A stretch of DNA of 64,000 bases from positions 62,001 through 126,000 of the forward strand of contig AP019861.1 in assembly GCA_013426755.1 (NCBI GenBank), given 5' to 3'. The notes below the pieces were generated by a model that ran no database searches, was not told where the DNA came from, and was given only the letters and a program-made list of their open reading frames with translations. Positions 1-64,000 of this stretch are shown here, one piece after another. The position numbers and the translations under genes were made by a program. Every line of letters begins with the position of its first letter. The first letter of the stretch is position 1. Source of the DNA: Spirochaetota bacterium (GTDB lineage Bacteria; Spirochaetota; UBA12135; COTS27).

Positions 1-309
1 GCTAGTTGCGCCGAGCCCACCTGTAATGATGACAATCTGTTCTATTAGTTCTATTAGTTCTATTGGTTCTGGGGAGGCGTGTTTTTGTGTAGACGTTTTT
101 CTACGGGCAGGTTTTTTAGTAGCGCTAGAGTTAAAAGTCCTGAGTGTTGTTACAATGCTATCAATGTCATCACGTAAGGTTAGCATGCGTGTGACGTGGA
201 GGCGATATTGTGTGAGAATGTCTGCGAGATGGAAGGCATTTGTATTGAGCGTCCTTCCTTCAGTGAGTTCTGTACCTATGGAAATGATACAACAACAGGC
301 GAACTTCAT
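1..309 (-). CDS. cinA: CinA-like protein, N-terminal MoaB/MogA-like domain (partial, runs off window)
   Basis: Translating the reverse strand from ATG at 309 gives about 103 residues that continue past the window edge. Near the start is ISIGTELTEG, followed by TLNTNAFHLADIL, then LTLRDDIDSI, and the fragment ends in IITGGLGATS. These are the successive landmarks of the CinA/MoCF-biosynthesis N-terminal domain (family knowledge: nicotinamide-nucleotide amidase or ADP-ribose pyrophosphatase-type proteins). Between the helix after DDIDSI and the ITGG strand there is an unusual Lys/Thr/Ser/Pro-rich insert plus an ELIELIE repeat, encoded by near-identical 9-bp DNA repeats around positions 41-69. 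A stop codon lies directly before the ATG, so the start is well constrained. It follows the MBL gene by 36 bp on the same strand and is probably cotranscribed with it. No clear Shine-Dalgarno is visible. Confidence 0.8.
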   Translation of the reverse strand, partial: MKFACCCIISIGTELTEGRTLNTNAFHLADILTQYRLHVTRMLTLRDDIDSIVTTLRTFNSSATKKPARRKTSTQKHASPEPIELIELIEQIVIITGGLGATS

Positions 310-345
310 TTATGAAATTGATATGGAAAATGGAGGTAAACGGAT

Positions 346-1206
346 TTATGCGTCAAAGTAGTAGAAATGGTGCTGTTTGGCAAAGGAATGAAAGCCATAA
401 TCACCTATTTTATCCTGGTAATTTTCCATAGTATCTCCATAGTGGCAGAGAATAGTTTTTTCTTTAATAGAACTGGGTAAACTATTGAGTTCTTCTAGAT
501 TGGCGTGAATACCGCCTGGGAAGAATTGACAATCATGAAAAATCCATTCGATATTGAGCGTGCGTTGAAATTCATCGATGAGATTATAATCAAAGGTGGT
601 GTCGCAAGTAAAAAGGATACGGTCATCGATAATGACACCTGTACTCCAGATGGCATCTTTCCAGGATTTGACGTTTTCTGGGAAATGACATGTGCGCGGT
701 GTTTTTATGTTGATAGAGCCTATTTGTGCTTCCCAAGTTTCGCGTTTGAATGACTTATTGCGTTTGAGGGGAGTTAAGTTCCAGAAGTCTTCAAATTGGA
801 GTCCTCTTCCATTGCGGTGTTCTGAATGGGAAATACCACCGCGTAATGATTCTTCCCACAGCATTTTTTTATATAATTTATTGATGTAAATATGAGGTTT
901 TTCTTTGAGAAAATACCTATAGACGAGGGCAACTTCTTCTAAACCGCCAATGTGATCGCTATGCGAGTGCGTGATATAGTAATGTTTAATGTCTTGAAAT
1001 CCTAGGTCGAGCTGCTGCAGTGAGATCGAGCATTTAGTACCACAGTCTACTAATAAATGGTCATTGCCTTTAATGATAAGAAAATTGGTTTGATAGTATC
1101 TTTTAGCAAAAGCAGACCCCGTTCCTAAAAATAGGACAGCAAGACCGTTATCACATTGTAATTTGATAGAATTTTTTAGAGCAGGTTTTATGAGCAGATG
1201 TTTCAT
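346..1206 (-). CDS. MBL-fold metallohydrolase (RNase Z/lactonase-like)
   Basis: A 286-residue soluble protein of the metallo-beta-lactamase fold. The zinc motif HSHSDHIGG is at about residues 80-88 (H80, H82, D84, H85). Later ligand candidates are the His in RTCHFPEN, the Asp in TCDTTFD and the His in LCHYGD. The opening LFLGTGSAFAKR resembles the GTGsa turn of RNase Z and related MBL proteins, but the RNase Z exosite arm is not evident, so tRNA 3' processing cannot be claimed. The substrate is unknown; a phosphodiesterase or hydrolase role is the safe reading. It lies directly upstream of cinA in the same direction. The start ATG has only CTCCCATT before it, not a purine-rich ribosome site. 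Confidence 0.8.
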   Translation of the reverse strand: MKHLLIKPALKNSIKLQCDNGLAVLFLGTGSAFAKRYYQTNFLIIKGNDHLLVDCGTKCSISLQQLDLGFQDIKHYYITHSHSDHIGGLEEVALVYRYFLKEKPHIYINKLYKKMLWEESLRGGISHSEHRNGRGLQFEDFWNLTPLKRNKSFKRETWEAQIGSINIKTPRTCHFPENVKSWKDAIWSTGVIIDDRILFTCDTTFDYNLIDEFQRTLNIEWIFHDCQFFPGGIHANLEELNSLPSSIKEKTILCHYGDTMENYQDKIGDYGFHSFAKQHHFYYFDA

Positions 1207-1496
1207 AATGGGAGCAATCGAACTGGCTGTACGTAGTGAAGCGGACGATGGATGTTACTATAAATATCTATTATTTTAAGTACTGTGATGACATGATGAA
1301 ATGAGGTGTTATCTATTTATAAAAATATTTTCTTAGCGGACTAAAACACGTCAATTAAGTTTCGATAGGGCGCTGCATAATCTTTAATTATTAAGCGTTA
1401 ATAAACAGTATAATAGAATCTATTAGGTTTTTTATAATGAGTGCTGCTTATTTATTAAAGCTAACTGAAGTTAACTGGAGCTAACGTTAGGCTATG

Positions 1497-2957
1497 TTAG
1501 CGCATTTTGATCCAGCGAATGGTGTTGGTAGGATTGATTTTAAATGGAAAGCCGAAGACAAAGATGATGTTTTCGTTTTTTTTGACAAGATTGAAGTTTT
1601 TTAGAATGTATTTGAGGTCCTGTTCTTTATTGAGATGGCGTTTTATCATGATAGGCGAGACGGCGTAATAAAGATGGCTGTGTTCGAATGTGGGCTTGTA
1701 ATAACAGGCGACTATGCATGGCGTAGGTGGTCTGAGCGCTGCGATAATGCGTGGTGATTTTCCGCGTGTCGTGATGGCAATGAGATATTTGGCGGTGGTC
1801 ATTCTAGCGAGTTCTAGTCCTTGTTTGATGATAGGAAAAATAAGTTCTTTCCCGCTATAAGGGTAGAGGTGTTCGGATTGCAGATTTTTTTCGGTCTCGC
1901 TAATGATTTTATGCATGACGTCAATGGCTTTAAGGGGGTAGTGCCCGACAGCAGTTTCGCCTGAGAGCATTACGGCATCGACACGCGACCGAACAGCGAT
2001 AGCTACGTCGGTAACTTCAGGTCTTTTGGGTGTGACGTGAGTCATTAATGTTTCTAGCATTTGTGTGGCGACAATGATGAGTTTGCCTTGTCGTTGTGTT
2101 TTTTGGAGAATGAGATTTTGAAGTGAGGGGATCTGTTCGTAAGGAAAATTTTCTCCTAGGTCGCCGCGTGCTATCATGACACCGTCAGAAATAGCAATGA
2201 TTTCATCAATGTTCTTCACACCGGTACGCGTTTCTATTTTAGCGATGATTTTTAGGTTAGGATTTTTATCTGCAATAAATTTTTTAATGGTGATAATATC
2301 CTGGGCACAATTGATAAAAGAAGCGGCTATCCAATTAAAACGTTTTTTACAAACATAGGTCAAGGTGGCTTTATCGCGTTCGTCTAGAATATTTAGTTTG
2401 AGGTCGACTTTGGGTACATTGAGTGTTTTATTGGGAGCGAGGGTGCCACCGATGGTGACTTTGACGTCAATGGTTTTAGTACGGGGGTGCGGTTGGATGA
2501 CTTTGAAGGCAATTTTTCCATCATCGGCTGTGATGACTTGATTGGGTGCGACGAGAGCATATAATTTGGGATGACTGATGCCTACTACTACGGTGGTAGG
2601 AGTATCTTTTTGTGATGGATGATGATTTTTAGGTGCTGTTTTGTTGCTGCGTGTATTATTATGGGCTGGCGGGGTTTGGCAGGCGAGTTTGATGACAGTA
2701 TTTTTTTTGAGAACATGTGAATGCTGATCGGAGCGGATCTCAGGTCCTTTGAGATCGGCGATGAGCGCTACATTGTGCGTGCTCGACGTGGCACTTTCAA
2801 TGCGTCTTAGAACAGGATTGGCAGTTGTTGGTGTGAAATGTGAAAAATTGAAACGGAGCGCATCGACTTTTTTGATTGCTTTTTCTAAAACACCTTTTTT
2901 AAGCAATGCGTGTCCGATCGTAGCAATTATTTTTGTACGTCTTTTACTAAGAATCAT
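1497..2957 (-). CDS. pyk: Pyruvate kinase
   Basis: A 486-residue pyruvate kinase converting phosphoenolpyruvate and ADP to pyruvate and ATP in glycolysis. Visible landmarks are the opening RRTKIIATIG, the K/R-N-F-S-H block at about 35-40, DLKGPEIR at 68-75, the KIETRTG Lys/Glu pair, the metal and substrate segment MIARGDLGE, and ATQMLETL followed by DAVMLSGETA. A C-terminal domain of about 120 residues follows. Two oddities stand out. The B-domain region carries a Thr/Asn/His/Pro-rich insert at residues 93-122, and the segment usually reading PTRAEVSDVANAV is here PKRPEVTDVAIAV. The core catalytic residues appear intact, so activity is expected. It is transcribed alone, divergent from the ABC exporter. 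Confidence 0.95.
   Translation of the reverse strand: MILSKRRTKIIATIGHALLKKGVLEKAIKKVDALRFNFSHFTPTTANPVLRRIESATSSTHNVALIADLKGPEIRSDQHSHVLKKNTVIKLACQTPPAHNNTRSNKTAPKNHHPSQKDTPTTVVVGISHPKLYALVAPNQVITADDGKIAFKVIQPHPRTKTIDVKVTIGGTLAPNKTLNVPKVDLKLNILDERDKATLTYVCKKRFNWIAASFINCAQDIITIKKFIADKNPNLKIIAKIETRTGVKNIDEIIAISDGVMIARGDLGENFPYEQIPSLQNLILQKTQRQGKLIIVATQMLETLMTHVTPKRPEVTDVAIAVRSRVDAVMLSGETAVGHYPLKAIDVMHKIISETEKNLQSEHLYPYSGKELIFPIIKQGLELARMTTAKYLIAITTRGKSPRIIAALRPPTPCIVACYYKPTFEHSHLYYAVSPIMIKRHLNKEQDLKYILKNFNLVKKNENIIFVFGFPFKINPTNTIRWIKMR
2592..2681 (-). other. Low-complexity insert within pyruvate kinase
   Basis: These 30 codons (residues 93-122) are rich in Thr, Pro, Asn, His and Lys, and interrupt the B domain of an otherwise collinear pyruvate kinase. 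The insert keeps the reading frame. Confidence 0.6.
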
Positions 2958-3350
2958 AGGTATTGTGGCTGTGAGGGACTTGATTTAAAACTTTGATAAT
3001 GAGTAGCAAGGTTTATAAAATGGCGATTATGTTATAATAATTAAGATTATGGTTCTAGGTTTGAAAGATCGCGTCTTAGTGAATGCGCTGATACGGTAAT
3101 AATATAACATGGGTATAAGTTCAATGCTTTATAGCGTAGATAATTATACTATTTTATATTTATTAAGCGGATGCAGAGATTATACCAACAGGTCTTAGCG
3201 GGTTATATGAGAGGCTATTGTGAGAGGTTACAAGTCGTAAGTTCTCGTTTGATATTAAATAGCATTAAAAAGCGGATTTGTTTAGGTGTTGGAGAATAAC
3301 TTTACAGTGATCGGTGAACAGTTAGGTGGTATTACTTAGAGAATATTAGC
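2958..3350. other. Divergent spacer between pyk and the ABC exporter gene
   Basis: About 390 bp of AT-rich sequence without a credible ORF. It should hold the promoters for both flanking divergent genes. The only recognisable element is an extended -10 on the plus strand (3030-3038). Confidence 0.5.
3030..3038 (+). promoter_or_regulatory. Candidate extended -10 promoter element (TGTTATAAT)
   Basis: An exact TGnTATAAT match on the strand of the downstream ABC exporter gene, leaving a leader of roughly 300 nt. There is no good -35 hexamer at 16-18 bp. In AT-rich DNA this could be chance, but the same motif recurs in several other spacers. Confidence 0.3.
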
Positions 3351-5363
3351 ATGAGATATATATTTAGTGTTGCGTTTAAACGTGAAAAGTTATTTGTATC
3401 GCTAGTTCTATTTGTGGTATTTATTGCTAGTGTGACCACGTTAGGACAGGCTGTTGTAGCGGCCAATTTACTCAATTCTTCTTTAGCGATTGGTCGTGTG
3501 AGCGAGGATGACCCAAACAACGCCAGTCGGTTCTTGAAGGATGCTGAAGGCGAAACGACTGGTATTTTCTCTAAGATCATCAATATTTTCTATCTCGCTA
3601 TCAATGAAGGAAATGATGCTGCTACAAAATATGTCATCGACCAGCGCAGTTTGTTATTATTGATTGTCTTAGGCTTTGCGCTACTTATTATTTTAGCGAC
3701 AACGCAAGTCGTTATATTTGGGAAGAATATTTTAATCAGTTTATTATCATTAAAAATTGCTTTACGGATCCGCGCCCTTATCTTTAATAAGTTACTTGAT
3801 CTTCCGAGTGCTTATTTTAGAATTCAGCAGAGCGGTGGCGTGGTGTATCGGTTGACGGATGATGCTAGGGTTATTGAAAATAATTTGTTTAGATTGATTG
3901 AGAATGGTTTTTTTGGACCTGTGTTGTCTTTATGTGGGTTGGGGCTACTTATTTATCTAGATTATCGCCTGACACTACTGATCTTTCTCAATGTCATTGT
4001 GACGGTGCTTATAGTGAATTATATAGCAACGTTTATTCGCAGGGTAGCAAGGCGCATGGCGGAAGGTGGGGCTGATATTAACACGCATGTATTGAAGGTT
4101 TTTGCTACCATTTCTGCTATTAAGGTGTTTTGTCGTGAAAAATGGGAACGCCGCAAGTATAGAGGGTTTTTAAGAAGATACCTTAAAAATTGGCTTTCAT
4201 TTAATATTCTAACAGGGCTCGTGCGCCCTGTCAATGAGATTGTTGGACTGGTGGGTGTTGTTGTGATTATTTTTTATGGCACGGTGCTTATCTGGCGTGG
4301 AGAACTGACTAGTGAAGGATTATTTACGTTTTTATTCGTACTACTATATATCGTTCCTTATTTTGAGCGCTTGTCTTCAGTGAGTCTGCTCCATAGTGAA
4401 TTGCAGGTATCTGTGACACGAATTTTGGAGATTGTCAATAGTGAAAAAGAAGTAGATGCCCTTAACATGGGAAATGATAAACTTCTTAACTATACGGGTA
4501 GGGTAGAGTTTAAAAACGTTAGCTTTGATTATAGCCAGGAGAGCGCAAAAGTCTCTCAATTAATGGGAACAGGTGACAAAAATACTGCTGTTGTAGAAGA
4601 TGCGCCTGCTATTACCAGCACGGAGACTGCGCTAGTTGGAGCCAAAAAAACGCAATTTTCACAGCCACCTATCTTAGACAATATTTCTTTTAAAGTGGCG
4701 CCTTGTGAATCTATTGGTCTGGTAGGTGAATCGGGGAGTGGCAAAACAACCCTTGTCAATCTTATCGCCTTATTTATGAGTCCAACTAAGGGTGCTATTT
4801 TCTTTGATGGGAAGCCTGTGACTGATTACACGATAAAAAGTGTTCGCAGACATATTTCAATGGTTTCACAGGAAACGTATTTATTCAATGCTTCTATTTT
4901 AGAAAATGTTCAGTACGGTAGACTCTCAGCAAGCTATAAAGAAGTACGTGAAGCGTGTCGGTTGGCAAACATTGATAATTTCGTAGCGAGTCTAGAAGAC
5001 GGATACAATACACATATTGGTGAGAGCGGTGTCAAGCTTTCTGGCGGACAGAAACAGCGTATTGCACTCGCACGGGCCCTTCTTAAAAATTCTAAGATAT
5101 TAATGCTCGATGAAGCAACGTCCGCTCTAGATTCGCAGAATGAATTAGAAGTACAGCGGGCAATTGAGGTCATTATGAATCGCCAAACGACGTTTATCAT
5201 TGCCCATCGTTTCTCAACTATTCTCAAAGTCAATAGAATCATGGTCCTAGACAAGGGAAAAATAGTCCAATTTGGTACTCACGAGCAACTGATGAAACAA
5301 GGTGGTCTATACCGTTCGCTTTACAATATCCAATTTAACAGAGAAGTCGCAGCAGGCGTCTAA
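3351..5363 (+). CDS. ABC exporter, MsbA/multidrug type (fused TMD-NBD)
   Basis: A 670-residue half-transporter that should work as a homodimer in the inner membrane. The N-terminal half has hydrophobic segments beginning at about 13-33 and 98-125, typical of type IV ABC exporters. The nucleotide-binding domain has Walker A GESGSGKTT, the Q-loop region around MVSQETYLFNASILENV, signature LSGGQKQR, Walker B ILMLDEATSALD and switch IIAHRFST, so it should hydrolyse ATP. The substrate is unknown; a lipid A or drug flippase role is possible, given that the same genome makes LpxC. The NBD carries an insert of about 42 residues (positions 4537-4662), rich in Thr, Ala and Val, between strand VSFDYSQ and PPILDNISF, where family members usually have a short loop. 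It is monocistronic, and its 3' end faces prs. Confidence 0.9.
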   Translation: MRYIFSVAFKREKLFVSLVLFVVFIASVTTLGQAVVAANLLNSSLAIGRVSEDDPNNASRFLKDAEGETTGIFSKIINIFYLAINEGNDAATKYVIDQRSLLLLIVLGFALLIILATTQVVIFGKNILISLLSLKIALRIRALIFNKLLDLPSAYFRIQQSGGVVYRLTDDARVIENNLFRLIENGFFGPVLSLCGLGLLIYLDYRLTLLIFLNVIVTVLIVNYIATFIRRVARRMAEGGADINTHVLKVFATISAIKVFCREKWERRKYRGFLRRYLKNWLSFNILTGLVRPVNEIVGLVGVVVIIFYGTVLIWRGELTSEGLFTFLFVLLYIVPYFERLSSVSLLHSELQVSVTRILEIVNSEKEVDALNMGNDKLLNYTGRVEFKNVSFDYSQESAKVSQLMGTGDKNTAVVEDAPAITSTETALVGAKKTQFSQPPILDNISFKVAPCESIGLVGESGSGKTTLVNLIALFMSPTKGAIFFDGKPVTDYTIKSVRRHISMVSQETYLFNASILENVQYGRLSASYKEVREACRLANIDNFVASLEDGYNTHIGESGVKLSGGQKQRIALARALLKNSKILMLDEATSALDSQNELEVQRAIEVIMNRQTTFIIAHRFSTILKVNRIMVLDKGKIVQFGTHEQLMKQGGLYRSLYNIQFNREVAAGV

Positions 5364-5370
5364 AATGATA

Positions 5371-5400
5371 TTTTGATGATATTTGATAATATCTTCAAAA
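5371..5400. terminator. AT-rich hairpin between convergent ABC exporter and prs genes
   Basis: An inverted repeat of 12 bp with one mismatch (left arm 5371-5382, six-base loop, right arm 5389-5400). It sits 8 bp after the exporter stop codon and before the prs stop on the other strand. Terminal A and T tracts on the arms would give a weak bidirectional terminator. Confidence 0.45.
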
Positions 5401-5447
5401 TAGTTCTAAGATGTTTTTAAGCTATTTGTGTGTGATGGCTAGGATTG

Positions 5448-6521
5448 TTACTCGAGCAATTCACTGACGGATAGATTTTTATTGAGATGGGCGATGACTT
5501 TAGCAAAAAGGTCTGTCGCATCGAGGGTATGATACCATGGGAATTGACGGAGTTCATCGTCCCACCAGACCGCATTGGAGCCAATAATTTTATTAAACAG
5601 ATTCTCTTCCTGATAAGCGGTATTAAAAACTTTATATACCTTACGGCTGAAAAAAGGGAGGGCAACTGCTGCGTAGATGTTTTTAGCGTCATGTTTTTTG
5701 AGCAGACGGCAGGCTGCTAATAAAGTACTTCCTGTAGCGAGCATGTCATCACAAATAAGAATATCGCGGCCGCTCACGTCCCCTATGAGATGCATGTTGC
5801 TAATGGTAGAAGGCTGTGAATAATTGCGTACTTTGTCGATGATGGCTAGATCGGTTTTAAGATTTTTGGCGAAAAACACACCACGTTTAGCGGAATTGAC
5901 GTCTGGTGCGACGATCATGAGATTGTTTTTCTGAAGACCGCTACTTTTTACGTATTCGATGAGAGTTTTTCCCATGTGAATATTTTCTACTTTAAGATTT
6001 AAGAAGAACCCTTCAATGGCTTCGGAATGAATGTCTAGCGTGAGAGCACAATTGGCACCGGAATTTTGGAGCAATTCTCCCGCGACGCGTGCTGTGATAC
6101 TTTCGCGTCCCTTTCGTTTGTCTTGTCTAGAATAGGGGAATTGGGGAATAACGGCTGTAATGCTGTGTGCGTCTGAATAATAGGCGGCATTGATCGCTGA
6201 GGCTAGGGCGATGAGGTTATCGTTTACGGATTTTTGCGTTAGCGGGTCGTCAATGAGTTGAACGATATAAACGTCTGCACCACGGATGCTTTCATGAATA
6301 ACAAATTTGATCTCACCGTTTGCGAATTCTACTTCTTCAGTTTTTATCGGGGCGATGTGTTCTACTGGGTAGTCATGGCTATTATTGAGATGGTGACATA
6401 TCTTCTGAGCAAAGGCACGTCCCGAATTAAGAGCAATGATTTTTAACGGATGTTTAGGAGCTTCTAGGGCGATTTTTTCTTCAGATAGATTTTCTGGTGG
6501 TGTGGCGAGTTTATTTTTCAT
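5448..6521 (-). CDS. prs: Ribose-phosphate pyrophosphokinase (PRPP synthetase)
   Basis: A 357-residue enzyme making PRPP from ribose 5-phosphate and ATP for nucleotide, His and Trp synthesis. Landmarks are FANGEIKFVIHESIRG, RQDKRKGRESITA (the flexible loop and ATP site), LTLDIHSEAIEGFF (cation-binding region), and the PRPP loop ILICDDMLATGST. Compared with bacterial class I enzymes of about 315 residues, it has an N-terminal extension of about 25 residues and a longer C-terminus after FSRKVYKVFN. The sequence is divergent from the classical Prs, but the phosphoribosyl-binding loop is intact. It lies convergent to the ABC exporter and has no operon partner; a 231-bp gap separates it from the next gene. 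Confidence 0.9.
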   Translation of the reverse strand: MKNKLATPPENLSEEKIALEAPKHPLKIIALNSGRAFAQKICHHLNNSHDYPVEHIAPIKTEEVEFANGEIKFVIHESIRGADVYIVQLIDDPLTQKSVNDNLIALASAINAAYYSDAHSITAVIPQFPYSRQDKRKGRESITARVAGELLQNSGANCALTLDIHSEAIEGFFLNLKVENIHMGKTLIEYVKSSGLQKNNLMIVAPDVNSAKRGVFFAKNLKTDLAIIDKVRNYSQPSTISNMHLIGDVSGRDILICDDMLATGSTLLAACRLLKKHDAKNIYAAVALPFFSRKVYKVFNTAYQEENLFNKIIGSNAVWWDDELRQFPWYHTLDATDLFAKVIAHLNKNLSVSELLE

Positions 6522-6752
6522 GAGTGAGATGTGAAGGGTGATTGTGCTACTTGGAATAGTTGCGATAATATGGGGTTATTGTTATAGTTCTCTTCTGAGA
6601 AATATATGGATGGATATGGGTATATGACGTGGTGAAGTAGAAGTTATATACTATTTATACGCGCGTTCACATTATATTATCTATTATTATATTATGAGCG
6701 TGGAGATTGCTAGCGTAAAATAAGTTTATTGGGTTTTTAATATGAAGGTTAT

Positions 6753-8609
6753 TTATTGGAAGCGGCGTAATTCTGAGCGATATGTTTTATAAGCGAGATG
6801 ATTAAGCAGTGTATTTATCGGAGGCTTTGTTGATGAATGGTTGGGATGAAAGCGATTTGGCGGGGTGGGGTGATTTTTTGCGGCGTTATTGATGTGTGGT
6901 ATTTTATCGAGGGATGGGTCATCTTTTGAGAATAGGAGCGCACGTTTCATGGCTATTTCATCTAGAAATCGTGTTGTGACTAGGGGTGTGAAATCATTGT
7001 ATAAATGGTTGTGAAGGTGGTCTGCGTTTTGATAGGACGCTTTTCTAGCGATATACCATCCCCAGTCTCCGAAGCTTGGGATCCAGGTGTGAAGTGGGAT
7101 GGGTGCAAAACCTGCTGCTTCAATGGTAGCGCCAATGATAGCAAAGGTATTTTTAGCGTAGTACGGTGATGAGGCTTGCTGGACAAAAACACCATCTGCC
7201 GCAAGTACGTTATATAAATAGGTGTAAAATGATAGCGAATAGAGTTTAGCAAGTTCTATTTTCGTAGGGTCTGGGAAATCAGCTATGATGAGGTCAAATG
7301 TGTACTTATGGGTGAAGGTATCACTGCTTAATAACTTTAAAAACGCGTAAGCATCTAGCGTATAGAGATAAATTTGCTGGTTTCCAGTTGTCCGATGAGG
7401 AAGTGTAGACCTATCTATCTGTGGCAATTCTGTAAGAGTGGGCTCAGGATTAAGGGGATTAAATGTGTGTTTGAATATTTGTATTTTAGAGTGATTGAGG
7501 CTATTTTGATTGAGTGTGGTGAGATTAGGATGTGTTTGCGCGAGGTCGATGAGGTCGGCATCTATATCGACAAGGACAATGTTATCAATGGTTGGATATT
7601 TGAGCAGTTCGCGGACAGCTAGACCATCACCGCCGCCTAAGACGAGAACATTTTTTCGAGTGTTTTTTTTAGAGGCAATCAAATTTTCTGCGACTGCCGG
7701 TGGCGATTGTGATTGTACCGAAGGGTGTTTCTGGGCGTGAATGAGAAATAGGGCGGGATGAGTGAGCATTTCATGATAGATGTGTTCATCGCGACTGGAA
7801 AATTGGAGGTGTCCGTTCAGATACATTCTAAGATCACCTTGTTTGCTTTCTGTGAGGACAATGTTTTGATAGGGGGTGGTTTTACGAAAAATGACGGCAT
7901 CTGTGAAAAGGCGTTGTTCTAACGTGAGTGTCCAATGATTGATCCCAAAAATGCCATAGAGGAAACTTGCTATGGAAAGGAAAATGGCTGCTAGAGATAG
8001 ATAAATGATTTTTCGTTCTGTTTCGCTATGGCGGTATAGGAAAAGAGCAATGGCAACGGTTGAAATGTTACAAATTGAGATAAGAAAAGCGGCAGCTAGT
8101 GTTGTTGGTAGCCAGTAAACCAGGGCGTAAATCCAGACGAGGGCACCGATAAATCCTCCCCAGTAATCGAGGCGGAGAATTTGTCCCAAGTTTGCACCCA
8201 ATTTTTTCTTAAAACGGGCATTCATACGGATAAGGAGGGGTATTTCCATCCCGATCATTAACCCAATCGTAAAATGCATGAGCATCTGCACAAATGTAAA
8301 GTGGAGGCGTTTTAAGACAAAGACTTCAAGTAAAATAAATCCACCCCAGCCCCCTAACAAAGAAAGTAAGATCTCAATGATAATAAAGCGACTAAATATA
8401 GCTTTATCAGGAATTCGTTTTTGCATATCTGCCCCTATTCCCATAGCAAATAACATGACAGCGATGGTGAGTGCCCATTCATGAACGGTATTGCCTAAGA
8501 GATCGGAGGCTAATTTTGCGAATGTGTATTCGTAAGCCATTCCACATGCTCCGGTCATGAAAGCAAGTAGAAATACAGTCCAATTATAATAAATAGGGTT
8601 TTGTTTCAT
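6753..8609 (-). CDS. speE: Membrane-anchored polyamine aminopropyltransferase (spermidine synthase-like)
   Basis: A 618-residue two-part protein. Residues 1 to about 225 contain several hydrophobic helices (starting VFLLAFMTGACGMAYEY). The rest is a Rossmann aminopropyltransferase domain with VLVLGGGDGLAVREL (SAM/dcSAM motif I), VLVDIDADLIDLA, TLDAYAFLK, and IADFPDP in place of the family D-S-x-D-P. The join of a membrane domain to a SpeE domain is a known architecture. Two Pro/Thr/Ser/Gln-rich stretches interrupt it (around HPSVQSQSPP before motif I, and around PEPTLTELPQ). The C-terminal 60 residues are also low-complexity. The gene starts 30 bp after the recX stop is reached on the same strand, so recX and speE are likely cotranscribed (recX first is excluded by order; speE lies downstream of recX). 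Confidence 0.8.
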   Translation of the reverse strand: MKQNPIYYNWTVFLLAFMTGACGMAYEYTFAKLASDLLGNTVHEWALTIAVMLFAMGIGADMQKRIPDKAIFSRFIIIEILLSLLGGWGGFILLEVFVLKRLHFTFVQMLMHFTIGLMIGMEIPLLIRMNARFKKKLGANLGQILRLDYWGGFIGALVWIYALVYWLPTTLAAAFLISICNISTVAIALFLYRHSETERKIIYLSLAAIFLSIASFLYGIFGINHWTLTLEQRLFTDAVIFRKTTPYQNIVLTESKQGDLRMYLNGHLQFSSRDEHIYHEMLTHPALFLIHAQKHPSVQSQSPPAVAENLIASKKNTRKNVLVLGGGDGLAVRELLKYPTIDNIVLVDIDADLIDLAQTHPNLTTLNQNSLNHSKIQIFKHTFNPLNPEPTLTELPQIDRSTLPHRTTGNQQIYLYTLDAYAFLKLLSSDTFTHKYTFDLIIADFPDPTKIELAKLYSLSFYTYLYNVLAADGVFVQQASSPYYAKNTFAIIGATIEAAGFAPIPLHTWIPSFGDWGWYIARKASYQNADHLHNHLYNDFTPLVTTRFLDEIAMKRALLFSKDDPSLDKIPHINNAAKNHPTPPNRFHPNHSSTKPPINTLLNHLAYKTYRSELRRFQ

Positions 8610-8638
8610 AAAAAACGATTTCTTTTACTAAAAAACAG

Positions 8639-9460
8639 CTAAGGTGGATCGCAATATTCGCTTCTAAGGTGTGTGATAAGGGCTTTGATGGTTTGATAGG
8701 AAAATCCTTGTCTGCTTAGATAGTGATGCAGATCGGTGTGTGCTTGCGGTTTTGCTGCTGTGGTGGATTGGGTGATCAGGTCTTCAATTAACGTAGCTAC
8801 TTTCTTTTTGGGGCTATGAGGAATGTAGGTTTTTTTGAGAATTTCTAGATCTGAGTAGGCATATTTTTCTATGAGCGTAGCAGGGATTTTATGGCAGGTT
8901 AGCTCATAAGCGACTTGTGTCCATGGTTTATGGGCTTGCATGGAGCGTATTTTCACAAAAGCGGCTGTAAATCGTTCTGGGTTTAAAAAGTCTTTTTCAT
9001 AGCATCGGTTTATAATCGTATCCGTCCACTCCTCGGGGATAGCACGCTTAGTACACCACAATTGCAGCTGGTACGGTGACCGTTCTCCTTTTGATAAATA
9101 GGCGTAAGCTTCTTGCAGCAGAAAATTTTGCTCTGTTTTTACAACATCAGACAATGGAAGATTGATATGCGGTTCTCTACCTTTGCGTACGTCTTTGATG
9201 ATATCAGCGGCTGTGTACTGGCGTAATGTCGAGAGGGAAATAGTGAATACTATCTTACGGTCTAGCTTAATTTCATAACGTACAGGCTTGTGGTTACTTT
9301 TTTTTATAGTAAGAACACCCATCGTGATTATTATCGTACCATGATTGTTTGCTTGGGAGTAGTTTTTTATCGTTAATACTTTGAAATGCTTTGAAATACC
9401 TTTACAATGCTTTTTTTGTAGCGGCTGATTATTATAGCGACTATTTATAAATGATAGCAT
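8639..9460 (-). CDS. recX: RecX-family regulator of RecA
   Basis: Up to 273 residues matching the three-helix repeat organisation of RecX, which caps or destabilises RecA filaments. Diagnostic stretches are EAYAYLSKGERSPYQLQLWCTKR, then DTIINRCYEKDFLNPERFTAAFVK (the family's F-x-x-x-Y/F ...R-x-G area in divergent form), and the final YLSRQGFSYQTIKALI. The first 46 residues show no family similarity. An internal ATG at 9322 (M47, opening MGVLTIKKSNHK) would give a 227-residue protein closer to the family's size and is the likelier start; neither start has a Shine-Dalgarno. It lies 29 bp upstream of speE on the same strand. Confidence 0.75.
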   Translation of the reverse strand: MLSFINSRYNNQPLQKKHCKGISKHFKVLTIKNYSQANNHGTIIITMGVLTIKKSNHKPVRYEIKLDRKIVFTISLSTLRQYTAADIIKDVRKGREPHINLPLSDVVKTEQNFLLQEAYAYLSKGERSPYQLQLWCTKRAIPEEWTDTIINRCYEKDFLNPERFTAAFVKIRSMQAHKPWTQVAYELTCHKIPATLIEKYAYSDLEILKKTYIPHSPKKKVATLIEDLITQSTTAAKPQAHTDLHHYLSRQGFSYQTIKALITHLRSEYCDPP

Positions 9461-9744
9461 GCGATTGCTAGGTTCGATGATAGGATATATTTAAATTTAT
9501 TGATAGCAAATATATAGAAAAAAATTGATAGAAAAGACCAATACAAAACTAATAAAAAAATGAGCAGAGCAACTATGAAACCTAAAATTAGCCCAATCCA
9601 ATAAGAGACCACTCAATAGGAGACTACTAATATAGAGATATCCCCCTAAAATAAGGAAACATGTCGAATTATGTCAAATTATGTCGATAGATAGTAGTCA
9701 AAAGGCGTAGGAAGGATAAAAAAGAAGTTAAAGAGACGATAGTT

Positions 9745-10827
9745 ATGAAATCTAAAATGAGTGTAAATAAAACGGGTGCCAACTTTATTCCTGCTAAAGC
9801 AGACTATCAGCAGTGGGCGGATGCCCTTATCGATAAGGGTGCTTTTAGTGACGACGTTTCGTCCTATCGAGAATTGAGGCCGCTTAAAATGTTATTTAAG
9901 TTATTGAGTGAAGAGGTGCGCATTCGAATTTTGTGTTTGCTGCAAGAAAGCGAGCTTACAGTTTCAGAAATTCAACAGATATTAAATATCAAGCAATCCA
10001 ATCTCTCGTCACACTTAATCCATCTCAAAGAAAACAATATCTTACAAAGTCGTCGTGAAGGACAGCACAGTTATTATAAGATCATCCAGGCTAAGAGCGA
10101 ATTTTTTATATCGTTACTGGAGCGTGTATTAGCAGCGGCGCGCCGTGAGCCCTGGTATGAAAAAGACCGCGAACTTCGTGATGCTGTTATCACAAAACGT
10201 AGAGAAAACGTCCTCGAGTACTTCCAATCCTCAGACCGCAAGCAAAATGATAGTGCACCAGGACAGGTCATGGATGTCTTAGTGATTGGTTTTCTGCAGC
10301 TATGGAGGGGAAAACGTGTGATTGATTTAGGGTGTGGGACGGGGCGTATTGCGCGCTTATATGCCTTAGCTGGGGCAGAAGTAGTGGGTGTGGATAATTC
10401 TTCTGAGCAGATTAAAAAAGCCAAGCACATTGATAGGATAACGTTTACGTGTTTTAAGCAGCCAGATACGGTACGGGCGGTGTCTTATGTCTGTGAAAAT
10501 ATGGAACACACGTCTCTTTCTGCGGAGAATTTTGATCTGGTTGTGATCTCGCATGCACTTCATCACGCCCCTGAACCTAGTCGTGTTCTACGTGAGGCGT
10601 ATCGGTTACTTAAACCTGGTGGGCAACTACTTATTATTGATCTCGATCAGCATCAAAATGAAAGTTTACGTGTGCGCTTTGGGGATTTCTGGCTAGGTTT
10701 TGCGTCCGCTACTTTTAAAGGATGGTTGCGTGAGATTGGTTTTACCCTCTGCTCTTATCAAGTCTTACAGCATTACCAATGCGAAGAAGCGGTACTGCCG
10801 TTTATTGCGGTAGCTGAGAAGCCGTAA
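9745..10827 (+). CDS. ArsR-family HTH regulator fused to a SAM-dependent methyltransferase
   Basis: A 360-residue two-domain protein. Residues about 48-115 form an ArsR-type winged helix (LSEEVRIRILCLLQESELTVSEI, then QSNLSSHLIHLKENNIL and SRREGQHSYY). Residues about 165-300 are a class I methyltransferase with motif I VIDLGCGTGRIARLY, acidic VVGVDNS, VVISHALHHAPEPSRVLREAYRLLKPGG and LLIIDLDQH. This domain combination is known in many bacteria, often tied to methionine/SAM metabolism, but no such gene is adjacent here. The usual ArsR metal-binding ELxVCDL motif is absent, so a metal inducer is unlikely; SAM or a methylated ligand is a plausible effector (inference). It starts at ATG 9745 and stands alone. 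Confidence 0.85.
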   Translation: MKSKMSVNKTGANFIPAKADYQQWADALIDKGAFSDDVSSYRELRPLKMLFKLLSEEVRIRILCLLQESELTVSEIQQILNIKQSNLSSHLIHLKENNILQSRREGQHSYYKIIQAKSEFFISLLERVLAAARREPWYEKDRELRDAVITKRRENVLEYFQSSDRKQNDSAPGQVMDVLVIGFLQLWRGKRVIDLGCGTGRIARLYALAGAEVVGVDNSSEQIKKAKHIDRITFTCFKQPDTVRAVSYVCENMEHTSLSAENFDLVVISHALHHAPEPSRVLREAYRLLKPGGQLLIIDLDQHQNESLRVRFGDFWLGFASATFKGWLREIGFTLCSYQVLQHYQCEEAVLPFIAVAEKP

Positions 10828-11102
10828 TATTCCTAATTGCTCTACTGTGTCGATGATGTCATTTTTCATTGTTAATGTTCATTGTTCATTGTCAATGGGA
10901 GGCTTCTAAGGAAATTCCTAAGTACAATAAACTTTCACAGAGCACTTAGCATGATCTGTTTTGGGGCATATTGTGTGGAGAGAATGTGTTTGTTATGATT
11001 TTGCGTGTGTCTGCAGGGGCAGTAAGTGAGCACAATGTAAGTTCTATGGAAGAGTAAGCTGTGTAAGCTATATAAGTTGTGGGAGTTTTTTAGTCACGTA
11101 AT

Positions 11103-12707
11103 TTATCCCAATAGAATAAGCGTAGAAATGTTTTTATTTTTTTTGGGTTTGAATGGAAGGATCAAGAGTTCTTTAACGGGAGTGAGATAGGCGAGTTGCT
11201 GCTCATTCAAGCGTGGTGCGAAGAAGGTTTTAGGGGCATTTTTAATAAATATAGCTTTATTTCTGGCAAGCAACTCACTAAAAATGCGTTCTCGTTCAGA
11301 AATGATCAATTCCTCCGCAGTGCTAAAATCAATGCCATAAAATTCGCTGACCTCAAATGCCGCATAAGCCTTAGGTTTTTGTAAAACGAGGATCAATGTC
11401 AGATCATGTGGGAGCAATTTGTGGAGTAGGGATAATTTGGGTTGATCTCCGACTAGTTGTTTGGCATGAGCGGACAATGTTTGAATGATTTGCGGGTATT
11501 TTTCGGTGAGAATGGATAGATCGTGATCTTTTGGGTGCTCTGCTATGTGGGAGGTGCGATCTTCTTGGATTTGGTGCTTAGAGGATGCAGTGGAAGGTGA
11601 TTCTTTGAGTTCGGCTACTAAGGAGAGGATCTCAGTATTTACGGGTGCTTGTGGTGCTGGTGTGGCATCTGCTGGGAATTCTAAAACGATGTCTTCGGCG
11701 GCGGTTATTGACTTAATGGCTGGGGTGCTTGGTGGGGAAGTCGATCTGTCGTGGTGAAGTGGAGGTGTGCTTTTAGGCGGTGGTGTAGATTTCTTAGGAT
11801 GGAAGTGCTTTTTTTTATTTATAACGAGTACATGTTTTAGGTGCTGGAAATAGGCTATGAAGAGAGAGGATCGCGGCAATGAATTGTAATTGTAAAATCC
11901 TATATAGGCACTTAGGATGCCTATCATTGCGAGGCATGTGCTTAGCATGAGCCAGCTTAGGACGGGAATGTCTCCCCAGCCGCTATTGTAAAAAATACCG
12001 ATTAAGAGCCCATTGGAGAGTTTTTTACCGATAAGGCGATTGGAATGGGTGGGGTCTCGTTCATTGACGGTGGTTGTTTCAAAATTTTCATAACTAGCAT
12101 CGATCAGCCATTCAATGGAACGAAGATAATCTTCTTTAACGCCATTTTGCTGAGCGGTGTAAACAATTCCGTAGCGATAAAGAGTTAGCTGTGTTTCATT
12201 GAAATTGGCAATGGTCTGTGCAAAGAGTTCGTGGAATAGTTTACGTAAATTGAATAGGAAAACGACGCGTTCTTGATTGGGCGTGAAAGCAAGAAAGCTC
12301 GTGATAGCCAGTGTCTGTTGGTCTAGGAGTTGGACGCCATTTTGGGTGGGGGGGATGATCTGGTCTCTTTCAAGTGGAGAATACGTGTATACGATGTTAT
12401 TACCTTTGTCTAGAAGGTAGAAATTGATGAGAAATGGGTCTGAGAAGCTAATGCTGTACCGTGTTTTTCTTCCCGCTAGGGTTGCTTTGAAGAAATTTTC
12501 AATGTCTTCAGTTCGAATCGAGGTATAAACTTTGTTTTCTAAGACGGAGACCTGGTCGTAATAGCGTTTGATCACCGTATCAATGGTCCCTAAGTAATGA
12601 TTGCTTTGTTTAGATAGATAGGCATGATTTCCGTAAAAAACATTCCAACTGAGGACTAGTAAAAAACCGCTTAAAATGATAAGACATGAAAATAAAATAG
12701 CTTTCAC
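11103..12707 (-). CDS. Orphan membrane protein with sensor-like periplasmic domain and disordered cytoplasmic region
   Basis: A 534-residue protein of unknown function. It has an N-terminal membrane helix (residues 3-25), then a periplasmic domain of about 220 residues (TVIKRYYDQVSVLENKV, a Cache-like beginning), a second membrane helix at about 245-270 (LSWLMLSTCLAMIGILSAYIGF), and a Lys/Pro/Ser/Thr-rich linker (about 300-400). A C-terminal folded segment of about 130 residues follows (DLSILTEKYPQIIQTL to the end). The topology is that of a chemotaxis or kinase sensor, but no HAMP, MCP, kinase or GGDEF motif is visible; the C-terminal part might be GAF-like. It is the second of two similar-architecture genes in the same direction, 324 bp downstream of the other. 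Confidence 0.6.
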   Translation of the reverse strand: MKAILFSCLIILSGFLLVLSWNVFYGNHAYLSKQSNHYLGTIDTVIKRYYDQVSVLENKVYTSIRTEDIENFFKATLAGRKTRYSISFSDPFLINFYLLDKGNNIVYTYSPLERDQIIPPTQNGVQLLDQQTLAITSFLAFTPNQERVVFLFNLRKLFHELFAQTIANFNETQLTLYRYGIVYTAQQNGVKEDYLRSIEWLIDASYENFETTTVNERDPTHSNRLIGKKLSNGLLIGIFYNSGWGDIPVLSWLMLSTCLAMIGILSAYIGFYNYNSLPRSSLFIAYFQHLKHVLVINKKKHFHPKKSTPPPKSTPPLHHDRSTSPPSTPAIKSITAAEDIVLEFPADATPAPQAPVNTEILSLVAELKESPSTASSKHQIQEDRTSHIAEHPKDHDLSILTEKYPQIIQTLSAHAKQLVGDQPKLSLLHKLLPHDLTLILVLQKPKAYAAFEVSEFYGIDFSTAEELIISERERIFSELLARNKAIFIKNAPKTFFAPRLNEQQLAYLTPVKELLILPFKPKKNKNISTLILLG

Positions 12708-13031
12708 TGCGGTGGGTACGATTGTGGATGGATGTGGTATGATGGCTAGTGCGGCTTATATTCTTAATATAAGATCACTTTGCTTGGGAGGTCTCTACAT
12801 GGCTATGACATAGCGATACTAGGTTAGGTGCAGGAAGACTTGAAGAAGGAAAAGTAGTCTTATATTACTCCTGCTATTTGGATTATTATTTGTTTAAGAC
12901 GAGTAATAGGAAGCCGTCAATAAGAAGTTATAACGTCTTCACGGTAGCGGGTGTGACCAGGTATTTTTTATACAATACAAAGTGATAGTGCTGAGTGGAA
13001 AAGATTTGGGTACTATTTGTTAGATAAAAAA
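12708..13031. other. Spacer between the two orphan membrane-protein genes
   Basis: 324 bp, AT-rich. No ORF, clear terminator or promoter was recognised. Its length argues that the two minus-strand genes are not tightly coupled. Confidence 0.4.
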
Positions 13032-14549
13032 TTATGAAGGTTCTCTGGGTGGTGGAAGATTAAAAGGGGCAAGGTCCTCTTCTAGGTGTGTGGCTATGAT
13101 TCGCTCTTCTTTGGGTGGAATAGGATTGGGGACAATAGCTTTCTTCGGATGATTGGCGGTATGCTGCTGTGCGGGGTTCGAATTATTAAAAAAGGGCAGT
13201 GGATTTCGTTTAGGTTGTGGTGCGAAGGCTTTTTTTACGGGCTGCTTGTTGCGGGCTGTGGCAGTTGTGTTATTATTAGGGTAATTAGTATTTGTAGGTG
13301 TCCGCTGCTCTGGAATAGAGATAGATGCGCGTGATGATGAGTCTAAATTTAAATTAGTATTGTTTCTTGCTTGGTTGTGAAAAGACTGTGGAGGTGATGG
13401 CGGCATGGGGCGCTGAGGTTTGGAGCGGGGCGGATTAAAATTTAATCCCATGTGATTACGCGCTACAATATTTTTACCAAAATAAGTTGTGAACGAGACA
13501 AACTTAAACACGCCATCAATGGCTACTTTGCTTATGAAAATAATAAACACAAGCGTGAAAACAGAAAAAATATTTCCCCAGATATTATTGCGTTCGACAA
13601 CCATGCCTAGCGAATATTCTACATTGTCAAAGTCTAGTTTAATATTTTTTTCGTGAAGATTAACAAATGTCTCATAGAGTCCTATAAAATTGTGGTCTCC
13701 TGCTGTGGTTTTAGTTGCGGTGTCTTTTGAAGAGTGGGCTAGTTTCTTATTTTTATGATAGGTGGCTGCGTCGTAATTGTCAATGATAATGAAGTCTTCG
13801 CTATCTTTTAGATAAAAAAGTTCTTTACTTGCTTCTAGGTAATTGAGAATGCGTGTGAAGAAGACTGGATTGATAGTTTGTGAGATTACAAAAACGGGTT
13901 TATTTTGGTGTGTGACACTTGAGAGCAGGACGAGGTTGGCGCTGTTTTTGTGTTTGAGAAGTAGATTATTTTTTTCTGTGACTTTGCCTAGCAATTCTTT
14001 AGACAGGTAATAATCTGGGATATTTTTATGTTTGAGAGAGACTATTCGTGAGCTATCGGTATTGTAAATAGAAAATTCTAGAACATCTCTATTTTGTTCT
14101 AGGTGTTTTTGCATATCACGTTTAGTCTTATAATAATTGTAATAATTGTTATTGTGTTGGATGAGAGCGAGGAGGGTTGAGTTGGCGACTTGGTCTTGTG
14201 TTTTGATGAGGAGATTTTTAAAGTATTGGTCTAGACTCTTGGAAACCATAGTGAGTTTGTAGTCTAGCAATTCTTCTTGGTTACTGGGTTTAATATTGGG
14301 GTAGAGAATCTCCATAATAGCAGGAGGAAGTTTGCTTTCCCATGTTTTTATCGAATTGAGCGTTATACGAGAAATCTGGCTTAGCCAGTGATTCTCTTTG
14401 AATGTGCTGTGGGTGAGCCAGAAGAAGATAAGAAAACTGGCTGCGAAAATACATACTAACTTAATGCCGAACAGAATCCATTTATTTTTATAGCGGCTAG
14501 CCGGTTTTTCAGATGTCGTTTGGTCCTGAGGTGTTAATTGCTCTTTCAT
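13032..14549 (-). CDS. Orphan membrane protein with periplasmic domain and Asn/Pro/Gln/Thr-rich tail
   Basis: A 505-residue protein of unknown function. It has a short cytoplasmic start, a membrane helix at about 27-46 (ILFGIKLVCIFAASFLIFFW), a periplasmic region of about 270 residues (YKLTMVSKSLDQYFKNLLIK, then SIYNTDSSRIVSL, reminiscent of Cache sensor domains), and a second membrane helix at about 325-345 (NIFSVFTLVFIIFISKVAI). The remaining 150 or so residues are dominated by Asn, Pro, Thr, Gln, Ser and basic residues and look disordered, with no recognisable output domain. The layout parallels the neighbouring 11103-12707 gene though sequence identity is not obvious. Function is not known; a sensor or envelope scaffold are possibilities. 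Confidence 0.6.
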   Translation of the reverse strand: MKEQLTPQDQTTSEKPASRYKNKWILFGIKLVCIFAASFLIFFWLTHSTFKENHWLSQISRITLNSIKTWESKLPPAIMEILYPNIKPSNQEELLDYKLTMVSKSLDQYFKNLLIKTQDQVANSTLLALIQHNNNYYNYYKTKRDMQKHLEQNRDVLEFSIYNTDSSRIVSLKHKNIPDYYLSKELLGKVTEKNNLLLKHKNSANLVLLSSVTHQNKPVFVISQTINPVFFTRILNYLEASKELFYLKDSEDFIIIDNYDAATYHKNKKLAHSSKDTATKTTAGDHNFIGLYETFVNLHEKNIKLDFDNVEYSLGMVVERNNIWGNIFSVFTLVFIIFISKVAIDGVFKFVSFTTYFGKNIVARNHMGLNFNPPRSKPQRPMPPSPPQSFHNQARNNTNLNLDSSSRASISIPEQRTPTNTNYPNNNTTATARNKQPVKKAFAPQPKRNPLPFFNNSNPAQQHTANHPKKAIVPNPIPPKEERIIATHLEEDLAPFNLPPPREPS

Positions 14550-15100
14550 GGGTAGTCTGGTAAGAATCCTATAAGGTTTTGAAGGTCTTGCTATTTTTAT
14601 TAAATGAGTTAAATTTTGTATATTTATTCACGGTGCTAAGTTATTCTTTCATAGTGGCTCATCAGAGCGGGCATAAAGCATTGGCTAGCAGAGATAAGAT
14701 TCCTTTAAAAAGCTTATTTTAATAATAAGTACGGAAAAAGTCAATATTATCTTTAATATCGGAAGGTATTTAAATAAATATACAGCAATCTTATAAATTT
14801 GGTTTAGCAACTCAATCTTTAAACAAATTTATTAATATCTGTTAATACTTCTAAATACTTCTAAAAAGTTGTAAATTCCTTAATTAAACGGATAAAACCA
14901 AATATACCAAAGTGATCTAATGGCTTTAAGTAAGCTTTTGCCTTACGGCGGCTGTATAAATTTTATATCAGTAATGGTATTAATAAAAATCCTACTGAGT
15001 TAGGGTTGAAATAAATGCTATAATCAAGGACTTGGGTATTACTTGAGCATTATGAGCATTACTGTAGGCAAATCAAATATTTAAAAATCATAAGCGCTGT
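14550..15100. other. AT-rich divergent spacer
   Basis: 551 bp without a credible ORF between divergent orphan genes. It includes short runs of near-repeats (ATACTTCTAAA-like, about 14845-14865) and one extended -10 at 15016-15024. Confidence 0.4.
15016..15024 (+). promoter_or_regulatory. Candidate extended -10 promoter element (TGCTATAAT)
   Basis: An exact TGnTATAAT match 77 bp before the ATG of the 15101 gene, a normal leader distance. No convincing -35 at 16-18 bp (TGAGTT), as expected for extended -10 promoters. Confidence 0.45.
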
Positions 15101-16231
15101 ATGGACTGCAAGTTAGAACAAGCCGAGCTAGTAGGAATATTTAATACGGACAACGCTTCGTGTTGCAGCCTTGCTAGCAGAAAGTGTTCTGTATTTCCAG
15201 CAGGATTAGTAGCTGGGAAAGAACGGTTGTCTACCAAGCGTACAAGTAGTGAGACCACCGATAATAAGACGCGTCGTAAAAACGCAGCCCCACACATCAT
15301 CATTGACCACAAAAATCAATCACTTAAAAACAACCTTTTTAAACAGAATACTTCTCTATCAGCTAAACCGTACTTAGGGGAATCTCTAACATGCACTCCT
15401 TTGTTTTGGGTGAAGATGGATAAAAAGCATGCTAATAAAGATCATGCATCATGGCAGCGGGCTACGGTTTATAAGTGGACGTTTAATGTTCTTAGGCAAG
15501 CTAAGGCAGCAAGCATTGTTTTCGATGGAATTTTGCAAACCGAAGTAAAAGCTCTTGACCAGGCAGAAATACGTATTCAAATCTCTTATACGCTTAATTG
15601 GCGTAACGAATGGGTTGTGCGGCATGCTTATGAAGCTAAAACCGATGTTAAAATCATGGCAACCCAAGGAGTGCTGTTCCCCTTAACTAGAACTTCTTAT
15701 CAAAAATTAAAGAACAAGGTTAGAAATGTCCTTGAAGAACAAAATGCCTGTCCGCTACTTGATGTAAGGTGTCTTACGGATACTGAGGATCATGTGAGTG
15801 TGCATGCTGTTCCGCGTGAATTTTCTACGCCGTCTTCTTCTCTTCGCCTGCATGATAAGGACGCTGGTAAAAATGCTACAGAAAATGCCGCAAAATTAAG
15901 CCAATCATATCAAGTAAAGTGGGGTAGGAATCTCCATCATTGGTTCTCTATACCGCTTGTTACGGAGAGCGCGCACAGTATTTTTAATGTTGATATCTAT
16001 TCTGATGCGACAGCGTTATATGGCAGTCTTAGAAAAATAGGAGAGGAGACGTATCTTTATCTAGATGTCCATAGCTTTTTGCCATTGCCTAAGAAAAAGA
16101 ATTCTGAAGTAAAAGAGAACTCTGCGATAGAGGATTCTAACCCAAAGTACAAAAACGCACCACACCTGCCCGTATGGACGCTACGGCGTGAGAAACGTTA
16201 TCAATACACAACGATTTACCGCTTCACTTAA
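15101..16231 (+). CDS. Hypothetical protein, 376 aa, unrecognised
   Basis: An ORF of 376 codons starting at ATG 15101. I do not recognise a family. It has no signal peptide and no membrane segment. The first 95 residues are Ser/Thr/Lys/Asn-rich. The middle (about 115-215) looks folded, with alternating strands such as ASIVFDGILQTEVKALDQAEI and IQISYTLNWRNEW. The end (about 260-376) has SQSYQVKWGRNLHHWFSIPL, IYSDATALYGSLRKIG and YLYLDVHSFLPLP. Repeated aromatic-rich strands would fit a beta-rich protein. It is followed after 186 bp by a small single-pass membrane protein on the same strand. Absence of stops over 1.1 kb in AT-rich DNA, and a promoter-like element upstream, support it being real. 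Confidence 0.55.
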   Translation: MDCKLEQAELVGIFNTDNASCCSLASRKCSVFPAGLVAGKERLSTKRTSSETTDNKTRRKNAAPHIIIDHKNQSLKNNLFKQNTSLSAKPYLGESLTCTPLFWVKMDKKHANKDHASWQRATVYKWTFNVLRQAKAASIVFDGILQTEVKALDQAEIRIQISYTLNWRNEWVVRHAYEAKTDVKIMATQGVLFPLTRTSYQKLKNKVRNVLEEQNACPLLDVRCLTDTEDHVSVHAVPREFSTPSSSLRLHDKDAGKNATENAAKLSQSYQVKWGRNLHHWFSIPLVTESAHSIFNVDIYSDATALYGSLRKIGEETYLYLDVHSFLPLPKKKNSEVKENSAIEDSNPKYKNAPHLPVWTLRREKRYQYTTIYRFT

Positions 16232-16417
16232 AAAATTGAGTTTTCTTTTAAATTAGATTTTTATAACAGAATAAATGCCCTTATAGCTAGCATGCTAGTA
16301 TTAATGTCAATATATGCTGATAATATATGCTGATCTGTGCCGATATATAAAAGCGATGACGACAACTATTAGACGGCAGCTGTTAATGAGTTTAGGGGGA
16401 GCTATGGGTAGCAGGTT

Positions 16418-16867
16418 ATGAAACGTATTTATATCATGTTAGAAAAATTAGTATCACGAATGATGCTTTTTTTGGGCGAGAGTCTTGTCAAAATAGAGCA
16501 TCATACCAAACGGAGCATCCAATTTTATATGGTGATAGGTGGGTTGATTATTGTTATGGCTTGGGTTTTGGCGTACTATGTTTCTCCGTGGAAGCCTTTA
16601 CGTATTGATCTGGGGGCTGAGGAGGAAGGTCGCGCGGCGCCTGTGCAGACACCTGCCGTACCGTTGCCGCAGCGCTATCTGTATTTCAATGATTATTATT
16701 TCTTTGAAGAAAACCTTGATCTTAAAGTCAGTCCAGAGCTCATTCTAAATCCGAGCCAGCCTACCCATCTCAATAAGGACGAATTCAAATCACAATTTTT
16801 AGACAGTGAGTGGTTCTCCAATGATAAAAATATCATTGATAAAGAACTTTCACGGCTCGTCCGCTAG
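16418..16867 (+). CDS. Hypothetical single-pass membrane protein, 149 aa
   Basis: A 149-residue ORF with one strong membrane helix at about residues 43-63 (VIGGLIIVMAWVLAYYV), preceded by a basic amphipathic segment (HHTKRSIQF) and followed by an acidic, proline-containing exterior region. This suggests an N-in, C-out topology. No family is recognised. It lies downstream of the 15101 gene, with clpC convergent 85 bp beyond. It may be a small envelope or secretion accessory protein, but nothing in the sequence says which. Confidence 0.55.
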   Translation: MKRIYIMLEKLVSRMMLFLGESLVKIEHHTKRSIQFYMVIGGLIIVMAWVLAYYVSPWKPLRIDLGAEEEGRAAPVQTPAVPLPQRYLYFNDYYFFEENLDLKVSPELILNPSQPTHLNKDEFKSQFLDSEWFSNDKNIIDKELSRLVR

Positions 16868-16952
16868 GTGGTTGTCTTGCTTAGATACTGAAAAGCCAGT
16901 CTAGTTCAAATTTTCCTTCGGACAGCGAAGCGAGATTATAACGGCTAGGTTC

Positions 16953-19484
16953 TTAGGTATGAGAAGATTTTTTTGTTTTAGAATTAGTGGTGCTTGTGGT
17001 AGATTTTTTAGCACTGGAAGGTGATTTTTTTGTCTTCTTCTCTAGCACGATCTTGTCATTGATCCAGTCTAGTTTAACGTGAGAACCGTCAAGGATTGTT
17101 TTATTGATGAGCGCGTCTGAGAGCGGGTCTTCAATGTATTTTTGAATAGCACGTCTGAGTGGGCGTGCGCCGTATAGTTTATTGTATCCGTCTTTAGCGA
17201 TAAGGTCTTTAAGTGTGGCGGAGACGTCGAATGTGAATTTTTGTTCAATAAAATCTTTACGCATCTCGTTTAGCATGAGATCAATGATTGATTGAATGTG
17301 TGATTTTTCTAGTGATTTGAAGATGATGACGTCGTCTAAGCGATTGACGAGTTCGGGTGGGAATTGATTTTTGATCTCTTTATTGGCAATTTCTTTAAGT
17401 TGTTGGTAAGAAAGGTTGTTTTCGTGGGTTCTGAAGCCAAATGGCGAGCTGTCGGTCATTTCTTTGCTGCCTAAGTTAGAGGTCATGATGATGATTGTAT
17501 TAGAAAAATCTACGACATGACCGAGTTGGTCGGTTAGTGAGCCGTCTTCTAGGACTTGGAGTAAGATATTAAAAATATCGGGATGCGCCTTTTCTATTTC
17601 ATCCATGAGAATAATAGAATACGGTTTTCTGCGAATGTAATCGGTAAGTTGTCCACCTTCAGAATAGCCGACATACCCTGGCGGTGCTCCTAGCAATCGT
17701 GAAACGGTATGTTTTTCCATAAATTCAGACATATCTAGCTTGAAGAGGGCAGATTGCGTTCCGAACACGAATTCGGCAAATTGTTTAGCAAGCTCCGATT
17801 TTCCTACGCCGGTAGGTCCTAAGAAGACAAAGGAGCCTGCGGGGCGTTTGGGATTTTTGAGGCCTGCTCTTGATCTTTTGTAGGCACGTGCGAGCACTTG
17901 AATGGCATCTTTTTGTCCGATGATGTGTTCGTTAAGCGTTTTTTCTAGTGTCAGTAGCCGTTCTGCTTCATTTTTTTCCATGCGTGAGACGGGAATCCCG
18001 GTAATGCTCTCAACGACGTTGGCTATATCAGTACTTGTGATACGTGTACGTTTGGTTTTTTGCTGCTTGCGCCAGTCTTTAAGGGCTTCTTCTAGGTTTT
18101 GTTTTTGGGTACGAATTTTGTCACGGAGAACGGCGGCTTTTTCGAATTCTTGTTTTTTGACGACTTCTTTTTTGCGTTGCGAGAGGTCTTCGATTTCTAG
18201 TTCGATGTTCTTTAAAGAAGCTGGACGATTGGATCTTGTGATGCGAACTTTTGATCCCGCTTCGTCGATAAGATCAATGGCTGTATCGGGTAGTTTGCGG
18301 TCACTGAGGTACCGTTTAGCGTATTTGACGGCATTTTCTAGGGCGTCTTTAGTATAAAGCGAGTTGTGGAAATCTTCGTAGCGATGTTTGAGTCCGTTTA
18401 AGATTTCAATGCTGCTAGCTAGACTGGGTTCGTCAATAAGGATTTTTTGAAACCTGCGTGCTAGGGCGCTGTCTTTTTCTATATATTTTTTATATTCATT
18501 GAGCGTGGTGGCGCCGATGCATTGGAGTTCGCCGCGGCTGAGCGGGGGTTTGAGGATATTAGAAGCGTCCATGCTGCCTTCAGCGCCGCCTGTACCGATA
18601 ATTGTATGAATTTCATCGATGAATAGAATGATATTCCCTGAGCGTTGTACTTCATTCATGATGTTTTTGACGCGTTCTTCGAATTCGCCGCGGTACTTCG
18701 TTCCTGCAATACAAGCTGCGAGGTCTAAGCTGAAGACCCGTTTTGAAAGCAAAATCTCAGGGACTTCTTGCTGCTCGATGCGAATAGCAAGCCCCTCTAC
18801 AATAGCCGATTTCCCAACACCAGGCTCACCGATAAGCACGGGATTATTTTTAGTCCGCCGGCATAAGATCTGAATCACACGTTCAATTTCTTTTTCTCTA
18901 GCAATGACGGGGTCTAATCTATTGGCTTTGGCTAGATCGGTCAAATTTCTAGAAAAACTGTCAATTGTAGGTGTTTTGATAGCCTTTTTTTCTGCTATAA
19001 GGTTGGAATGGGGGTTTTTATTGTCTGGGGATTTATTGAAAGAGCCGAAGCCGAGCATTTCTACAGTTGTTCGCCTCAGATCATCGATTGTGATCTTTTG
19101 TGTGGTGAGCAATTGGTGAATAATGTTATCGTCTTCACGAAAAATACCTAAGAGCAGATGTTCTGTCCCAATGTAATGGTGATGAAGCGTTCTGGACTCC
19201 TCTAAGCTGAAACTAAGTATTTTTTGAATGCGCGCCGAGGGTTTGATCTCACCTATCCGTAAGGTTGGAATTCCTGTTTTAACTTCGTTTTCGAGGCCAT
19301 AGCGTAATTTTTCTAGATTGACATCTAGTTTTTCAAGTACTTTGACCGCAATACTGTCCTGATCTTTAATGAGGCCAAGTAAAACGTGTTCGGGTTCCAC
19401 TTTGTCAGAACCTAGTTTTTTGGCTTCTTCTTGGGCGTATTGTGTTATCACGCGCTGTGCTTTAATGGTAAGACCGCTATCCAT
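16953..19484 (-). CDS. clpC: ATP-dependent Clp protease ATP-binding subunit ClpC
   Basis: An 843-residue HSP100 unfoldase. The N-terminal Clp_N double repeat is visible (EPEHVLLGLIKDQDSIA and TEHLLLGIFREDDNII). AAA+ module 1 has Walker A GEPGVGKSA at about 219-227 and Walker B LFIDEIHTIIG. A UVR-type coiled-coil (QRKKEVVKKQEFEKAAVLRD), characteristic of ClpC rather than ClpA, lies between the modules. Module 2 has GPTGVGKSE and the ClpB/C-D2 ending YGARPLRRAIQKYIEDPLSDALI. It unfolds substrates for ClpP, which is not in this window. The linker at about 148-170 is Asn/Lys/Pro-rich, and the C-terminus is an unusual Ser/Thr/Lys tail (last 25 residues). No CIRCE or CtsR operator was recognised upstream. 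Confidence 0.95.
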   Translation of the reverse strand: MDSGLTIKAQRVITQYAQEEAKKLGSDKVEPEHVLLGLIKDQDSIAVKVLEKLDVNLEKLRYGLENEVKTGIPTLRIGEIKPSARIQKILSFSLEESRTLHHHYIGTEHLLLGIFREDDNIIHQLLTTQKITIDDLRRTTVEMLGFGSFNKSPDNKNPHSNLIAEKKAIKTPTIDSFSRNLTDLAKANRLDPVIAREKEIERVIQILCRRTKNNPVLIGEPGVGKSAIVEGLAIRIEQQEVPEILLSKRVFSLDLAACIAGTKYRGEFEERVKNIMNEVQRSGNIILFIDEIHTIIGTGGAEGSMDASNILKPPLSRGELQCIGATTLNEYKKYIEKDSALARRFQKILIDEPSLASSIEILNGLKHRYEDFHNSLYTKDALENAVKYAKRYLSDRKLPDTAIDLIDEAGSKVRITRSNRPASLKNIELEIEDLSQRKKEVVKKQEFEKAAVLRDKIRTQKQNLEEALKDWRKQQKTKRTRITSTDIANVVESITGIPVSRMEKNEAERLLTLEKTLNEHIIGQKDAIQVLARAYKRSRAGLKNPKRPAGSFVFLGPTGVGKSELAKQFAEFVFGTQSALFKLDMSEFMEKHTVSRLLGAPPGYVGYSEGGQLTDYIRRKPYSIILMDEIEKAHPDIFNILLQVLEDGSLTDQLGHVVDFSNTIIIMTSNLGSKEMTDSSPFGFRTHENNLSYQQLKEIANKEIKNQFPPELVNRLDDVIIFKSLEKSHIQSIIDLMLNEMRKDFIEQKFTFDVSATLKDLIAKDGYNKLYGARPLRRAIQKYIEDPLSDALINKTILDGSHVKLDWINDKIVLEKKTKKSPSSAKKSTTSTTNSKTKKSSHT

Positions 19485-20925
19485 GATTAAACTCTCATCA
19501 TTAATTATAATTATAATCTATCCATATTTATTATAATACACATTTAATATAATACTTTTTGTTCGTCAGTCAATTAAAATATATTGAAAGAATACGATTT
19601 AGCAGACACGATTAAAACAATCTCTTAAAAGAACAAATTTTCGGTCATACTCTCAGTCATACGCTAGGTTATTATACTCTCGGTCACATATCCTCAGTCA
19701 TATGCTAGGTTTTGCTAGGTTTTAATCAAATACACGGGCATAAATCTACTGATATATAATAGTATGAAACAATTATTACAAAATAATTATATAAAATAAC
19801 AGTACGAAGTAATAATATGTTATTGACGGGTATTTATAAATAAATTCGGGCAAATGTTGATGTGGTTTGTTAAATCGTATTCATAAATCGTATAATTAGA
19901 CCGTATTCATAATAATTAAACTGTATTCATAATACCGCTACGTGTCAATGTCGTATCAATATCTTATCAATACAATGCTGTATCAATACTTTATAATCGC
20001 ATATCTATACAATCCATATAATATTACACGTACGCTATACTTATAATATTAAGAGTTATTTTGTATATTGTCAAGTAGTAAACGTAAAAAAGTGCATAAC
20101 ATAGCTAGTAAACTACATTAAACCGTAAAAATAAAGGTAAAAATTGAAAAACACATGAAATATTTGCATATCATACAGGATTTTGAAATAGCTACAGATC
20201 GCACAAGTTCTTTACAAGTGTTTTTAACGATTGGGATTAATTATAAAATATACAGTCCCAATTCTTAAATATACGGTCTCAATCCTTGAATACACACTCC
20301 TGATTCTTGAATACACACTCCTGATTCTTAAATATACACACCTGATTCTTAAATATACAGTCTTTTGAGCTAGCAGTCTATAATTAATAATCTATATATT
20401 TTTAATTGTAACGTGTATTAATGGGTTAAGGCAGCTTATTTAAGGATATTTGAGGATATAATGTTTTTAGGTGTTATTCAAAAGTAAATTTTTGTAAATT
20501 TAGCATGATTTCTCATGATTTTTTAATACATCTCGCTATAAAATTGAATTCGAGTAAAAAATTTTAATAACAATTTTTTTTCATTGAATGCGTAAAAATA
20601 GGTGTGGATTTTTTATGTAAACGTGTATAACCTATGTAAATGTGTGTAATTAGGGGTGGTTAACAATTATTATGGGTGAGTTAGCAATTTTATTTATAAG
20701 GATAAATTTATAGAGATAAACGTTAATGCAATAAAAAACGCAATAAAAAAACTTGATTTTTTATCAAAAACACTTAATTTAAATATAAGAAGTTGTTAAT
20801 ATAGAGAATAGAGAAGATTCTTGAATTTTTCAAGTGAAAGAAATCTCAATAAATAAAACATCAGAAATCTATTGACTCAATTATTGAATACGATTAAATA
20901 TTGACTGACAGAGGTACCATTAGAA
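19485..20925. other. 1.4-kb AT-rich divergent spacer between clpC and degP
   Basis: No credible ORF on either strand. Contents are short degenerate direct repeats: CTCAGTCATA-CGCTAGGTT variants around 19650-19722, GTATTCATAATAAT-type repeats around 19870-19945, TATCAATAC-type repeats around 19945-19995, and the 21-bp tandem array at 20260-20364. Both flanking genes are protein-quality-control genes read outward from it, so promoters for both must lie here, but I could not pick one convincingly. Confidence 0.5.
20260..20364. repeat. 21-bp tandem repeat, five copies
   Basis: Five head-to-tail 21-bp units of the form (A/G)ATTCTTRAATAYACASWCC(T), with start positions 20260, 20281, 20302, 20323 and 20344. 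Copies differ at a few positions. There is no unique spacer between copies, so it is not a CRISPR. Confidence 0.85.
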
Positions 20926-22500
20926 ATGGAACGACAAACCCTTAAATTATACCTAATCACAGCATGTACGGGCTTCTTTTCAATGTTAGCAGGAGCAGGT
21001 CTAGTACTTTATTTGCTAGGGTATCCACTAACAACGATTCAAAGTCCTGCTGCGCTTTCGTCCGAAGCACGTCTTTACACCGAAGCACCGAATGATTCTG
21101 TAGCTGTAAGTGGATCTAATCGATCTATTGTGAACATTGCAGCTTATGATAAACTCAGCGATAAAGAATTGTCTTCTTTGTCCTTACAGAATGCGTTTAA
21201 TCACGTTGCCAAGCAGGCGATTCCTGCTGTGGTGAGCATTCAGGTGACTGCGAAAAGATCAGGGAATAATCCCTATGGACAATTCAGCGAAGAGTTTTTT
21301 CAAAAATTCTTCGGGCAACGACCAAGAACACCCCAACGTGAAGTTACTTCAGCAGGATCAGGCTTTGTCATCAACAAAGACGGTTATATCGTGTCTAATT
21401 ATCACGTTATCAAAGATGCGAGTTCGGTTGCTATTTTTTTTAGTGATCATGACAAAGAATATAAAGCTAAGGTTGTGGGCGTTGATCCGGATACCGATAT
21501 AGCGCTACTCAAAATCGAAAAAGAACGAGGCGATTTCCCCTTCCTTCCCTTAGGCAATTCAGACACCGTTGAAACGGGCGATATTGTTATTGCGATAGGC
21601 AATCCATTCGGTCTCTCCCATACGTTTACAACGGGTGTTATTTCTGCTAAGGGAAGAACGGGCATTGCGAACAAGTATGAAAATTTCATTCAAACCGATA
21701 CGGCGATTAACCCAGGCAATTCTGGCGGTCCGCTCCTCAATCTCCGTGGAGAAGTTATAGGAATCAATTCAAATATTCTCTCACGGACACAATCTTACAT
21801 CGGTCTTGGCTTTTCTATTCCTATCAATATAGCCAAAAGTGTTGTCTCAGAACTCAGATCAAGTGGCAAGGTCGTACGAGGTTGGTTAGGAATTTACTAT
21901 CAAGATATCACTAAGGATGTTGCAGATGCTTTGGCTACCGATAGCAAGGGTGTTATCGTTGAGCGTGTTGTTGAGAAGAGTCCTGCGGAGAAAGCAGGTA
22001 TTAAAGCGGGCGATATTATTAAGGTGTTTAACAATAAAGTTCTACGCGATGGTAAAGACCTTCTTTTTCAGATTTCTAAATTGAAAGTTGGCGCTACAGT
22101 TCCCCTTAAGGTTCTTCGTGAGGGCAAAACTCTATCTAAACGCGTTCGCCTTGAAAAACAAGACGAGGTTGCCGTCGTTTCAAGTTCTGCTAAACCATCG
22201 AAACCACAGGCCAATGAACAAAAATTCCGTTCTATTTTTGTCCGTGATATGAATAACTACGACCTTAAAACTTACAATCAAAAAAAGCCTTTCGGCGTTG
22301 TTATCACAAAATTAGAAGAAAATTCACCGCTTACCTATTACGGCATTTCCAATGGGGATGTTATAGAAGCTGTCAATAGAAAACCGACACCTTCTGTGGA
22401 TGCCTTTAAGAAGGCTATTGCTAAGGCGGGCAAAAAAGACAAGATCTTATTTCAGATTCGTAGTCAAGCCTCTGTTTATTATATTGTATCTAATTTTTAA
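20926..22500 (+). CDS. degP: Periplasmic serine protease, DegP/HtrA family
   Basis: A 524-residue trypsin-like protease and chaperone of the periplasm. An N-terminal hydrophobic segment (about residues 8-32) is an uncleaved anchor or signal peptide. The catalytic triad is complete: H160 in SNYHVI, D191 in DPDTDIALLKIE and S266 in NPGNSGGPL. Two PDZ domains follow: about 308-405 (RGWLGIYYQDITKDVADAL, GDIIKVFN) and about 430-520 (GVVITKLEENSPL, GDVIEAVNRKPT). Length and order fit the two-PDZ DegP type. The start ATG has AGAGG about 12 bases upstream. It has no operon partner. Confidence 0.95.
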   Translation: MERQTLKLYLITACTGFFSMLAGAGLVLYLLGYPLTTIQSPAALSSEARLYTEAPNDSVAVSGSNRSIVNIAAYDKLSDKELSSLSLQNAFNHVAKQAIPAVVSIQVTAKRSGNNPYGQFSEEFFQKFFGQRPRTPQREVTSAGSGFVINKDGYIVSNYHVIKDASSVAIFFSDHDKEYKAKVVGVDPDTDIALLKIEKERGDFPFLPLGNSDTVETGDIVIAIGNPFGLSHTFTTGVISAKGRTGIANKYENFIQTDTAINPGNSGGPLLNLRGEVIGINSNILSRTQSYIGLGFSIPINIAKSVVSELRSSGKVVRGWLGIYYQDITKDVADALATDSKGVIVERVVEKSPAEKAGIKAGDIIKVFNNKVLRDGKDLLFQISKLKVGATVPLKVLREGKTLSKRVRLEKQDEVAVVSSSAKPSKPQANEQKFRSIFVRDMNNYDLKTYNQKKPFGVVITKLEENSPLTYYGISNGDVIEAVNRKPTPSVDAFKKAIAKAGKKDKILFQIRSQASVYYIVSNF

Positions 22501-23092
22501 ATATAAGTGCATTGTTCTTCTATACAAACTTCTCTCTCATTCTCGTAGCAGGTTATAAGACTAACAGTCTGCTTTTTAAGTTTAGGTGAGAGAGACCGGC
22601 ACCTAGAAGAAGAACCAGCAGCGAACCAATGATGTCAATAATGTCAATGATGTAAGTAGTACACGGTGCATTTTGAGTGCTTATTCTAGGTGTTACGGTT
22701 TTAGAGCAATTGTTATGTTATAGATTCAGGTTTTTTAGAGAAATTTTCTCCGTAGTCCTTATCATTACTAGCGAATCTAGCAAGTAACGAAGTGTATTGA
22801 TATAACAACCCAATTTTACGGACGTCTCTTTCTAGATGTCCCTTTATCTAAAAACAACCTTGTTGTTATATGATGTGGTGTGTATTACAATGTAAAGATA
22901 ATGGTTATAATGCCGTTTATAAAGTATTGAAATACGTTATCGTAAAGAGTCAGATTTTCTAGTCAAGTCATTGAAAATCGGTTGAAATGAAACGTTGTTT
23001 AGTGATTTTATAGCTGATTTTATAGAAATGAAGATCAAATTTTGATTAGGGATTTGGGATTGGGTGGCTATTTTTAAGGAGATTTAATTGAT
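22501..23092. other. 592-bp spacer between degP and the outer-membrane-like gene
   Basis: No ORF. The first 115 bp carry nested inverted repeats (listed separately). The rest is AT-rich with short palindromes such as GAGAAATTTTCTC near 22738-22750, and nothing else recognisable. Confidence 0.4.
22514..22615 (+). terminator. Nested inverted repeats just downstream of degP
   Basis: Three stems nest around a common centre. The outer stem pairs TTCTTCTA (22515-22522) with TAGAAGAA (22604-22611). The middle stem pairs TCTCTCTCA (22531-22539) with TGAGAGAGA (22587-22595). The inner stem pairs AGCAG (22547-22551) with CTGCT (22569-22573), followed by TTTTT. The inner hairpin with its T tract could end degP transcription; the wider folding could protect the 3' end or be a structured RNA. 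Confidence 0.35.
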
Positions 23093-24379
23093 TTGACCTG
23101 CAGCATGAACGTAAGTGCAGATGATATGGTTATGAACACATTAGGCAATTATTCAAAGAGAGTAGCCCTTATATTTCTTTTAGGCTTCTCAATGTCGTTT
23201 TTATATGGACAGAACAATTCCGCTTCACAGCAGACGACTTCACGGTATTCGTCTAAGGTTTTCTCTGAAATAGATTATCTCACACGGTTAGCTAAAAAAG
23301 GTCTCAAACGCGAATTTAAAAAACTTCGCGCCCAAGAAGAAGCAGCCTACACAACAGAGTACAATGCCATCATTGAAGGCTCTGCTCCTGTAACACAAAC
23401 AGACCCCAGACAACAAGAAGTCTCAGGCGAAGACCCTAAAGATGTCGCCTTACTAGACGGGCAATTTTCACTTCCACCGCCAGCAGAACCAGAACCTATA
23501 GAACCAGAAGTTGATATTGATTCCTTTGTGCACGCCCTTTATAGAAAAGAAATTCCCATCGTTTCAATCAATGTCTACGCTGAGAAAAATAAAGAAGAGA
23601 TTAATAAATATTTATCGCTCAAGCTAGAAGGTATTTATTTCAAAAAATATCCGCGCTTTCTATTTTCTAAAGCAAAAGAATTCTTCAAATATGAGTACCG
23701 CGAAGCTGAAGAAGCATTCGTCCTCTCCTACGGACCGCAGGACAATGCTGAAATCACTGAAACACTCGTTGCCGACAATAAAGATTATTACGCGCGCATA
23801 TATTTCTTTCGGCTTTCGGATAGAAGCATTCTCGATATCAATATTTACGACGTCGATACCCACGAAGTTGTCTGGGGCAAACGTTACAGTATCTATGTTT
23901 CCTTTAAAGAGATCAATCTCGCTTATCGCTTTTCGTTAGGAGTGTATATTGCAGACAATACAGCACTACTGTTTACAAATTTTATAGGAGTGCGATTGCC
24001 TGTGATTGGGATTTACGGGATTTTCTTTTCACTGGGTGTTATTGCCGTTGATCCACTAGGTGCACGGATTTATTTCAATTATTCTCAAACAGCCGCTACA
24101 CTGTTCACCTTTGCAATAGGCCCCCAGATCAGCTACAGTTTAAATGAATGGTTCGGCCTCAGCTATATATGTTGTGAAGTTTTTCTAGATTTTCAATTTG
24201 GTTATAAGAATAATTTCACCGTCAGCTCCTCAGCTGCCTATTCAGCTAGCGAACCGACACTCAGGCAAAACTTCACGACCTTACTCGGGCTCTCGCTGAG
24301 TGTCCGTAGGCTATTATTTTATGCCCATTATGACGCACTCAACAATGGATTCGGCGGCGGCATAGGTTTCAATTTCTAA
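23093..24379 (+). CDS. Probable secreted/outer-membrane beta-barrel protein
   Basis: Up to 428 residues, function unknown. After a few polar residues there is a signal peptide (KRVALIFLLGFSMSFLYGQ) with a likely cleavage after FLYG-Q. A Gln/Pro/Glu-rich linker follows (about 90-145), then a mixed domain (FVHALYRKEIPIVSINVYAEK to VWGKRYSIYVSF). The last 150 residues consist of alternating hydrophobic/aromatic strands and end in Phe (GGIGFNF), the typical last residue of outer-membrane barrels. The start is uncertain: TTG at 23093 sits 11 nt after an AAGGAG ribosome site at 23076-23081, while ATG at 23105, 23126 or 23132 give a more conventional signal peptide. It is convergent with the DUF3108 gene. 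Confidence 0.6.
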   Translation: MTCSMNVSADDMVMNTLGNYSKRVALIFLLGFSMSFLYGQNNSASQQTTSRYSSKVFSEIDYLTRLAKKGLKREFKKLRAQEEAAYTTEYNAIIEGSAPVTQTDPRQQEVSGEDPKDVALLDGQFSLPPPAEPEPIEPEVDIDSFVHALYRKEIPIVSINVYAEKNKEEINKYLSLKLEGIYFKKYPRFLFSKAKEFFKYEYREAEEAFVLSYGPQDNAEITETLVADNKDYYARIYFFRLSDRSILDINIYDVDTHEVVWGKRYSIYVSFKEINLAYRFSLGVYIADNTALLFTNFIGVRLPVIGIYGIFFSLGVIAVDPLGARIYFNYSQTAATLFTFAIGPQISYSLNEWFGLSYICCEVFLDFQFGYKNNFTVSSSAAYSASEPTLRQNFTTLLGLSLSVRRLLFYAHYDALNNGFGGGIGFNF

Positions 24380-24457
24380 CAAACTATTGCCCTGTATCCA
24401 GAAATTAGCGGTCTCTTCATTTAAAAATACAATTAAAAATACATTGGTGTCAATTGT

Positions 24458-24476
24458 CTGCAGAAAAAAGCTGCAG
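24458..24476. terminator. Short hairpin between convergent genes
   Basis: CTGCAG repeated inverted around AAAAAAG, followed on the plus strand by TCATTTT. The stem is only six base pairs, so this is a weak bidirectional terminator candidate in the 102-bp gap. Confidence 0.3.
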
Positions 24477-24481
24477 TCATT

Positions 24482-25489
24482 TTAAGAATTAGGATTAGAG
24501 GAGTAATCCGTTAAAATAGCTTTGATAATGCCGTATTTGGTGATGAAGTCTGCGCGTAGCGGAATTCGTGTCACATCATTGGATAAGTAGATAAGTAGGT
24601 CTTCTTGTCCATCAATCACCTCAGTTTTATTGAGTAGCGGACGAATAACGATCACTTCTTTTCTTCCAAAGCTAGTCCTAATCGTCTTTATTTCAATAGG
24701 CTCAATGCCAATTTGAAAATACCGTTCTCTAAAAAAGCAATTGCGATAAATAGTAGTGCCAATATTAAGATCAATTGTCCGTGAGAAGTAAAATGCTGCT
24801 GCAACGCTTACTCCACCTTCAGGAATCTGGTTGTAGTCAACATTGGTTATTTTGAAAAGACCGTCTTGTAAGTGACCGAATGTGTAGTGGTTACGCTTGA
24901 GGTCAAAGTCTTGAACGTTATAATAGACGCGTTTATTTTCACGTTTGTCTTCTGTGTAACGAAGTGTTTGATAATTAGCGAGTAATGACTTGGAAATTAG
25001 TGAAAGACGTAATTTATAAACCTTCTCAACCCATGGTGCGGTATACGCTTCGATTTTAAACGTAATTAACTTGTTATCTTTGCTAGGAAGTGCGGACATA
25101 ACGGCTGTTCCTCCTGAGAGCCCTAGGAATCTGATTTTAAACTGTAGTCTTTCACCTGCTTCGAACGAGCGTCTAAATTTGATCTTCCCGTCTGGAACAG
25201 CAATGTCCGCTGCTAATGGTTTAAGCGTAACTTTATCGGTGATTGGGGGGCTCTGACTGGACTGAGTACCGGTCTCGTTTATAGGATTATCACTTTCATT
25301 AGCCGTTACTTCGGCGCTGTAGCCGTTTATCTGTGCTACGGCTGTTATTATTAAGGTGATGACTATGACACGGAGGATAGCTTTTGCATCCTTTCTTTGT
25401 TCGTTAAATAAACTAAATTTTGCCAACTTCGATTTAAGTATGGCACCAACAATGCCCAGCTTTTCAATAAATAGGTAGATAATATTCAT
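24482..25489 (-). CDS. DUF3108 family envelope protein
   Basis: A 335-residue protein whose body matches the DUF3108 pattern: an opening FEAGERLQFKIRFLGLSGGTAVM, then ENKRVYYNVQDFDLKRNHY, a mid-domain AAFYFSRTIDLNIGT, and a final IYLSNDVTRIPLRADFITKYGIIKAILTDY. DUF3108 proteins are exported and of unknown biochemical role. Here a hydrophobic segment at about residues 41-57 (ILRVIVITLIITAVAQI) follows a 38-residue positive leader. The true start may therefore be internal, giving a shorter signal peptide. It converges with the barrel-like gene; both being envelope proteins may be coincidence. Confidence 0.7.
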   Translation of the reverse strand: MNIIYLFIEKLGIVGAILKSKLAKFSLFNEQRKDAKAILRVIVITLIITAVAQINGYSAEVTANESDNPINETGTQSSQSPPITDKVTLKPLAADIAVPDGKIKFRRSFEAGERLQFKIRFLGLSGGTAVMSALPSKDNKLITFKIEAYTAPWVEKVYKLRLSLISKSLLANYQTLRYTEDKRENKRVYYNVQDFDLKRNHYTFGHLQDGLFKITNVDYNQIPEGGVSVAAAFYFSRTIDLNIGTTIYRNCFFRERYFQIGIEPIEIKTIRTSFGRKEVIVIRPLLNKTEVIDGQEDLLIYLSNDVTRIPLRADFITKYGIIKAILTDYSSNPNS

Positions 25490-25816
25490 TCAATTCATCT
25501 AGAAAACGTTAAGTAATGTTAAATATTAATATAGCAAAATATTACGGTGCTAGCTACATCTTATACGATTTTATCATTGAACCTTGCTATAAAGATGCTT
25601 TATTTAGGCACGGGTACTTGCTAGCAAACTAGGGATATTTACTTTAAAAGTACATATAACGACGGCGTTTTCTTGAGAAATTAGAGATTTTTATAATATA
25701 ATTTATAATGATAACTTAATGTATATAGGTTTTTGCTAAAAATCAGGGTTTGTTTTAACGGTATCAACTGAATTGTATTTAATAGTTTAACGAAGTAACT
25801 CATTTATTAAAAATAA
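25490..25816. other. Divergent spacer between the DUF3108 gene and the TRAP cluster
   Basis: 327 bp, AT-rich, no ORF. It should carry the TRAP cluster promoter, but no convincing -35/-10 pair was found. Confidence 0.4.
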
Positions 25817-25834
25817 TTGACAGGGTCAAAAAAT

Positions 25835-26983
25835 ATGTTTATGAAAAATACTAAAAATCTATATCGCTTAGTGATAAAGTACGGTCAGAAATGCTTGCTT
25901 TTAGCAACGATGGGCATTTTACTACTGGCATTGATAAGTTGTGGTGATAACAAAGGCGGTGGTTATGGGTCTGCTAGCGGAGAGAGTTTTGAGTGGAAAA
26001 TGGTCACCACGTGGCCTAAGGACTTCCCGGGGCTAGGCACAGGCGCTAATAATCTCGCTGAGGTTATTGAAAAAATGAGTGGTGGCAGATTGACTGTTAA
26101 AGTCTATGGCGCAGGTGAGCTCGTCGGTGCTTTTGAGAGCTTCGATGCAGTGTCGCGCGGCACAGCTGAAATGGGACACGGCGCAGCGTATTACTGGAAA
26201 GGTAAGGCTCCCGCAGCACAATTTTTCGCAGCCGTCCCCTTCGGCCTCACAGCGCAAGAGATGAATGGCTGGATCTACCATGGCGGAGGACTCGAGTTAT
26301 GGGAACGTGTTTATAATGATTTTAATCTCGTTCCACTCGCAGCAGGAAATACAGGCGTGCAGATGGGCGGCTGGTTCACTAAAGAAATCAAGTCTATCGC
26401 CGATCTCAAAGGACTCAAAATGCGCATCCCAGGCCTCGGCGGTGAAGTCCTCAATAGATTAGGTGGTGAACAAATAAGCTTGCCAGGAGGAGAGATCTTT
26501 GCTGCCCTCGAACTAGGCACCATTGACGCTACCGAATGGGTCGGTCCCTACAATGACCTCGCGTTTGGTTTTTACAAAGCAGCCAAATTTTACTACTACC
26601 CAGGATGGCATGAACCAGGGACAACACTTGAAACATTTGTCAATAAAGAAGCCCTAGCCGCGCTGCCTGAAGACCTGCAAAGCATCGTTCGTATCGCAGC
26701 CCAAGCCGCTAATATGGACATGCTAGCTGATTTTACAGCACGGAATAATCAAGCTCTAAATACGCTTATCAATGAACATAACGTGCAGTTGCGTCGCTTT
26801 CCTAACGATGTTCTTAAAGAATTTGCTCGTGTCACAGAGGAAATCCTTAAAGAAGAAAGTTTGCGTGATGAACTTTCTAAAGAGATCTATGATTCTTTTA
26901 TAACGTTTAGAAAACAAGCAGATACGTGGCATGAAATCTCTGAACTCGCTTATCTCAATGCACGTAAAAACAATTTAAAGTAG
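25835..26983 (+). CDS. dctP: TRAP transporter solute-receptor lipoprotein, TakP-like (first copy)
   Basis: A DctP-type receptor of about 382 residues that delivers an organic acid to DctQM. A signal segment ending in LALISC is a lipobox, so it is a lipoprotein. The mature part reads WKMVTTWPKDFPGLGTGANNLA, then GGRLTVKVYGAGELV, QMGGWFTKEI, LKGLKMRIPGLGGEVL, IDATEWVGPYND and YYYPGWHEPGTTLE. These resemble the TakP/lactate-type TRAP receptors that bind 2-oxo acids or lactate (established for that subfamily; the actual ligand is inferred). I chose ATG 25835 because AGGG lies nine bases upstream; the open frame extends to a TTG at 25817. It is followed by a terminator-like hairpin and a second receptor gene. 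Confidence 0.92.
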   Translation: MFMKNTKNLYRLVIKYGQKCLLLATMGILLLALISCGDNKGGGYGSASGESFEWKMVTTWPKDFPGLGTGANNLAEVIEKMSGGRLTVKVYGAGELVGAFESFDAVSRGTAEMGHGAAYYWKGKAPAAQFFAAVPFGLTAQEMNGWIYHGGGLELWERVYNDFNLVPLAAGNTGVQMGGWFTKEIKSIADLKGLKMRIPGLGGEVLNRLGGEQISLPGGEIFAALELGTIDATEWVGPYNDLAFGFYKAAKFYYYPGWHEPGTTLETFVNKEALAALPEDLQSIVRIAAQAANMDMLADFTARNNQALNTLINEHNVQLRRFPNDVLKEFARVTEEILKEESLRDELSKEIYDSFITFRKQADTWHEISELAYLNARKNNLK

Positions 26984-27015
26984 CTTCCTATATGACCGTA
27001 TAGTGCTTCTGATCT

Positions 27016-27095
27016 AAGGTGTCAATCTTTATAATATATCTTTAATACAATAAGCGTATTTTTGTATACGGGTGTATTAGATTGACACCTTTTTT
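27016..27095 (+). terminator. Long hairpin with T tract between the two TRAP receptor genes
   Basis: A perfect 13-bp inverted repeat: AAGGTGTCAATCT at 27016-27028 and its complement at 27079-27091, followed by more T (27092-27095). The 50-nt loop contains a smaller CGTAT/ATACG hairpin. The position, 33 nt after the first dctP stop, suggests termination or mRNA 3'-end protection that raises the first receptor above the downstream genes. The right arm overlaps the TTG at 27082, making that an unlikely start for the second receptor. Confidence 0.6.
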
Positions 27096-27150
27096 ACGGC
27101 TGTTTACTAGATCGGAGACAATCTACTTTTATAATAAATTTTTGACTCAT

Positions 27151-28323
27151 ATGATATTTGATAAGGCGATGCGGGTGCTCAGTAGAACGGTTTTAAAAAA
27201 TACTTTAAAAATGATCTTATGGAGTCCTGTTGGGTTTATCGTGGTGGGATGTTTCAATGAAACTACCTGGTTTGCAGATAATAATAACGACGCGGCGTCT
27301 GCATTGAGTGATAACAATAAACCACAGCATTGGAAAATGGTAACGGCGTGGCCTAAGGACTTTCCAGTCGTAGGCACGGGGGCGAATTATTTTGCTGAAA
27401 CCCTCACCGAGCTTAGCGGCGGACGGATTAAAGTGACTGTTTATGGGGCAGGAGAACTGGGGAGTGGCTTAGAGGTGCTTGATCTCGTTACTAGTGGTGT
27501 GGCAGAACTCGGGCATTCGGCTAGCTTTTATTGGCGTGGCAAAGTAAATGCCCTCCAGGTCTTTGGCGCCATGCCTTATGGTATGACAGCTAATGAAATG
27601 AATGCCTGGCTCTATCACGGTACAGGCCTTAAGTTATGGCAAGAACTTTATGCCACGATGAACATCGTTCCTTTCCCAGCAGGACAGACAGGAGTCCAGA
27701 TGGGCGGCTGGTTCAATAAAGAGATCAATACGCTAACCGATATCGAAGGACTACGCATGCGCATTCCTGGTCTTGGCGGTGAGGTTTTTGCTAAAATGGG
27801 GGGCATCCCTGTTGTTTTGCCAGCAGGAGAGATCTTCTCTAGCTTGACTACGGGAACGCTAGACGCTGCAGAGTGGTCTGGCCCTGCTAACGACCTTCCC
27901 CAGGGATTTCATAAAGCCGCTGAGTATTATTATTACCCAGGATGGCAAGAACCAACAACGACCGTTGAGCTTATCATCAATCGTGAGATTTTTAGTGCCT
28001 TGCCAGCAGACCTTAAGAGCATAATCACTTACACCGCACAAGCGGCTAATATGAGTATGATGGCTGAATACACCTATAAAAACATTACTGGACTAACGCA
28101 TATTTTAACCGAACGCTCAGATATAAAAATTCGTCCTTTTCCTAACGATGTTATCGAGCATTCACATGAAATGTCTCAGCAAGTGATTGCTGCGTTAAAC
28201 GCTAACGATGCTGCTTTTTCCAAGATTTACCTAGATTACAATCAATTTTTAATCAATGTCGCCACGTGGAGCGAATTTAGTGAACGCGCTTACCTAGAAG
28301 CGCGCAGCGAGGTTATACAGTAG
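27151..28323 (+). CDS. dctP: TRAP transporter solute-receptor lipoprotein, TakP-like (second copy)
   Basis: A paralogue of the preceding gene. It shares WKMVTAWPKDFPVVGTGANYFA, GGRIKVTVYGAGEL, GVQMGGWFNKEI, LRMRIPGLGGEVF, DAAEWSGPANDL and YYYPGWQEPTTTVE with the first copy. The hydrophobic leader ending GFIVVGC gives a lipobox. The frame is open from TTG 27082, but this start lies in the right arm of the upstream hairpin; ATG 27151 (M24) or ATG 27169 (M30, closest to the signal peptide) are better. Substitutions at ligand-proximal positions (EWSGPAND versus EWVGPYND) suggest that the two receptors may differ in ligand preference while sharing one DctQM channel (inference). Confidence 0.9.
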   Translation: MIFDKAMRVLSRTVLKNTLKMILWSPVGFIVVGCFNETTWFADNNNDAASALSDNNKPQHWKMVTAWPKDFPVVGTGANYFAETLTELSGGRIKVTVYGAGELGSGLEVLDLVTSGVAELGHSASFYWRGKVNALQVFGAMPYGMTANEMNAWLYHGTGLKLWQELYATMNIVPFPAGQTGVQMGGWFNKEINTLTDIEGLRMRIPGLGGEVFAKMGGIPVVLPAGEIFSSLTTGTLDAAEWSGPANDLPQGFHKAAEYYYYPGWQEPTTTVELIINREIFSALPADLKSIITYTAQAANMSMMAEYTYKNITGLTHILTERSDIKIRPFPNDVIEHSHEMSQQVIAALNANDAAFSKIYLDYNQFLINVATWSEFSERAYLEARSEVIQ

Positions 28324-28369
28324 TGAAAACAATTGCTTTCAAGTCTATCGTTATTAAAAAGGGCTAGTC

Positions 28370-28414
28370 ATGAACCTAACGGTGTCGCAGGCAATTAAAT
28401 CAATCGCCGCTTAA
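28370..28414 (+). CDS. Possible 14-codon leader ORF before dctQ
   Basis: ATG 28370 to TAA 28412-28414 encodes MNLTVSQAIKSIAA, ending 12 nt before the dctQ start. Its initiation region (AAAAAGGGCTAGTCATGAA) nearly duplicates that of dctQ (AAAAAAGGTTAGCCATGAA). It may be a translated leader or a remnant of a duplicated start site. There is no direct evidence of expression. Confidence 0.35.
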   Translation: MNLTVSQAIKSIAA

Positions 28415-28426
28415 AAAAGGTTAGCC

Positions 28427-28990
28427 ATGAAGACGAATATGACTTCTCAAACCAATTTTAAGATCGCTTTTCTCAAACGGATCATGGTCGGCTTAGACCG
28501 ATTTAATGAAGTGGTTGCCAAATGGAGTGCGGCATTCATCATTGGGATCACGTTTATGTCTGCTTTTATTGCTATATTACGTTATGGATTTCGGACAGGG
28601 TCAATTGCACTCCAAGAAAGTGTTGTTTATATGCATGCAATAGCATTTTTATTGACGGCAGCGTATGGATTGAGACGTCATTATCACGTGCGCGTTGATT
28701 TGTATTATAGCAAGCAGTCTGATGAAGGCAAAGCAAAAATCAATCTCATCGGTACGATTGCATTGTTATTTCCCGTTACGGTGTTCTGGTTTTATATTTC
28801 ATTAAATTACGTTGCAGCGTCGTGGAAATATTGGGAGCGTTCTATCGAAGCGGCGGGATTGCCTGGTGTCTTCTTACTTAAAACATTCATCTTAATCGCC
28901 CCGGCTATGCTTATTTTACAAGGGATCGCTGATATTGTACGCCACAGTTTGTTCTTAACGGGGCATATTACTAAGGAAGAGTGGGAGTGA
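28427..28990 (+). CDS. dctQ: TRAP transporter small membrane subunit DctQ
   Basis: A 187-residue four-helix membrane protein matching DctQ. Hydrophobic helices are at about 33-53 (WSAAFIIGITFMSAFIAIL), 68-85, 105-128 and 143-165. The family-typical pieces ALQESVVYMHAIAFLLTAAYGLRRHYHVRVDLYY and SWKYWERSIEAAGLPGVFLLK are present. It forms the inner-membrane complex with DctM. AAAGG lies about seven bases before ATG. The order receptor, receptor, Q, M and the shared strand mark one functional cluster driven by a sodium gradient (family knowledge). Confidence 0.92.
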   Translation: MKTNMTSQTNFKIAFLKRIMVGLDRFNEVVAKWSAAFIIGITFMSAFIAILRYGFRTGSIALQESVVYMHAIAFLLTAAYGLRRHYHVRVDLYYSKQSDEGKAKINLIGTIALLFPVTVFWFYISLNYVAASWKYWERSIEAAGLPGVFLLKTFILIAPAMLILQGIADIVRHSLFLTGHITKEEWE

Positions 28991-29100
28991 TCACACGAGC
29001 TAGCTTGTATTTGTAGATATTAGGATGGGTGTTATTGAAATAAATTTTATTGTAGCTGAGATGAATTTGTAGCAGTGGTTTTTTTTGAGGATTTCAAGCT

Positions 29101-30492
29101 GTGGAGTATTTAGCAATCATTTTATTCTGTATATTGATAGCAGTACTCATTATGGGGTATCCTGTGACGTTTTCTTTGGCGGGGACAGGACTGCTTTTTG
29201 CGTTTGTGGGAATTTTGTTGGGGTATTTCGAATACAGTTTTCTAGAAGCTATCCCCAATCGTATTTACACGATCATGAAAAATGAACTTTTGATAGCCGT
29301 ACCGTTATTTATTTTTATGGGGGCAGTGCTAGAAAAGTCAGATATTTCTGAAAAACTCCTCAATAACATGACTTTGCTCTTTGGTTCATTGCGTGGCGGA
29401 ATGGCTATATCGGTCACTGTGGTTGGCATGTTAATGGCCGCTTCTACAGGTATCGTGGGAGCAACCGTTGTAACAATGGGATTGCTTGCTTTGCCGACAA
29501 TGCTACGACGCGGCTATAATCCACGCATTGCAACAGGGACTATTTGCGCTTCAGGAACGCTAGGGCAAGTCATTCCTCCGTCTATTGTCTTAGTGTTGTT
29601 AGGAGATGTTATCTCGGCGGCATATCAAAAATCACAAATCGAACAGGGAAGTTTTTCGCCTGATGCGGTATCGGTGGGCGATCTTTTCCTAGGAGCGCTT
29701 TTACCTGGTATGTTGTTGGTGGCTTGTTATTTGATCTATTTAGCTATAGCAACAGTTATCTTTCCTAAGTCAATGCCCCCCATTCCGTTAGCAGAGCGTA
29801 GAGAATTGATGGCGCGTGGTAAATGGCATTTCACGCTCAGTCTTATCAGTGCGCTTATCCCACCGATATTGCTTATTGTTTTAGTTTTAGGTTCTATTTT
29901 GATAGGGCTTGCGACACCGACTGAAGCGGCGGCTGTGGGTGGTGTGGGGGCGTTACTGCTTGCCTTATTTAAGCGTAAACTCAATCTTAACTTATTGCGT
30001 TCTGCGATGTACACGGCTGCTTTTCAGAGCAGTATGGTATTTATGATATTAATCGGTGCTTCGATATTTTCATTGGTATTTAGAGGATTGGGTGGTGATG
30101 TTATTGTTGAGGAGATGCTGACGGGCATTCCTGGTGGGAGTGTAGCTGCGTTCTGGTCTGTGATGCTTCTTATGTTTGTGCTTGGGTTTTTTATTGATTT
30201 TATTGAGATAACGTTTGTGGTGGTGCCTATTGTTGGTCCTGTACTTATGTCGCTTGGAATGGACCCGATCTGGCTTGGTGTGATGATAGCTATCAATCTC
30301 CAGACTTCGTTTTTAACGCCGCCGTTTGGATTTTCATTGTTTTATCTGCGTGGCGTCGCTCCGAAGTCTATTCTGACCCGTGATATTTATATGGGGGTGA
30401 TTCCGTTTATTATCATCCAATTATTAGTATTGATTGTTTTGTTCTTCTTTAGAGATATTATTACGTGGCTACCTCATCAAGTATATGGCTAG
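29101..30492 (+). CDS. dctM: TRAP transporter large membrane subunit DctM
   Basis: A 463-residue polytopic membrane protein, the ion-coupled channel subunit. Family landmarks are AVPLFIFMGAVLEKSDI, GMLMAASTGIVGATVVTMGLLALPTMLRRGY, ASGTLGQVIPPSIVLVLLGD and the C-terminal NLQTSFLTPPFGFSLFYLRG. It starts with GTG at 29101, with GAGGA (29087-29091) nine to ten bases upstream; no earlier ATG has a ribosome site. A 110-nt gap follows dctQ. It converges with tatD 23 bp beyond its stop, and no strong terminator hairpin was seen there. Confidence 0.95.
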   Translation: MEYLAIILFCILIAVLIMGYPVTFSLAGTGLLFAFVGILLGYFEYSFLEAIPNRIYTIMKNELLIAVPLFIFMGAVLEKSDISEKLLNNMTLLFGSLRGGMAISVTVVGMLMAASTGIVGATVVTMGLLALPTMLRRGYNPRIATGTICASGTLGQVIPPSIVLVLLGDVISAAYQKSQIEQGSFSPDAVSVGDLFLGALLPGMLLVACYLIYLAIATVIFPKSMPPIPLAERRELMARGKWHFTLSLISALIPPILLIVLVLGSILIGLATPTEAAAVGGVGALLLALFKRKLNLNLLRSAMYTAAFQSSMVFMILIGASIFSLVFRGLGGDVIVEEMLTGIPGGSVAAFWSVMLLMFVLGFFIDFIEITFVVVPIVGPVLMSLGMDPIWLGVMIAINLQTSFLTPPFGFSLFYLRGVAPKSILTRDIYMGVIPFIIIQLLVLIVLFFFRDIITWLPHQVYG

Positions 30493-30515
30493 TTGCTGTT
30501 GGATGATGGTTTTTT

Positions 30516-31361
30516 TTAAGAGCTAGGTAGTACGTAGGCAGTACAAGCGTTTTTAACGAGCTCGGCGGCTAGGGTGTGTGCTGGCATTTTTCTTAATTGG
30601 GCGATAAATTTTTGTGTGTGAAGGAGGTAAGCGGTTCTATTCTGCTTTCCTCGCATAGGCACAGGCGCTAGATAGGGAGCGTCTGTTTCAATGAGCATTT
30701 TTTCAAGTGGTATTTGGCTTGCGATTATTTGAAGATGAGTGGATTTTTTGAACGTCACGATACCTGCAAAGGAAAGAAACGCTCCGAGTTTTAACATCAG
30801 CCTCGCCTCAGCAGCATTTCCAGTAAAGCAATGCGATATAATAGGAGTCGTCAGGTGAATGTTTTTTAAGAGGGTATAAGCATCTCTGAAGGCACTTTTT
30901 GTTTCGCTACTTCTCAGGTGGAGTGCGACGGGAAGGTGGTACTTTTTAGCCAGTAGGAGCTGTTCATGAAGCAATTTTTTTTGGAATTTATGATGGGCGG
31001 GATCGGTTATGTGGAAATATTCTAAGCCTATTTCACCGATGGCGGCAATTTTTTTAGTACGCGCGTAAAATTCTAATTGCGCTAGGGCATTATCAAGTTT
31101 AAGTGGGTCTAAGTCTGAATGCGGGGCAATGGCGCCACCTATTAAGATTTTAGGACTGGTGGGTGGGAGCGTATTTGTTGTGGGCTTACTTGAGGAATGT
31201 GGACTTGAGAGCAGTTGCAGTCGTTTTTCAATGTCTGAATGAATGAGACCTGCGTCGAAGATATGATCGATTCCTAGTGCGTGTGCTTCGGTGAGGTGAT
31301 CGGCTAGGGGAGGTGACTGCGGTAAAGTCAGATGACAATGTGTGTCGAAGTAATGAGGCAC
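30516..31361 (-). CDS. tatD: TatD-family metal-dependent hydrolase/DNase
   Basis: A 281-residue amidohydrolase-fold protein. Metal ligands are visible in order: FDTHCHL (two His), EIGLEYF (Glu), VALHLRSSET (His), IISHCFTG (His) and IETDAPYLAP (Asp). The ending RKMPAHTLAAELVKNACTAY fits the family helix. TatD proteins act as 3'-5' DNases or exonucleases in DNA repair and turnover. A Ser/Pro/Thr-rich insert of about 19 residues (52-70; positions 31152-31208) occurs in a loop before the KILIGGAIAPH strand. It is convergent with dctM, and the next minus-strand gene is 85 bp upstream. Confidence 0.93.
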   Translation of the reverse strand: MPHYFDTHCHLTLPQSPPLADHLTEAHALGIDHIFDAGLIHSDIEKRLQLLSSPHSSSKPTTNTLPPTSPKILIGGAIAPHSDLDPLKLDNALAQLEFYARTKKIAAIGEIGLEYFHITDPAHHKFQKKLLHEQLLLAKKYHLPVALHLRSSETKSAFRDAYTLLKNIHLTTPIISHCFTGNAAEARLMLKLGAFLSFAGIVTFKKSTHLQIIASQIPLEKMLIETDAPYLAPVPMRGKQNRTAYLLHTQKFIAQLRKMPAHTLAAELVKNACTAYVLPSS

Positions 31362-31446
31362 AGTATTATCAGTATGAAGGTGTAGGGGCTTGCAGGGTGC
31401 TGATCGCTAGTAGCCTAATTGAGAGAGAGAAGGGGAGGGAGGGATG

Positions 31447-32454
31447 TTAATAACGAATGAAGCTAAATGCTGCTGGTGATGCGAAGTGTTCAGCGATTTT
31501 TATATTGTATCCGAGCGTGTGTCCTGTTTGTCCGAGGTGTTGTTGTTTTTTGACGAGATCACCTACTTTAACGTTGGGATTGTAGATATTTCTGTAAAAG
31601 GTTTGAATGCTGTAATCATGTTCTATGGTGATATTCCATGCTAGCGGGTCGGTTAGTGAGCGTGTTAGGTTACGGACAACACCGTTAGCGGTTGCTATGA
31701 CGGGTGTATTGGGGAGGACGCGGATGGTAGTTTCTGTATGGAAGGGGCTATTCGAGGAAGTCGTGGTGGCGGTGTAGTTAGAAGGTGTTGTTTCTGTGGT
31801 GGTTGTGTTAATTTCACCCCAGCCGCCTTCGATTGGCCACAGGATAGGCAGCGCGGATATGAGTCCTTTGTGACTGGTGATTTCGCGATAAAGATTACTT
31901 AGGACTTGTTTATTGGCTTCAATGGTGTCGAGGTCTTGGTTTAGGACGTTGATGAGTTCGGGTGCGGCGAGTAATAATTTTTGTTTTTCTTCTAGTGCGG
32001 TTTGGTAGAAGTTACTAGACGAGGCGAGCGTGGTTGGGGGTGCTAGGTCTGCTGGGCGGCGTGTTTTTTTTTGGGGGGTGCCACCACCTATGGCGAGTGA
32101 AGAGGAAGCTTTTAGGTTAGTCCAGCTGGCGAGTTGATTGCTGATATAAGTTTCTTGGGGAGCAATGGCAATCGAATGCGTTTTTAGGTGGTTATGATAT
32201 GCTGTGATGAGGTTATTTATACGTTTATTGTGATGGTTTAGTTTCCACAGTTCTAATTCATTTTTGAGTGCTAGAAGACTTGTGCCTATTGTGTAGCTAA
32301 GCAGTATTGCTAGCATGAAGAGGATACTTCTGATAAGAGGTTTACTTAGGCGTAGTTGGAATCCTCTGAGGCGATGGCTGGGGAGGATATGAATGACGAG
32401 GACAGAATTAGACTTCTTTAGACCCTTAAACCAGGTGTTTAGTAGTGATGTCAT
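31447..32454 (-). CDS. LytM/M23-like envelope protein with degenerate active site
   Basis: A 335-residue protein with a membrane helix at about 38-60 (RSILFMLAILLSYTIGTSLLAL), a helical region about 62-110, a low-complexity zone (120-150) and a C-terminal LytM-type beta domain. The fold is suggested by PNTPVIATANGVV, ITIEHDYSIQTFYRNIYNPNVKVGDLVKK and HLGQTGHTLGYNIKIAE, aligned to the M23 core. The first zinc motif (H-x-x-x-D) is absent, and the usual H-L-H-F-E is YNIKIAE, so both sets of metal ligands are lost. It is probably not a peptidase but an EnvC/NlpD-type activator or scaffold (inference). A Ser/Thr/Asn-rich insert (about 220-235) precedes the core. Confidence 0.7.
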   Translation of the reverse strand: MTSLLNTWFKGLKKSNSVLVIHILPSHRLRGFQLRLSKPLIRSILFMLAILLSYTIGTSLLALKNELELWKLNHHNKRINNLITAYHNHLKTHSIAIAPQETYISNQLASWTNLKASSSLAIGGGTPQKKTRRPADLAPPTTLASSSNFYQTALEEKQKLLLAAPELINVLNQDLDTIEANKQVLSNLYREITSHKGLISALPILWPIEGGWGEINTTTTETTPSNYTATTTSSNSPFHTETTIRVLPNTPVIATANGVVRNLTRSLTDPLAWNITIEHDYSIQTFYRNIYNPNVKVGDLVKKQQHLGQTGHTLGYNIKIAEHFASPAAFSFIRY

Positions 32455-32944
32455 GGCAGCGTATTTTTAAGGAGATTTTTAGTCAATTTGATAATGGATA
32501 GCAATCAATGAATTCTAGTTTTCAATTATTAATCGTAGAAAGGTATTATATCGTGATAATACCGTGATATATAGTGAATTTACGGCAATGTAGGTGTAAA
32601 TTTTGAATTTAAACCCTTTACAAGTATAATGGGTGATTTTGTATGAGAAGAGTAGTGATTTTAAGCTGTGTTTGGGGGTAAAGCAGTGAGTGGTTATGGG
32701 AAATAACGGGATAAATTTCAGAATTTTCTTATAAATAGGGCTATCACTAGGTCTATTCCATACAATAGAAAAAACTTATTTCTTAAAGAAAATTTTATTT
32801 TACTAAAAAAGACTGATTTTCCTCTATAAACGCTTTATTTTAAAGATTTTAGATATAAAATAAGATTTTGGATATAAAAATTGGCTAGTGTGTCGTCTGG
32901 TAGCAAGAAAGGGGAGATGGGGGAGAATATTTATAAGGAGGGGG
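32455..32944. other. AT-rich spacer between rhomboid and LytM-like genes
   Basis: 490 bp without a credible ORF. The downstream half includes the sequence upstream of the LytM-like gene; no promoter or terminator stands out. Confidence 0.4.
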
Positions 32945-33880
32945 TTAATTTGGGAATTTATGACGATAGAGGAGGCTCACGCGATTAAGGAATTCTTTTT
33001 CTTCTTTGGAGAGAGATTTGAGTCCTTTCTGGGAGATAATATCGAGCAGTTCGTCTATTTTGAGTTCTATTTCATGTTCATCCATGATGGTTTCATCGAG
33101 GGGTAGTGAAGATTTTGTTTTAGTAAGGGTTTTGAATGAGAACTTGTTTTTAGCCGTGCGTTCGTAAGTAGACACCGGACGGATCGCCCGCGGGTGTCGT
33201 TGAAAAGGTTTTACAATCCATGATCTGAGAATTTTGTAAGGATGCGAGAATAGAGAATGATTGCGATAAAACAGGAAAAAGAGCATTCCACTCACCACAC
33301 CGCCAATATGACCTGCATGTGAGATGTTCTGGACAAAAAACGCTGAGAAGACAATCGTAATACCCAATAAAGCAACTATTAAATACTTTGCTTTGAGCGT
33401 AACAGGAATGACAAAAAAGAGGAGCACCGTGATATAACGCTCGCTAAATACAAGCGAATAAGCGAGCAGAACACCAAATAATGCACCACTTGCGCCGATC
33501 GTGAAATTAAACGGAACAGCCCCAAGTAAAATGCCTTTAAGGGCTTCATAAGCAAAGATAAAAACGCCCGCACCAAGCCCGGTCATCAGATAAAATTTTA
33601 TAAAATTGCGTGTGCCCCACGTCCGTTCTATCTCGCACCCAAAGAAAAATAGGGCAAGTAAATTGAAAAATAGATGCCAGAAACTCCCGTGCAAGAACAT
33701 GTACGTAAAAACCGTCCACGCTTGATAATTTTCAATGATTCCTGCGTAATTGAGGGCAAAATGGCTTAGCATAAATGAATTGTATTCATCCATACGGCCT
33801 GTGATCACCTGCAGTAAGAAGACGATAACATTGATAACGATAAGGTTTTTGACGCCAGGGGTAAGGAAACTTCCGTACAT
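32945..33880 (-). CDS. Rhomboid-family intramembrane serine protease
   Basis: A 311-residue membrane protease. The core has HGSFWHLFFNLLALFFFG (the family H-x-x-x-N loop), the nucleophile in TIGASGALFG (S131), and the catalytic His in SHAGHIGGVVSG (H191). Six hydrophobic helices span about 12-205. The C-terminal cytoplasmic tail of about 100 residues ends with IELKIDELLDIISQKGLKSLSKEEKEFL, similar to the DUF6576-type extension seen on some bacterial rhomboids. All catalytic residues are present, so it is expected to cleave membrane proteins. The gene is alone, with a 490-bp spacer downstream. Confidence 0.9.
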   Translation of the reverse strand: MYGSFLTPGVKNLIVINVIVFLLQVITGRMDEYNSFMLSHFALNYAGIIENYQAWTVFTYMFLHGSFWHLFFNLLALFFFGCEIERTWGTRNFIKFYLMTGLGAGVFIFAYEALKGILLGAVPFNFTIGASGALFGVLLAYSLVFSERYITVLLFFVIPVTLKAKYLIVALLGITIVFSAFFVQNISHAGHIGGVVSGMLFFLFYRNHSLFSHPYKILRSWIVKPFQRHPRAIRPVSTYERTAKNKFSFKTLTKTKSSLPLDETIMDEHEIELKIDELLDIISQKGLKSLSKEEKEFLNRVSLLYRHKFPN

Positions 33881-34320
33881 GATGAACCCAATTATAAAAA
33901 AAAGTGATTAAAGTAATGATCTTGTATTTTGTGATGTTCTTTTTGTATTTCTATTTATCCAGTGCTTCTCTTCTCTTATTATGCGTAGGACACGCTGTAA
34001 TATATGCAATATACGCTGGTGTACACTTAGTACACTACGCAATGTATGCTGTGTGCATTAAATACACTACGTAATATACGCTGTGTGCCCTTAATGTGGG
34101 CTGTGTTTTTCATAAGGGTCGTTAATGTTTAGCGCTAAGCACAATTAAAAATACGAAAAGAGCAGCTAATCTCAGCAAATCACCTATTATAATAATAACT
34201 GAATTTTCTTTAAAAACAACAATTTTTTTATTAGCTCTACATTAATTATATCATACAATGCGAAGCCTTAAAAATTAAAAACGCATAACGCCTAAGCGCA
34301 TAATATCTAAATGTTCCCAA
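33881..34320. other. Spacer with degenerate ACGC-TGTGT-type repeats
   Basis: Positions about 33990-34115 contain degenerate direct repeats of a TACACTACG(C/T)AATRTACGCTGTGTGC-like unit (period roughly 40). No ORF is supported. Confidence 0.45.
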
Positions 34321-34626
34321 CCTGAACCGATAAAACTTCAATGCATAAAACTTAAACGGGTCAAATTTCAATGCATAAAGCTTGAATGGGTTAAATTTCA
34401 ATGCATAAAGCTTGAAAGGGTTAAATTTCAATGCGTAAAACTTGAACGGGTTAAATTTCAATGCATAAAGCTTGAACGGGGTAAATTTCAATGCATAAAG
34501 CTTGAATGGGTTAAATTTCAATGCATAAAGCTTGAAAGGGGTAAATTTCAATGCATAAAGTTTGAATGGGGTAAATTTCAATACTTAAAGCTTGAATGGG
34601 TTAAATTTCAATGCATAAGACTTCAA
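34321..34626. repeat. 30-bp tandem repeat array, nine full copies plus partial ends
   Basis: Exactly 30-bp units start at 34341 and recur every 30 bp to 34581, with partial units on both sides. The consensus reads ATGCATAAAGCTTGAAYGGG then KTAAATTTCA. Because 30 is a multiple of three, the minus strand stays open and would encode repeats of LYALKFNPFK. A real protein is not supported (no start context, and the 111-codon frame is just the repeat), so I annotate it as a DNA repeat. Confidence 0.92.
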
Positions 34627-34724
34627 TGCATAAAATTAGGTATGGCATTATTCTAGTACACGCTTCTTAATTATAGGAAATATGCAATGATAATGATTTT
34701 ATTCTCGATGTTGTCGTTATTTAA

Positions 34725-34915
34725 AGCGAATTGAAATGAAATTGAGGTCAACTGAAATCAATTGAAATCAATTGAAGCGAAGTTGAGGCAAAATTAAAGT
34801 CAATTGAAGTGAAATTGAGGTGAAATTGAGGTTAAATCGAAGTGAAATTTGAAGTCAATTGGTATCAATTAGGACCAATTGGTATCAATTGGGGTCAATT
34901 AGGATCAATTGAGTT
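34725..34915. repeat. Degenerate AATTGA/TCAATT short-repeat tract
   Basis: About 190 bp made of degenerate 10-11-bp units (GAAATTGAGGT, TCAATTGAAA, TCAATTGGTA). Many units contain the palindrome CAATTG. Low-complexity spacer sequence; no ORF. Confidence 0.75.
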
Positions 34916-35261
34916 GCTAGACTTTTTATCAATGTATTAGGCCTTTTTTTATGCACTAGGCTTTTTTGTTGTAGTAAAGTGTAAAATTATTTGCATAAAG
35001 TGAACGTCTTACTATGAGCGAGCTATGAGCGAGTTTCTTACTATGTTTTTGGAGTTAATCGTTGTGTTTTTATATGATTAATCACTGGTGATGAAGGACT
35101 TGTAGGAATAGTATATCCATTGTATGATATATGAAGAACTGCGGTTTTAAGGGCTGCGGGTTAAGAATTTTTTTTATTTATTATTAAAATCATAAGACTT
35201 ATAAAATTATAAGACTTATATTGAAAGCAGTAAGTTTAACAATTGATGAGAGAAGAGATTT

Positions 35262-35519
35262 ATGAAAAAAGACATTCATCCTGATTATCACCCTGTTGTG
35301 TTTAAAGATGCGGCGAGTGGTTTTGAATTTTTAGGACGATCGACTTTGACGGGCAAAACAAAAGTCAAATGGCAAGATGGGAAGGAATATCCTATTTTTA
35401 AGATGGAAATATCTAGTGCTTCACATCCATTTTATACGGGAAGTGATAAAATTGTCGATGCTGAGGGACGTGTAGAGAAATTTCAAAAGAAATTTAAACT
35501 GAACACCAGCAAAAAATAA
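35262..35519 (+). CDS. rpmE2: 50S ribosomal protein L31 type B
   Basis: An 85-residue L31. The start [16 protein letters not shown] and the core [33 protein letters not shown] are the type B pattern. It lacks the CxxC zinc ligands of type A L31, so it is the zinc-independent form often induced during zinc limitation. The ATG is preceded by AGAGAAGAGA. A long repeat-rich spacer lies upstream, and it precedes the LON-domain gene by 110 bp in the same direction. Confidence 0.97.
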
Positions 35520-35530
35520 CATGACAACTA

Positions 35531-35539
35531 TGCTATACT
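35531..35539 (+). promoter_or_regulatory. Candidate extended -10 promoter element (TGCTATACT)
   Basis: A TGn plus TATACT match 91 bp before the LON-domain gene and just after rpmE2. No -35 was identified. Confidence 0.35.
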
Positions 35540-35629
35540 TAAATAGGGGCATTGAAGTAAGTCTGCATTGGACTGCTAGGGCTTGATTGGCTGGTTATCA
35601 ATCGATAATACGGACTCATTCATTAGGAC

Positions 35630-36427
35630 ATGAACACATCGCTTAAAAAAGAACGGTTGCCATTTTTCCCGCTCAATATCGCTGTTTTGCCTAGTGAAAA
35701 GCTGGAATTGTACATCTTTGAGGAGCGCTACGCAGAATTGGTTCATCAATGTGAAGAAAATGATCACGGTTTTGGAATTATCCCCATCTTAGGAGAAAAA
35801 TTGTTGCCTTATGGAACGGAGGTGGAAGTGCTCAAGGTTAAACGGTCATTAAAAGGAGGCACGTCGCGTATTACCGTCTGTGGGAAACGTATTTTTCAAT
35901 TGTTTTCATTTGAGACACGTATGGATGGCTTGCATCTTTACAGTGGAGGCGATGTTGTTTTTCGTAATGATAAGTTAACGGCTTCTTCAGTCGCTTCTGA
36001 TCGCAATGAAATCATAGCAAATTCAGTACATAAAGTCGATCCCCAGCTCAATAACGATGTGAAATGGGACGATTTCGATGAGGCTCAGGCTACTTCTGTA
36101 GAACGCCACTCGGGGTTGCGGCTGCAAAAACAGGTCAATGTCATGTTTATTGAGATCTGCGATCTTATCAAAAAGAAAGGTGGCTTTGCGTATTTTGATC
36201 ATGAATATTTCTCCCTAGCCAATAAGTCTCTATTGGGGTCTCCATTGAAAATCAATGGAAAGCTAGACGATTCGTATGCAATCGCAGCACAGATGGGAAA
36301 TTTCAATCTACGTGAACGCGCACGATTGATTGCAATGGATAAAGAGGAATATAGACTTAAATTTATTTACAAACGCATGAAGACATTGTTAACGGCACTT
36401 AAAAACGTTACGGGTAAAACTTCTTAA
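35630..36427 (+). CDS. LON substrate-binding domain protein
   Basis: A 265-residue protein consisting of a LON N-terminal domain without AAA+ or protease parts. The start LPFFPLNIAVLPSEKLELYIFEERY closely follows the LonN pattern LPLFPL...PG..L.L.IFE.RY, then GFGIIPI and GTSRITVCGKRIFQL. Stand-alone LonN proteins are common; their role is unclear, probably substrate or peptide binding. The region at about 110-150 is a low-conservation insert. The extreme C-terminus (FNLRERARLIAMDKEEYRLKFIYKRMKTLL) is a helical tail. ATG 35630 has only AGGA directly adjacent, too close for a normal ribosome site. Confidence 0.85.
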   Translation: MNTSLKKERLPFFPLNIAVLPSEKLELYIFEERYAELVHQCEENDHGFGIIPILGEKLLPYGTEVEVLKVKRSLKGGTSRITVCGKRIFQLFSFETRMDGLHLYSGGDVVFRNDKLTASSVASDRNEIIANSVHKVDPQLNNDVKWDDFDEAQATSVERHSGLRLQKQVNVMFIEICDLIKKKGGFAYFDHEYFSLANKSLLGSPLKINGKLDDSYAIAAQMGNFNLRERARLIAMDKEEYRLKFIYKRMKTLLTALKNVTGKTS

Positions 36428-36615
36428 GCCAGCAATGTAAATAAAATCAAGCAAGTAAGCAAGTAAGTAAATTCAAGGGTATGGGATCAATAGTATTGGA
36501 TCAGTGGTATTAGATAAATACTTAGTGTGAATATAACGTTATATGTACAATCACCGCAGCAATACTAATGTTGCCTTCATGAAAAATAATTGTATCGAAG
36601 AGACTTGTGCTAGCG

Positions 36616-37899
36616 ATGGCAAAGATTATTGTTATAGACGACGAAAAACATATAGGTGAGAGCATTGAGCGGTTATTGACCGAACAGGGATATGACTGTG
36701 AATTTTTTTCTGAGCCGAAGACTGCCTTAGCGTATTTGGTTGCTGGTGGGGACGCTGCGCTTATCCTGTTAGATGTGTGGATGCCTGAGATGGACGGATA
36801 TCTTGTTTTGAGAAAATTGCAGGAAAACGACATTAAAATACCCGTGATGGTCATGTCAGGTCATGCCAATATATCGCTATCAACACAAACATTTAAGAGG
36901 GGTGCTATAGATTTCCTAGAAAAGCCATTTCTCCCCGACGTATTGCTCGCAAAAATCAAGCAGATCCTAGAACAGGAAGGACAACGCGTCAATGCCAAAC
37001 AAGAAATTCATATCCCTAGCGCCTGTCTAGAAGAGACCACTCTGCCCCAGCGTACTATAAAAAAAAATATTGTGCTTAATGGCATCGGACTTCACAGTGG
37101 CGATCAAACAGGACTTATTTTGTCATCACTTCCTGTTGGAAGTGGAATTATTTTTGAAGACATCGCAACAGCACATACCGTCCCTGCGTTAGCAGGATAT
37201 GTGGGATCGACTGATTACGCTACGATGTTAGAATGCAGAACCTTTAAGGTGAATGTGATCGAACATCTTATGGCGGCTTTTCATATTTATGGCATTGACA
37301 ATGTTCGCGTGAAAGTATCTAATGAAGTTCCTATCTTAGATGGATCGGCATTGCCTTTCTGTGAAGCATTGGAAGCTGCTGGCATCGAAGAACAGGATGC
37401 GATGAAGCGTGTCTTTAGAGTCAAAGAACGTTATACGTGGGAGGAGAAAGCGAGTGTGGAGCCTAAGTTTATTCGGCTGGAACCTTACGATGGGTTTAAG
37501 ATTGCTTATCAATTGGATTTGCCTAAGGAGTATGGCAATCAGTACCATGAAGTTGAATTTGATTTTGAAGACCGTCAAGTGTTATTTAAACGTGAAATAG
37601 CTCCATGCCGCACGTTTGGGTTTCTAGATGAAACACAGCACTTGCAGGCGACGGGAATGGCACTGGGAGCTAACTTGGGTAATGCTTTACTGCTCCATGA
37701 TAATCGCGTGGTTAATTCTAAATTGCGTTTTCCAAATGAATTTGCTCGTCATAAGATTATAGACATATTAGGTGATTTTTATCTACTCGGGACTGGGATT
37801 TATGGGAAAATCACCGCCCGCGCTACAGGTCATCGCCACAATGTCTCTCTTATTAAAAAAGTCATCAGTCAAGTTACCGTCAATTCTTTATCTGGATAA
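36616..37899 (+). CDS. lpxC: Response-regulator receiver domain fused to LpxC (UDP-3-O-acyl-GlcNAc deacetylase)
   Basis: A 427-residue fusion. Residues 1-118 form a CheY-type receiver with acidic D8-D9, phospho-acceptor D53 in LLDVWMPEMDG, S81 and K103 in FLEKPF. Residues about 146-420 are LpxC, the zinc deacetylase for the first committed step of lipid A synthesis: VLNGIGLHSG, E216-H217 in IEHLMAA, H379 and D383 in RHKIIDILGD, and H406 in ATGHRHN. All catalytic and zinc residues are present, matching E. coli E78, H79, H238, D242 and H265. I chose ATG 36616; the frame also opens at GTG 36607. No histidine kinase is encoded nearby. A fusion would let phosphorylation tune lipid A synthesis (inference). 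Confidence 0.93.
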   Translation: MAKIIVIDDEKHIGESIERLLTEQGYDCEFFSEPKTALAYLVAGGDAALILLDVWMPEMDGYLVLRKLQENDIKIPVMVMSGHANISLSTQTFKRGAIDFLEKPFLPDVLLAKIKQILEQEGQRVNAKQEIHIPSACLEETTLPQRTIKKNIVLNGIGLHSGDQTGLILSSLPVGSGIIFEDIATAHTVPALAGYVGSTDYATMLECRTFKVNVIEHLMAAFHIYGIDNVRVKVSNEVPILDGSALPFCEALEAAGIEEQDAMKRVFRVKERYTWEEKASVEPKFIRLEPYDGFKIAYQLDLPKEYGNQYHEVEFDFEDRQVLFKREIAPCRTFGFLDETQHLQATGMALGANLGNALLLHDNRVVNSKLRFPNEFARHKIIDILGDFYLLGTGIYGKITARATGHRHNVSLIKKVISQVTVNSLSG

Positions 37900-38224
37900 C
37901 GATTGACAGAGAATGCGTTTTAGCGGACTTAGACCCTAAGCATTTGTATTTACATTGGGGGGAAAGCTGCATTAATAACAATAAGCAGAAATATATTTTA
38001 TATAAAGGTTATGGAACTACACGTACTGAGCCGTTTGTGCTGCATTGTTTGTGTGGATTGTCTGATGGGCGCATATTAGACCGTTATAAAACCGATTATA
38101 AATTAGTAAACTTGTTAGCATCGGTCAGTTAAGGCGGTTAGAGTTTGTTAGCTTAGCTTAAATGGTGTGGCATGAACGATGAATCAGACAATGAGCCAGA
38201 AATCAATTTGAAGAACAAAGAAAG
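37900..38224. other. Spacer between the LpxC fusion and recN
   Basis: 325 bp holding only a short open frame of low plausibility and, at its end, a 19-codon ORF overlapping the recN start. No clear terminator was seen after lpxC. Confidence 0.4.
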
Positions 38225-38231
38225 ATGTTAA
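38172..38231 (+). CDS. Possible 19-codon ORF overlapping the recN start
   Basis: ATG 38172 to TAA 38229-38231 encodes MNDESDNEPEINLKNKERC, overlapping the recN ATG by 7 nt. It may couple translation to recN, which itself lacks a purine-rich ribosome site. No other support. Confidence 0.3.
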   Translation: MNDESDNEPEINLKNKERC

Positions 38232-40057
38232 AGCGACTGAGTATTAAAGGCTATTTGTTTATAGAAAAAGCAGAATTAGATTTTTCTAAGGGGTTCAATG
38301 TCATTACGGGTGAGACTGGCGCTGGAAAATCAATCGTGCTCGGCGCACTGAGTATTTGCTTGGGGGGGAAAGTGACTAAGGACGTGGTTCATCCTAGGGC
38401 GTCTTATGTCAGTCTTGCATTGAGATTTGAACTTGGTGAAAAAGAAGAGCTTTCACGACTAATAAATAAGTATCTGCAAGCAGAAACAAAGACGTCGGCG
38501 CCCCCGCCTACCACCGAACAAGCAGCGACGCAGCCACTCTCACAGCAGGCACTCATACAGCAACGCAAGGAAGTATTTGCTTCTTGTGAGAATGAAACCA
38601 GCTGTTACACCATTTTGACAATGGTTTCTAAAAAAGGAGAACTCTATTACTTTATCAATAACATTCCTGTGAAAGTGGAATTTTTAGAGCAAGTGGCACC
38701 ACTGTTAGTGGATATTCATTCGCAACGGCAAAACCAGTATTTACTTAAAAGTGCCAATCACATCTATTTTTTTGATGCTTTCTTAGGTTACAAGGAAATA
38801 AAAAAGCGCTATCAGGTCAGTTACCGACATCTCAAAGGACTTCGTGAGAAGTACGCAGAGCTCGTTAAAAACAAGGACAGCTGGGCACAGCAAAAAGATT
38901 TTCTGCAATTCACAAAAACCGAACTGGCAGAACACCTCGTAGCAGGTGTCGATTACACAAAACTCAAGCACCGTTTAGCAGGGTTAGAACAGCGTGAAAA
39001 AATTGCAGCCGAATTACTTCATTTTGAAAAAGCAGCGCGCACAACGCTAACTTCACTAGAAACAACGCTAGCTACCCTAAGTAAAGCAATGCAGATTATT
39101 CAAAAAGGCTCTGCTTCATCCTCTCATGAACTAAGCGCCAATTATTATGCTAAGGTTTATGGAGAGTTAGAAGGTTGTCTGGCGTCGGTAGAAAGCATTG
39201 TGACGCCGCTTATAAAAGACATTGATCGAAGTGATATCGGATCGCAGCTAGATGAAGTGCAGTCGCAGCTTGCTGGCATCGAGCTACTTGAAAAAAAATA
39301 TAAATTGGACGCTGCAGAACTTCATAAAAAATACGACGAGGTGACCGCTAAGTTAACATTCCTAGAAAATAGTGAAGCGACTATCGAAGAGCTTCTTAAA
39401 GAGATTAAAGTAGCTACCGCCCAGGCGCTTGAGCGTGCGTTGGTCTTACATCAAAAACGTGTAGCGGGCATTGCATTATTTGAAGAAAAATTTGAAGCAG
39501 AACTTAAAGACTTAGGTATGGCAGAAGGCTCTCTTAAGGTATGGGTGCGGCCTGAGAATTTAGCTAAGACAAGTCCTTCTCCTCAGATGCTAGCTAAACG
39601 GTTGAGGGGAGAGGGGTTTGATAAATTAGAGTTTTTGTACCGGGCTGCTGCTGAGATGAAAGCCAAACCGCTTAGAGAGATCGCTTCAGGCGGTGAATTG
39701 TCACGAATGATGCTTGCTCTTAAAAAGTTGTTATCTGAGAAGATCATTGTCGGAACAATGCTCTTCGATGAAATAGACGTAGGTGTAGGCGGTCTTACGG
39801 CAGCTAAGCTTGCTGTTAAGATCAAGTCACTTAGTGAGAATCGCCAGATTATAGTGATCACACATCTTCCACAAATTGCTCGTATTGCGGACAGGCATTT
39901 TCTTATCGAGAAGAAGGCACAGGACGAAAATACCGTCACTAATATTGAGAAATTGGGTGACGCTGGGATTATTTCTGAGATCTGTCGTATGTTGGGAAGA
40001 AACCCTACACAAGAAAATTTAAATTTTGCTGAGAAATTCATAGCTGAAGACGCTTAA
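38225..40057 (+). CDS. recN: DNA repair protein RecN
   Basis: A 610-residue SMC-like ATPase acting at double-strand breaks. Head motifs are Walker A GETGAGKS at about 29-36, signature ASGGELSRMMLALKK, Walker B LFDEIDVGVGG and the His-switch region IVITHLPQIA. A central coiled-coil region (about 190-440) supports the RecN architecture. A Pro/Thr/Gln/Ala-rich insert interrupts the N-terminal ATPase lobe at about residues 86-127 (positions 38480-38599), between the beta strand ALRFELGEKEEL and ILTMVSKKGELYY. No LexA-like box was recognised upstream. Confidence 0.95.
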   Translation: MLKRLSIKGYLFIEKAELDFSKGFNVITGETGAGKSIVLGALSICLGGKVTKDVVHPRASYVSLALRFELGEKEELSRLINKYLQAETKTSAPPPTTEQAATQPLSQQALIQQRKEVFASCENETSCYTILTMVSKKGELYYFINNIPVKVEFLEQVAPLLVDIHSQRQNQYLLKSANHIYFFDAFLGYKEIKKRYQVSYRHLKGLREKYAELVKNKDSWAQQKDFLQFTKTELAEHLVAGVDYTKLKHRLAGLEQREKIAAELLHFEKAARTTLTSLETTLATLSKAMQIIQKGSASSSHELSANYYAKVYGELEGCLASVESIVTPLIKDIDRSDIGSQLDEVQSQLAGIELLEKKYKLDAAELHKKYDEVTAKLTFLENSEATIEELLKEIKVATAQALERALVLHQKRVAGIALFEEKFEAELKDLGMAEGSLKVWVRPENLAKTSPSPQMLAKRLRGEGFDKLEFLYRAAAEMKAKPLREIASGGELSRMMLALKKLLSEKIIVGTMLFDEIDVGVGGLTAAKLAVKIKSLSENRQIIVITHLPQIARIADRHFLIEKKAQDENTVTNIEKLGDAGIISEICRMLGRNPTQENLNFAEKFIAEDA

Positions 40058-40503
40058 AATAGACTTTGGCTAAGAAGTGGTTTTATCACAAAAAACGCGC
40101 CGAGAATGGATCAGAATTGTTTCTGCTCACGAGAACAGGAACAAACCAGCCAGCACAACAGTAGATCAGGGGTAAAGTAGTGAAATATATCCCTCTTCAT
40201 AAGAGGAATAAAGCAACTTTTACAGCATATTTAAGGGATAATTTAGTGAAAAACACTAAAACCCCCCCCATAAAAGGAGTTAAATGGGGGGGAGAAGAAA
40301 CGCGTTTTCTACAAATCAGTCGAAATTATAATAGATGTTGTGAAGCATCAAAAATTCCAAAAACGCGTCCGATAGCAATAATATTAATGATATTAACAAA
40401 TACCCTCTAGTATAAGTATAACAGAAAAAAAACAAAAAGTCAAGTCAAAAAAGCTAAAAATTAATAAAAAATCTAAAATTTCCAAAATTTTTAAAAAAAC
40501 TAT
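40058..40503. other. Spacer between recN and glnA
   Basis: 446 bp between convergent genes. The 231-bp open frame at 40180-40410 has no family similarity and crosses a C-run/G-run hairpin, so I treat it as non-coding. The end is A-rich (40420-40500). Confidence 0.4.
40263..40292. promoter_or_regulatory. Homopolymeric C/G hairpin
   Basis: Seven C then AT (40263-40271) pair with AT then seven G (40284-40292) around a 12-nt loop. This 9-bp stem is exceptionally GC-rich for AT-rich surroundings and lies between convergent recN and glnA. It is not followed by a T tract. It may be a terminator of unusual form or a phase-variable homopolymer (C8/G7), or a chance structure. Confidence 0.4.
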
Positions 40504-41913
40504 TTAAACATGGTAATAAAGAGAAAATTCGTAAGGATTAGGGCGCAACTTGATAGGTTCGATCTCAAATTCCTGTTTATAAGCAATATACGCATTTAAC
40601 ATAGTATCGGTGAAAACACTACCTGCTTTAAGCCATTCTTGGTCGTTATAGAACGCGGTAATGGCTTCTGAGAGATCATGAGAAGTGGATTGGAGTTTCT
40701 GCAATTCTTCAGGAGGGAGGTTGTAGAGGTTTTTGTCAATAGGCTGGCCTGGGTCAATTCTATTTTTAATGCCGTCAATGGCTGCCATGATTATTGCCGC
40801 GAAGGTTAAATATGTGGAGCCTGATGCATCAGGACAACGAAATTCTATACGCCTACTCTTAGAATCGCTGCTGTAAGGAATACGAATGGCTGCTGAGCGA
40901 TTGGTTGCGGAGTAGGCTAATTTGACGGGGGCTTCATAACCTGGGAGCAGTCTTCTGTAGGAATTGATGGTGGGATTGGTGAAGATTTGAATGGCTTTGC
41001 CGTGTCTTAGGATTCCGCCTATCGCGTAGAGGGCTGTTTCACTGAGTGAGCTGTATTTATCGCCATGGAAGATATTGACATTGTCCTTCCAGAGCGAGAT
41101 GTGGACGTGCATGCCTGAGCCATTGTCTTCGAAGATAGGCTTGGGCATAAAGGTGGCGGATTTTCCATGCTGGGCGGCAGTATTTTTAACGGCGTACTTG
41201 AGTTTATTGATATTGTCGCCTGTGATGAGGGCTGTATTAAATCGTGTGCCTATTTCGCTTTGACCGCCACTGGCGACTTCATGATGATGAATTTCAGGTG
41301 TGACGTTCATTGTCTGGAGGTGGGAGCAGACCTCAGCGCGAAGGTCGATTAGCGTGTCCATCGGTGGAAGGGGAAGGTAGCCGCTTTTATGTTCGATCTT
41401 ATGTCCTAACGAATCTTCATCCATACTAGACCAGGGCCCTTCTCGGCTGGCTATTTCGTAACATGAGAAGTGCTTTTCAGAGTTATAACGGATGCCATCA
41501 AAAACAAAGAATTCTGGCTCGGCGCCTATATAGGCTAATGTCCCGATGCCTGTTGACTTCAAGTAATCAAGAGCATTGAGAAGGATAGAACGAGGGTCGC
41601 GTTCGTACCGTTGTCCTGTGCGTGGGTCAAAGATATTAGAAAAAAAACACAATGTTTTCTGCTGCCTGAAAGGATCGCTAAAAGCACTTTCAAGGTCAGG
41701 TTTTAAGATCATATCAGACTTTTCTATGCTTTGCCAGGCACGAATAGACGACCCATCAAATGGAATGCCTTCTGCTAGTGTGTCTTTTGTCACACTACTA
41801 GCGGGTATTGAGACTTGGTGGACTGTCCCAAACAGATCGCTAAACTGCAGATTGACAAATTGTACTTTTTCTGAGCGAATACGTTCTAGCGTTTTTTGAA
41901 TGGGGTTTTCCAT
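40504..41913 (-). CDS. glnA: Glutamine synthetase, type I (GlnA)
   Basis: A 469-residue GS I-beta enzyme making Gln from Glu, NH3 and ATP. Landmarks are FSDLFGTVHQ, the latch and metal region GAEPEFFVFD, EIHHHEVASGGQSEIG, FEDNGSGMHVHISLW, NPTINSYRRLLPGYEAP, RSAAIRIP and RIEFRCPDASGSTYL, ending in PYEFSLYYHV. The adenylylation site is present: Tyr397 in KNLYNLPPEE, same number as E. coli, so regulation by GlnE-type adenylylation is possible. A GlnE or GlnB gene is not in the window. The ATG is preceded by A/T-rich sequence without a Shine-Dalgarno. Confidence 0.97.
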   Translation of the reverse strand: MENPIQKTLERIRSEKVQFVNLQFSDLFGTVHQVSIPASSVTKDTLAEGIPFDGSSIRAWQSIEKSDMILKPDLESAFSDPFRQQKTLCFFSNIFDPRTGQRYERDPRSILLNALDYLKSTGIGTLAYIGAEPEFFVFDGIRYNSEKHFSCYEIASREGPWSSMDEDSLGHKIEHKSGYLPLPPMDTLIDLRAEVCSHLQTMNVTPEIHHHEVASGGQSEIGTRFNTALITGDNINKLKYAVKNTAAQHGKSATFMPKPIFEDNGSGMHVHISLWKDNVNIFHGDKYSSLSETALYAIGGILRHGKAIQIFTNPTINSYRRLLPGYEAPVKLAYSATNRSAAIRIPYSSDSKSRRIEFRCPDASGSTYLTFAAIIMAAIDGIKNRIDPGQPIDKNLYNLPPEELQKLQSTSHDLSEAITAFYNDQEWLKAGSVFTDTMLNAYIAYKQEFEIEPIKLRPNPYEFSLYYHV

Positions 41914-42446
41914 ATTAAAAATTTAAGAAACTTAGCGAATAACTTCAGAACTGCTAACTAGATAAAATTTATATTTCTACGATAACATTGAAATGCATAC
42001 CAATTATAATACGTGTTAGCTGTTTTTGTCAATAGCTCGAGCAGGAATTTCTTAAAAAATTGCATAATTGAGCCATAATGATTACACATCACCACTTTTA
42101 GTACGCTATACTTTTAGTACGTTATACTTAAGTGTAGTATTAAAGTGGATACGGCGGGTGGAAATCAACGATTGTATAGGGTGAATTGTAGGTAAATTGT
42201 AGGTAAATTATAGGTGAGTTGTGATTTTTATAGGTGAGTTGTGATTTCTGGGCATTGGCTGGTCAAAAAAGATGAGATAAGGGGTGAGATTTGTAATCGT
42301 TTATAATAAATGTTCATCAATGTCCATAAATTCCTATAAATCCTATCAATGCATGTCTATGAAGTGGGGTGAAAGGACAAGGGACCAATTAGCTGAGGAG
42401 AATGTCTAAATTAACCATTGAAAAAGGAATGGATTATGCGTACGGT
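41914..42446. other. Spacer between glnA and corC with short direct repeats
   Basis: 533 bp upstream of glnA and downstream of corC. It holds a 16-bp duplication TTTTAGTACGYTATAC (42097-42112 and 42113-42128) and tandem TTGTAGGTAA/TATAGGTGAGTTGTGATTT units (42184-42247). No ORF. Confidence 0.5.
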
Positions 42447-43310
42447 TTAGCGTTCTTTGGTTGAGGATTTGGCGGGTGCGTGGGATTTATGATTTTTTTT
42501 CTGATTTTGTTCGGGTAATTTGACGTGGATGCGAATAAGGCTATTTCCGCGTTTGTGTTTTACTTTAAAGTGAACTTCATCACTAGAAACGATTGCCCCC
42601 AACTTAGGCACGTAGCCTAGCAGATCAATGATATACCCACCAAGTGTCTCAGCTTTATCACTTTCAAGGGTTAAACCTGTGATGTCATTGATCGTTTCTA
42701 GGTCGGCGCGGGCGTCAATGGAAAATTTATTAGCAGCAAGTTTGATAACAGTCTCTTTTTCATTGTCAGACTCGTCTTTAATATCCCCAATGATCTCTTC
42801 AAGGACGTCTTCCATCGTAACAATTCCTGAGAAGCCGCCATATTCATCGACGACAACGGCCATTTGTTGATGTTTGTGTTGAAAATCTTTTAATATATCG
42901 AAGATTTTGCGTGATTCGGGGATGAAGAAAGGCTGTGTGAGGTGTTTTTTAATGTGGGCTTGTTTTTGTTTCTCGTTTTTTTCGTAAAAATAGCTAAAAA
43001 TGTCTTTAATGTGTAAAATGCCTTTAATATCATCGATATTGCTATTATATACAGGAAAACGTGAGTGCGTTGTTCTCGCAATGAGGCGCTGCAGCGCTTT
43101 AAAATGGCTATTAATATCAATGGCAATCACATCCACCCGTGGCAGCATAATATCCCGTGCACATAAGTCTCTGGATTCCAGGACATTGATAATGGTTGAG
43201 AATTGCTTGTAATCGATGAGATTTTTTTTGAATAGCCTGCGGATAGTTTTTGTAGCGGAATTGATCTCTATCGTAGAGTGTGTTTTTTTAACGAGACTGT
43301 ACCAATTCAT
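42447..43310 (-). CDS. corC: CBS-pair protein of the CorC/HlyC family
   Basis: A 287-residue cytosolic protein with two CBS domains (about residues 60-125 and 128-185) and a C-terminal CorC_HlyC domain (about 190-270). Typical motifs are ARDIMLPRVDVIAID, THSRFPVYNSNIDDIKGILHIKD, MAVVVDEYGGFSGIVTMEDVLEEIIGDI and NDITGLTLESDKAETLGGYIIDLLGYVP. CorC-type proteins affect Mg/Co transport. It overlaps the ybeY 3' end by 23 bp, an arrangement shared with the ybeY-ybeX (corC) pair of many bacteria. No membrane helix, as in the family short form. Confidence 0.93.
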   Translation of the reverse strand: MNWYSLVKKTHSTIEINSATKTIRRLFKKNLIDYKQFSTIINVLESRDLCARDIMLPRVDVIAIDINSHFKALQRLIARTTHSRFPVYNSNIDDIKGILHIKDIFSYFYEKNEKQKQAHIKKHLTQPFFIPESRKIFDILKDFQHKHQQMAVVVDEYGGFSGIVTMEDVLEEIIGDIKDESDNEKETVIKLAANKFSIDARADLETINDITGLTLESDKAETLGGYIIDLLGYVPKLGAIVSSDEVHFKVKHKRGNSLIRIHVKLPEQNQKKNHKSHAPAKSSTKER

Positions 43311-43872
43311 ATAATTTTACCCAGTTAATATCAATATTTTTTAAGATAGTTTTTTGTTTAAGGTAGACTTTAGTAAGACTGGCGCGTTTGTACGAATGGG
43401 TGAGCCCGTAAAGGTGTAACATGCCATGGAGCAGTGTTTCTATGAGAGCGTATGCTAGAAGTCGATTTTCCTCACTGGCTGTATTGAAGATAACCTCAGG
43501 ACAAAGAACAATGTCTCCCTCGATGGGGTCGTGTGGACTTTCTGTGTAAGAAAAGGTTAGCACATCGCTAACATCCTCGCTCGTGTGGTGAAATTTCTCA
43601 GCCAACTTAGTGATCTCTTCTACTTCCATAAAAACAATCGTAACATGTTCATACGGACGTTGATACAGTTTTGCCAGATAAATTAACAGTTTAGTCGCTT
43701 CACGTTTAATAACTTGCTGCCACATGGGTTTAGTGATGAAGGCTTTATAATCATGGTAGGCTACTAGCTCTGCTGCTGTGCTAAGAGGTGTGATTGCCGC
43801 ATCATTCGTTAGAGCGGTGTTTTTTTTATGGGAGGATTTTTTGAGACGATTTTTTATTGATAATGCTGTCAA
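43288..43872 (-). CDS. ybeY: Endoribonuclease YbeY (16S rRNA processing)
   Basis: A 194-residue UPF0054 protein. The metal motif HGMLHLYGLTH keeps three His (family H-G-x-L-H-L-x-G-x-D-H), but the Asp before the last His is Thr. The conserved Arg in the family motif before T-D-V-L-S-F is missing here (HHTSEDVSDVLTF). The GDIVLCPEV strand is present. The N-terminal 40 residues are an extension rich in Ser/Lys/Ala. It is essential in many bacteria for 16S 3' end maturation. It overlaps the next gene (corC) by 23 bp; the CorC gene starts within its final codons. Confidence 0.85.
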   Translation of the reverse strand: MTALSIKNRLKKSSHKKNTALTNDAAITPLSTAAELVAYHDYKAFITKPMWQQVIKREATKLLIYLAKLYQRPYEHVTIVFMEVEEITKLAEKFHHTSEDVSDVLTFSYTESPHDPIEGDIVLCPEVIFNTASEENRLLAYALIETLLHGMLHLYGLTHSYKRASLTKVYLKQKTILKNIDINWVKLYELVQSR

Positions 43873-44271
43873 AACCTTTGCTACTCCGTCACACGCTCAT
43901 TATAGCTCGTTATAAACCTTATTTATTTGAAGACTGTTCATGCTTGTCGATTATAATATAGACTGCCATTAATAACACGTAGTATAAATAATATATAGCA
44001 TAAATAATACATATAGCATAAATAATAATAGCGTTAATATAGCGATAATATACTCTAAGTATACTCTATGTATGCTCTATGAATAGCTAGTGGAAGATAG
44101 AATAATGAACTCACAACGAAACGATCTAATAAAAATTTCCTAGTAAAATAGCCAGCAATCATAAATATAACCAGTAACCGTAGACGGTAATGATTGAACT
44201 TAATAAAAAAAGTAAAAATCCAGTGATTAATGGTTCATGGAGTAGTGGAGTTGGGGGGTACATGCGACTAT
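43873..44271. other. Spacer with ATATAGCATAAATAATA-type repeats
   Basis: 399 bp. Positions about 43985-44055 contain three degenerate copies of a (TAT)ATAGCATAAATAATA unit, and 44040-44085 contain TACTCTA-like units. No ORF. Confidence 0.5.
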
Positions 44272-45522
44272 TTAGTTAGTTTTACTGAGGGTGAGCAGAT
44301 CATTGAAAACGCCGTATGCGGCGGTGAATTTTCCAGCGCCCTTCCCAACAACAGTGATCGTGCCAAGGAGGTCTGTTTCAAAATTAATCGCATTAAAATT
44401 ACCTGTCACGCTAGCAAGTGGGTGTGAGAATGGAATTTTTTTTAAAACAACTTGTGCGGATATAGTAGTTTCCGTTTTTTGCTCGATGCGCCCAATCAAT
44501 TTATAACATGTATGTTCGGCATGAGCAGATTTTATAGCGGCTAAAGTCAATTTGTCAATGCCTTCATAAGGCACAGCAGCAAAATCAATAGCACCTGTAA
44601 AGAACGTTTTAGCCAGAATCACGGTTTTTAACATGGCATCCTTTCCTGAGATATCATAACTGGGGTCGCTTTCTGCATATCCTAGTGTTTGCGCTTCTTT
44701 GAGTGCTTCACGGTAAGAGACACCGTGTGTCATTTTATCTAGGATGAAATTACTCGTACCGTTTAAGACCCCTTCTAAGGCGTGTAATTTTGTGCCTGCA
44801 AGCGCATATTTATGAAGATTGAATACCGGTGTACCGCTTAAAACCGTTGCTTCAAATAATAAGTTACAATGGTTTGATTGAGCCAATTGATTTAAAGGGT
44901 CATAATGTTCTGCAATAGGTCCTTTATTGGCAGTGATAACATTTTTTGAAAGTTTGAGGGCGTGTTCGATATGACGGAAAGCTGCTGTGGGTGTTTTAGC
45001 GATAATAGTCGGTGTCAATTCAATAATAACATCGTGCAGTGGATTGGCAATAAAATCTAACACGTCATCAAGTTCTGATCTTTGCTCCTGTGCTGTTAAT
45101 TCTTCGTTGTGGGGTGTTTCTGCGACAGTGGCGGTTGGGTTTGCTGCTGTTGTGGAATGTATTTCTGGACGGGTGGGTTGCGTGTGGAGGGTTGTTGTTA
45201 TGGAGTTATACTTGGGTGTTTGAGCTAAAATGGTGGGGGGTGGCGTGGCTGTGTGCTCTGCCGCTGAGGTATGCTTTTTTTGTGAAAACTTGACTGCTTG
45301 TGAAGGAGCGAGGACTTCTTCAATGTTTTCTGCGTTGAAGACGCCATTATTTCGTGTGATGATCCCAGATACGCCTATTTGCAGGTTTCTTTCTGTTAAA
45401 AGCCACGTTGCTTTTTGCGTTAAAATCTCCAATAATCCCTTTCCGACCGTACCCATTCCCACTAAGGCAATGTTTAATGTACGAATTTCTTTAGAATGCT
45501 GCAGAGACTTCGGATCGTTCAT
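44272..45522 (-). CDS. hom: Homoserine dehydrogenase
   Basis: A 416-residue NAD(P)H-dependent enzyme of Thr/Met synthesis. The NAD fold begins IALVGMGTVGKGLLEIL; later motifs are NVITANKGPIA (catalytic-site Lys), EGVLNGTSNFIL, AEHTCYKLIGRI and SDPSYDISGKDAMLK. There is no ACT domain at the C-terminus, so no Thr feedback domain is fused. Between strand VSGIITRNNGVFN and DVIIELTPT lies a Thr/Pro/Ala/Ser/Gln-rich insert of about 70 residues (residues 81-150; positions 45073-45282) that has no counterpart in typical enzymes of about 420-430 residues with ACT. It stands alone, and its upstream region is a repeat-filled spacer. Confidence 0.92.
   Translation of the reverse strand: MNDPKSLQHSKEIRTLNIALVGMGTVGKGLLEILTQKATWLLTERNLQIGVSGIITRNNGVFNAENIEEVLAPSQAVKFSQKKHTSAAEHTATPPPTILAQTPKYNSITTTLHTQPTRPEIHSTTAANPTATVAETPHNEELTAQEQRSELDDVLDFIANPLHDVIIELTPTIIAKTPTAAFRHIEHALKLSKNVITANKGPIAEHYDPLNQLAQSNHCNLLFEATVLSGTPVFNLHKYALAGTKLHALEGVLNGTSNFILDKMTHGVSYREALKEAQTLGYAESDPSYDISGKDAMLKTVILAKTFFTGAIDFAAVPYEGIDKLTLAAIKSAHAEHTCYKLIGRIEQKTETTISAQVVLKKIPFSHPLASVTGNFNAINFETDLLGTITVVGKGAGKFTAAYGVFNDLLTLSKTN
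45073..45282 (-). other. Low-complexity insert in homoserine dehydrogenase
   Basis: About 70 in-frame residues (81-150), dominated by Thr, Pro, Ala, Ser and Gln, inserted in the nucleotide-binding domain. It is likely a disordered loop. Confidence 0.65.
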
Positions 45523-45883
45523 AAATATTTTGATAGCAATTCTTAGATAGTTCAGAGGAGATTCTTAAAATAGGTTAGAAGGAATTTTTAAGTAGTTTAA
45601 CAGGGATTCTTATTCAATAGGGATTTTCAATAGGGATTTGTAGTCCGGTAGAAATTCTCAAATAGTTAAGTGAAGCGTAATTAAATGAAGCTTCTTATTT
45701 ATTATTAGCCGCTGTCGGTGTTTATACGATTTATCTACGATTTAATTCAATTTTCAAGATTTATGGAGTATTGTAACATTGAACGTATTTTGATAGTACC
45801 AAGTTTCAAAAATACACTGTTTTGGTTAAATTTCTAATTAAACTTAGGGCTAATGAACGTATTTTTAGTGTTATCTTTGCATC

Positions 45884-46108
45884 TAGAATTTTATTATATT
45901 GAAATATGTAGAATTTTATTACATTGAAATGTGTAGAATCTTATTACATTGAAATATGTAGAATTTTGTTATATTGAAATGTGTAGAATTTTATTACATT
46001 GAAATATGTAGAATTTTGTTATATTGAAATGTGTAGAATTTTATTACATTGAAATATGTAGAATTTTGTTATATTGAAATATCTAGAATTTTATTACATT
46101 AAAATCAT
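45884..46108. repeat. 25-bp tandem repeat, nine copies, with 50-bp higher-order pattern
   Basis: Units of TAGAATTTTATTACATTGAAA plus TATG or TGTG start at 45884, 45909, 45934, 45959, 45984, 46009, 46034, 46059 and 46084. Copies 4-7 alternate ATTACATT..TATG with GTTATATT..TGTG, giving a 50-bp dimer, so the array grew by dimer duplication. Confidence 0.92.
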
Positions 46109-46259
46109 ACAATTTGCTTGTAAATCAAGGTTTAATAGTTATTTGACTACTACTTGACTACTACTATAGTTATTGGGCTACTGCTGTATTAGCAGATAAA
46201 TCTGCTTATAAGTACTTGGAGTACTTGGTTCTAATACCGAGATAACAATAGAAATTTTA

Positions 46260-46268
46260 TGATATAAT
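46260..46268 (+). promoter_or_regulatory. Candidate extended -10 promoter element (TGATATAAT)
   Basis: An exact TGnTATAAT about 355 bp upstream of fabG, on its strand, and the first promoter-like element after the 25-bp array. Confidence 0.3.
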
Positions 46269-46623
46269 CTATATTTTACTGAACGTTCTTGGTATTTGAA
46301 ATTGATATTTGAAATCATTGTTTCAAAATTCGCTTAGAGCCATTTATTTAAGGTTTCAAAACTAGCTTAGAATCATTGATTTAAGGGTGTTTTGTATGGG
46401 GTGCTTGGCATAAGGTGTTTTGTATATTAAGGTTGTTTTAGCAGTCGCTTACAGTATGAAAAGCAGTCGTTTACAGTACGAAATACCGTAAAATAGCCTT
46501 ATCCCACATACCCCATATCCTAATATCCTATGCCCTAATATCCTATACCCCCTGACAACTCACAAAATAACTGTTAAATCACACAATATAACCATTAAAA
46601 ATACCCCTTGACAATTATATTAT

Positions 46624-47367
46624 ATGGAAAAATCATTTAACAATATCCTTATTACGGGTGGGACGCGTGGTTTAGGGTATGCGATTGCAGAAAAATTCGC
46701 TCGTGCAGGCTATAAAGTGGCTATTGCAGGCCGAGACCTAGACCGTACCCTTGAAAAAGCCGCTTTGTTAGCAAAAGACTGCAATGCTCAGGTTGTCGGT
46801 GTTTGTGGCGATATCGCTTCACCGCCAGGAGCTCAGCAAGTCTTCGCTAAGGCTAGAGAAGAGTTGGGTGTTATTGACATTCTTGTCAATAATGCAGGGT
46901 TAACGCGCGATAATCTCCTCCTTAGAATGAAACCAGAGGACTGGGACCTCGTATTGAGTACGAATCTTACCGCCCTCTATCATTTGACAAAATTAGCCCT
47001 TAAAGACATGCTTAGAGCAGGTGGTGGCCGCATCATCAATATTGCCTCAGTTGTCGGTCAAACAGGCAATCCAGGACAGACCAATTACGCCGCTTCTAAA
47101 GGTGGAATGATCGCCTTTACAAAGGCGCTTGCACGTGAAGTTGCTGCTAAAGCGATTACCGTCAATGCTATTGCACCAGGCTATATTGAAACGGATATGA
47201 CGGCGGTTCTCGATGAAAAAGTACGCGAGCAATTGCTTGCTACGATACCGCTCAAACGGTTTGGGGCGACGCATGAAATTGCCGCTGCAACTTATTTTCT
47301 TGCCAGTCAGGAAGCCGCATATATAACAGGGCAAGTTCTAGCAGTTAATGGTGGAATGTATATGTGA
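46624..47367 (+). CDS. fabG: 3-oxoacyl-ACP reductase FabG
   Basis: A 247-residue SDR that reduces 3-oxoacyl-ACP with NADPH. It has the cofactor motif TGGTRGLGYAIA, NNAGLTRDNLLLRMKPEDW (typical of FabG), the active-site SVVGQTGNPGQTNYAASKGG with Ser, Tyr and Lys, then VNAIAPGYIETDMT and the end VLAVNGGMYM. Its neighbours acpP and fabF show the usual fatty-acid cluster order, but spacers of 1.1 kb and 0.4 kb separate them. ATG 46624 has no Shine-Dalgarno; TTGACA lies 10 nt before it. Confidence 0.96.
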   Translation: MEKSFNNILITGGTRGLGYAIAEKFARAGYKVAIAGRDLDRTLEKAALLAKDCNAQVVGVCGDIASPPGAQQVFAKAREELGVIDILVNNAGLTRDNLLLRMKPEDWDLVLSTNLTALYHLTKLALKDMLRAGGGRIINIASVVGQTGNPGQTNYAASKGGMIAFTKALAREVAAKAITVNAIAPGYIETDMTAVLDEKVREQLLATIPLKRFGATHEIAAATYFLASQEAAYITGQVLAVNGGMYM

Positions 47368-47500
47368 AGTGCTTATGATGTATGATGTGAGAGGGTTGCT
47401 ACGTGTAGTTACGTGTAATGTCAGGTGTTTATTATGTATGATTGCTACGTATGAATTCGGTATGTATTTCTCAATAGCACCACAATTTTAAAAATAACAC

Positions 47501-47772
47501 TATAAAAATAGCAATCAATGGGTCTTTTCAAGAGCAACATCATAAAAATAGCAATTGATGGGTCTTTTCAAGAATAACATCATAAAAATAGCAATTGAAG
47601 GGTTTTTTCAAGAGTAACATCGTAAAAATAGCAATTGATGGGTTTTTTCAAGAGTAACATCATAAAAATAGCAGTCAATGAGCTTTTTCAAGAGCAACAT
47701 CATAAGAATAGCAATTGATGGGTTTTTTTAAGAGTAACATCATAAAAATAGTAATCAATGGGTTTTTTCAGG
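47501..47772. repeat. 40-bp tandem repeat, six copies plus a partial
   Basis: Units start every 40 bp at 47501, 47541, 47581, 47621, 47661, 47701 and 47741 (partial). The unit is CATAAAAATAGCAATTGATG, then GGTTTTTTCAAGAGTAACAT. Copies differ at about 1-6 positions. Confidence 0.92.
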
Positions 47773-47997
47773 ATAACTTAGCATATATAACCACTATTTT
47801 TACCTGTTCTAATTTTATAGATGTGAATTTGGATATGAATTTGATTGTAGATGAATTTGATTGTATTTATCACAATGTCATATTAATATTTAATAACTCA
47901 CTCAGGTAATTAACTCCTTTTTAGTGGTTTTTAACTATTTTGACACTGTTTTATGGACGCTTGCTATGAATTAATGCTATAGTTGTTGATAACGAAT

Positions 47998-48113
47998 AGT
48001 ACAATATATCAAACAATATATCATATCAAACAACATATCAAATAATCAAGGAACATATCAAAGAATATATCAAATAATCAAAGGACATATCAAACAATAT
48101 ATCAAATATTAGA
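47998..48113. repeat. ATATCAAA/TATCAAACA degenerate repeat tract
   Basis: Low-complexity tract of (A)CATATCAAACAATAT-like units, 10-20 bp, before the acpP promoter-like element. Confidence 0.7.
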
Positions 48114-48197
48114 GTGATTCGTGAATAATTCGTTGTAGCGGTGGCTGTATGTATTTTTAGGGAGGATTTCCTTAATTTATAAATTATTCTTGACAGA

Positions 48198-48206
48198 TGG
48201 TATAAT
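48198..48206 (+). promoter_or_regulatory. Candidate extended -10 promoter element (TGGTATAAT) upstream of acpP
   Basis: Exact TGnTATAAT 269 bp before the acpP start. A TTGACA occurs only 5 bp upstream of TATAAT, too close to be its -35. Confidence 0.35.
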
Positions 48207-48474
48207 TACATGTCAAAATTTTTACATGTCAAATCTTTTTCCTAGCTGCTTGGTGGGTAGAAGAAGACTGAAAACAGAAAACGACTGAAAATAATTGTTG
48301 GATTGATAAAAATTGAATTGGTAGAAATTGGATTGATAAAAATTGAGTGACACACCCCAAATAACACGTTTACCCTAAAAACACATTCACCCTAAATAAC
48401 ACGTTTTAAGTTAATTTTAAATATTTTGAATGAGTGACCACATTACAGATAAAAAATTTTAGAGGATTGAAAAC

Positions 48475-48726
48475 ATGGCAGAAAATGTAGATTTTGATAA
48501 AGTCAAAAAAATCATCATTGATAAGGTCAATTGTGACCCTGAAAAGGTTAAAAAAGAGGCTTCTTTTGTAGACCTTGGCTTCGATTCACTGGATGCTGTT
48601 GAAACCATTATGGCGTTCGAAGAAGAATTCGACATTGAAATCCCTGATGAAGAAGCAGATAAAATGAAAACCGTCGGTGATGCTATTGACTGCATCTCAG
48701 AAAAACTCTCAGAGAAAGCTAGCTAG
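48475..48726 (+). CDS. acpP: Acyl carrier protein
   Basis: An 83-residue acidic ACP with the phosphopantetheine attachment Ser in GFDSLDAVE and the canonical helix [19 protein letters not shown]. It carries growing fatty acids for FabG and FabF encoded nearby, and for lipid A acylation. The ATG at 48475 is preceded by AGAGGA at 48461-48466, nine bases upstream, one of the better ribosome sites in the window. Confidence 0.97.
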
Positions 48727-49157
48727 ATCATGCTAAATACATTCCCTAGGGAGAATTTATTTTTTTCTAAGCAAAAACAATAATCACCACCTAGCATTTA
48801 GTTAGCACCTAGCAAGTGTTAATGTTTGCTGCTCATAACAGTACTAGACGCTATGGTTTTTTAAGATGGATGATGTGTTTGATAGCTACTTGATAGATGA
48901 TGAGTCAGTTTTGCTAGTAGTTGCCGGGTTGCCAGTGATTGCGAGCATTTGCTGGTACTTGTTAATGATTGTTAAGAATTGTTAAAAATTGCCAGGGGTT
49001 GCTAATTAAAATTTCTGTGAAAAAAAATTCTGTGAAGGTTTCTTTGAAAACTTCTCGGTGCAGTTCTTAACCATAGAAAAAAGCGTCTCTTCTCTTTGGA
49101 GTAAAATGAGATTGTTAATAAAATATAATCATAAATATTTAACATAAGTCTTACACA
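48727..49157. other. Spacer between acpP and fabF
   Basis: 431 bp. It has a TCCCTAGGGA palindrome at about 48746-48755, and short TTGCTRG/ATTGTTAA direct repeats at about 48915-49005. No ORF, no promoter picked. Confidence 0.45.
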
Positions 49158-50417
49158 ATGGCAGCAGAAAGACGCGTAGTCATCACAGGCCTAGGCGCTA
49201 TAAGTCCGCTTGGCTTAACCGTCCCTGAGATATGGAAAAATACGCTAGCAGGCCGCTCAGGAATCAGTGCTATCACCCAATTTGACGCTACAAGCTATAC
49301 TTCTCGTGTAGCAGGTGAAGTACGTAACTTTGATTACAAAAATTATTATAAACCTGAAAGCATCAATAAAGCGAAACGTTTTGATAAATTTGTCCATTAT
49401 GCCATCGCCGCAGCGAAAGAAGCCATCGCCGATAGCAACCTAGACCTCGCACGATGTGATCCTAAACGCATCGGAGTCGTCCTAGGCGCCGGTATCGGTG
49501 GTATGCACGTTCACACGCGCGAATATGAAACTTACTTTAAAAAAGGACATAAACGCATCTCACCTTTTTATGTCCCCACAATGATTGGCAATATGGCAGC
49601 AGGACTCATATCTATCGAGCATAACTTCCAAGGACCTAACCTCTCAGTCCAGACGGCATGTGCTTCTGCTAATCACGCCCTCGGTGTGGCTTATTACACA
49701 TTAAAAAGTGGTGATGCCGAAGTTATTGTAAGCGGTGGATCGGAAGGTATCGTCGAGGCAGCGACTATTTCTGGTTTCTGCAATATGCGGGCGCTTTCTA
49801 CACGTTATAATGATACGCCTAGCGAGGCGTCGAGACCGTTTGATAAAGGACGCGACGGCTTCGTTATGGGTGAGGGCTCAGGCATCATTGTCTTAGAGAC
49901 GCTAGAACACGCTCAAGCACGCAATGCACGGATTTATGCTGAGCTTAAATCAGTCGGCATGTCAGGAGACGCCTATGATATGGTCGCTCCGTGTGTTGAT
50001 GGAAGAGGTGCCCACCTCGCTATGCAGGCTGCACTTAAGAAAGCAGCCATTGATCCAACCGCTATCAATTATATCAATTGCCATGGCACGTCGACACCAC
50101 TAGGCGATATCGCTGAAACAATTGCTATCGATAAACTGCTTGCTAAAAATTATTCTAACGTCCAGATAGGCTCTACTAAATCTATGACAGGACACATGAT
50201 AGGGGCAGCAGCGGCCATTGAGGGCATCTATGCGATATTAGCTATTCGTGACCAAGTCATACCTCCCAATGTCAATCTCTTCGATCTAGACGATGATATC
50301 GTTACTCCTAAAACAGCACTTCCTACCGTAGCAACACCCTATGAGACGACCGTTACAATCTCTAATTCGTTCGGATTTGGCGGACATAATTCTTGTGCTG
50401 TTTTTGCTAAAATCTAA
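49158..50417 (+). CDS. fabF: 3-oxoacyl-ACP synthase II (FabF)
   Basis: A 419-residue elongation condensing enzyme. The catalytic Cys is in QTACASANHAL, and the two His are in NCHGTSTPLGD and KSMTGHMIGAAA. The opening RRVVITGLGAISPLG and the FDKGRDGFVMGEGSG and SNSFGFGGHNS motifs confirm KAS II. It completes the fabG-acpP-fabF set. There is no ribosome site in the AT-rich leader. Confidence 0.97.
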   Translation: MAAERRVVITGLGAISPLGLTVPEIWKNTLAGRSGISAITQFDATSYTSRVAGEVRNFDYKNYYKPESINKAKRFDKFVHYAIAAAKEAIADSNLDLARCDPKRIGVVLGAGIGGMHVHTREYETYFKKGHKRISPFYVPTMIGNMAAGLISIEHNFQGPNLSVQTACASANHALGVAYYTLKSGDAEVIVSGGSEGIVEAATISGFCNMRALSTRYNDTPSEASRPFDKGRDGFVMGEGSGIIVLETLEHAQARNARIYAELKSVGMSGDAYDMVAPCVDGRGAHLAMQAALKKAAIDPTAINYINCHGTSTPLGDIAETIAIDKLLAKNYSNVQIGSTKSMTGHMIGAAAAIEGIYAILAIRDQVIPPNVNLFDLDDDIVTPKTALPTVATPYETTVTISNSFGFGGHNSCAVFAKI

Positions 50418-50503
50418 TGGCTTCTTAGCAGTACCATTCACTAAGCGTGTGTACGGTCGTTTTAAGCGTCCCTTAGCACGTTTGATATGAGGAATGCTTT
50501 TTT

Positions 50504-51316
50504 ATGAAAGTTGTCTCGTGTAGATTGAAATCTAAGGTTATTCCTAAACAGACGCTAAAAGAGTATTTAATCCCCACCCGCTATCATTCTGCGTTTGCTT
50601 ATCAGAATGTTTATCAAAAACCGCTTAAAACCACTGCACCAGCCGAGCAAGGAGCAACACTCCCAGTACAACAACAACAATACAAACCGTACACAAAGAC
50701 GCAATTAGCAGATTTATTCCCAGCCGTCAATTTTTCGCTTCCGTGGGTTATTGAATTTGGAACGGGAACGGGTGAATTTTTGATCGCAGCTGCTCAGCAG
50801 CATCCCAATAAATTATTTATAGGCGTCGACGTGGCTAGACCTTGTATTGAGCGAGCTATTGCTAAGATCGCCAGTCTTAATCTCAAACTGCAACATGAAA
50901 ATAAGGAACCTAGGGTCACCAACCTTCTTTTTTATAATGGGTTCGCTCTAGATTTTTTACAAGCCGATTTTATTCACTTCCCGCTCACAGAAGTGCTTGT
51001 TAATTTCCCAGACCCATGGCCTAAGAAACGTCATCACAAACGACGTATTATTTCCACTCCGTTTATAACCGCATTAACACAAGCACTCGTCGAGGGGGGA
51101 CTGCTTATTACCGTTACCGACGTAGCCGCGTTATATGAGTATCACCTTGAAATCATAGCAATCAATCGCGCATGGACTGCGCTTAGTTTTGATAAAAACT
51201 TACCTGCGTATGATTATTATCGATTCTGCTCACGTTATGAACAGAAAAACCTCGCCCAGACCAAGCAATTTTTTTATACCGCACACAGGCTAACAGCGCT
51301 TTCTAAAAAACTTTAA
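50504..51316 (+). CDS. trmB: tRNA (guanine-N7-)-methyltransferase TrmB
   Basis: A 270-residue SAM enzyme making m7G46 in tRNA. Motifs are WVIEFGTGTGEFL (motif I), FIGVDVARPCIERA, and VNFPDPWPKKRHHKRRI, the family signature of TrmB. The 41-64 region of the N-terminal half is a Thr/Ala/Gln/Pro-rich low-complexity insert. GAGGA at 50489-50493, ten bases before the ATG, is a good ribosome site. The gene is followed by a strong terminator. Confidence 0.95.
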   Translation: MKVVSCRLKSKVIPKQTLKEYLIPTRYHSAFAYQNVYQKPLKTTAPAEQGATLPVQQQQYKPYTKTQLADLFPAVNFSLPWVIEFGTGTGEFLIAAAQQHPNKLFIGVDVARPCIERAIAKIASLNLKLQHENKEPRVTNLLFYNGFALDFLQADFIHFPLTEVLVNFPDPWPKKRHHKRRIISTPFITALTQALVEGGLLITVTDVAALYEYHLEIIAINRAWTALSFDKNLPAYDYYRFCSRYEQKNLAQTKQFFYTAHRLTALSKKL

Positions 51317-51346
51317 AGAATTTTAAGGAATTAAGTTCTGTATAAA

Positions 51347-51385
51347 AAAGCCGTGTGAGTACGCTTTGCGTACTCACACGGCTTT
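51347..51385. terminator. Strong bidirectional terminator between trmB and hsp20
   Basis: A perfect 18-bp stem (left arm 51347-51364, loop TTT 51365-51367, right arm 51368-51385), GC-rich in the middle. A-rich sequence flanks the left arm and TTTA the right. It lies 30 nt after the trmB stop and 67 nt before the hsp20 stop, so it can end both transcripts. Confidence 0.9.
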
Positions 51386-51452
51386 AGTGGGTTGGTATCA
51401 TCTAAGTGATAGTTTTTTATGATGGTTTTTTACTTTAAGTAAAGAACACAGC

Positions 51453-51899
51453 TTAGTGGATAGCTATTTTCTTAACTTCGTTATCACTGATGACTTCTGG
51501 TTTTTTAGGAAGTGTTATTTTCAGCACGCCATTTTCAAAGCTAGCATTGATCTTATCAGCGGCTACGTCTTCAAACGACCAGTAGCGTTCAAATGTGCCG
51601 TACTGAGCTTCGATTCTTGCGTACTTGTCTGCTTGCCGTTTGTAGGTATTTTCGCGTTTACCTTTTACGGTAAGGACATTGTTTTGAAATGAGACTGTAA
51701 CGTCTTTTTTCGTAACAGCAGGAAGGTCTAGTTCAATGCTATAACTCTTATCTAACTCGATAAGGTTTGCAGCTGGATAAAAGTCTGCACTCTGACTAGT
51801 GGTTCCTGTTAGGTCCGTCTCGAATTCTTTTAGAAAATTGTCAAAAGTTCTAAAAGTTCTAAGAGGATGGGTTCTAAATGGTGTTGTTAGTAGGGTCAT
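51453..51899 (-). CDS. Small heat-shock protein, Hsp20 family
   Basis: A 148-residue alpha-crystallin chaperone. The ACD is visible in FYPAANLIELDKSYSIELDLPAVTKKDVTVSFQNNVLTVKGKRE, with the conserved terminal strands ASFENGVLKITLPKKPEV. The N-terminal part (TPFRTHPLRTFRTFDNFLKEF) is the typical hydrophobic segment. It is transcribed convergent with trmB and divergent from mfd, behind a long leader. Confidence 0.95.
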   Translation of the reverse strand: MTLLTTPFRTHPLRTFRTFDNFLKEFETDLTGTTSQSADFYPAANLIELDKSYSIELDLPAVTKKDVTVSFQNNVLTVKGKRENTYKRQADKYARIEAQYGTFERYWSFEDVAADKINASFENGVLKITLPKKPEVISDNEVKKIAIH

Positions 51900-51940
51900 G
51901 TTGTCTGCTCCGTAAAAATGATTTAATAATGAGTGTATGT

Positions 51941-51949
51941 TGTTATAAT
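51941..51949 (+). promoter_or_regulatory. Candidate extended -10 promoter element (TGTTATAAT)
   Basis: Exact TGnTATAAT pointing toward mfd, with a leader of about 370 nt. The hsp20 promoter should lie on the other strand of the same spacer. Confidence 0.3.
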
Positions 51950-52077
51950 TTACATTATCCGTTACTTAACACTCCATATATATCAAAGACCGTGCCAACT
52001 TTTTCTGATCTTTACGATAAGATCGCTACATTTTACGGGAATTTTACGGCTGTATTACGGTTGTAGGGGGTAATATC

Positions 52078-52105
52078 TGTGTTAAATACGTGTCTATTTA
52101 ACACA
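52078..52105. promoter_or_regulatory. Perfect 11-bp inverted repeat, operator-like
   Basis: TGTGTTAAATA (52078-52088), six-base spacer, TATTTAACACA (52095-52105). No adjacent T tract, so more likely a protein-binding operator than a terminator. It lies between divergent hsp20 and mfd and is not a CIRCE element. Confidence 0.5.
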
Positions 52106-52321
52106 AAACATTGAAATCTCCTAGCTATTAAGGGACAAAATCTCACATGGGTAACATGCGATCGTGTCAATCATTCCTAAAATGACACACAATTGAATAC
52201 CGTTATGTCTGCAGGTAAATTTGATCGATCCGTACGAGTCTAATGATAGGATAAGACCAATTTATAACGTTGGGTAACGTTTGAGTTAATTTTTATTCTA
52301 TTTCTGCATTTCTATCTTTTT

Positions 52322-55300
52322 ATGAATGAAGGTACTGATCTTAAAGGTCGTAGCACGACGCCTGTACCACAGATATCCCTAGCAGAGCTCTTTCAGACGC
52401 TTGTAGCGGAATTTGCACACGCTAAGCCAGTTCGAGAGATTTTAGCTAAAATCGCTGCGTGTCCAGCAGAAATTTTTACGGGAAGTTTTACAATAAGTGG
52501 AACAGAAGGCTTTGCAAGTGCGCTAGCATTGATTGTTATTAAAGATATTTTAATAAAACAAGCACCCGATCCTGTTCTCATGGCTATTATGGAAACGGAG
52601 CGTGATAGCGAAGCTGTGATTCACGATCTAAAAGTGCTCACTGAGTATTTAGACCTCGCCTGCGCACCTCTTCGCTTAGCCTGGTATCCGATGCTTTCTC
52701 CTAAAAATAAGCGTGATCTGACCAATACGTTTGACCGAACAGTCCATCATTACAGACGCCACACAGCACTTCTTATAAAAAAAGAATTGACAAAGCATGC
52801 AATTGATCCAAATTTCAAATCAAACTCTAAAATGCCTTCCAGTCGCAATATTCTATCGCTCATAATAGCATCCACTGAAGCGGCGCAGTCATGCGATCAT
52901 CTGGTAGGTAGCAGCGCTGCTGCAGCACCCCCTCTGCGTCTAACAGCAGGAAAAAAATTTGATAGAAATATGCTCCTAACTAAGCTTGCAGAATGGGGGT
53001 ACATAAGAGAACATTATGCCAATGAACCAGGTGAAGTGGCAGTACGTGGTGATATTTGCGAAGTTTTTGCTCCCAATTCGCTAACACCTGTACGGATTTA
53101 TTTTTTTGGCGATGAAATAGAAGTCATTAAGCAAGCACCCCTTCGGAGAGAACACGCTAAGACAGAGCATGCAGTTATGACCGATGCCCCTAGTTCTAAG
53201 TGGATAACGCTCACAGAATGTCTCCTATCGCCATTTATTACAAAACCCTCAACCTCTTCTAAAACGCTCCTAGACCTTCCTGCATGGGCACGTACTTACC
53301 ATAAAAACGTTTTTGTTTTGAATTTCAAATCTTTTCATCGTACCGATAGCAAGCGTCATTTTCACTTTCCAACTCTACCTGCATATCAATTTAATAACCA
53401 ATTAGACAAAGTAGCCCCAACACTTAAACGCTACACTGATGAAAGCAAAGCCAATTATATCTTCACAGCAAATCCGCTACTTACTAAAATGCTCCTCCAG
53501 TTATTAGACACACTTCCTCTTAGAGAGGCGAAGAAAGAAGCGAAGCGCAGTTTTGAAAAAGAACTAGCTAAGCGTCCCCTAGTTAAATCACGACAAGTGC
53601 AGTCCGCTACTTCCTCACAGCAGAAGAAAAATTGGATTACAATCGGTGAAGTGAGTCTTTCAAGGGGCTTCATGGGCGGAGCGGTCAATGTGTGGACTGC
53701 TGAAGAACTTTTTGGAAAACGGATGACGCGTCGTGCCCCTCAGGTAACAGCTACGGCAAGTGCGCCAGAAAATTTCTGGGAGACTTTTTTAGCGTTAGAA
53801 AAAGATGATTACGTCGTTCATCTCCATCACGGCATAGGAATCTACCGCGGCATCGAGCGGCTTACGGTTTCTGATCGAGAAAAAGATTACTTTAAAATAG
53901 AATATCAAAACCAGGCCAAACTTTTTATTCCCGTCGAGCAGATTAAACTCATTCAAAAGTATATAGGCGACCGGACACAAGTACGCATAGACGCCTTAGG
54001 TAAAAATCATTGGAATAAGGTTAAAGAACGCGCTAGAAAAGTAGCAGAGCGCATCGCTAAGAAATTATTCACTCTTTACAGTAGACGCACAGCCCTTCGG
54101 GTAAGTCCGCTTCCTAAGGAAGATTATTTTCAGCACCTCTTTGAGATGCGATTTCCATACGAAGAGAGCAGAGACCAGGTGCGCGCCATTGAAGAAATTA
54201 AAACCGATCTAGAAAAGGACGTTCCTATGGATCGACTGCTCTGCGCAGATGTTGGGTATGGCAAAACAGAAGTCGCTCTTAGGGCTATTTTTAAGGTTGC
54301 TATGGCAGGCAGACAAACGCTCGTACTCATTCCTACTACATTACTTGCGATGCAGCATTATGAAACGTTTAGCGAACGATTTAAAACAACGCCTGTTCGT
54401 GTCGCAGTCCTCAGTCGATTCACTAAGGCTGCCAGTGAAAAAATAATCTTAAAAGAGGTGCAGACGGGTAAAATAGATGTTCTATTAAGTACGCATAAAG
54501 GACTCAGTAAAAAAGTCAAATTTCATAAACTAGCGCTCCTCGTGATCGATGAAGAACAGAAATTTGGTGTCAAGCAAAAAGAAATGATGCGTGAAATATA
54601 TCCAGCAGTCCATGTGCTCAGTCTCTCAGCAACCCCCATTCCGCGTACATTACATTTATCGCTTTCATCCTTTCGGTCGCTTTCGTTTATAACCACGCCT
54701 ATTTTAGGAAGACGTCCCGTTCATACAACGGTTGCCCCCTTTGACGACCAGGTGGTGAGAGATGCCTTTGATTACGAATATAAACGCAGCGGCCAATGTT
54801 ATTTTATTTATAATTACGTTCAGACTTTGGCAACATTTGAAGCGAAGCTTAAGAAGATCTTGCCGGCAGCTAAGATCTTAAGCATTCATGCTAAGCTCGA
54901 TAAGAGTCTTATCGAGCACCGGTTCCAGTTATTTCGGTCAGGGGCTTATAATGTACTGCTTTCTACGAACATTGTCGATGCTGGCTTAGACTTGCCGCGT
55001 GTCAATACGATCTTAGTCTACGACGCCCACCGCTTTGGGTTAGCACAACTGTATCAATTAAAAGGACGTGTTGGGCGTAGCGATCGTCAGGCGTATGCGT
55101 ATTTATTTTATCCACAAAATACAAAGATGAGTGTGCAAGCCAAGCAGCGGTTAAATTGTCTAGTGAGGTACGCACAGCTAGGATCGGGCTATCAGATTGC
55201 TATTAAAGATTTAGAATTACGTGGGGCGGGTAATTTACTCGGGCTCGAACAATCAGGTACGGTTGCCATGGTAGGTCTTGAATTTTTTTCAAACCTCCTA

Positions 55301-56137
55301 AGAGATGCCGTAGCAACACTTCATCACAAACAGCACACACTCCCGCTTTATTACGAACCGGTAATAGAATTGTCTTATCAAGCGTATATCCCAGATGATT
55401 ATATCAGGATGCCTTCTTCCACAGAACGTTCTCTAGTAGAGGTTACTGAGGGGGATAATGAAGCGAGTAAGCGTGGTGAGAGAATCCATTCCCTAGGAGA
55501 TAGCGAGCAGTTAACAGAGGTTACAGCGATTAAGGGAACATTGTATCGTAAGATCATGACGGCGCGAAGTCACAGCGTCCTTAGAACGTTACAAAAAACA
55601 TTGAGCGATGAATATGGAAGCATTCCTAAGGTTATGGAAGGACTATTTGCTGTAAGTGCAATTAAGATTTTAGCCAAACGACTTAGAGTTCTAGCCCTTA
55701 TAGAAAAAGACGAAGTACTAGAACTTCGGTTTTTAAGCACAGCTAAACTGTGTCCTCTAAATATCCGTAACCTGCTAACCAGTGGGTACATTCAAGTCCG
55801 TAAGGAAAGCCCTGCATTAACCGATCCACTTGTCCGTCCGCCTGAAGAAATGATCTCCATACAGACGCCAGTTGAAAAAACATCTCAAAAAATAGCTCTA
55901 AACCCCACGTCCCAGCCACAATCACCCCAGCTACAATCACCTAAGACAGAAAAGACGCAAATCGCTGAGACAAAAGTCTATTTTGCACTCAGTCGATTTA
56001 AAGAAGGCGATAAACCCCTACGGCTAGCAGAAAAATTATACTATGCAAGAATATTGCTAATGATGATGACCGATGAAAGCAAACCAGTAGATTTAGCTGC
56101 TTTTAAGCAAGGCAAACACGCTACCCTTGAAATATAA
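52322..56137 (+). CDS. mfd: Transcription-repair coupling factor Mfd
   Basis: A 1271-residue helicase/translocase, longer than the usual 1150. The UvrB-like N-terminus is divergent. RGDICEVFAPNSLTPVRIYFFGDEIE marks the N domain. The RNAP-interacting domain has DYVVHLHHGIGIYRGIERL. The RecG-like motor has CADVGYGKTEVALRA (Walker A), LLVIDEEQKFGVKQKE (DEEQ box), LSATPIPRTL and the later motif VLVYDAHRFGLAQLYQLKGRVGRSDR. DLELRGAGNLLG follows. The C-terminus contains Gln/Pro/Ser/Thr-rich low-complexity (around 55855-55960), between the motor and the final domain. It displaces stalled RNA polymerase and recruits UvrA. Confidence 0.95.
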   Translation: MNEGTDLKGRSTTPVPQISLAELFQTLVAEFAHAKPVREILAKIAACPAEIFTGSFTISGTEGFASALALIVIKDILIKQAPDPVLMAIMETERDSEAVIHDLKVLTEYLDLACAPLRLAWYPMLSPKNKRDLTNTFDRTVHHYRRHTALLIKKELTKHAIDPNFKSNSKMPSSRNILSLIIASTEAAQSCDHLVGSSAAAAPPLRLTAGKKFDRNMLLTKLAEWGYIREHYANEPGEVAVRGDICEVFAPNSLTPVRIYFFGDEIEVIKQAPLRREHAKTEHAVMTDAPSSKWITLTECLLSPFITKPSTSSKTLLDLPAWARTYHKNVFVLNFKSFHRTDSKRHFHFPTLPAYQFNNQLDKVAPTLKRYTDESKANYIFTANPLLTKMLLQLLDTLPLREAKKEAKRSFEKELAKRPLVKSRQVQSATSSQQKKNWITIGEVSLSRGFMGGAVNVWTAEELFGKRMTRRAPQVTATASAPENFWETFLALEKDDYVVHLHHGIGIYRGIERLTVSDREKDYFKIEYQNQAKLFIPVEQIKLIQKYIGDRTQVRIDALGKNHWNKVKERARKVAERIAKKLFTLYSRRTALRVSPLPKEDYFQHLFEMRFPYEESRDQVRAIEEIKTDLEKDVPMDRLLCADVGYGKTEVALRAIFKVAMAGRQTLVLIPTTLLAMQHYETFSERFKTTPVRVAVLSRFTKAASEKIILKEVQTGKIDVLLSTHKGLSKKVKFHKLALLVIDEEQKFGVKQKEMMREIYPAVHVLSLSATPIPRTLHLSLSSFRSLSFITTPILGRRPVHTTVAPFDDQVVRDAFDYEYKRSGQCYFIYNYVQTLATFEAKLKKILPAAKILSIHAKLDKSLIEHRFQLFRSGAYNVLLSTNIVDAGLDLPRVNTILVYDAHRFGLAQLYQLKGRVGRSDRQAYAYLFYPQNTKMSVQAKQRLNCLVRYAQLGSGYQIAIKDLELRGAGNLLGLEQSGTVAMVGLEFFSNLLRDAVATLHHKQHTLPLYYEPVIELSYQAYIPDDYIRMPSSTERSLVEVTEGDNEASKRGERIHSLGDSEQLTEVTAIKGTLYRKIMTARSHSVLRTLQKTLSDEYGSIPKVMEGLFAVSAIKILAKRLRVLALIEKDEVLELRFLSTAKLCPLNIRNLLTSGYIQVRKESPALTDPLVRPPEEMISIQTPVEKTSQKIALNPTSQPQSPQLQSPKTEKTQIAETKVYFALSRFKEGDKPLRLAEKLYYARILLMMMTDESKPVDLAAFKQGKHATLEI

Positions 56138-56270
56138 CAAATATAACAATTGTCCTAGTTTTCTAATGTCTTAGTTGACTAGCTGGGTTGTTTTTTTTAC
56201 CGATTGAGAACAGGTGTTTATATAATACAATTATGATCGAACTACGTATCATTGATATGTTAGGGTTATT

Positions 56271-56318
56271 TTCAATACAATATTTAATACGATATTCAAT
56301 ACAATATTCAATACAATA
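56271..56318. repeat. 12-bp tandem repeat, four copies, before holB
   Basis: TTCAATACAATA at 56271, 56295 and 56307 with a variant TTTAATACGATA at 56283. The last copy ends directly before AGGACAATCC and the holB start at 56335. Confidence 0.85.
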
Positions 56319-56334
56319 AGGACAATCCTAGTCA

Positions 56335-58113
56335 ATGAGTACGGGAGGCAAGCAAGTAGCACCAGTAGAGTTTCAAAATGCTCTTAAAGGACAAAAACGT
56401 GCTCTTACCATGTTATCTAACATGGTGAGGTATGAAAAACTTCATCATGCGCTGTTTTTTTATGGACTACCGACCGTAGGAAAAACGACGGCCGCGCTTA
56501 ATTTAGCAAAGGCATTGTCATGTCAATCTTATCAGAGAACAGCCAGTGAGAGCAGTCATCACAAAAAGACCAAGCAGTTAGAAATAGATGAAACAGTGAC
56601 GGGTAAAACGTCCATTCGTCCGCTCATTCGGTCGCTTGGGTACTGCAATCATTGTCAGTCATGTCGTGCGATCAATTTTTATAAATCTGATCGTGTATTA
56701 CTATTTTCACTGGATAATAGATTGCCGGTGATTAGGTTTTTGCAGGGGTTATTGATACGATTTTCAAAAAGAACGCCGCCGTCACCTATGATTCACCAAT
56801 CGTTCATTCAAGCATTTATAAGTGAGTGTTATCTGCTCATTGCTAGACATAAGCAGAGTATGTTGACACTTCTTAAACGAAAAAAGGTATCGTATCCTGA
56901 GGGAATTGTGATCGATGAAAAGCAATTAGAAAAACGTCTTTATGATCTCTACAATGCATTGAATGTATTTCACGAGACGGGAAGTAGCGCTCAATTTTTA
57001 GAAGAGGCTATGATTGAAGATTTGACGGTTCTTCAAAATTCATTGGACCGAACGTACTTGGCGAAGGAAAGTTTGGATCGAATCTTCAGCTGGGCACAGC
57101 AACCCCTAGCGACAGTAAACCCTGTTATGCAGTCAAAAAGAACTGCAGCCGAAGAGGTTTCTGCTAGCAGCGATCGTAATCTAGCGGCTTTTAATAATGA
57201 AAAAATAGTCATTATTAAAGGAATAGAGTATATTCATCCATTGGCGTTGGGGAAATTTTTAAAAATTTTAGAAGACCCCTTTCCGCACACACGATTTATC
57301 ATTATTACCGATAAATTGGAAGCTTTAGCGGGAATGACATTGACGCCGTTATTAAGTCGTTGTTTCAAAATACCGTTTGCTGAATTGACTGCGCATTGGA
57401 CGGGGGTAATATTGCGTGAAAATTTTGGCATTGAGAGTAGTCGTCCGTATAAAAATCTAGCTACTTTTATCAGAAGTGAAGGTGCTAGTGCTTGGGTACG
57501 CTCTGCGGGAGATGATGTAAAGATTCCCCCCCATGCTAACCATGTTACGAATGTTAAAAGTAAAGCCAGTGAAGTGGAAGCACTTAAATCTGCCGATAAT
57601 GATGCTAACATGCGTTATCAGAACTTAAGTGAGAGTAAAGCCAATGCCAGCAAGCACGACGTTACATTGATAGTGGCACTTTTACAAGCATGGAAAAGAC
57701 CGTTATCATATCTACATTACTTAGCAAAGGAACGTCACGATGAAATGGAAGGGTTATTAAAGGATTTGAAGGCTCTTTTAGCACTTTATTTAGAAGCCAA
57801 GTTCATTAAGGGTCTAGCGGAGGAAAATTCTTCTAATCCAGCAGCATCCCCTTCTTCAACCACAGAAGAAAGCAAAAATTTGTCCTCAACAAATTCTGGC
57901 GTAATTGCACCGAGTCCCTCGAACCCCCCGAGCCAATATTCACAGCTAGAACAGAAATTGATAGCAATGCTGGAAGCAAGGGCTTATTCGTATAAAAAAA
58001 TTTATGATTTTAGCGTAGTTATTCAAAGATGCGAATACCTTAGAGAAATAGGTGTTATCAGCAATGAAGCTATTCTCAATCGGTTAGCATTATTTATCAG
58101 GAAAATTTATTAA
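56335..58113 (+). CDS. holB: DNA polymerase III clamp-loader subunit delta' (HolB/DnaX-like AAA+)
   Basis: A 592-residue AAA+ subunit, far longer than typical delta' of about 330. Walker A GLPTVGKTT at 44-52; zinc Cys at C63, C104, C107 and C110 (CNHCQSC). The Walker-B-like position reads KIVIIKGIEYIH with the acidic pair lost, as in a non-hydrolysing delta'. LKILEDPFPHTRFIIITDKLEAL and LLSRCFKIPF hold the SRC motif. There is a large insert of about 130 residues between the Cys cluster and the Walker B region (about residues 115-285) and a Ser/Asn/Pro-rich region near the C-terminus (about 500-540). No DnaX domain III. It sits downstream of mfd by about 200 bp. Confidence 0.8.
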   Translation: MSTGGKQVAPVEFQNALKGQKRALTMLSNMVRYEKLHHALFFYGLPTVGKTTAALNLAKALSCQSYQRTASESSHHKKTKQLEIDETVTGKTSIRPLIRSLGYCNHCQSCRAINFYKSDRVLLFSLDNRLPVIRFLQGLLIRFSKRTPPSPMIHQSFIQAFISECYLLIARHKQSMLTLLKRKKVSYPEGIVIDEKQLEKRLYDLYNALNVFHETGSSAQFLEEAMIEDLTVLQNSLDRTYLAKESLDRIFSWAQQPLATVNPVMQSKRTAAEEVSASSDRNLAAFNNEKIVIIKGIEYIHPLALGKFLKILEDPFPHTRFIIITDKLEALAGMTLTPLLSRCFKIPFAELTAHWTGVILRENFGIESSRPYKNLATFIRSEGASAWVRSAGDDVKIPPHANHVTNVKSKASEVEALKSADNDANMRYQNLSESKANASKHDVTLIVALLQAWKRPLSYLHYLAKERHDEMEGLLKDLKALLALYLEAKFIKGLAEENSSNPAASPSSTTEESKNLSSTNSGVIAPSPSNPPSQYSQLEQKLIAMLEARAYSYKKIYDFSVVIQRCEYLREIGVISNEAILNRLALFIRKIY

Positions 58114-58703
58114 AAATTTGTTTGAAATGATAAAAATTTACCTATTTTTTACCGTATATGGAGTGGAAGCGCTAGCTAATGCGAAGATGCCTTAGTTAAT
58201 GATTGCACTTAGGTAGAATAGTGAATTTGCCCCTAAATTTTTAGTCAATCAGTGAGATTTTAACCGATTTATGCTTAATGTTTGTAGAGAGAATTGATTG
58301 AAGAATTGTTTTACAGGTGTTCTCAGGAAATTTATAACGAAAGTCGGATTGTTTGATAAAAGAAGTGATGAGATTTCTTTAAAGATATTGTTTTTTATGT
58401 TATTTCAATGTTATAATTGGCTGGGCAGGTCGTCATTTTTGTGATTTTATTAGTGATTTCATTGTATTTTTATGATATACTTTATGACATATTTTATGGT
58501 ATGCTGTGAGTGTAATAACGAATACTTGGTCTATGGGAATACACTAGATTAAGAAAAACTTCTGTTTTTTATACGTCTGCATTGTAATAGAATAGTAATA
58601 CTGTAATAGTAATAGCATTGTAATAAAAGATCAGTTAAGGATCAGTTATAACAATTATTTTAATAAGATTAAAGTTCAATATGTATCTAATTGGGGATTA
58701 GTT
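58114..58703. other. 590-bp spacer upstream of the secreted orphan gene
   Basis: No ORF. It has two extended -10 elements: TGTTATAAT at 58409-58417 and TGATATACT at 58472-58480. Near the end, GTAATAGAATAGTAATA-type and AGATCAGTTA duplications at about 58585-58650. Confidence 0.5.
58409..58417 (+). promoter_or_regulatory. Candidate extended -10 promoter element (TGTTATAAT)
   Basis: Exact TGnTATAAT about 290 bp before the 58704 gene. A second weaker element lies at 58472-58480. No -35 was identified. Confidence 0.3.
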
Positions 58704-59912
58704 ATGAAAATAGCACGTCAGACAAGTTTATATCCGTTAAAACGTATTTCTTTGTTAATACGTATGTTGACTAGTGGGTCCACTGCAGCTGTGGGCATGT
58801 ATATCCTATTTTTTAATTTAGGTGCGGCAGTATTATTGTATGCGCAGAATGATAATAACACGACTACCGCTGAGCCAAGTAGCGCCGAGCAGCAGGCAGC
58901 TGGCACAGAGACCGATTTGTATAAAAATTCGTACGCTAAAGAACTCGCTGCGGCAGGTGCGCCTGAGAATATTGTTCGCTATGAGATATTTTCACCTAAA
59001 TTCCCTGAATTGGATGAAACCTTGCGTGATGCTGACAGGCGTTATTTTGAAAACATTCTTAAAACACTAGACCAGATCAAAAACGAACTCAATAGTACTT
59101 ACATTAAGATTCAAGACCAGAAACAAAGACTAGACAGACTGGCGACTTTACAAGGACGCTATTTTTATCGCGCAGACACAATGCTTAGCACCAATTATTA
59201 TGAAAAAACAGTTCCAGTCATCCGTTATAATTATTACCTTGAAAAAAGTCTTGGATTCCTAGAACAATTGGAAGCTTTGATCGAACGCCGTGAAGGTGCC
59301 CTCCGTGCGGACATCGATGAAGCAATGTTATCTAGAGTTATTTATGAAGTGAAAACGTTGCTTGGCATTTCCTATACGTTTAGAGGCGGTAATAGAAACC
59401 TATTCCTAGCCGCTAGGCAATTTGAGTACATCCTAGGTGACAATAAAGACCAAATCTCCTACTTCACGTCTGCCGATCAAGAAAAAACCGCTTACTATTA
59501 TCTAGCAGGTATTTACGATCGACTTTACAATAGGATCAATTATTCAGACGAAGTCAGAGGATTGCCCCTCATTCGTAAAAAATTGTTTTATCTATGGACA
59601 TTAGTCATTCTCAATAACAATGACAATGAAGCACTTCGCGACGTCAAACTTCAAGACCTCGCCGATAGATATGTCTCGATCATAGATTATGAAGGTGCCA
59701 ATTACAAGCAATTTTACGCTCCTTACGTAGACAACATCATCAAACGCTTTAAGCAGGTAGATGAATTTGTCAATGAAGCCCCTTCTACTACGTCGTTGCT
59801 AGAATCAGATGCTAATGCGTCTGAAGAAGTAACAACGCCCGCTGCTCCAGCACCTGAAGCTGCGCCGCCTATTGAGAGTGAAACGGACGTTCCGTCTCCA
59901 GCAGGACAATAA
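58704..59912 (+). CDS. Secreted hypothetical protein, 402 aa, mainly helical
   Basis: Function not recognised. A leader with a hydrophobic stretch (AVGMYILFFNLGAAVLLYAQ) ends in a signal-peptidase-like YAQ; residues 48-70 are Thr/Ala/Glu-rich. The mature body (about 75-355) is helical and Tyr/Leu-rich. Recurrent patterns such as YYEKTVPVIRYNYYLEKSLGFLEQLEALIE and YYYLAGIYDRLYNRINYS resemble helical-repeat (TPR-like) packing, though no clear TPR was counted. The C-terminus is Ser/Pro/Ala/Glu-rich. A secreted or periplasmic scaffold is a reasonable guess. A hairpin lies 70 nt after its stop. Confidence 0.55.
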   Translation: MKIARQTSLYPLKRISLLIRMLTSGSTAAVGMYILFFNLGAAVLLYAQNDNNTTTAEPSSAEQQAAGTETDLYKNSYAKELAAAGAPENIVRYEIFSPKFPELDETLRDADRRYFENILKTLDQIKNELNSTYIKIQDQKQRLDRLATLQGRYFYRADTMLSTNYYEKTVPVIRYNYYLEKSLGFLEQLEALIERREGALRADIDEAMLSRVIYEVKTLLGISYTFRGGNRNLFLAARQFEYILGDNKDQISYFTSADQEKTAYYYLAGIYDRLYNRINYSDEVRGLPLIRKKLFYLWTLVILNNNDNEALRDVKLQDLADRYVSIIDYEGANYKQFYAPYVDNIIKRFKQVDEFVNEAPSTTSLLESDANASEEVTTPAAPAPEAAPPIESETDVPSPAGQ

Positions 59913-59981
59913 AAACATAGCCCCACTCATAGTCCCACTATAGCGCAACTGCCGTATCTTGCTATATCGGTCATATCATCA

Positions 59982-60009
59982 TAGGCATTTATTCTTAGAT
60001 AAATGCCTA
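59982..60009. terminator. Terminator-like hairpin between convergent genes
   Basis: A perfect 10-bp stem, TAGGCATTTA (59982-59991) and TAAATGCCTA (60000-60009), loop of eight bases. No T tract follows, so termination is plausible but weak; it lies in the 194-bp gap between the 58704 gene and the mannosyltransferase gene. Confidence 0.5.
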
Positions 60010-60106
60010 ACGGCTGGTAAAGAAAGCGTGGTATTGCTAAGTACACTGGCTAAGCAGTGCTAAATACACTGCAAAGGTCGTGCTAGTGAAGTTGTTCGTT
60101 GGTTAT

Positions 60107-60898
60107 TTAAGTATTATTTTTAGGTGCGGATTTCTTTTTGTGTTTATCGGTAGAATAAAATGGGAATGTGAGCGATAAGAGGAAAGCTTCCCGTAAAATC
60201 CGTGTGTCTAGCTTAGAGAGTCCTTGCTGTCTATTAGTAAAAATAATGGGGTGTTCGTATAAAGTAAATCCAAGTTTATGGAGGACGACGTTCATTTCTA
60301 TCTGGAAGGCGTATCCTTGTGAGCGTAGCGCAGACATAGAAATGGCAGCTAGTGCGTCTCTACGATAGCATTTGAAGCCGCTTGTGAGGTCGTGGATCGG
60401 CAATTGGCTGATAAGTCTGGCAAAAGTATTTCCTGCGTATGAAATGAGAATACGAGATAATTCCCAATTGATAACGCTCACTCCTTGTTTGTACCGTGAT
60501 CCAATGATGACGTCGTACTGATCTGCCAATGTTACTAACTTGGGAATGCTTGTTAGAGGGTGTGAAAAGTCTGCGTCCAATTGGACTATTTTTTCAATGG
60601 GATATTTTAATATTTCTGTAAAGCCACGTTTGTAAGCATTGCCGAGACCTGTTTTTTTTTGCTGTTTGACGAGGACAATATTTTTATATCGATTGCTATA
60701 AGCAGCGACGTGTTCCCATGTTCGATCTGGAGAATTGTCGTCGACGATCATGATAGTTGCTTTGGGCATGATCGTTAGCAGTGTTTCTAGTAGATTTTTT
60801 ATATTGGCGATCTCGTTATATGTAGGAATGACGATACCTACATCGGGGTAGGCTTTTTGGGGGTGGGCTTTTTTTTGATAAACTTGTTCGGTGTGCAT
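60107..60898 (-). CDS. Polyprenol-phosphate mannosyltransferase-like GT2 enzyme
   Basis: A 263-residue GT-A glycosyltransferase of the dolichol/polyprenol-phosphate mannose synthase group. It has VIPTYNEIANIKNLLETLL, IVDDNSPDRTWE, KKTGLGNAYKRGF, the metal motif LDADFSHP, IIGSRYKQGVSVINWELSR and HDLTSGFKCYRRDAL, which are the successive family motifs. There are no C-terminal membrane helices, as in the short catalytic-only enzymes. It would make polyprenyl-phosphate-mannose (or a related sugar) for envelope glycosylation; the sugar is not determinable here. It starts at ATG 60898. Confidence 0.88.
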   Translation of the reverse strand: MHTEQVYQKKAHPQKAYPDVGIVIPTYNEIANIKNLLETLLTIMPKATIMIVDDNSPDRTWEHVAAYSNRYKNIVLVKQQKKTGLGNAYKRGFTEILKYPIEKIVQLDADFSHPLTSIPKLVTLADQYDVIIGSRYKQGVSVINWELSRILISYAGNTFARLISQLPIHDLTSGFKCYRRDALAAISMSALRSQGYAFQIEMNVVLHKLGFTLYEHPIIFTNRQQGLSKLDTRILREAFLLSLTFPFYSTDKHKKKSAPKNNT

Positions 60899-61681
60899 GG
60901 CGTGATTTTGATAAAATAGTCCCCTTTTTATATAAGAGTGTATTTTTTAAGATTAGCGTGATTTTTTATCAATCCATAGATAAGCCTGATCGGTAAAGGT
61001 GCTAATAGCGCTAATAGCAACTAAATAATAAAGAGTTCGATAAAAAATTATACGTTAAAAACAGATAAAAGGGTTATAAAAATACGGGCAAAAGTGACTT
61101 AGTCCAGTATTCAGTAGAAACGCAGTAACAATAACCGCAGTAGCAATAACCGCAGTAGCAATAACGATAAACGATAGTCAATGAATATTTAAAGAAGGGA
61201 AGAGCATATTTTAATGAAAAATCGGCTAGTTCAATGCTATTATAAACGTGGTTATTATTATACTATTTTATCAGAGTGTTAGAGAGAATAATTATAGGGT
61301 GTGATGTTATGACGACGTGGCTACTGGGTTTGGTTTGTAGCGGTATTGTATTGTTTGGGAACCAAGCTAGGCGTACTAAAAATTGTGATGACAATAAGCA
61401 CGTGATGAAGCACGCGATGACAATAAGCACGACTACTCTGATGAGATTAAGCACTACTTGAAAGATGACAAGTATGCTATCAATGATGATAAGCACTACC
61501 GATAATCATTGTCTTATGGTGATGATAGTTGTGTGGTTGTACGAGGATAGAGTGTGATTTTTTGAGTTTGAGTTTATAATTTATAGAAGTATAGGGTTGT
61601 AGTTAAAAGTAGGGTTTTATTTTTCTATTTATTATTCTATTTGGTGGCAGAATCTTTGGGGTGCGGAGAATACGCGTTTAA
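60899..61681. other. Spacer of 783 bp with short repeats
   Basis: Includes a 15-bp repeat CGCAGTARCAATAAC in three copies (61121-61165) and GATGACAATAAGCAC units (about 61386-61500). The small open frames at 61263-61496 lie on the repeats and are not supported. Confidence 0.5.
61121..61165. repeat. 15-bp tandem repeat, three copies
   Basis: CGCAGTAACAATAAC, then CGCAGTAGCAATAAC twice, exactly adjacent. Confidence 0.85.
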
Positions 61682-62422
61682 GTGCTAGACATGGAATCAT
61701 TATTTTATGGGATTAGATATCGGAATGTAGCCATTGCTTATTGTACGCAGGAAGAATTACTGTTAAAACTTATTAAAACGGCGACTGCAAGCCAGTCTTT
61801 AGTGGTAGCCCCTGTCACACTTAGAGACTTGGTAAGTTTCAAGTTCAATTCACGTAAACGTAAAGAATTTGCTGCGCTTAGCTTAACTTTTCCAGTAACA
61901 CGTTCTATTTTGAAGGCCCTTGCAAAGGAATTTAAACCTGAGGAGGAGCTTTTAGCGGGAAAAATCTTCATAGAATTAACCGATCAGATTGCACGTAACG
62001 ATCTTATGCTAGTCGTATGGGGATTAACCCCTGACCAAGAAACACAACTCAAAAACCGTTTCAAATTGTTACTTGACAAGATTCCTAAGTCAATATATTT
62101 ATCGGAAGCGGTAGAGCGTACACATGCTTATGATCAGATAGAGGTATTTATTCGTAAAACAGAGCCTGATGTTGTCTATATGACGTGGCGTTGTTATCGT
62201 CAATTTCCCAATGTCGCTGACCTTTTGCCACGTTCTGTGATAATCATTATTGACATTCCGTTAGCTATTTATGCGGAAATGCCGCCTAAAAATATTGTTT
62301 TTAGTAAAATCAAAACTTTTTTCGGCTATTTTAATCTCTGGCGTGCTCTGAGGTTTTTATACGGACGAGTTATCCTTGCCAATCTCAAAAAACAAAGAGG
62401 CAATTTGAAACCATTGCCTTAA
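61682..62422 (+). CDS. Hypothetical protein; possible divergent TagA/WecG/CpsF glycosyltransferase
   Basis: A 246-residue soluble ORF. The overall course (strand VVAPVTLRDLVSF, then a helix, later DLMLVVWGLTPDQETQLKNRF, RKTEPDVVYMTWRCYRQFP, SVIIIIDIPLAIY, and a final basic FNLWRALRFLYGRVILANL) follows the layout of the WecG/TagA/CpsF family. There the region ends with an aromatic, basic helix before the terminus. The family catalytic Asp in L-P-D-G is not seen, so this is either a degenerate member or a different fold. The opening may be TTG/GTG-driven; the ORF starts at 61682 and an ATG follows at M4. Confidence 0.35.
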   Translation: MLDMESLFYGIRYRNVAIAYCTQEELLLKLIKTATASQSLVVAPVTLRDLVSFKFNSRKRKEFAALSLTFPVTRSILKALAKEFKPEEELLAGKIFIELTDQIARNDLMLVVWGLTPDQETQLKNRFKLLLDKIPKSIYLSEAVERTHAYDQIEVFIRKTEPDVVYMTWRCYRQFPNVADLLPRSVIIIIDIPLAIYAEMPPKNIVFSKIKTFFGYFNLWRALRFLYGRVILANLKKQRGNLKPLP

Positions 62423-63055
62423 TACTTTATTAAATACTGTACTTTATTAAATACTGCTTTATCAGATATTTTATTAAATTTGCACTGCAATTTTCTTATT
62501 TTTTGTGTATAATAACGTATAACAAGAGATGCAATAAAATATGTGGTTATAACTGTATATATATCTAGGTTATGCTGGCTTATGCTAGGTTATGCTGGGT
62601 TATTTTAATTTATTTCAGCTAAATAGTCTAGGTTATAGGTTATTGAAGTGGTTTACTTATCGATACTACTACAATTTATCAATAATACCACAACAAATAC
62701 CACGCAATTACCACACAACTACTACCCCAATCACCACATAATCCCTACATAATCGCCATAAAATAATAATTGCCGTATGAAATAACCTTATTCCAATCGG
62801 ACAATCATTGGACTTAAATGCAGGTATTTATTTGAATTATAAAGTACAATATAACAGTAAGCATCATCATAACAGTAAGCATCATCATAGGTATTATTAA
62901 TAATAACGAACTATATCACTTTAAATAATGAACGGCACAATCAATCTTAAAGCATAAACGACGTGATTTTGAGTAAGATCAGACTTAGCAATGAATAATA
63001 GGAAAATTGAGCAGGAACTCGCGTAGGATAAAATTTTTAAAGAAATAATGGAACT
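62423..63055. other. Spacer before lgt with short repeats
   Basis: 633 bp. GGTTATGCT-type repeats (62565-62600), TACCAC-type units (62690-62760), and an exact 18-bp duplication ATAACAGTAAGCATCATC (62851-62886). No ORF. Confidence 0.5.
62851..62886. repeat. 18-bp direct repeat, two copies
   Basis: Exact tandem duplication of an 18-base unit in the lgt upstream spacer. Confidence 0.85.
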
Positions 63056-63946
63056 ATGGAGAATTTATTAGAATTTTACCAGAATTTACCTTCATTTGTC
63101 TCGCCTGTTATTTTCAGTATAGGTGCATTTCAATTGCGGTGGTACAGTTTGGGTTATATCGTTACGTTTATCGTAGCAGGAGAAGTTATCAAGTGGCGTA
63201 TTCGTCATAAAGAAAATACTTTTCCAATCACGGCACTGGACGTGTATGATGCGTATTTTTACACATTGCTAGGAGTGATCTTAGGGGGTAGGCTGGGGTA
63301 TTTGATTTTTTATGATTTCAATTTCTTACAAAATTATCCGATGCAGGCCTTTCTTCCATTTAAGATCGATGAAAATGGGTGGACGTTTACGGGTATTTCT
63401 GGAATGTCTTATCATGGCGGTCTTATTGGGTTTATAGTTGCCTTTTATGTGTTTATTAGGAGGAAGCAATTTTCTTTTTTTAAGGTGCTGGATTTCTTTA
63501 TGCCTGCTATTCCGCTTGGGTACACGTTTGGGCGGCTCGGTAATTTTATGAATGGTGAATTATACGGCCGTGTGACAGAAGTATTTTGGGGCATGTATTT
63601 TATCAATCCCAATACACAACTTCCATTTGATACGCTCCGTCATCCCAGTCAGCTTTATGAGGCTGCGATCGAGGGCATAGGTGTTTTTGCAGTGTTGTGG
63701 ACGGTACGCAATTATAAACTGCCTACTGGAACGCTGAGTGGTCTTTATCTTGTTTGCTATGGTGCGGGGCGATTTATTGCCGAATTTTTTAGGGAACCAG
63801 ACGAATTTTTTAAAGACCCAGGCGAACTTGTCGGGACAGTGTGGGGCTTTATGACAATGGGACAGGTGCTTTGCTTGGTAATGGTCTTATGTGGTGGATT
63901 TATTTTATACTGGGCACGCACGGTGCAAAAACCCGCTACTTCTTAG
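63056..63946 (+). CDS. lgt: Prolipoprotein diacylglyceryl transferase Lgt
   Basis: A 296-residue polytopic inner-membrane enzyme that adds diacylglycerol to the lipobox Cys. Motifs are RWYSLGYIVTF, GGRLGYLIFYDF, SGMSYHGGLIGF, PLGYTFGRLGNFMNGELYGR (the Lgt signature with the essential Arg and Asn), RHPSQLYEA and a C-terminal FREPDEFF block. The window's own TRAP receptors carry lipoboxes and are potential substrates. ATG 63056; upstream GGAACT is a weak ribosome site. 55 bp remain to the window end with no feature. Confidence 0.97.
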   Translation: MENLLEFYQNLPSFVSPVIFSIGAFQLRWYSLGYIVTFIVAGEVIKWRIRHKENTFPITALDVYDAYFYTLLGVILGGRLGYLIFYDFNFLQNYPMQAFLPFKIDENGWTFTGISGMSYHGGLIGFIVAFYVFIRRKQFSFFKVLDFFMPAIPLGYTFGRLGNFMNGELYGRVTEVFWGMYFINPNTQLPFDTLRHPSQLYEAAIEGIGVFAVLWTVRNYKLPTGTLSGLYLVCYGAGRFIAEFFREPDEFFKDPGELVGTVWGFMTMGQVLCLVMVLCGGFILYWARTVQKPATS

Positions 63947-64000
63947 CATTGACACTAATGGCTAGCAATTAACGTCTTCTAATACTTGATAACTCAATTC

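Follow-up and report, generated by a model that had tools for sequence, protein, structure and literature searches.

A gene of a spirochaete joins a CheY-like receiver domain to LpxC in a single polypeptide, and the available evidence supports a model by which the histidine kinase NtrY phosphorylates this receiver and thereby sets LpxC activity. The model is considered likely, with a rough probability of 0.7. No experiment shows phosphorylation or a change of activity, and the case for control of LpxC by NtrY rests on genomic evidence; phosphotransfer, the activity change and its direction are thus inferred. The receiver-LpxC fusion itself is real and conserved, and no description of it came up in the open literature searched. 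The gene is likely the working LpxC of this spirochaete, placed under a two-component system, although both the activity and the control are inferred. A bolder reading, towards which the evidence leans without compelling it, proposes that the arrangement is ancient, reaches across six or more phyla, among them that of the genus Brachyspira, and came about via a receiver-AAA+-LpxC intermediate that is still found in Nitrospinota.

The fusion lies in a window of 64,000 nucleotides (the whole stretch of DNA that was analysed) and is encoded by one open reading frame with an ATG start and no internal stop (Table 1); an alternative in-frame GTG start is present at 36607. A first-pass annotation, made from the window alone, had proposed that a complete receiver and a complete LpxC share this frame, a claim which held, as all of the residues that it named are present and invariant. 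The match to the LpxC profile PF03331 scores 270 bits (cut-off 27) and covers profile positions 1-267 of 268, and the NCBIfam LpxC equivalog TIGR00325 is likewise satisfied (232.6 bits vs a cut-off of 187.25). No domain beyond Response_reg and LpxC was found in the protein by Pfam scan, AAA+ and a Fis-type HTH both being absent. An AlphaFold2 model of the fusion, built from an alignment of 32 fused proteins, reached a pLDDT of 90.1 and a pTM of 0.87, with only residues 121-128, within the linker, falling below pLDDT 50; the model yielded confidence values and no receiver-LpxC interface. By Foldseek the LpxC part of the model matches solved LpxC (E 3e-32), and no solved structure among the listed matches, from Foldseek or from comparison of the receiver profile with solved receivers, covers both receiver and LpxC. 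The fusion is the sole LpxC in the 2.68-Mb single-contig genome searched, which also encodes LpxB. From sequence alone, the window protein is therefore taken to be a genuine LpxC, its deacetylase activity being inferred. A decayed LpxC serving as a sensor is ruled out by the invariant catalytic residues and the sole copy, and identity with LpxC-FabZ is rejected, as PRK13188 scores 200 bits vs a cut-off of 465 and the protein has no FabZ domain.

Table 1. Coordinates of the receiver-LpxC fusion gene and its parts within the window.
Feature	Position	Strand	Support
Whole gene, receiver-LpxC fusion	36616..37899	+	427 aa plus stop; full length also in relatives G001 and G002
CheY-like receiver, NtrX-like, residues 4-115	36625..36960	+	Pfam PF00072 Response_reg, E 8.5e-24, above cut-off
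D53 codon, predicted phosphorylated aspartate	36772..36774	+	invariant in 60/60 receivers
Linker, residues 116-144	36961..37047	+	AlphaFold2 model
LpxC deacetylase domain, residues 145-417	37048..37866	+	Pfam PF03331, E 2.1e-80; fold like solved LpxC
E216 and H217 codons (general base and zinc ligand by homology)	37261..37266	+	invariant; aligned with P. aeruginosa LpxC
H379-D383 codons (HKxxD, zinc ligands by homology)	37750..37764	+	H379, K380 and D383 invariant
H406 codon (catalytic histidine by homology)	37831..37833	+	invariant

Promoter and terminator sites are no more frequent than in shuffled sequence, and Rfam and tRNA scans of the window returned nothing. The gene directly upstream (35630-36427, +) encodes a lone LON substrate-binding domain without a protease (PF02190, 1.4e-9); a role for it in LpxC turnover is possible, with no functional data. 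Ahead of this gene lies a tandem array (34333-34618, period 30 bp, 9.5 copies, 90% matches), and the window is rich in minisatellites, with further intergenic arrays at 45884-46105 (period 25/50 bp, 8.9 copies of 25) and 47495-47777 (period 40 bp, 7.1 copies).

A frame error or contig join between receiver and LpxC, by which the first-pass reading would have been refuted, is excluded by relatives: the fusion is intact in G001 and G002, at 51% and 43% identity, and in G003 the receiver and LpxC halves are both open and parted only by an ‘NN’ assembly gap. The pair was found in all four examined species of the window's class of Spirochaetota. Across the phylum 107 of 393 genomes gave a match at E 1e-25, and full-length fusions occur in the window's class, throughout Brachyspiraceae and in family f43, the other families having stand-alone LpxC; the name Brachyspiraceae for family f12 rests on its Brachyspira-type Serpulina_VSP proteins, as does the assignment of the phylum to Spirochaetota. 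Outside the spirochaetes, the fusion is present in MAGs of Binatota, Nitrospirota (Thermodesulfovibrionia), Nitrospinota and Thermodesulfobacteriota (Syntrophobacterales, Syntrophorhabdales), and in MAGs assigned to Myxococcota. It thus represents an old and widespread family, and is not peculiar to this genome. In a tree, the fused LpxCs form a single clade (support 98/93) separate from the stand-alone LpxCs of spirochaetes, which argues that the fusion is old and that the usual LpxC was replaced or displaced in the spirochaetes that bear it. One apparent stand-alone LpxC, L056, falls inside the fused clade; its match begins 49 bases in from the point where both its stretch and the contig stop, and it is probably a truncated fusion. 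A wide and already characterised phospho-independent family would also have told against the first-pass reading. The family is indeed wide, but no description of a receiver-LpxC fusion was found in the open literature searched; subscription papers were outside the scope, and absence from the literature is unproven.

Both active sites are conserved across the family. The receiver residues D8, D9, D53, S81 and K103 are identical in 60/60 receivers from at least six phyla, and in the alignment of 32 fused proteins these five are invariant together with E216, H217, H379, K380, D383 and H406 of LpxC. Further evidence is provided by Nitrospinota (L057-L065, from Nitrospinota/Nitrospirota records), where proteins of 690-766 aa have the order receiver-AAA+-LpxC. 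Their AAA+ part is still recognisable as belonging to the sigma-54 activator family and keeps Walker A, but the GAFTGA loop, the acidic residues of Walker B and the arginine finger are gone; some members retain a stretch at the HTH position, ahead of LpxC. As the AAA+ part decayed while the phosphorylation site and LpxC stayed intact, selection appears to keep the phosphorylation site. From sequence alone, this AAA+ part is interpreted as a dead sigma-54 activator within an enzyme, a degenerate remnant of NtrX type. The likely route to the fusion, inferred from these three-part proteins, is that an NtrX/NtrC-type gene fused to lpxC and the middle part was then lost.

The receiver itself is likely of the NtrX type. 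When a profile of the fused-family receivers was compared with solved receivers, NtrX/NtrC-type entries matched best, with 4d6x at the top and two NtrC-family entries and 5m7n within about a bit of it; 4d6x and 5m7n are here taken to be Brucella NtrX. The NCBIfam scores of the window protein are 99 bits for FixJ, 89 bits for NtrX and 68 bits for NtrC. In a receiver tree the fused receivers fall among those of NtrX with modest support only, 121 columns being too few for firm separation.

The kinase partner is suggested by gene order in other phyla. At 15 loci from MAGs of Binatota, Nitrospirota, the Myxococcota-assigned group and others, the fusion is immediately preceded on its own strand by a histidine kinase gene, which overlaps it or is separated from it by no more than about 120 bp; these kinases are of about 735-830 aa, one being cut by a contig end. 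The C-terminal end of a kinase upstream of the fusion in L048 brings the count to 16 loci, all outside the spirochaetes. All five of the upstream kinases scanned (L037, L042, L046, L052 and L066) carry NtrY_N above the Pfam cut-off in addition to HAMP, PAS, HisKA and HATPase_c. The order DUF4390-ntrY-[receiver-LpxC] is seen in the four loci checked (L037, L041, L045 and L047), whereas spirochaetes with stand-alone LpxC have DUF4390-ntrY-ntrX (L182, L185), and ntrY-ntrX is found in further spirochaetes with NtrX (L176, L179, L187, L188 and L196); the fusion therefore occupies the NtrX slot. The window fusion is not itself an NtrX, though it stands in that slot, as it lacks AAA+ and HTH. No kinase adjoins the fusion in Nitrospinota or in the Syntrophobacterales/Syntrophorhabdales group, nor is NtrY adjacent in spirochaetes, so in these lineages the pairing is made by elimination or homology.

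In the spirochaetes, the fusion is accompanied by NtrY in the absence of NtrX. An NtrY-type kinase is present in 14 of 14 fusion-bearing spirochaete genomes searched, and no NtrX adjoins NtrY wherever the locus was read. When 12 of these 14 genomes were queried with NtrX, their closest sigma-54 regulators were only 38-43% identical, whereas the true NtrX proteins of other spirochaetes show 49-52% identity to the same query, and in a tree of sigma-54 response regulators no member from these 12 groups with NtrX. The fusion has thus likely replaced the transcription factor NtrX, transcriptional control being swapped for control of an enzyme, with the latter control inferred. However, the fusion-bearing spirochaetes may stem from only one or two events, in which case the co-occurrence with loss of NtrX amounts to few independent observations. 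In family f43 (L178, L189) the gene after an orphan NtrY encodes a protein of about 365 aa, which in L178 matches spore photoproduct lyase (PF20903, 1.1e-19). A 697-aa gene upstream of lpxC in Brachyspira was considered as a kinase and ruled out, being glyS.

The genome of the window offers few candidate partners. The first-pass statement that no kinase is encoded nearby held, as there is no HATPase_c match in the window and the nearest lies about 440 kb past its end. Searches of the genome with HATPase_c and Response_reg gave four recognisable histidine kinases and six receivers. A 737-aa kinase adjoins two receivers and a 293-aa kinase-like protein adjoins one; the two orphan kinases, which the first-pass annotation had suggested seeking, are an NtrB-like protein and a 667-aa membrane kinase next to psd. 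Three receivers have no kinase as neighbour: an NtrC/AtoC-like activator, a receiver-PP2C-like protein and receiver-LpxC. The kinase next to psd (G000:C1:2232083-2234083), unlinked to the fusion, is a divergent NtrY-type kinase: it has the AHEIKNPLTPI box, but its N-terminal half aligns only weakly with the NtrY profile and NtrY_N was not reported at E 0.001. Its assignment is supported by relatives, as psd lies directly before an NtrY-type kinase in all four class members examined (L172-L175, from G000, G001, G003 and G002 respectively) and the G002 and G003 kinases give far better matches to the NtrY profile. As such, psd is a second lipid-synthesis gene tied to NtrY in this class. The simplest pairing, inferred by elimination, is NtrB with the NtrC/AtoC-like regulator and NtrY with receiver-LpxC, with the caveat that the receiver-PP2C-like orphan also has no adjacent kinase. 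This orphan of 597 aa (L161:2980-4773, at about 2.403-2.405 Mb of G000:C1) reads by eye as a receiver, a PP2C-type phosphatase and an RsbW-like ATPase, and lies near a STAS-like protein and sugar-transferase-like genes. The LpxB of this genome (G000:C1:2410428-2411720) gives two separate matches to its profile inside a single frame of 483 aa, vs 386-389 aa in relatives, possibly reflecting an insert. The genome, though a single contig of 2.68 Mb, has a completeness score of only 75.7%, which suggests a divergent or reduced lineage.

The model proposes that NtrY, sensing the state of the envelope or of respiration, would phosphorylate D53, and that the phosphorylated receiver would change LpxC activity allosterically. 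Phosphorylation may act as a brake on LpxC, an option slightly favoured, on a weak basis, because Rhodobacter lacking NtrYX has more lpxC transcript and more LPS. The first-pass proposal that phosphorylation tunes lipid A synthesis at the protein level is supported by the 60/60 conserved sites, the 16 NtrY loci and the presence of NtrY without NtrX, phosphotransfer and the effect on LpxC remaining inferences; the small-molecule phosphodonor that it also offered is unnecessary given the unlinked NtrY-type kinase.

The main rival, which is possible and is not separated from the model by the evidence, accepts that NtrY phosphorylates the receiver but holds that the output is the stability or membrane location of LpxC, for instance near the kinase or other Lpx enzymes, and not its rate. 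In its support, E. coli LpxC is controlled by amount through FtsH and recruitment of LpxC to the inner membrane has been proposed in Neisseria (PMC12444477); NtrY is a membrane protein, and the genomic evidence fits equally. Nothing decisive stands against it, although the confident two-domain model (pLDDT 90, pTM 0.87) allows direct contact without proving it. Less plausibly, the receiver may need no phosphorylation and serve in dimerisation or docking, or offer a handle to a protease such as Lon or FtsH, the chemistry of D53 being disused. Some receivers do function without phosphorylation; the upstream neighbour of the fusion codes for an isolated LON substrate-binding domain, and proteolysis sets the amount of LpxC in other organisms (PMC12444477). 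However, this is rendered unlikely by the five phosphorylation-site residues unchanged in every receiver compared and by the ntrY genes directly upstream of the fusion at 16 loci; further, G001 shares the downstream neighbour recN, whereas the part of its sequence that was read shows no LON gene. It is also unlikely that the phosphate donor is a different kinase or acetyl phosphate, with NtrY serving some other partner. The lack of linkage between NtrY and the fusion in spirochaetes and the additional receiver-PP2C-like protein without adjacent kinase would permit this, but the operon linkage of NtrY and the fusion in other phyla and the absence of NtrX from fusion-bearing spirochaetes argue against it. 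Finally, an artefact (frame error, assembly join or chance ORF) is all but excluded by identical architecture in dozens of independent assemblies from several phyla, and no support for it was found.

The closest known system is NtrY-NtrX of Alphaproteobacteria and others, which shares the NtrY-type kinase, the NtrX-type receiver, the order DUF4390-ntrY-(receiver) and a link to lpxC and the envelope. In R. sphaeroides, lpxC transcript is 8.8-fold higher and LPS roughly doubled when NtrYX is deleted, with no NtrX site found at lpxC (PMC7240162), and NtrYX affects lpxC transcript also in Caulobacter (PMC12444477). However, NtrX is a transcription factor of the sigma-54-activator type (receiver-AAA+-HTH) acting on promoters, whereas the output of the fusion is the LpxC enzyme itself. 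Similarly, the D. vulgaris two-component regulator DVU2934 has lpxC as its single mapped target, and in Syntrophobacter fumaroxidans lpxC adjoins the operon of a DVU2934-type regulator (PMC3333781), but DVU2934 is a separate DNA-binding protein exerting transcriptional control. Stand-alone LpxC of E. coli, P. aeruginosa and A. aeolicus has the same fold and the same zinc and catalytic residues, but no receiver, and its activity in E. coli is governed through proteolysis by FtsH/LapB. LpxC-FabZ of Bacteroidota, Chlorobi and Verrucomicrobia is also an LpxC fusion protein (PMC3087551), but its partner is the C-terminal metabolic enzyme FabZ and not a receiver. A 2025 review of lipid A regulation (PMC12444477) mentions no receiver or response regulator, and the paper on the B. 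hyodysenteriae genome includes lpxC in its listing but says nothing of a response regulator. A receiver and a catalytic domain are united in one polypeptide in CheB, PleD and the HD-GYP regulators, as in the fusion. The outputs of those proteins are signalling or modification enzymes, whereas LpxC belongs to the core biosynthesis of the outer membrane and most Gram-negative bacteria cannot do without it. The fusion is placed, by inference from its domains, with response regulators having enzymatic output, LpxC being the output.

LpxC commits the cell to lipid A, the anchor of LPS, and is both a control point for LPS and a drug target, and the controls known so far are proteolysis, adaptor proteins and transcription. 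If the model is correct, the built-in receiver would constitute a direct and reversible phospho-switch on lipid A synthesis, and the fusion would show how a transcriptional two-component system turns enzymatic. The fusion further suggests that the signal of NtrY concerns the envelope, and it gives a concrete and testable idea of how the supply of LPS may be set in Brachyspira and several deep lineages.
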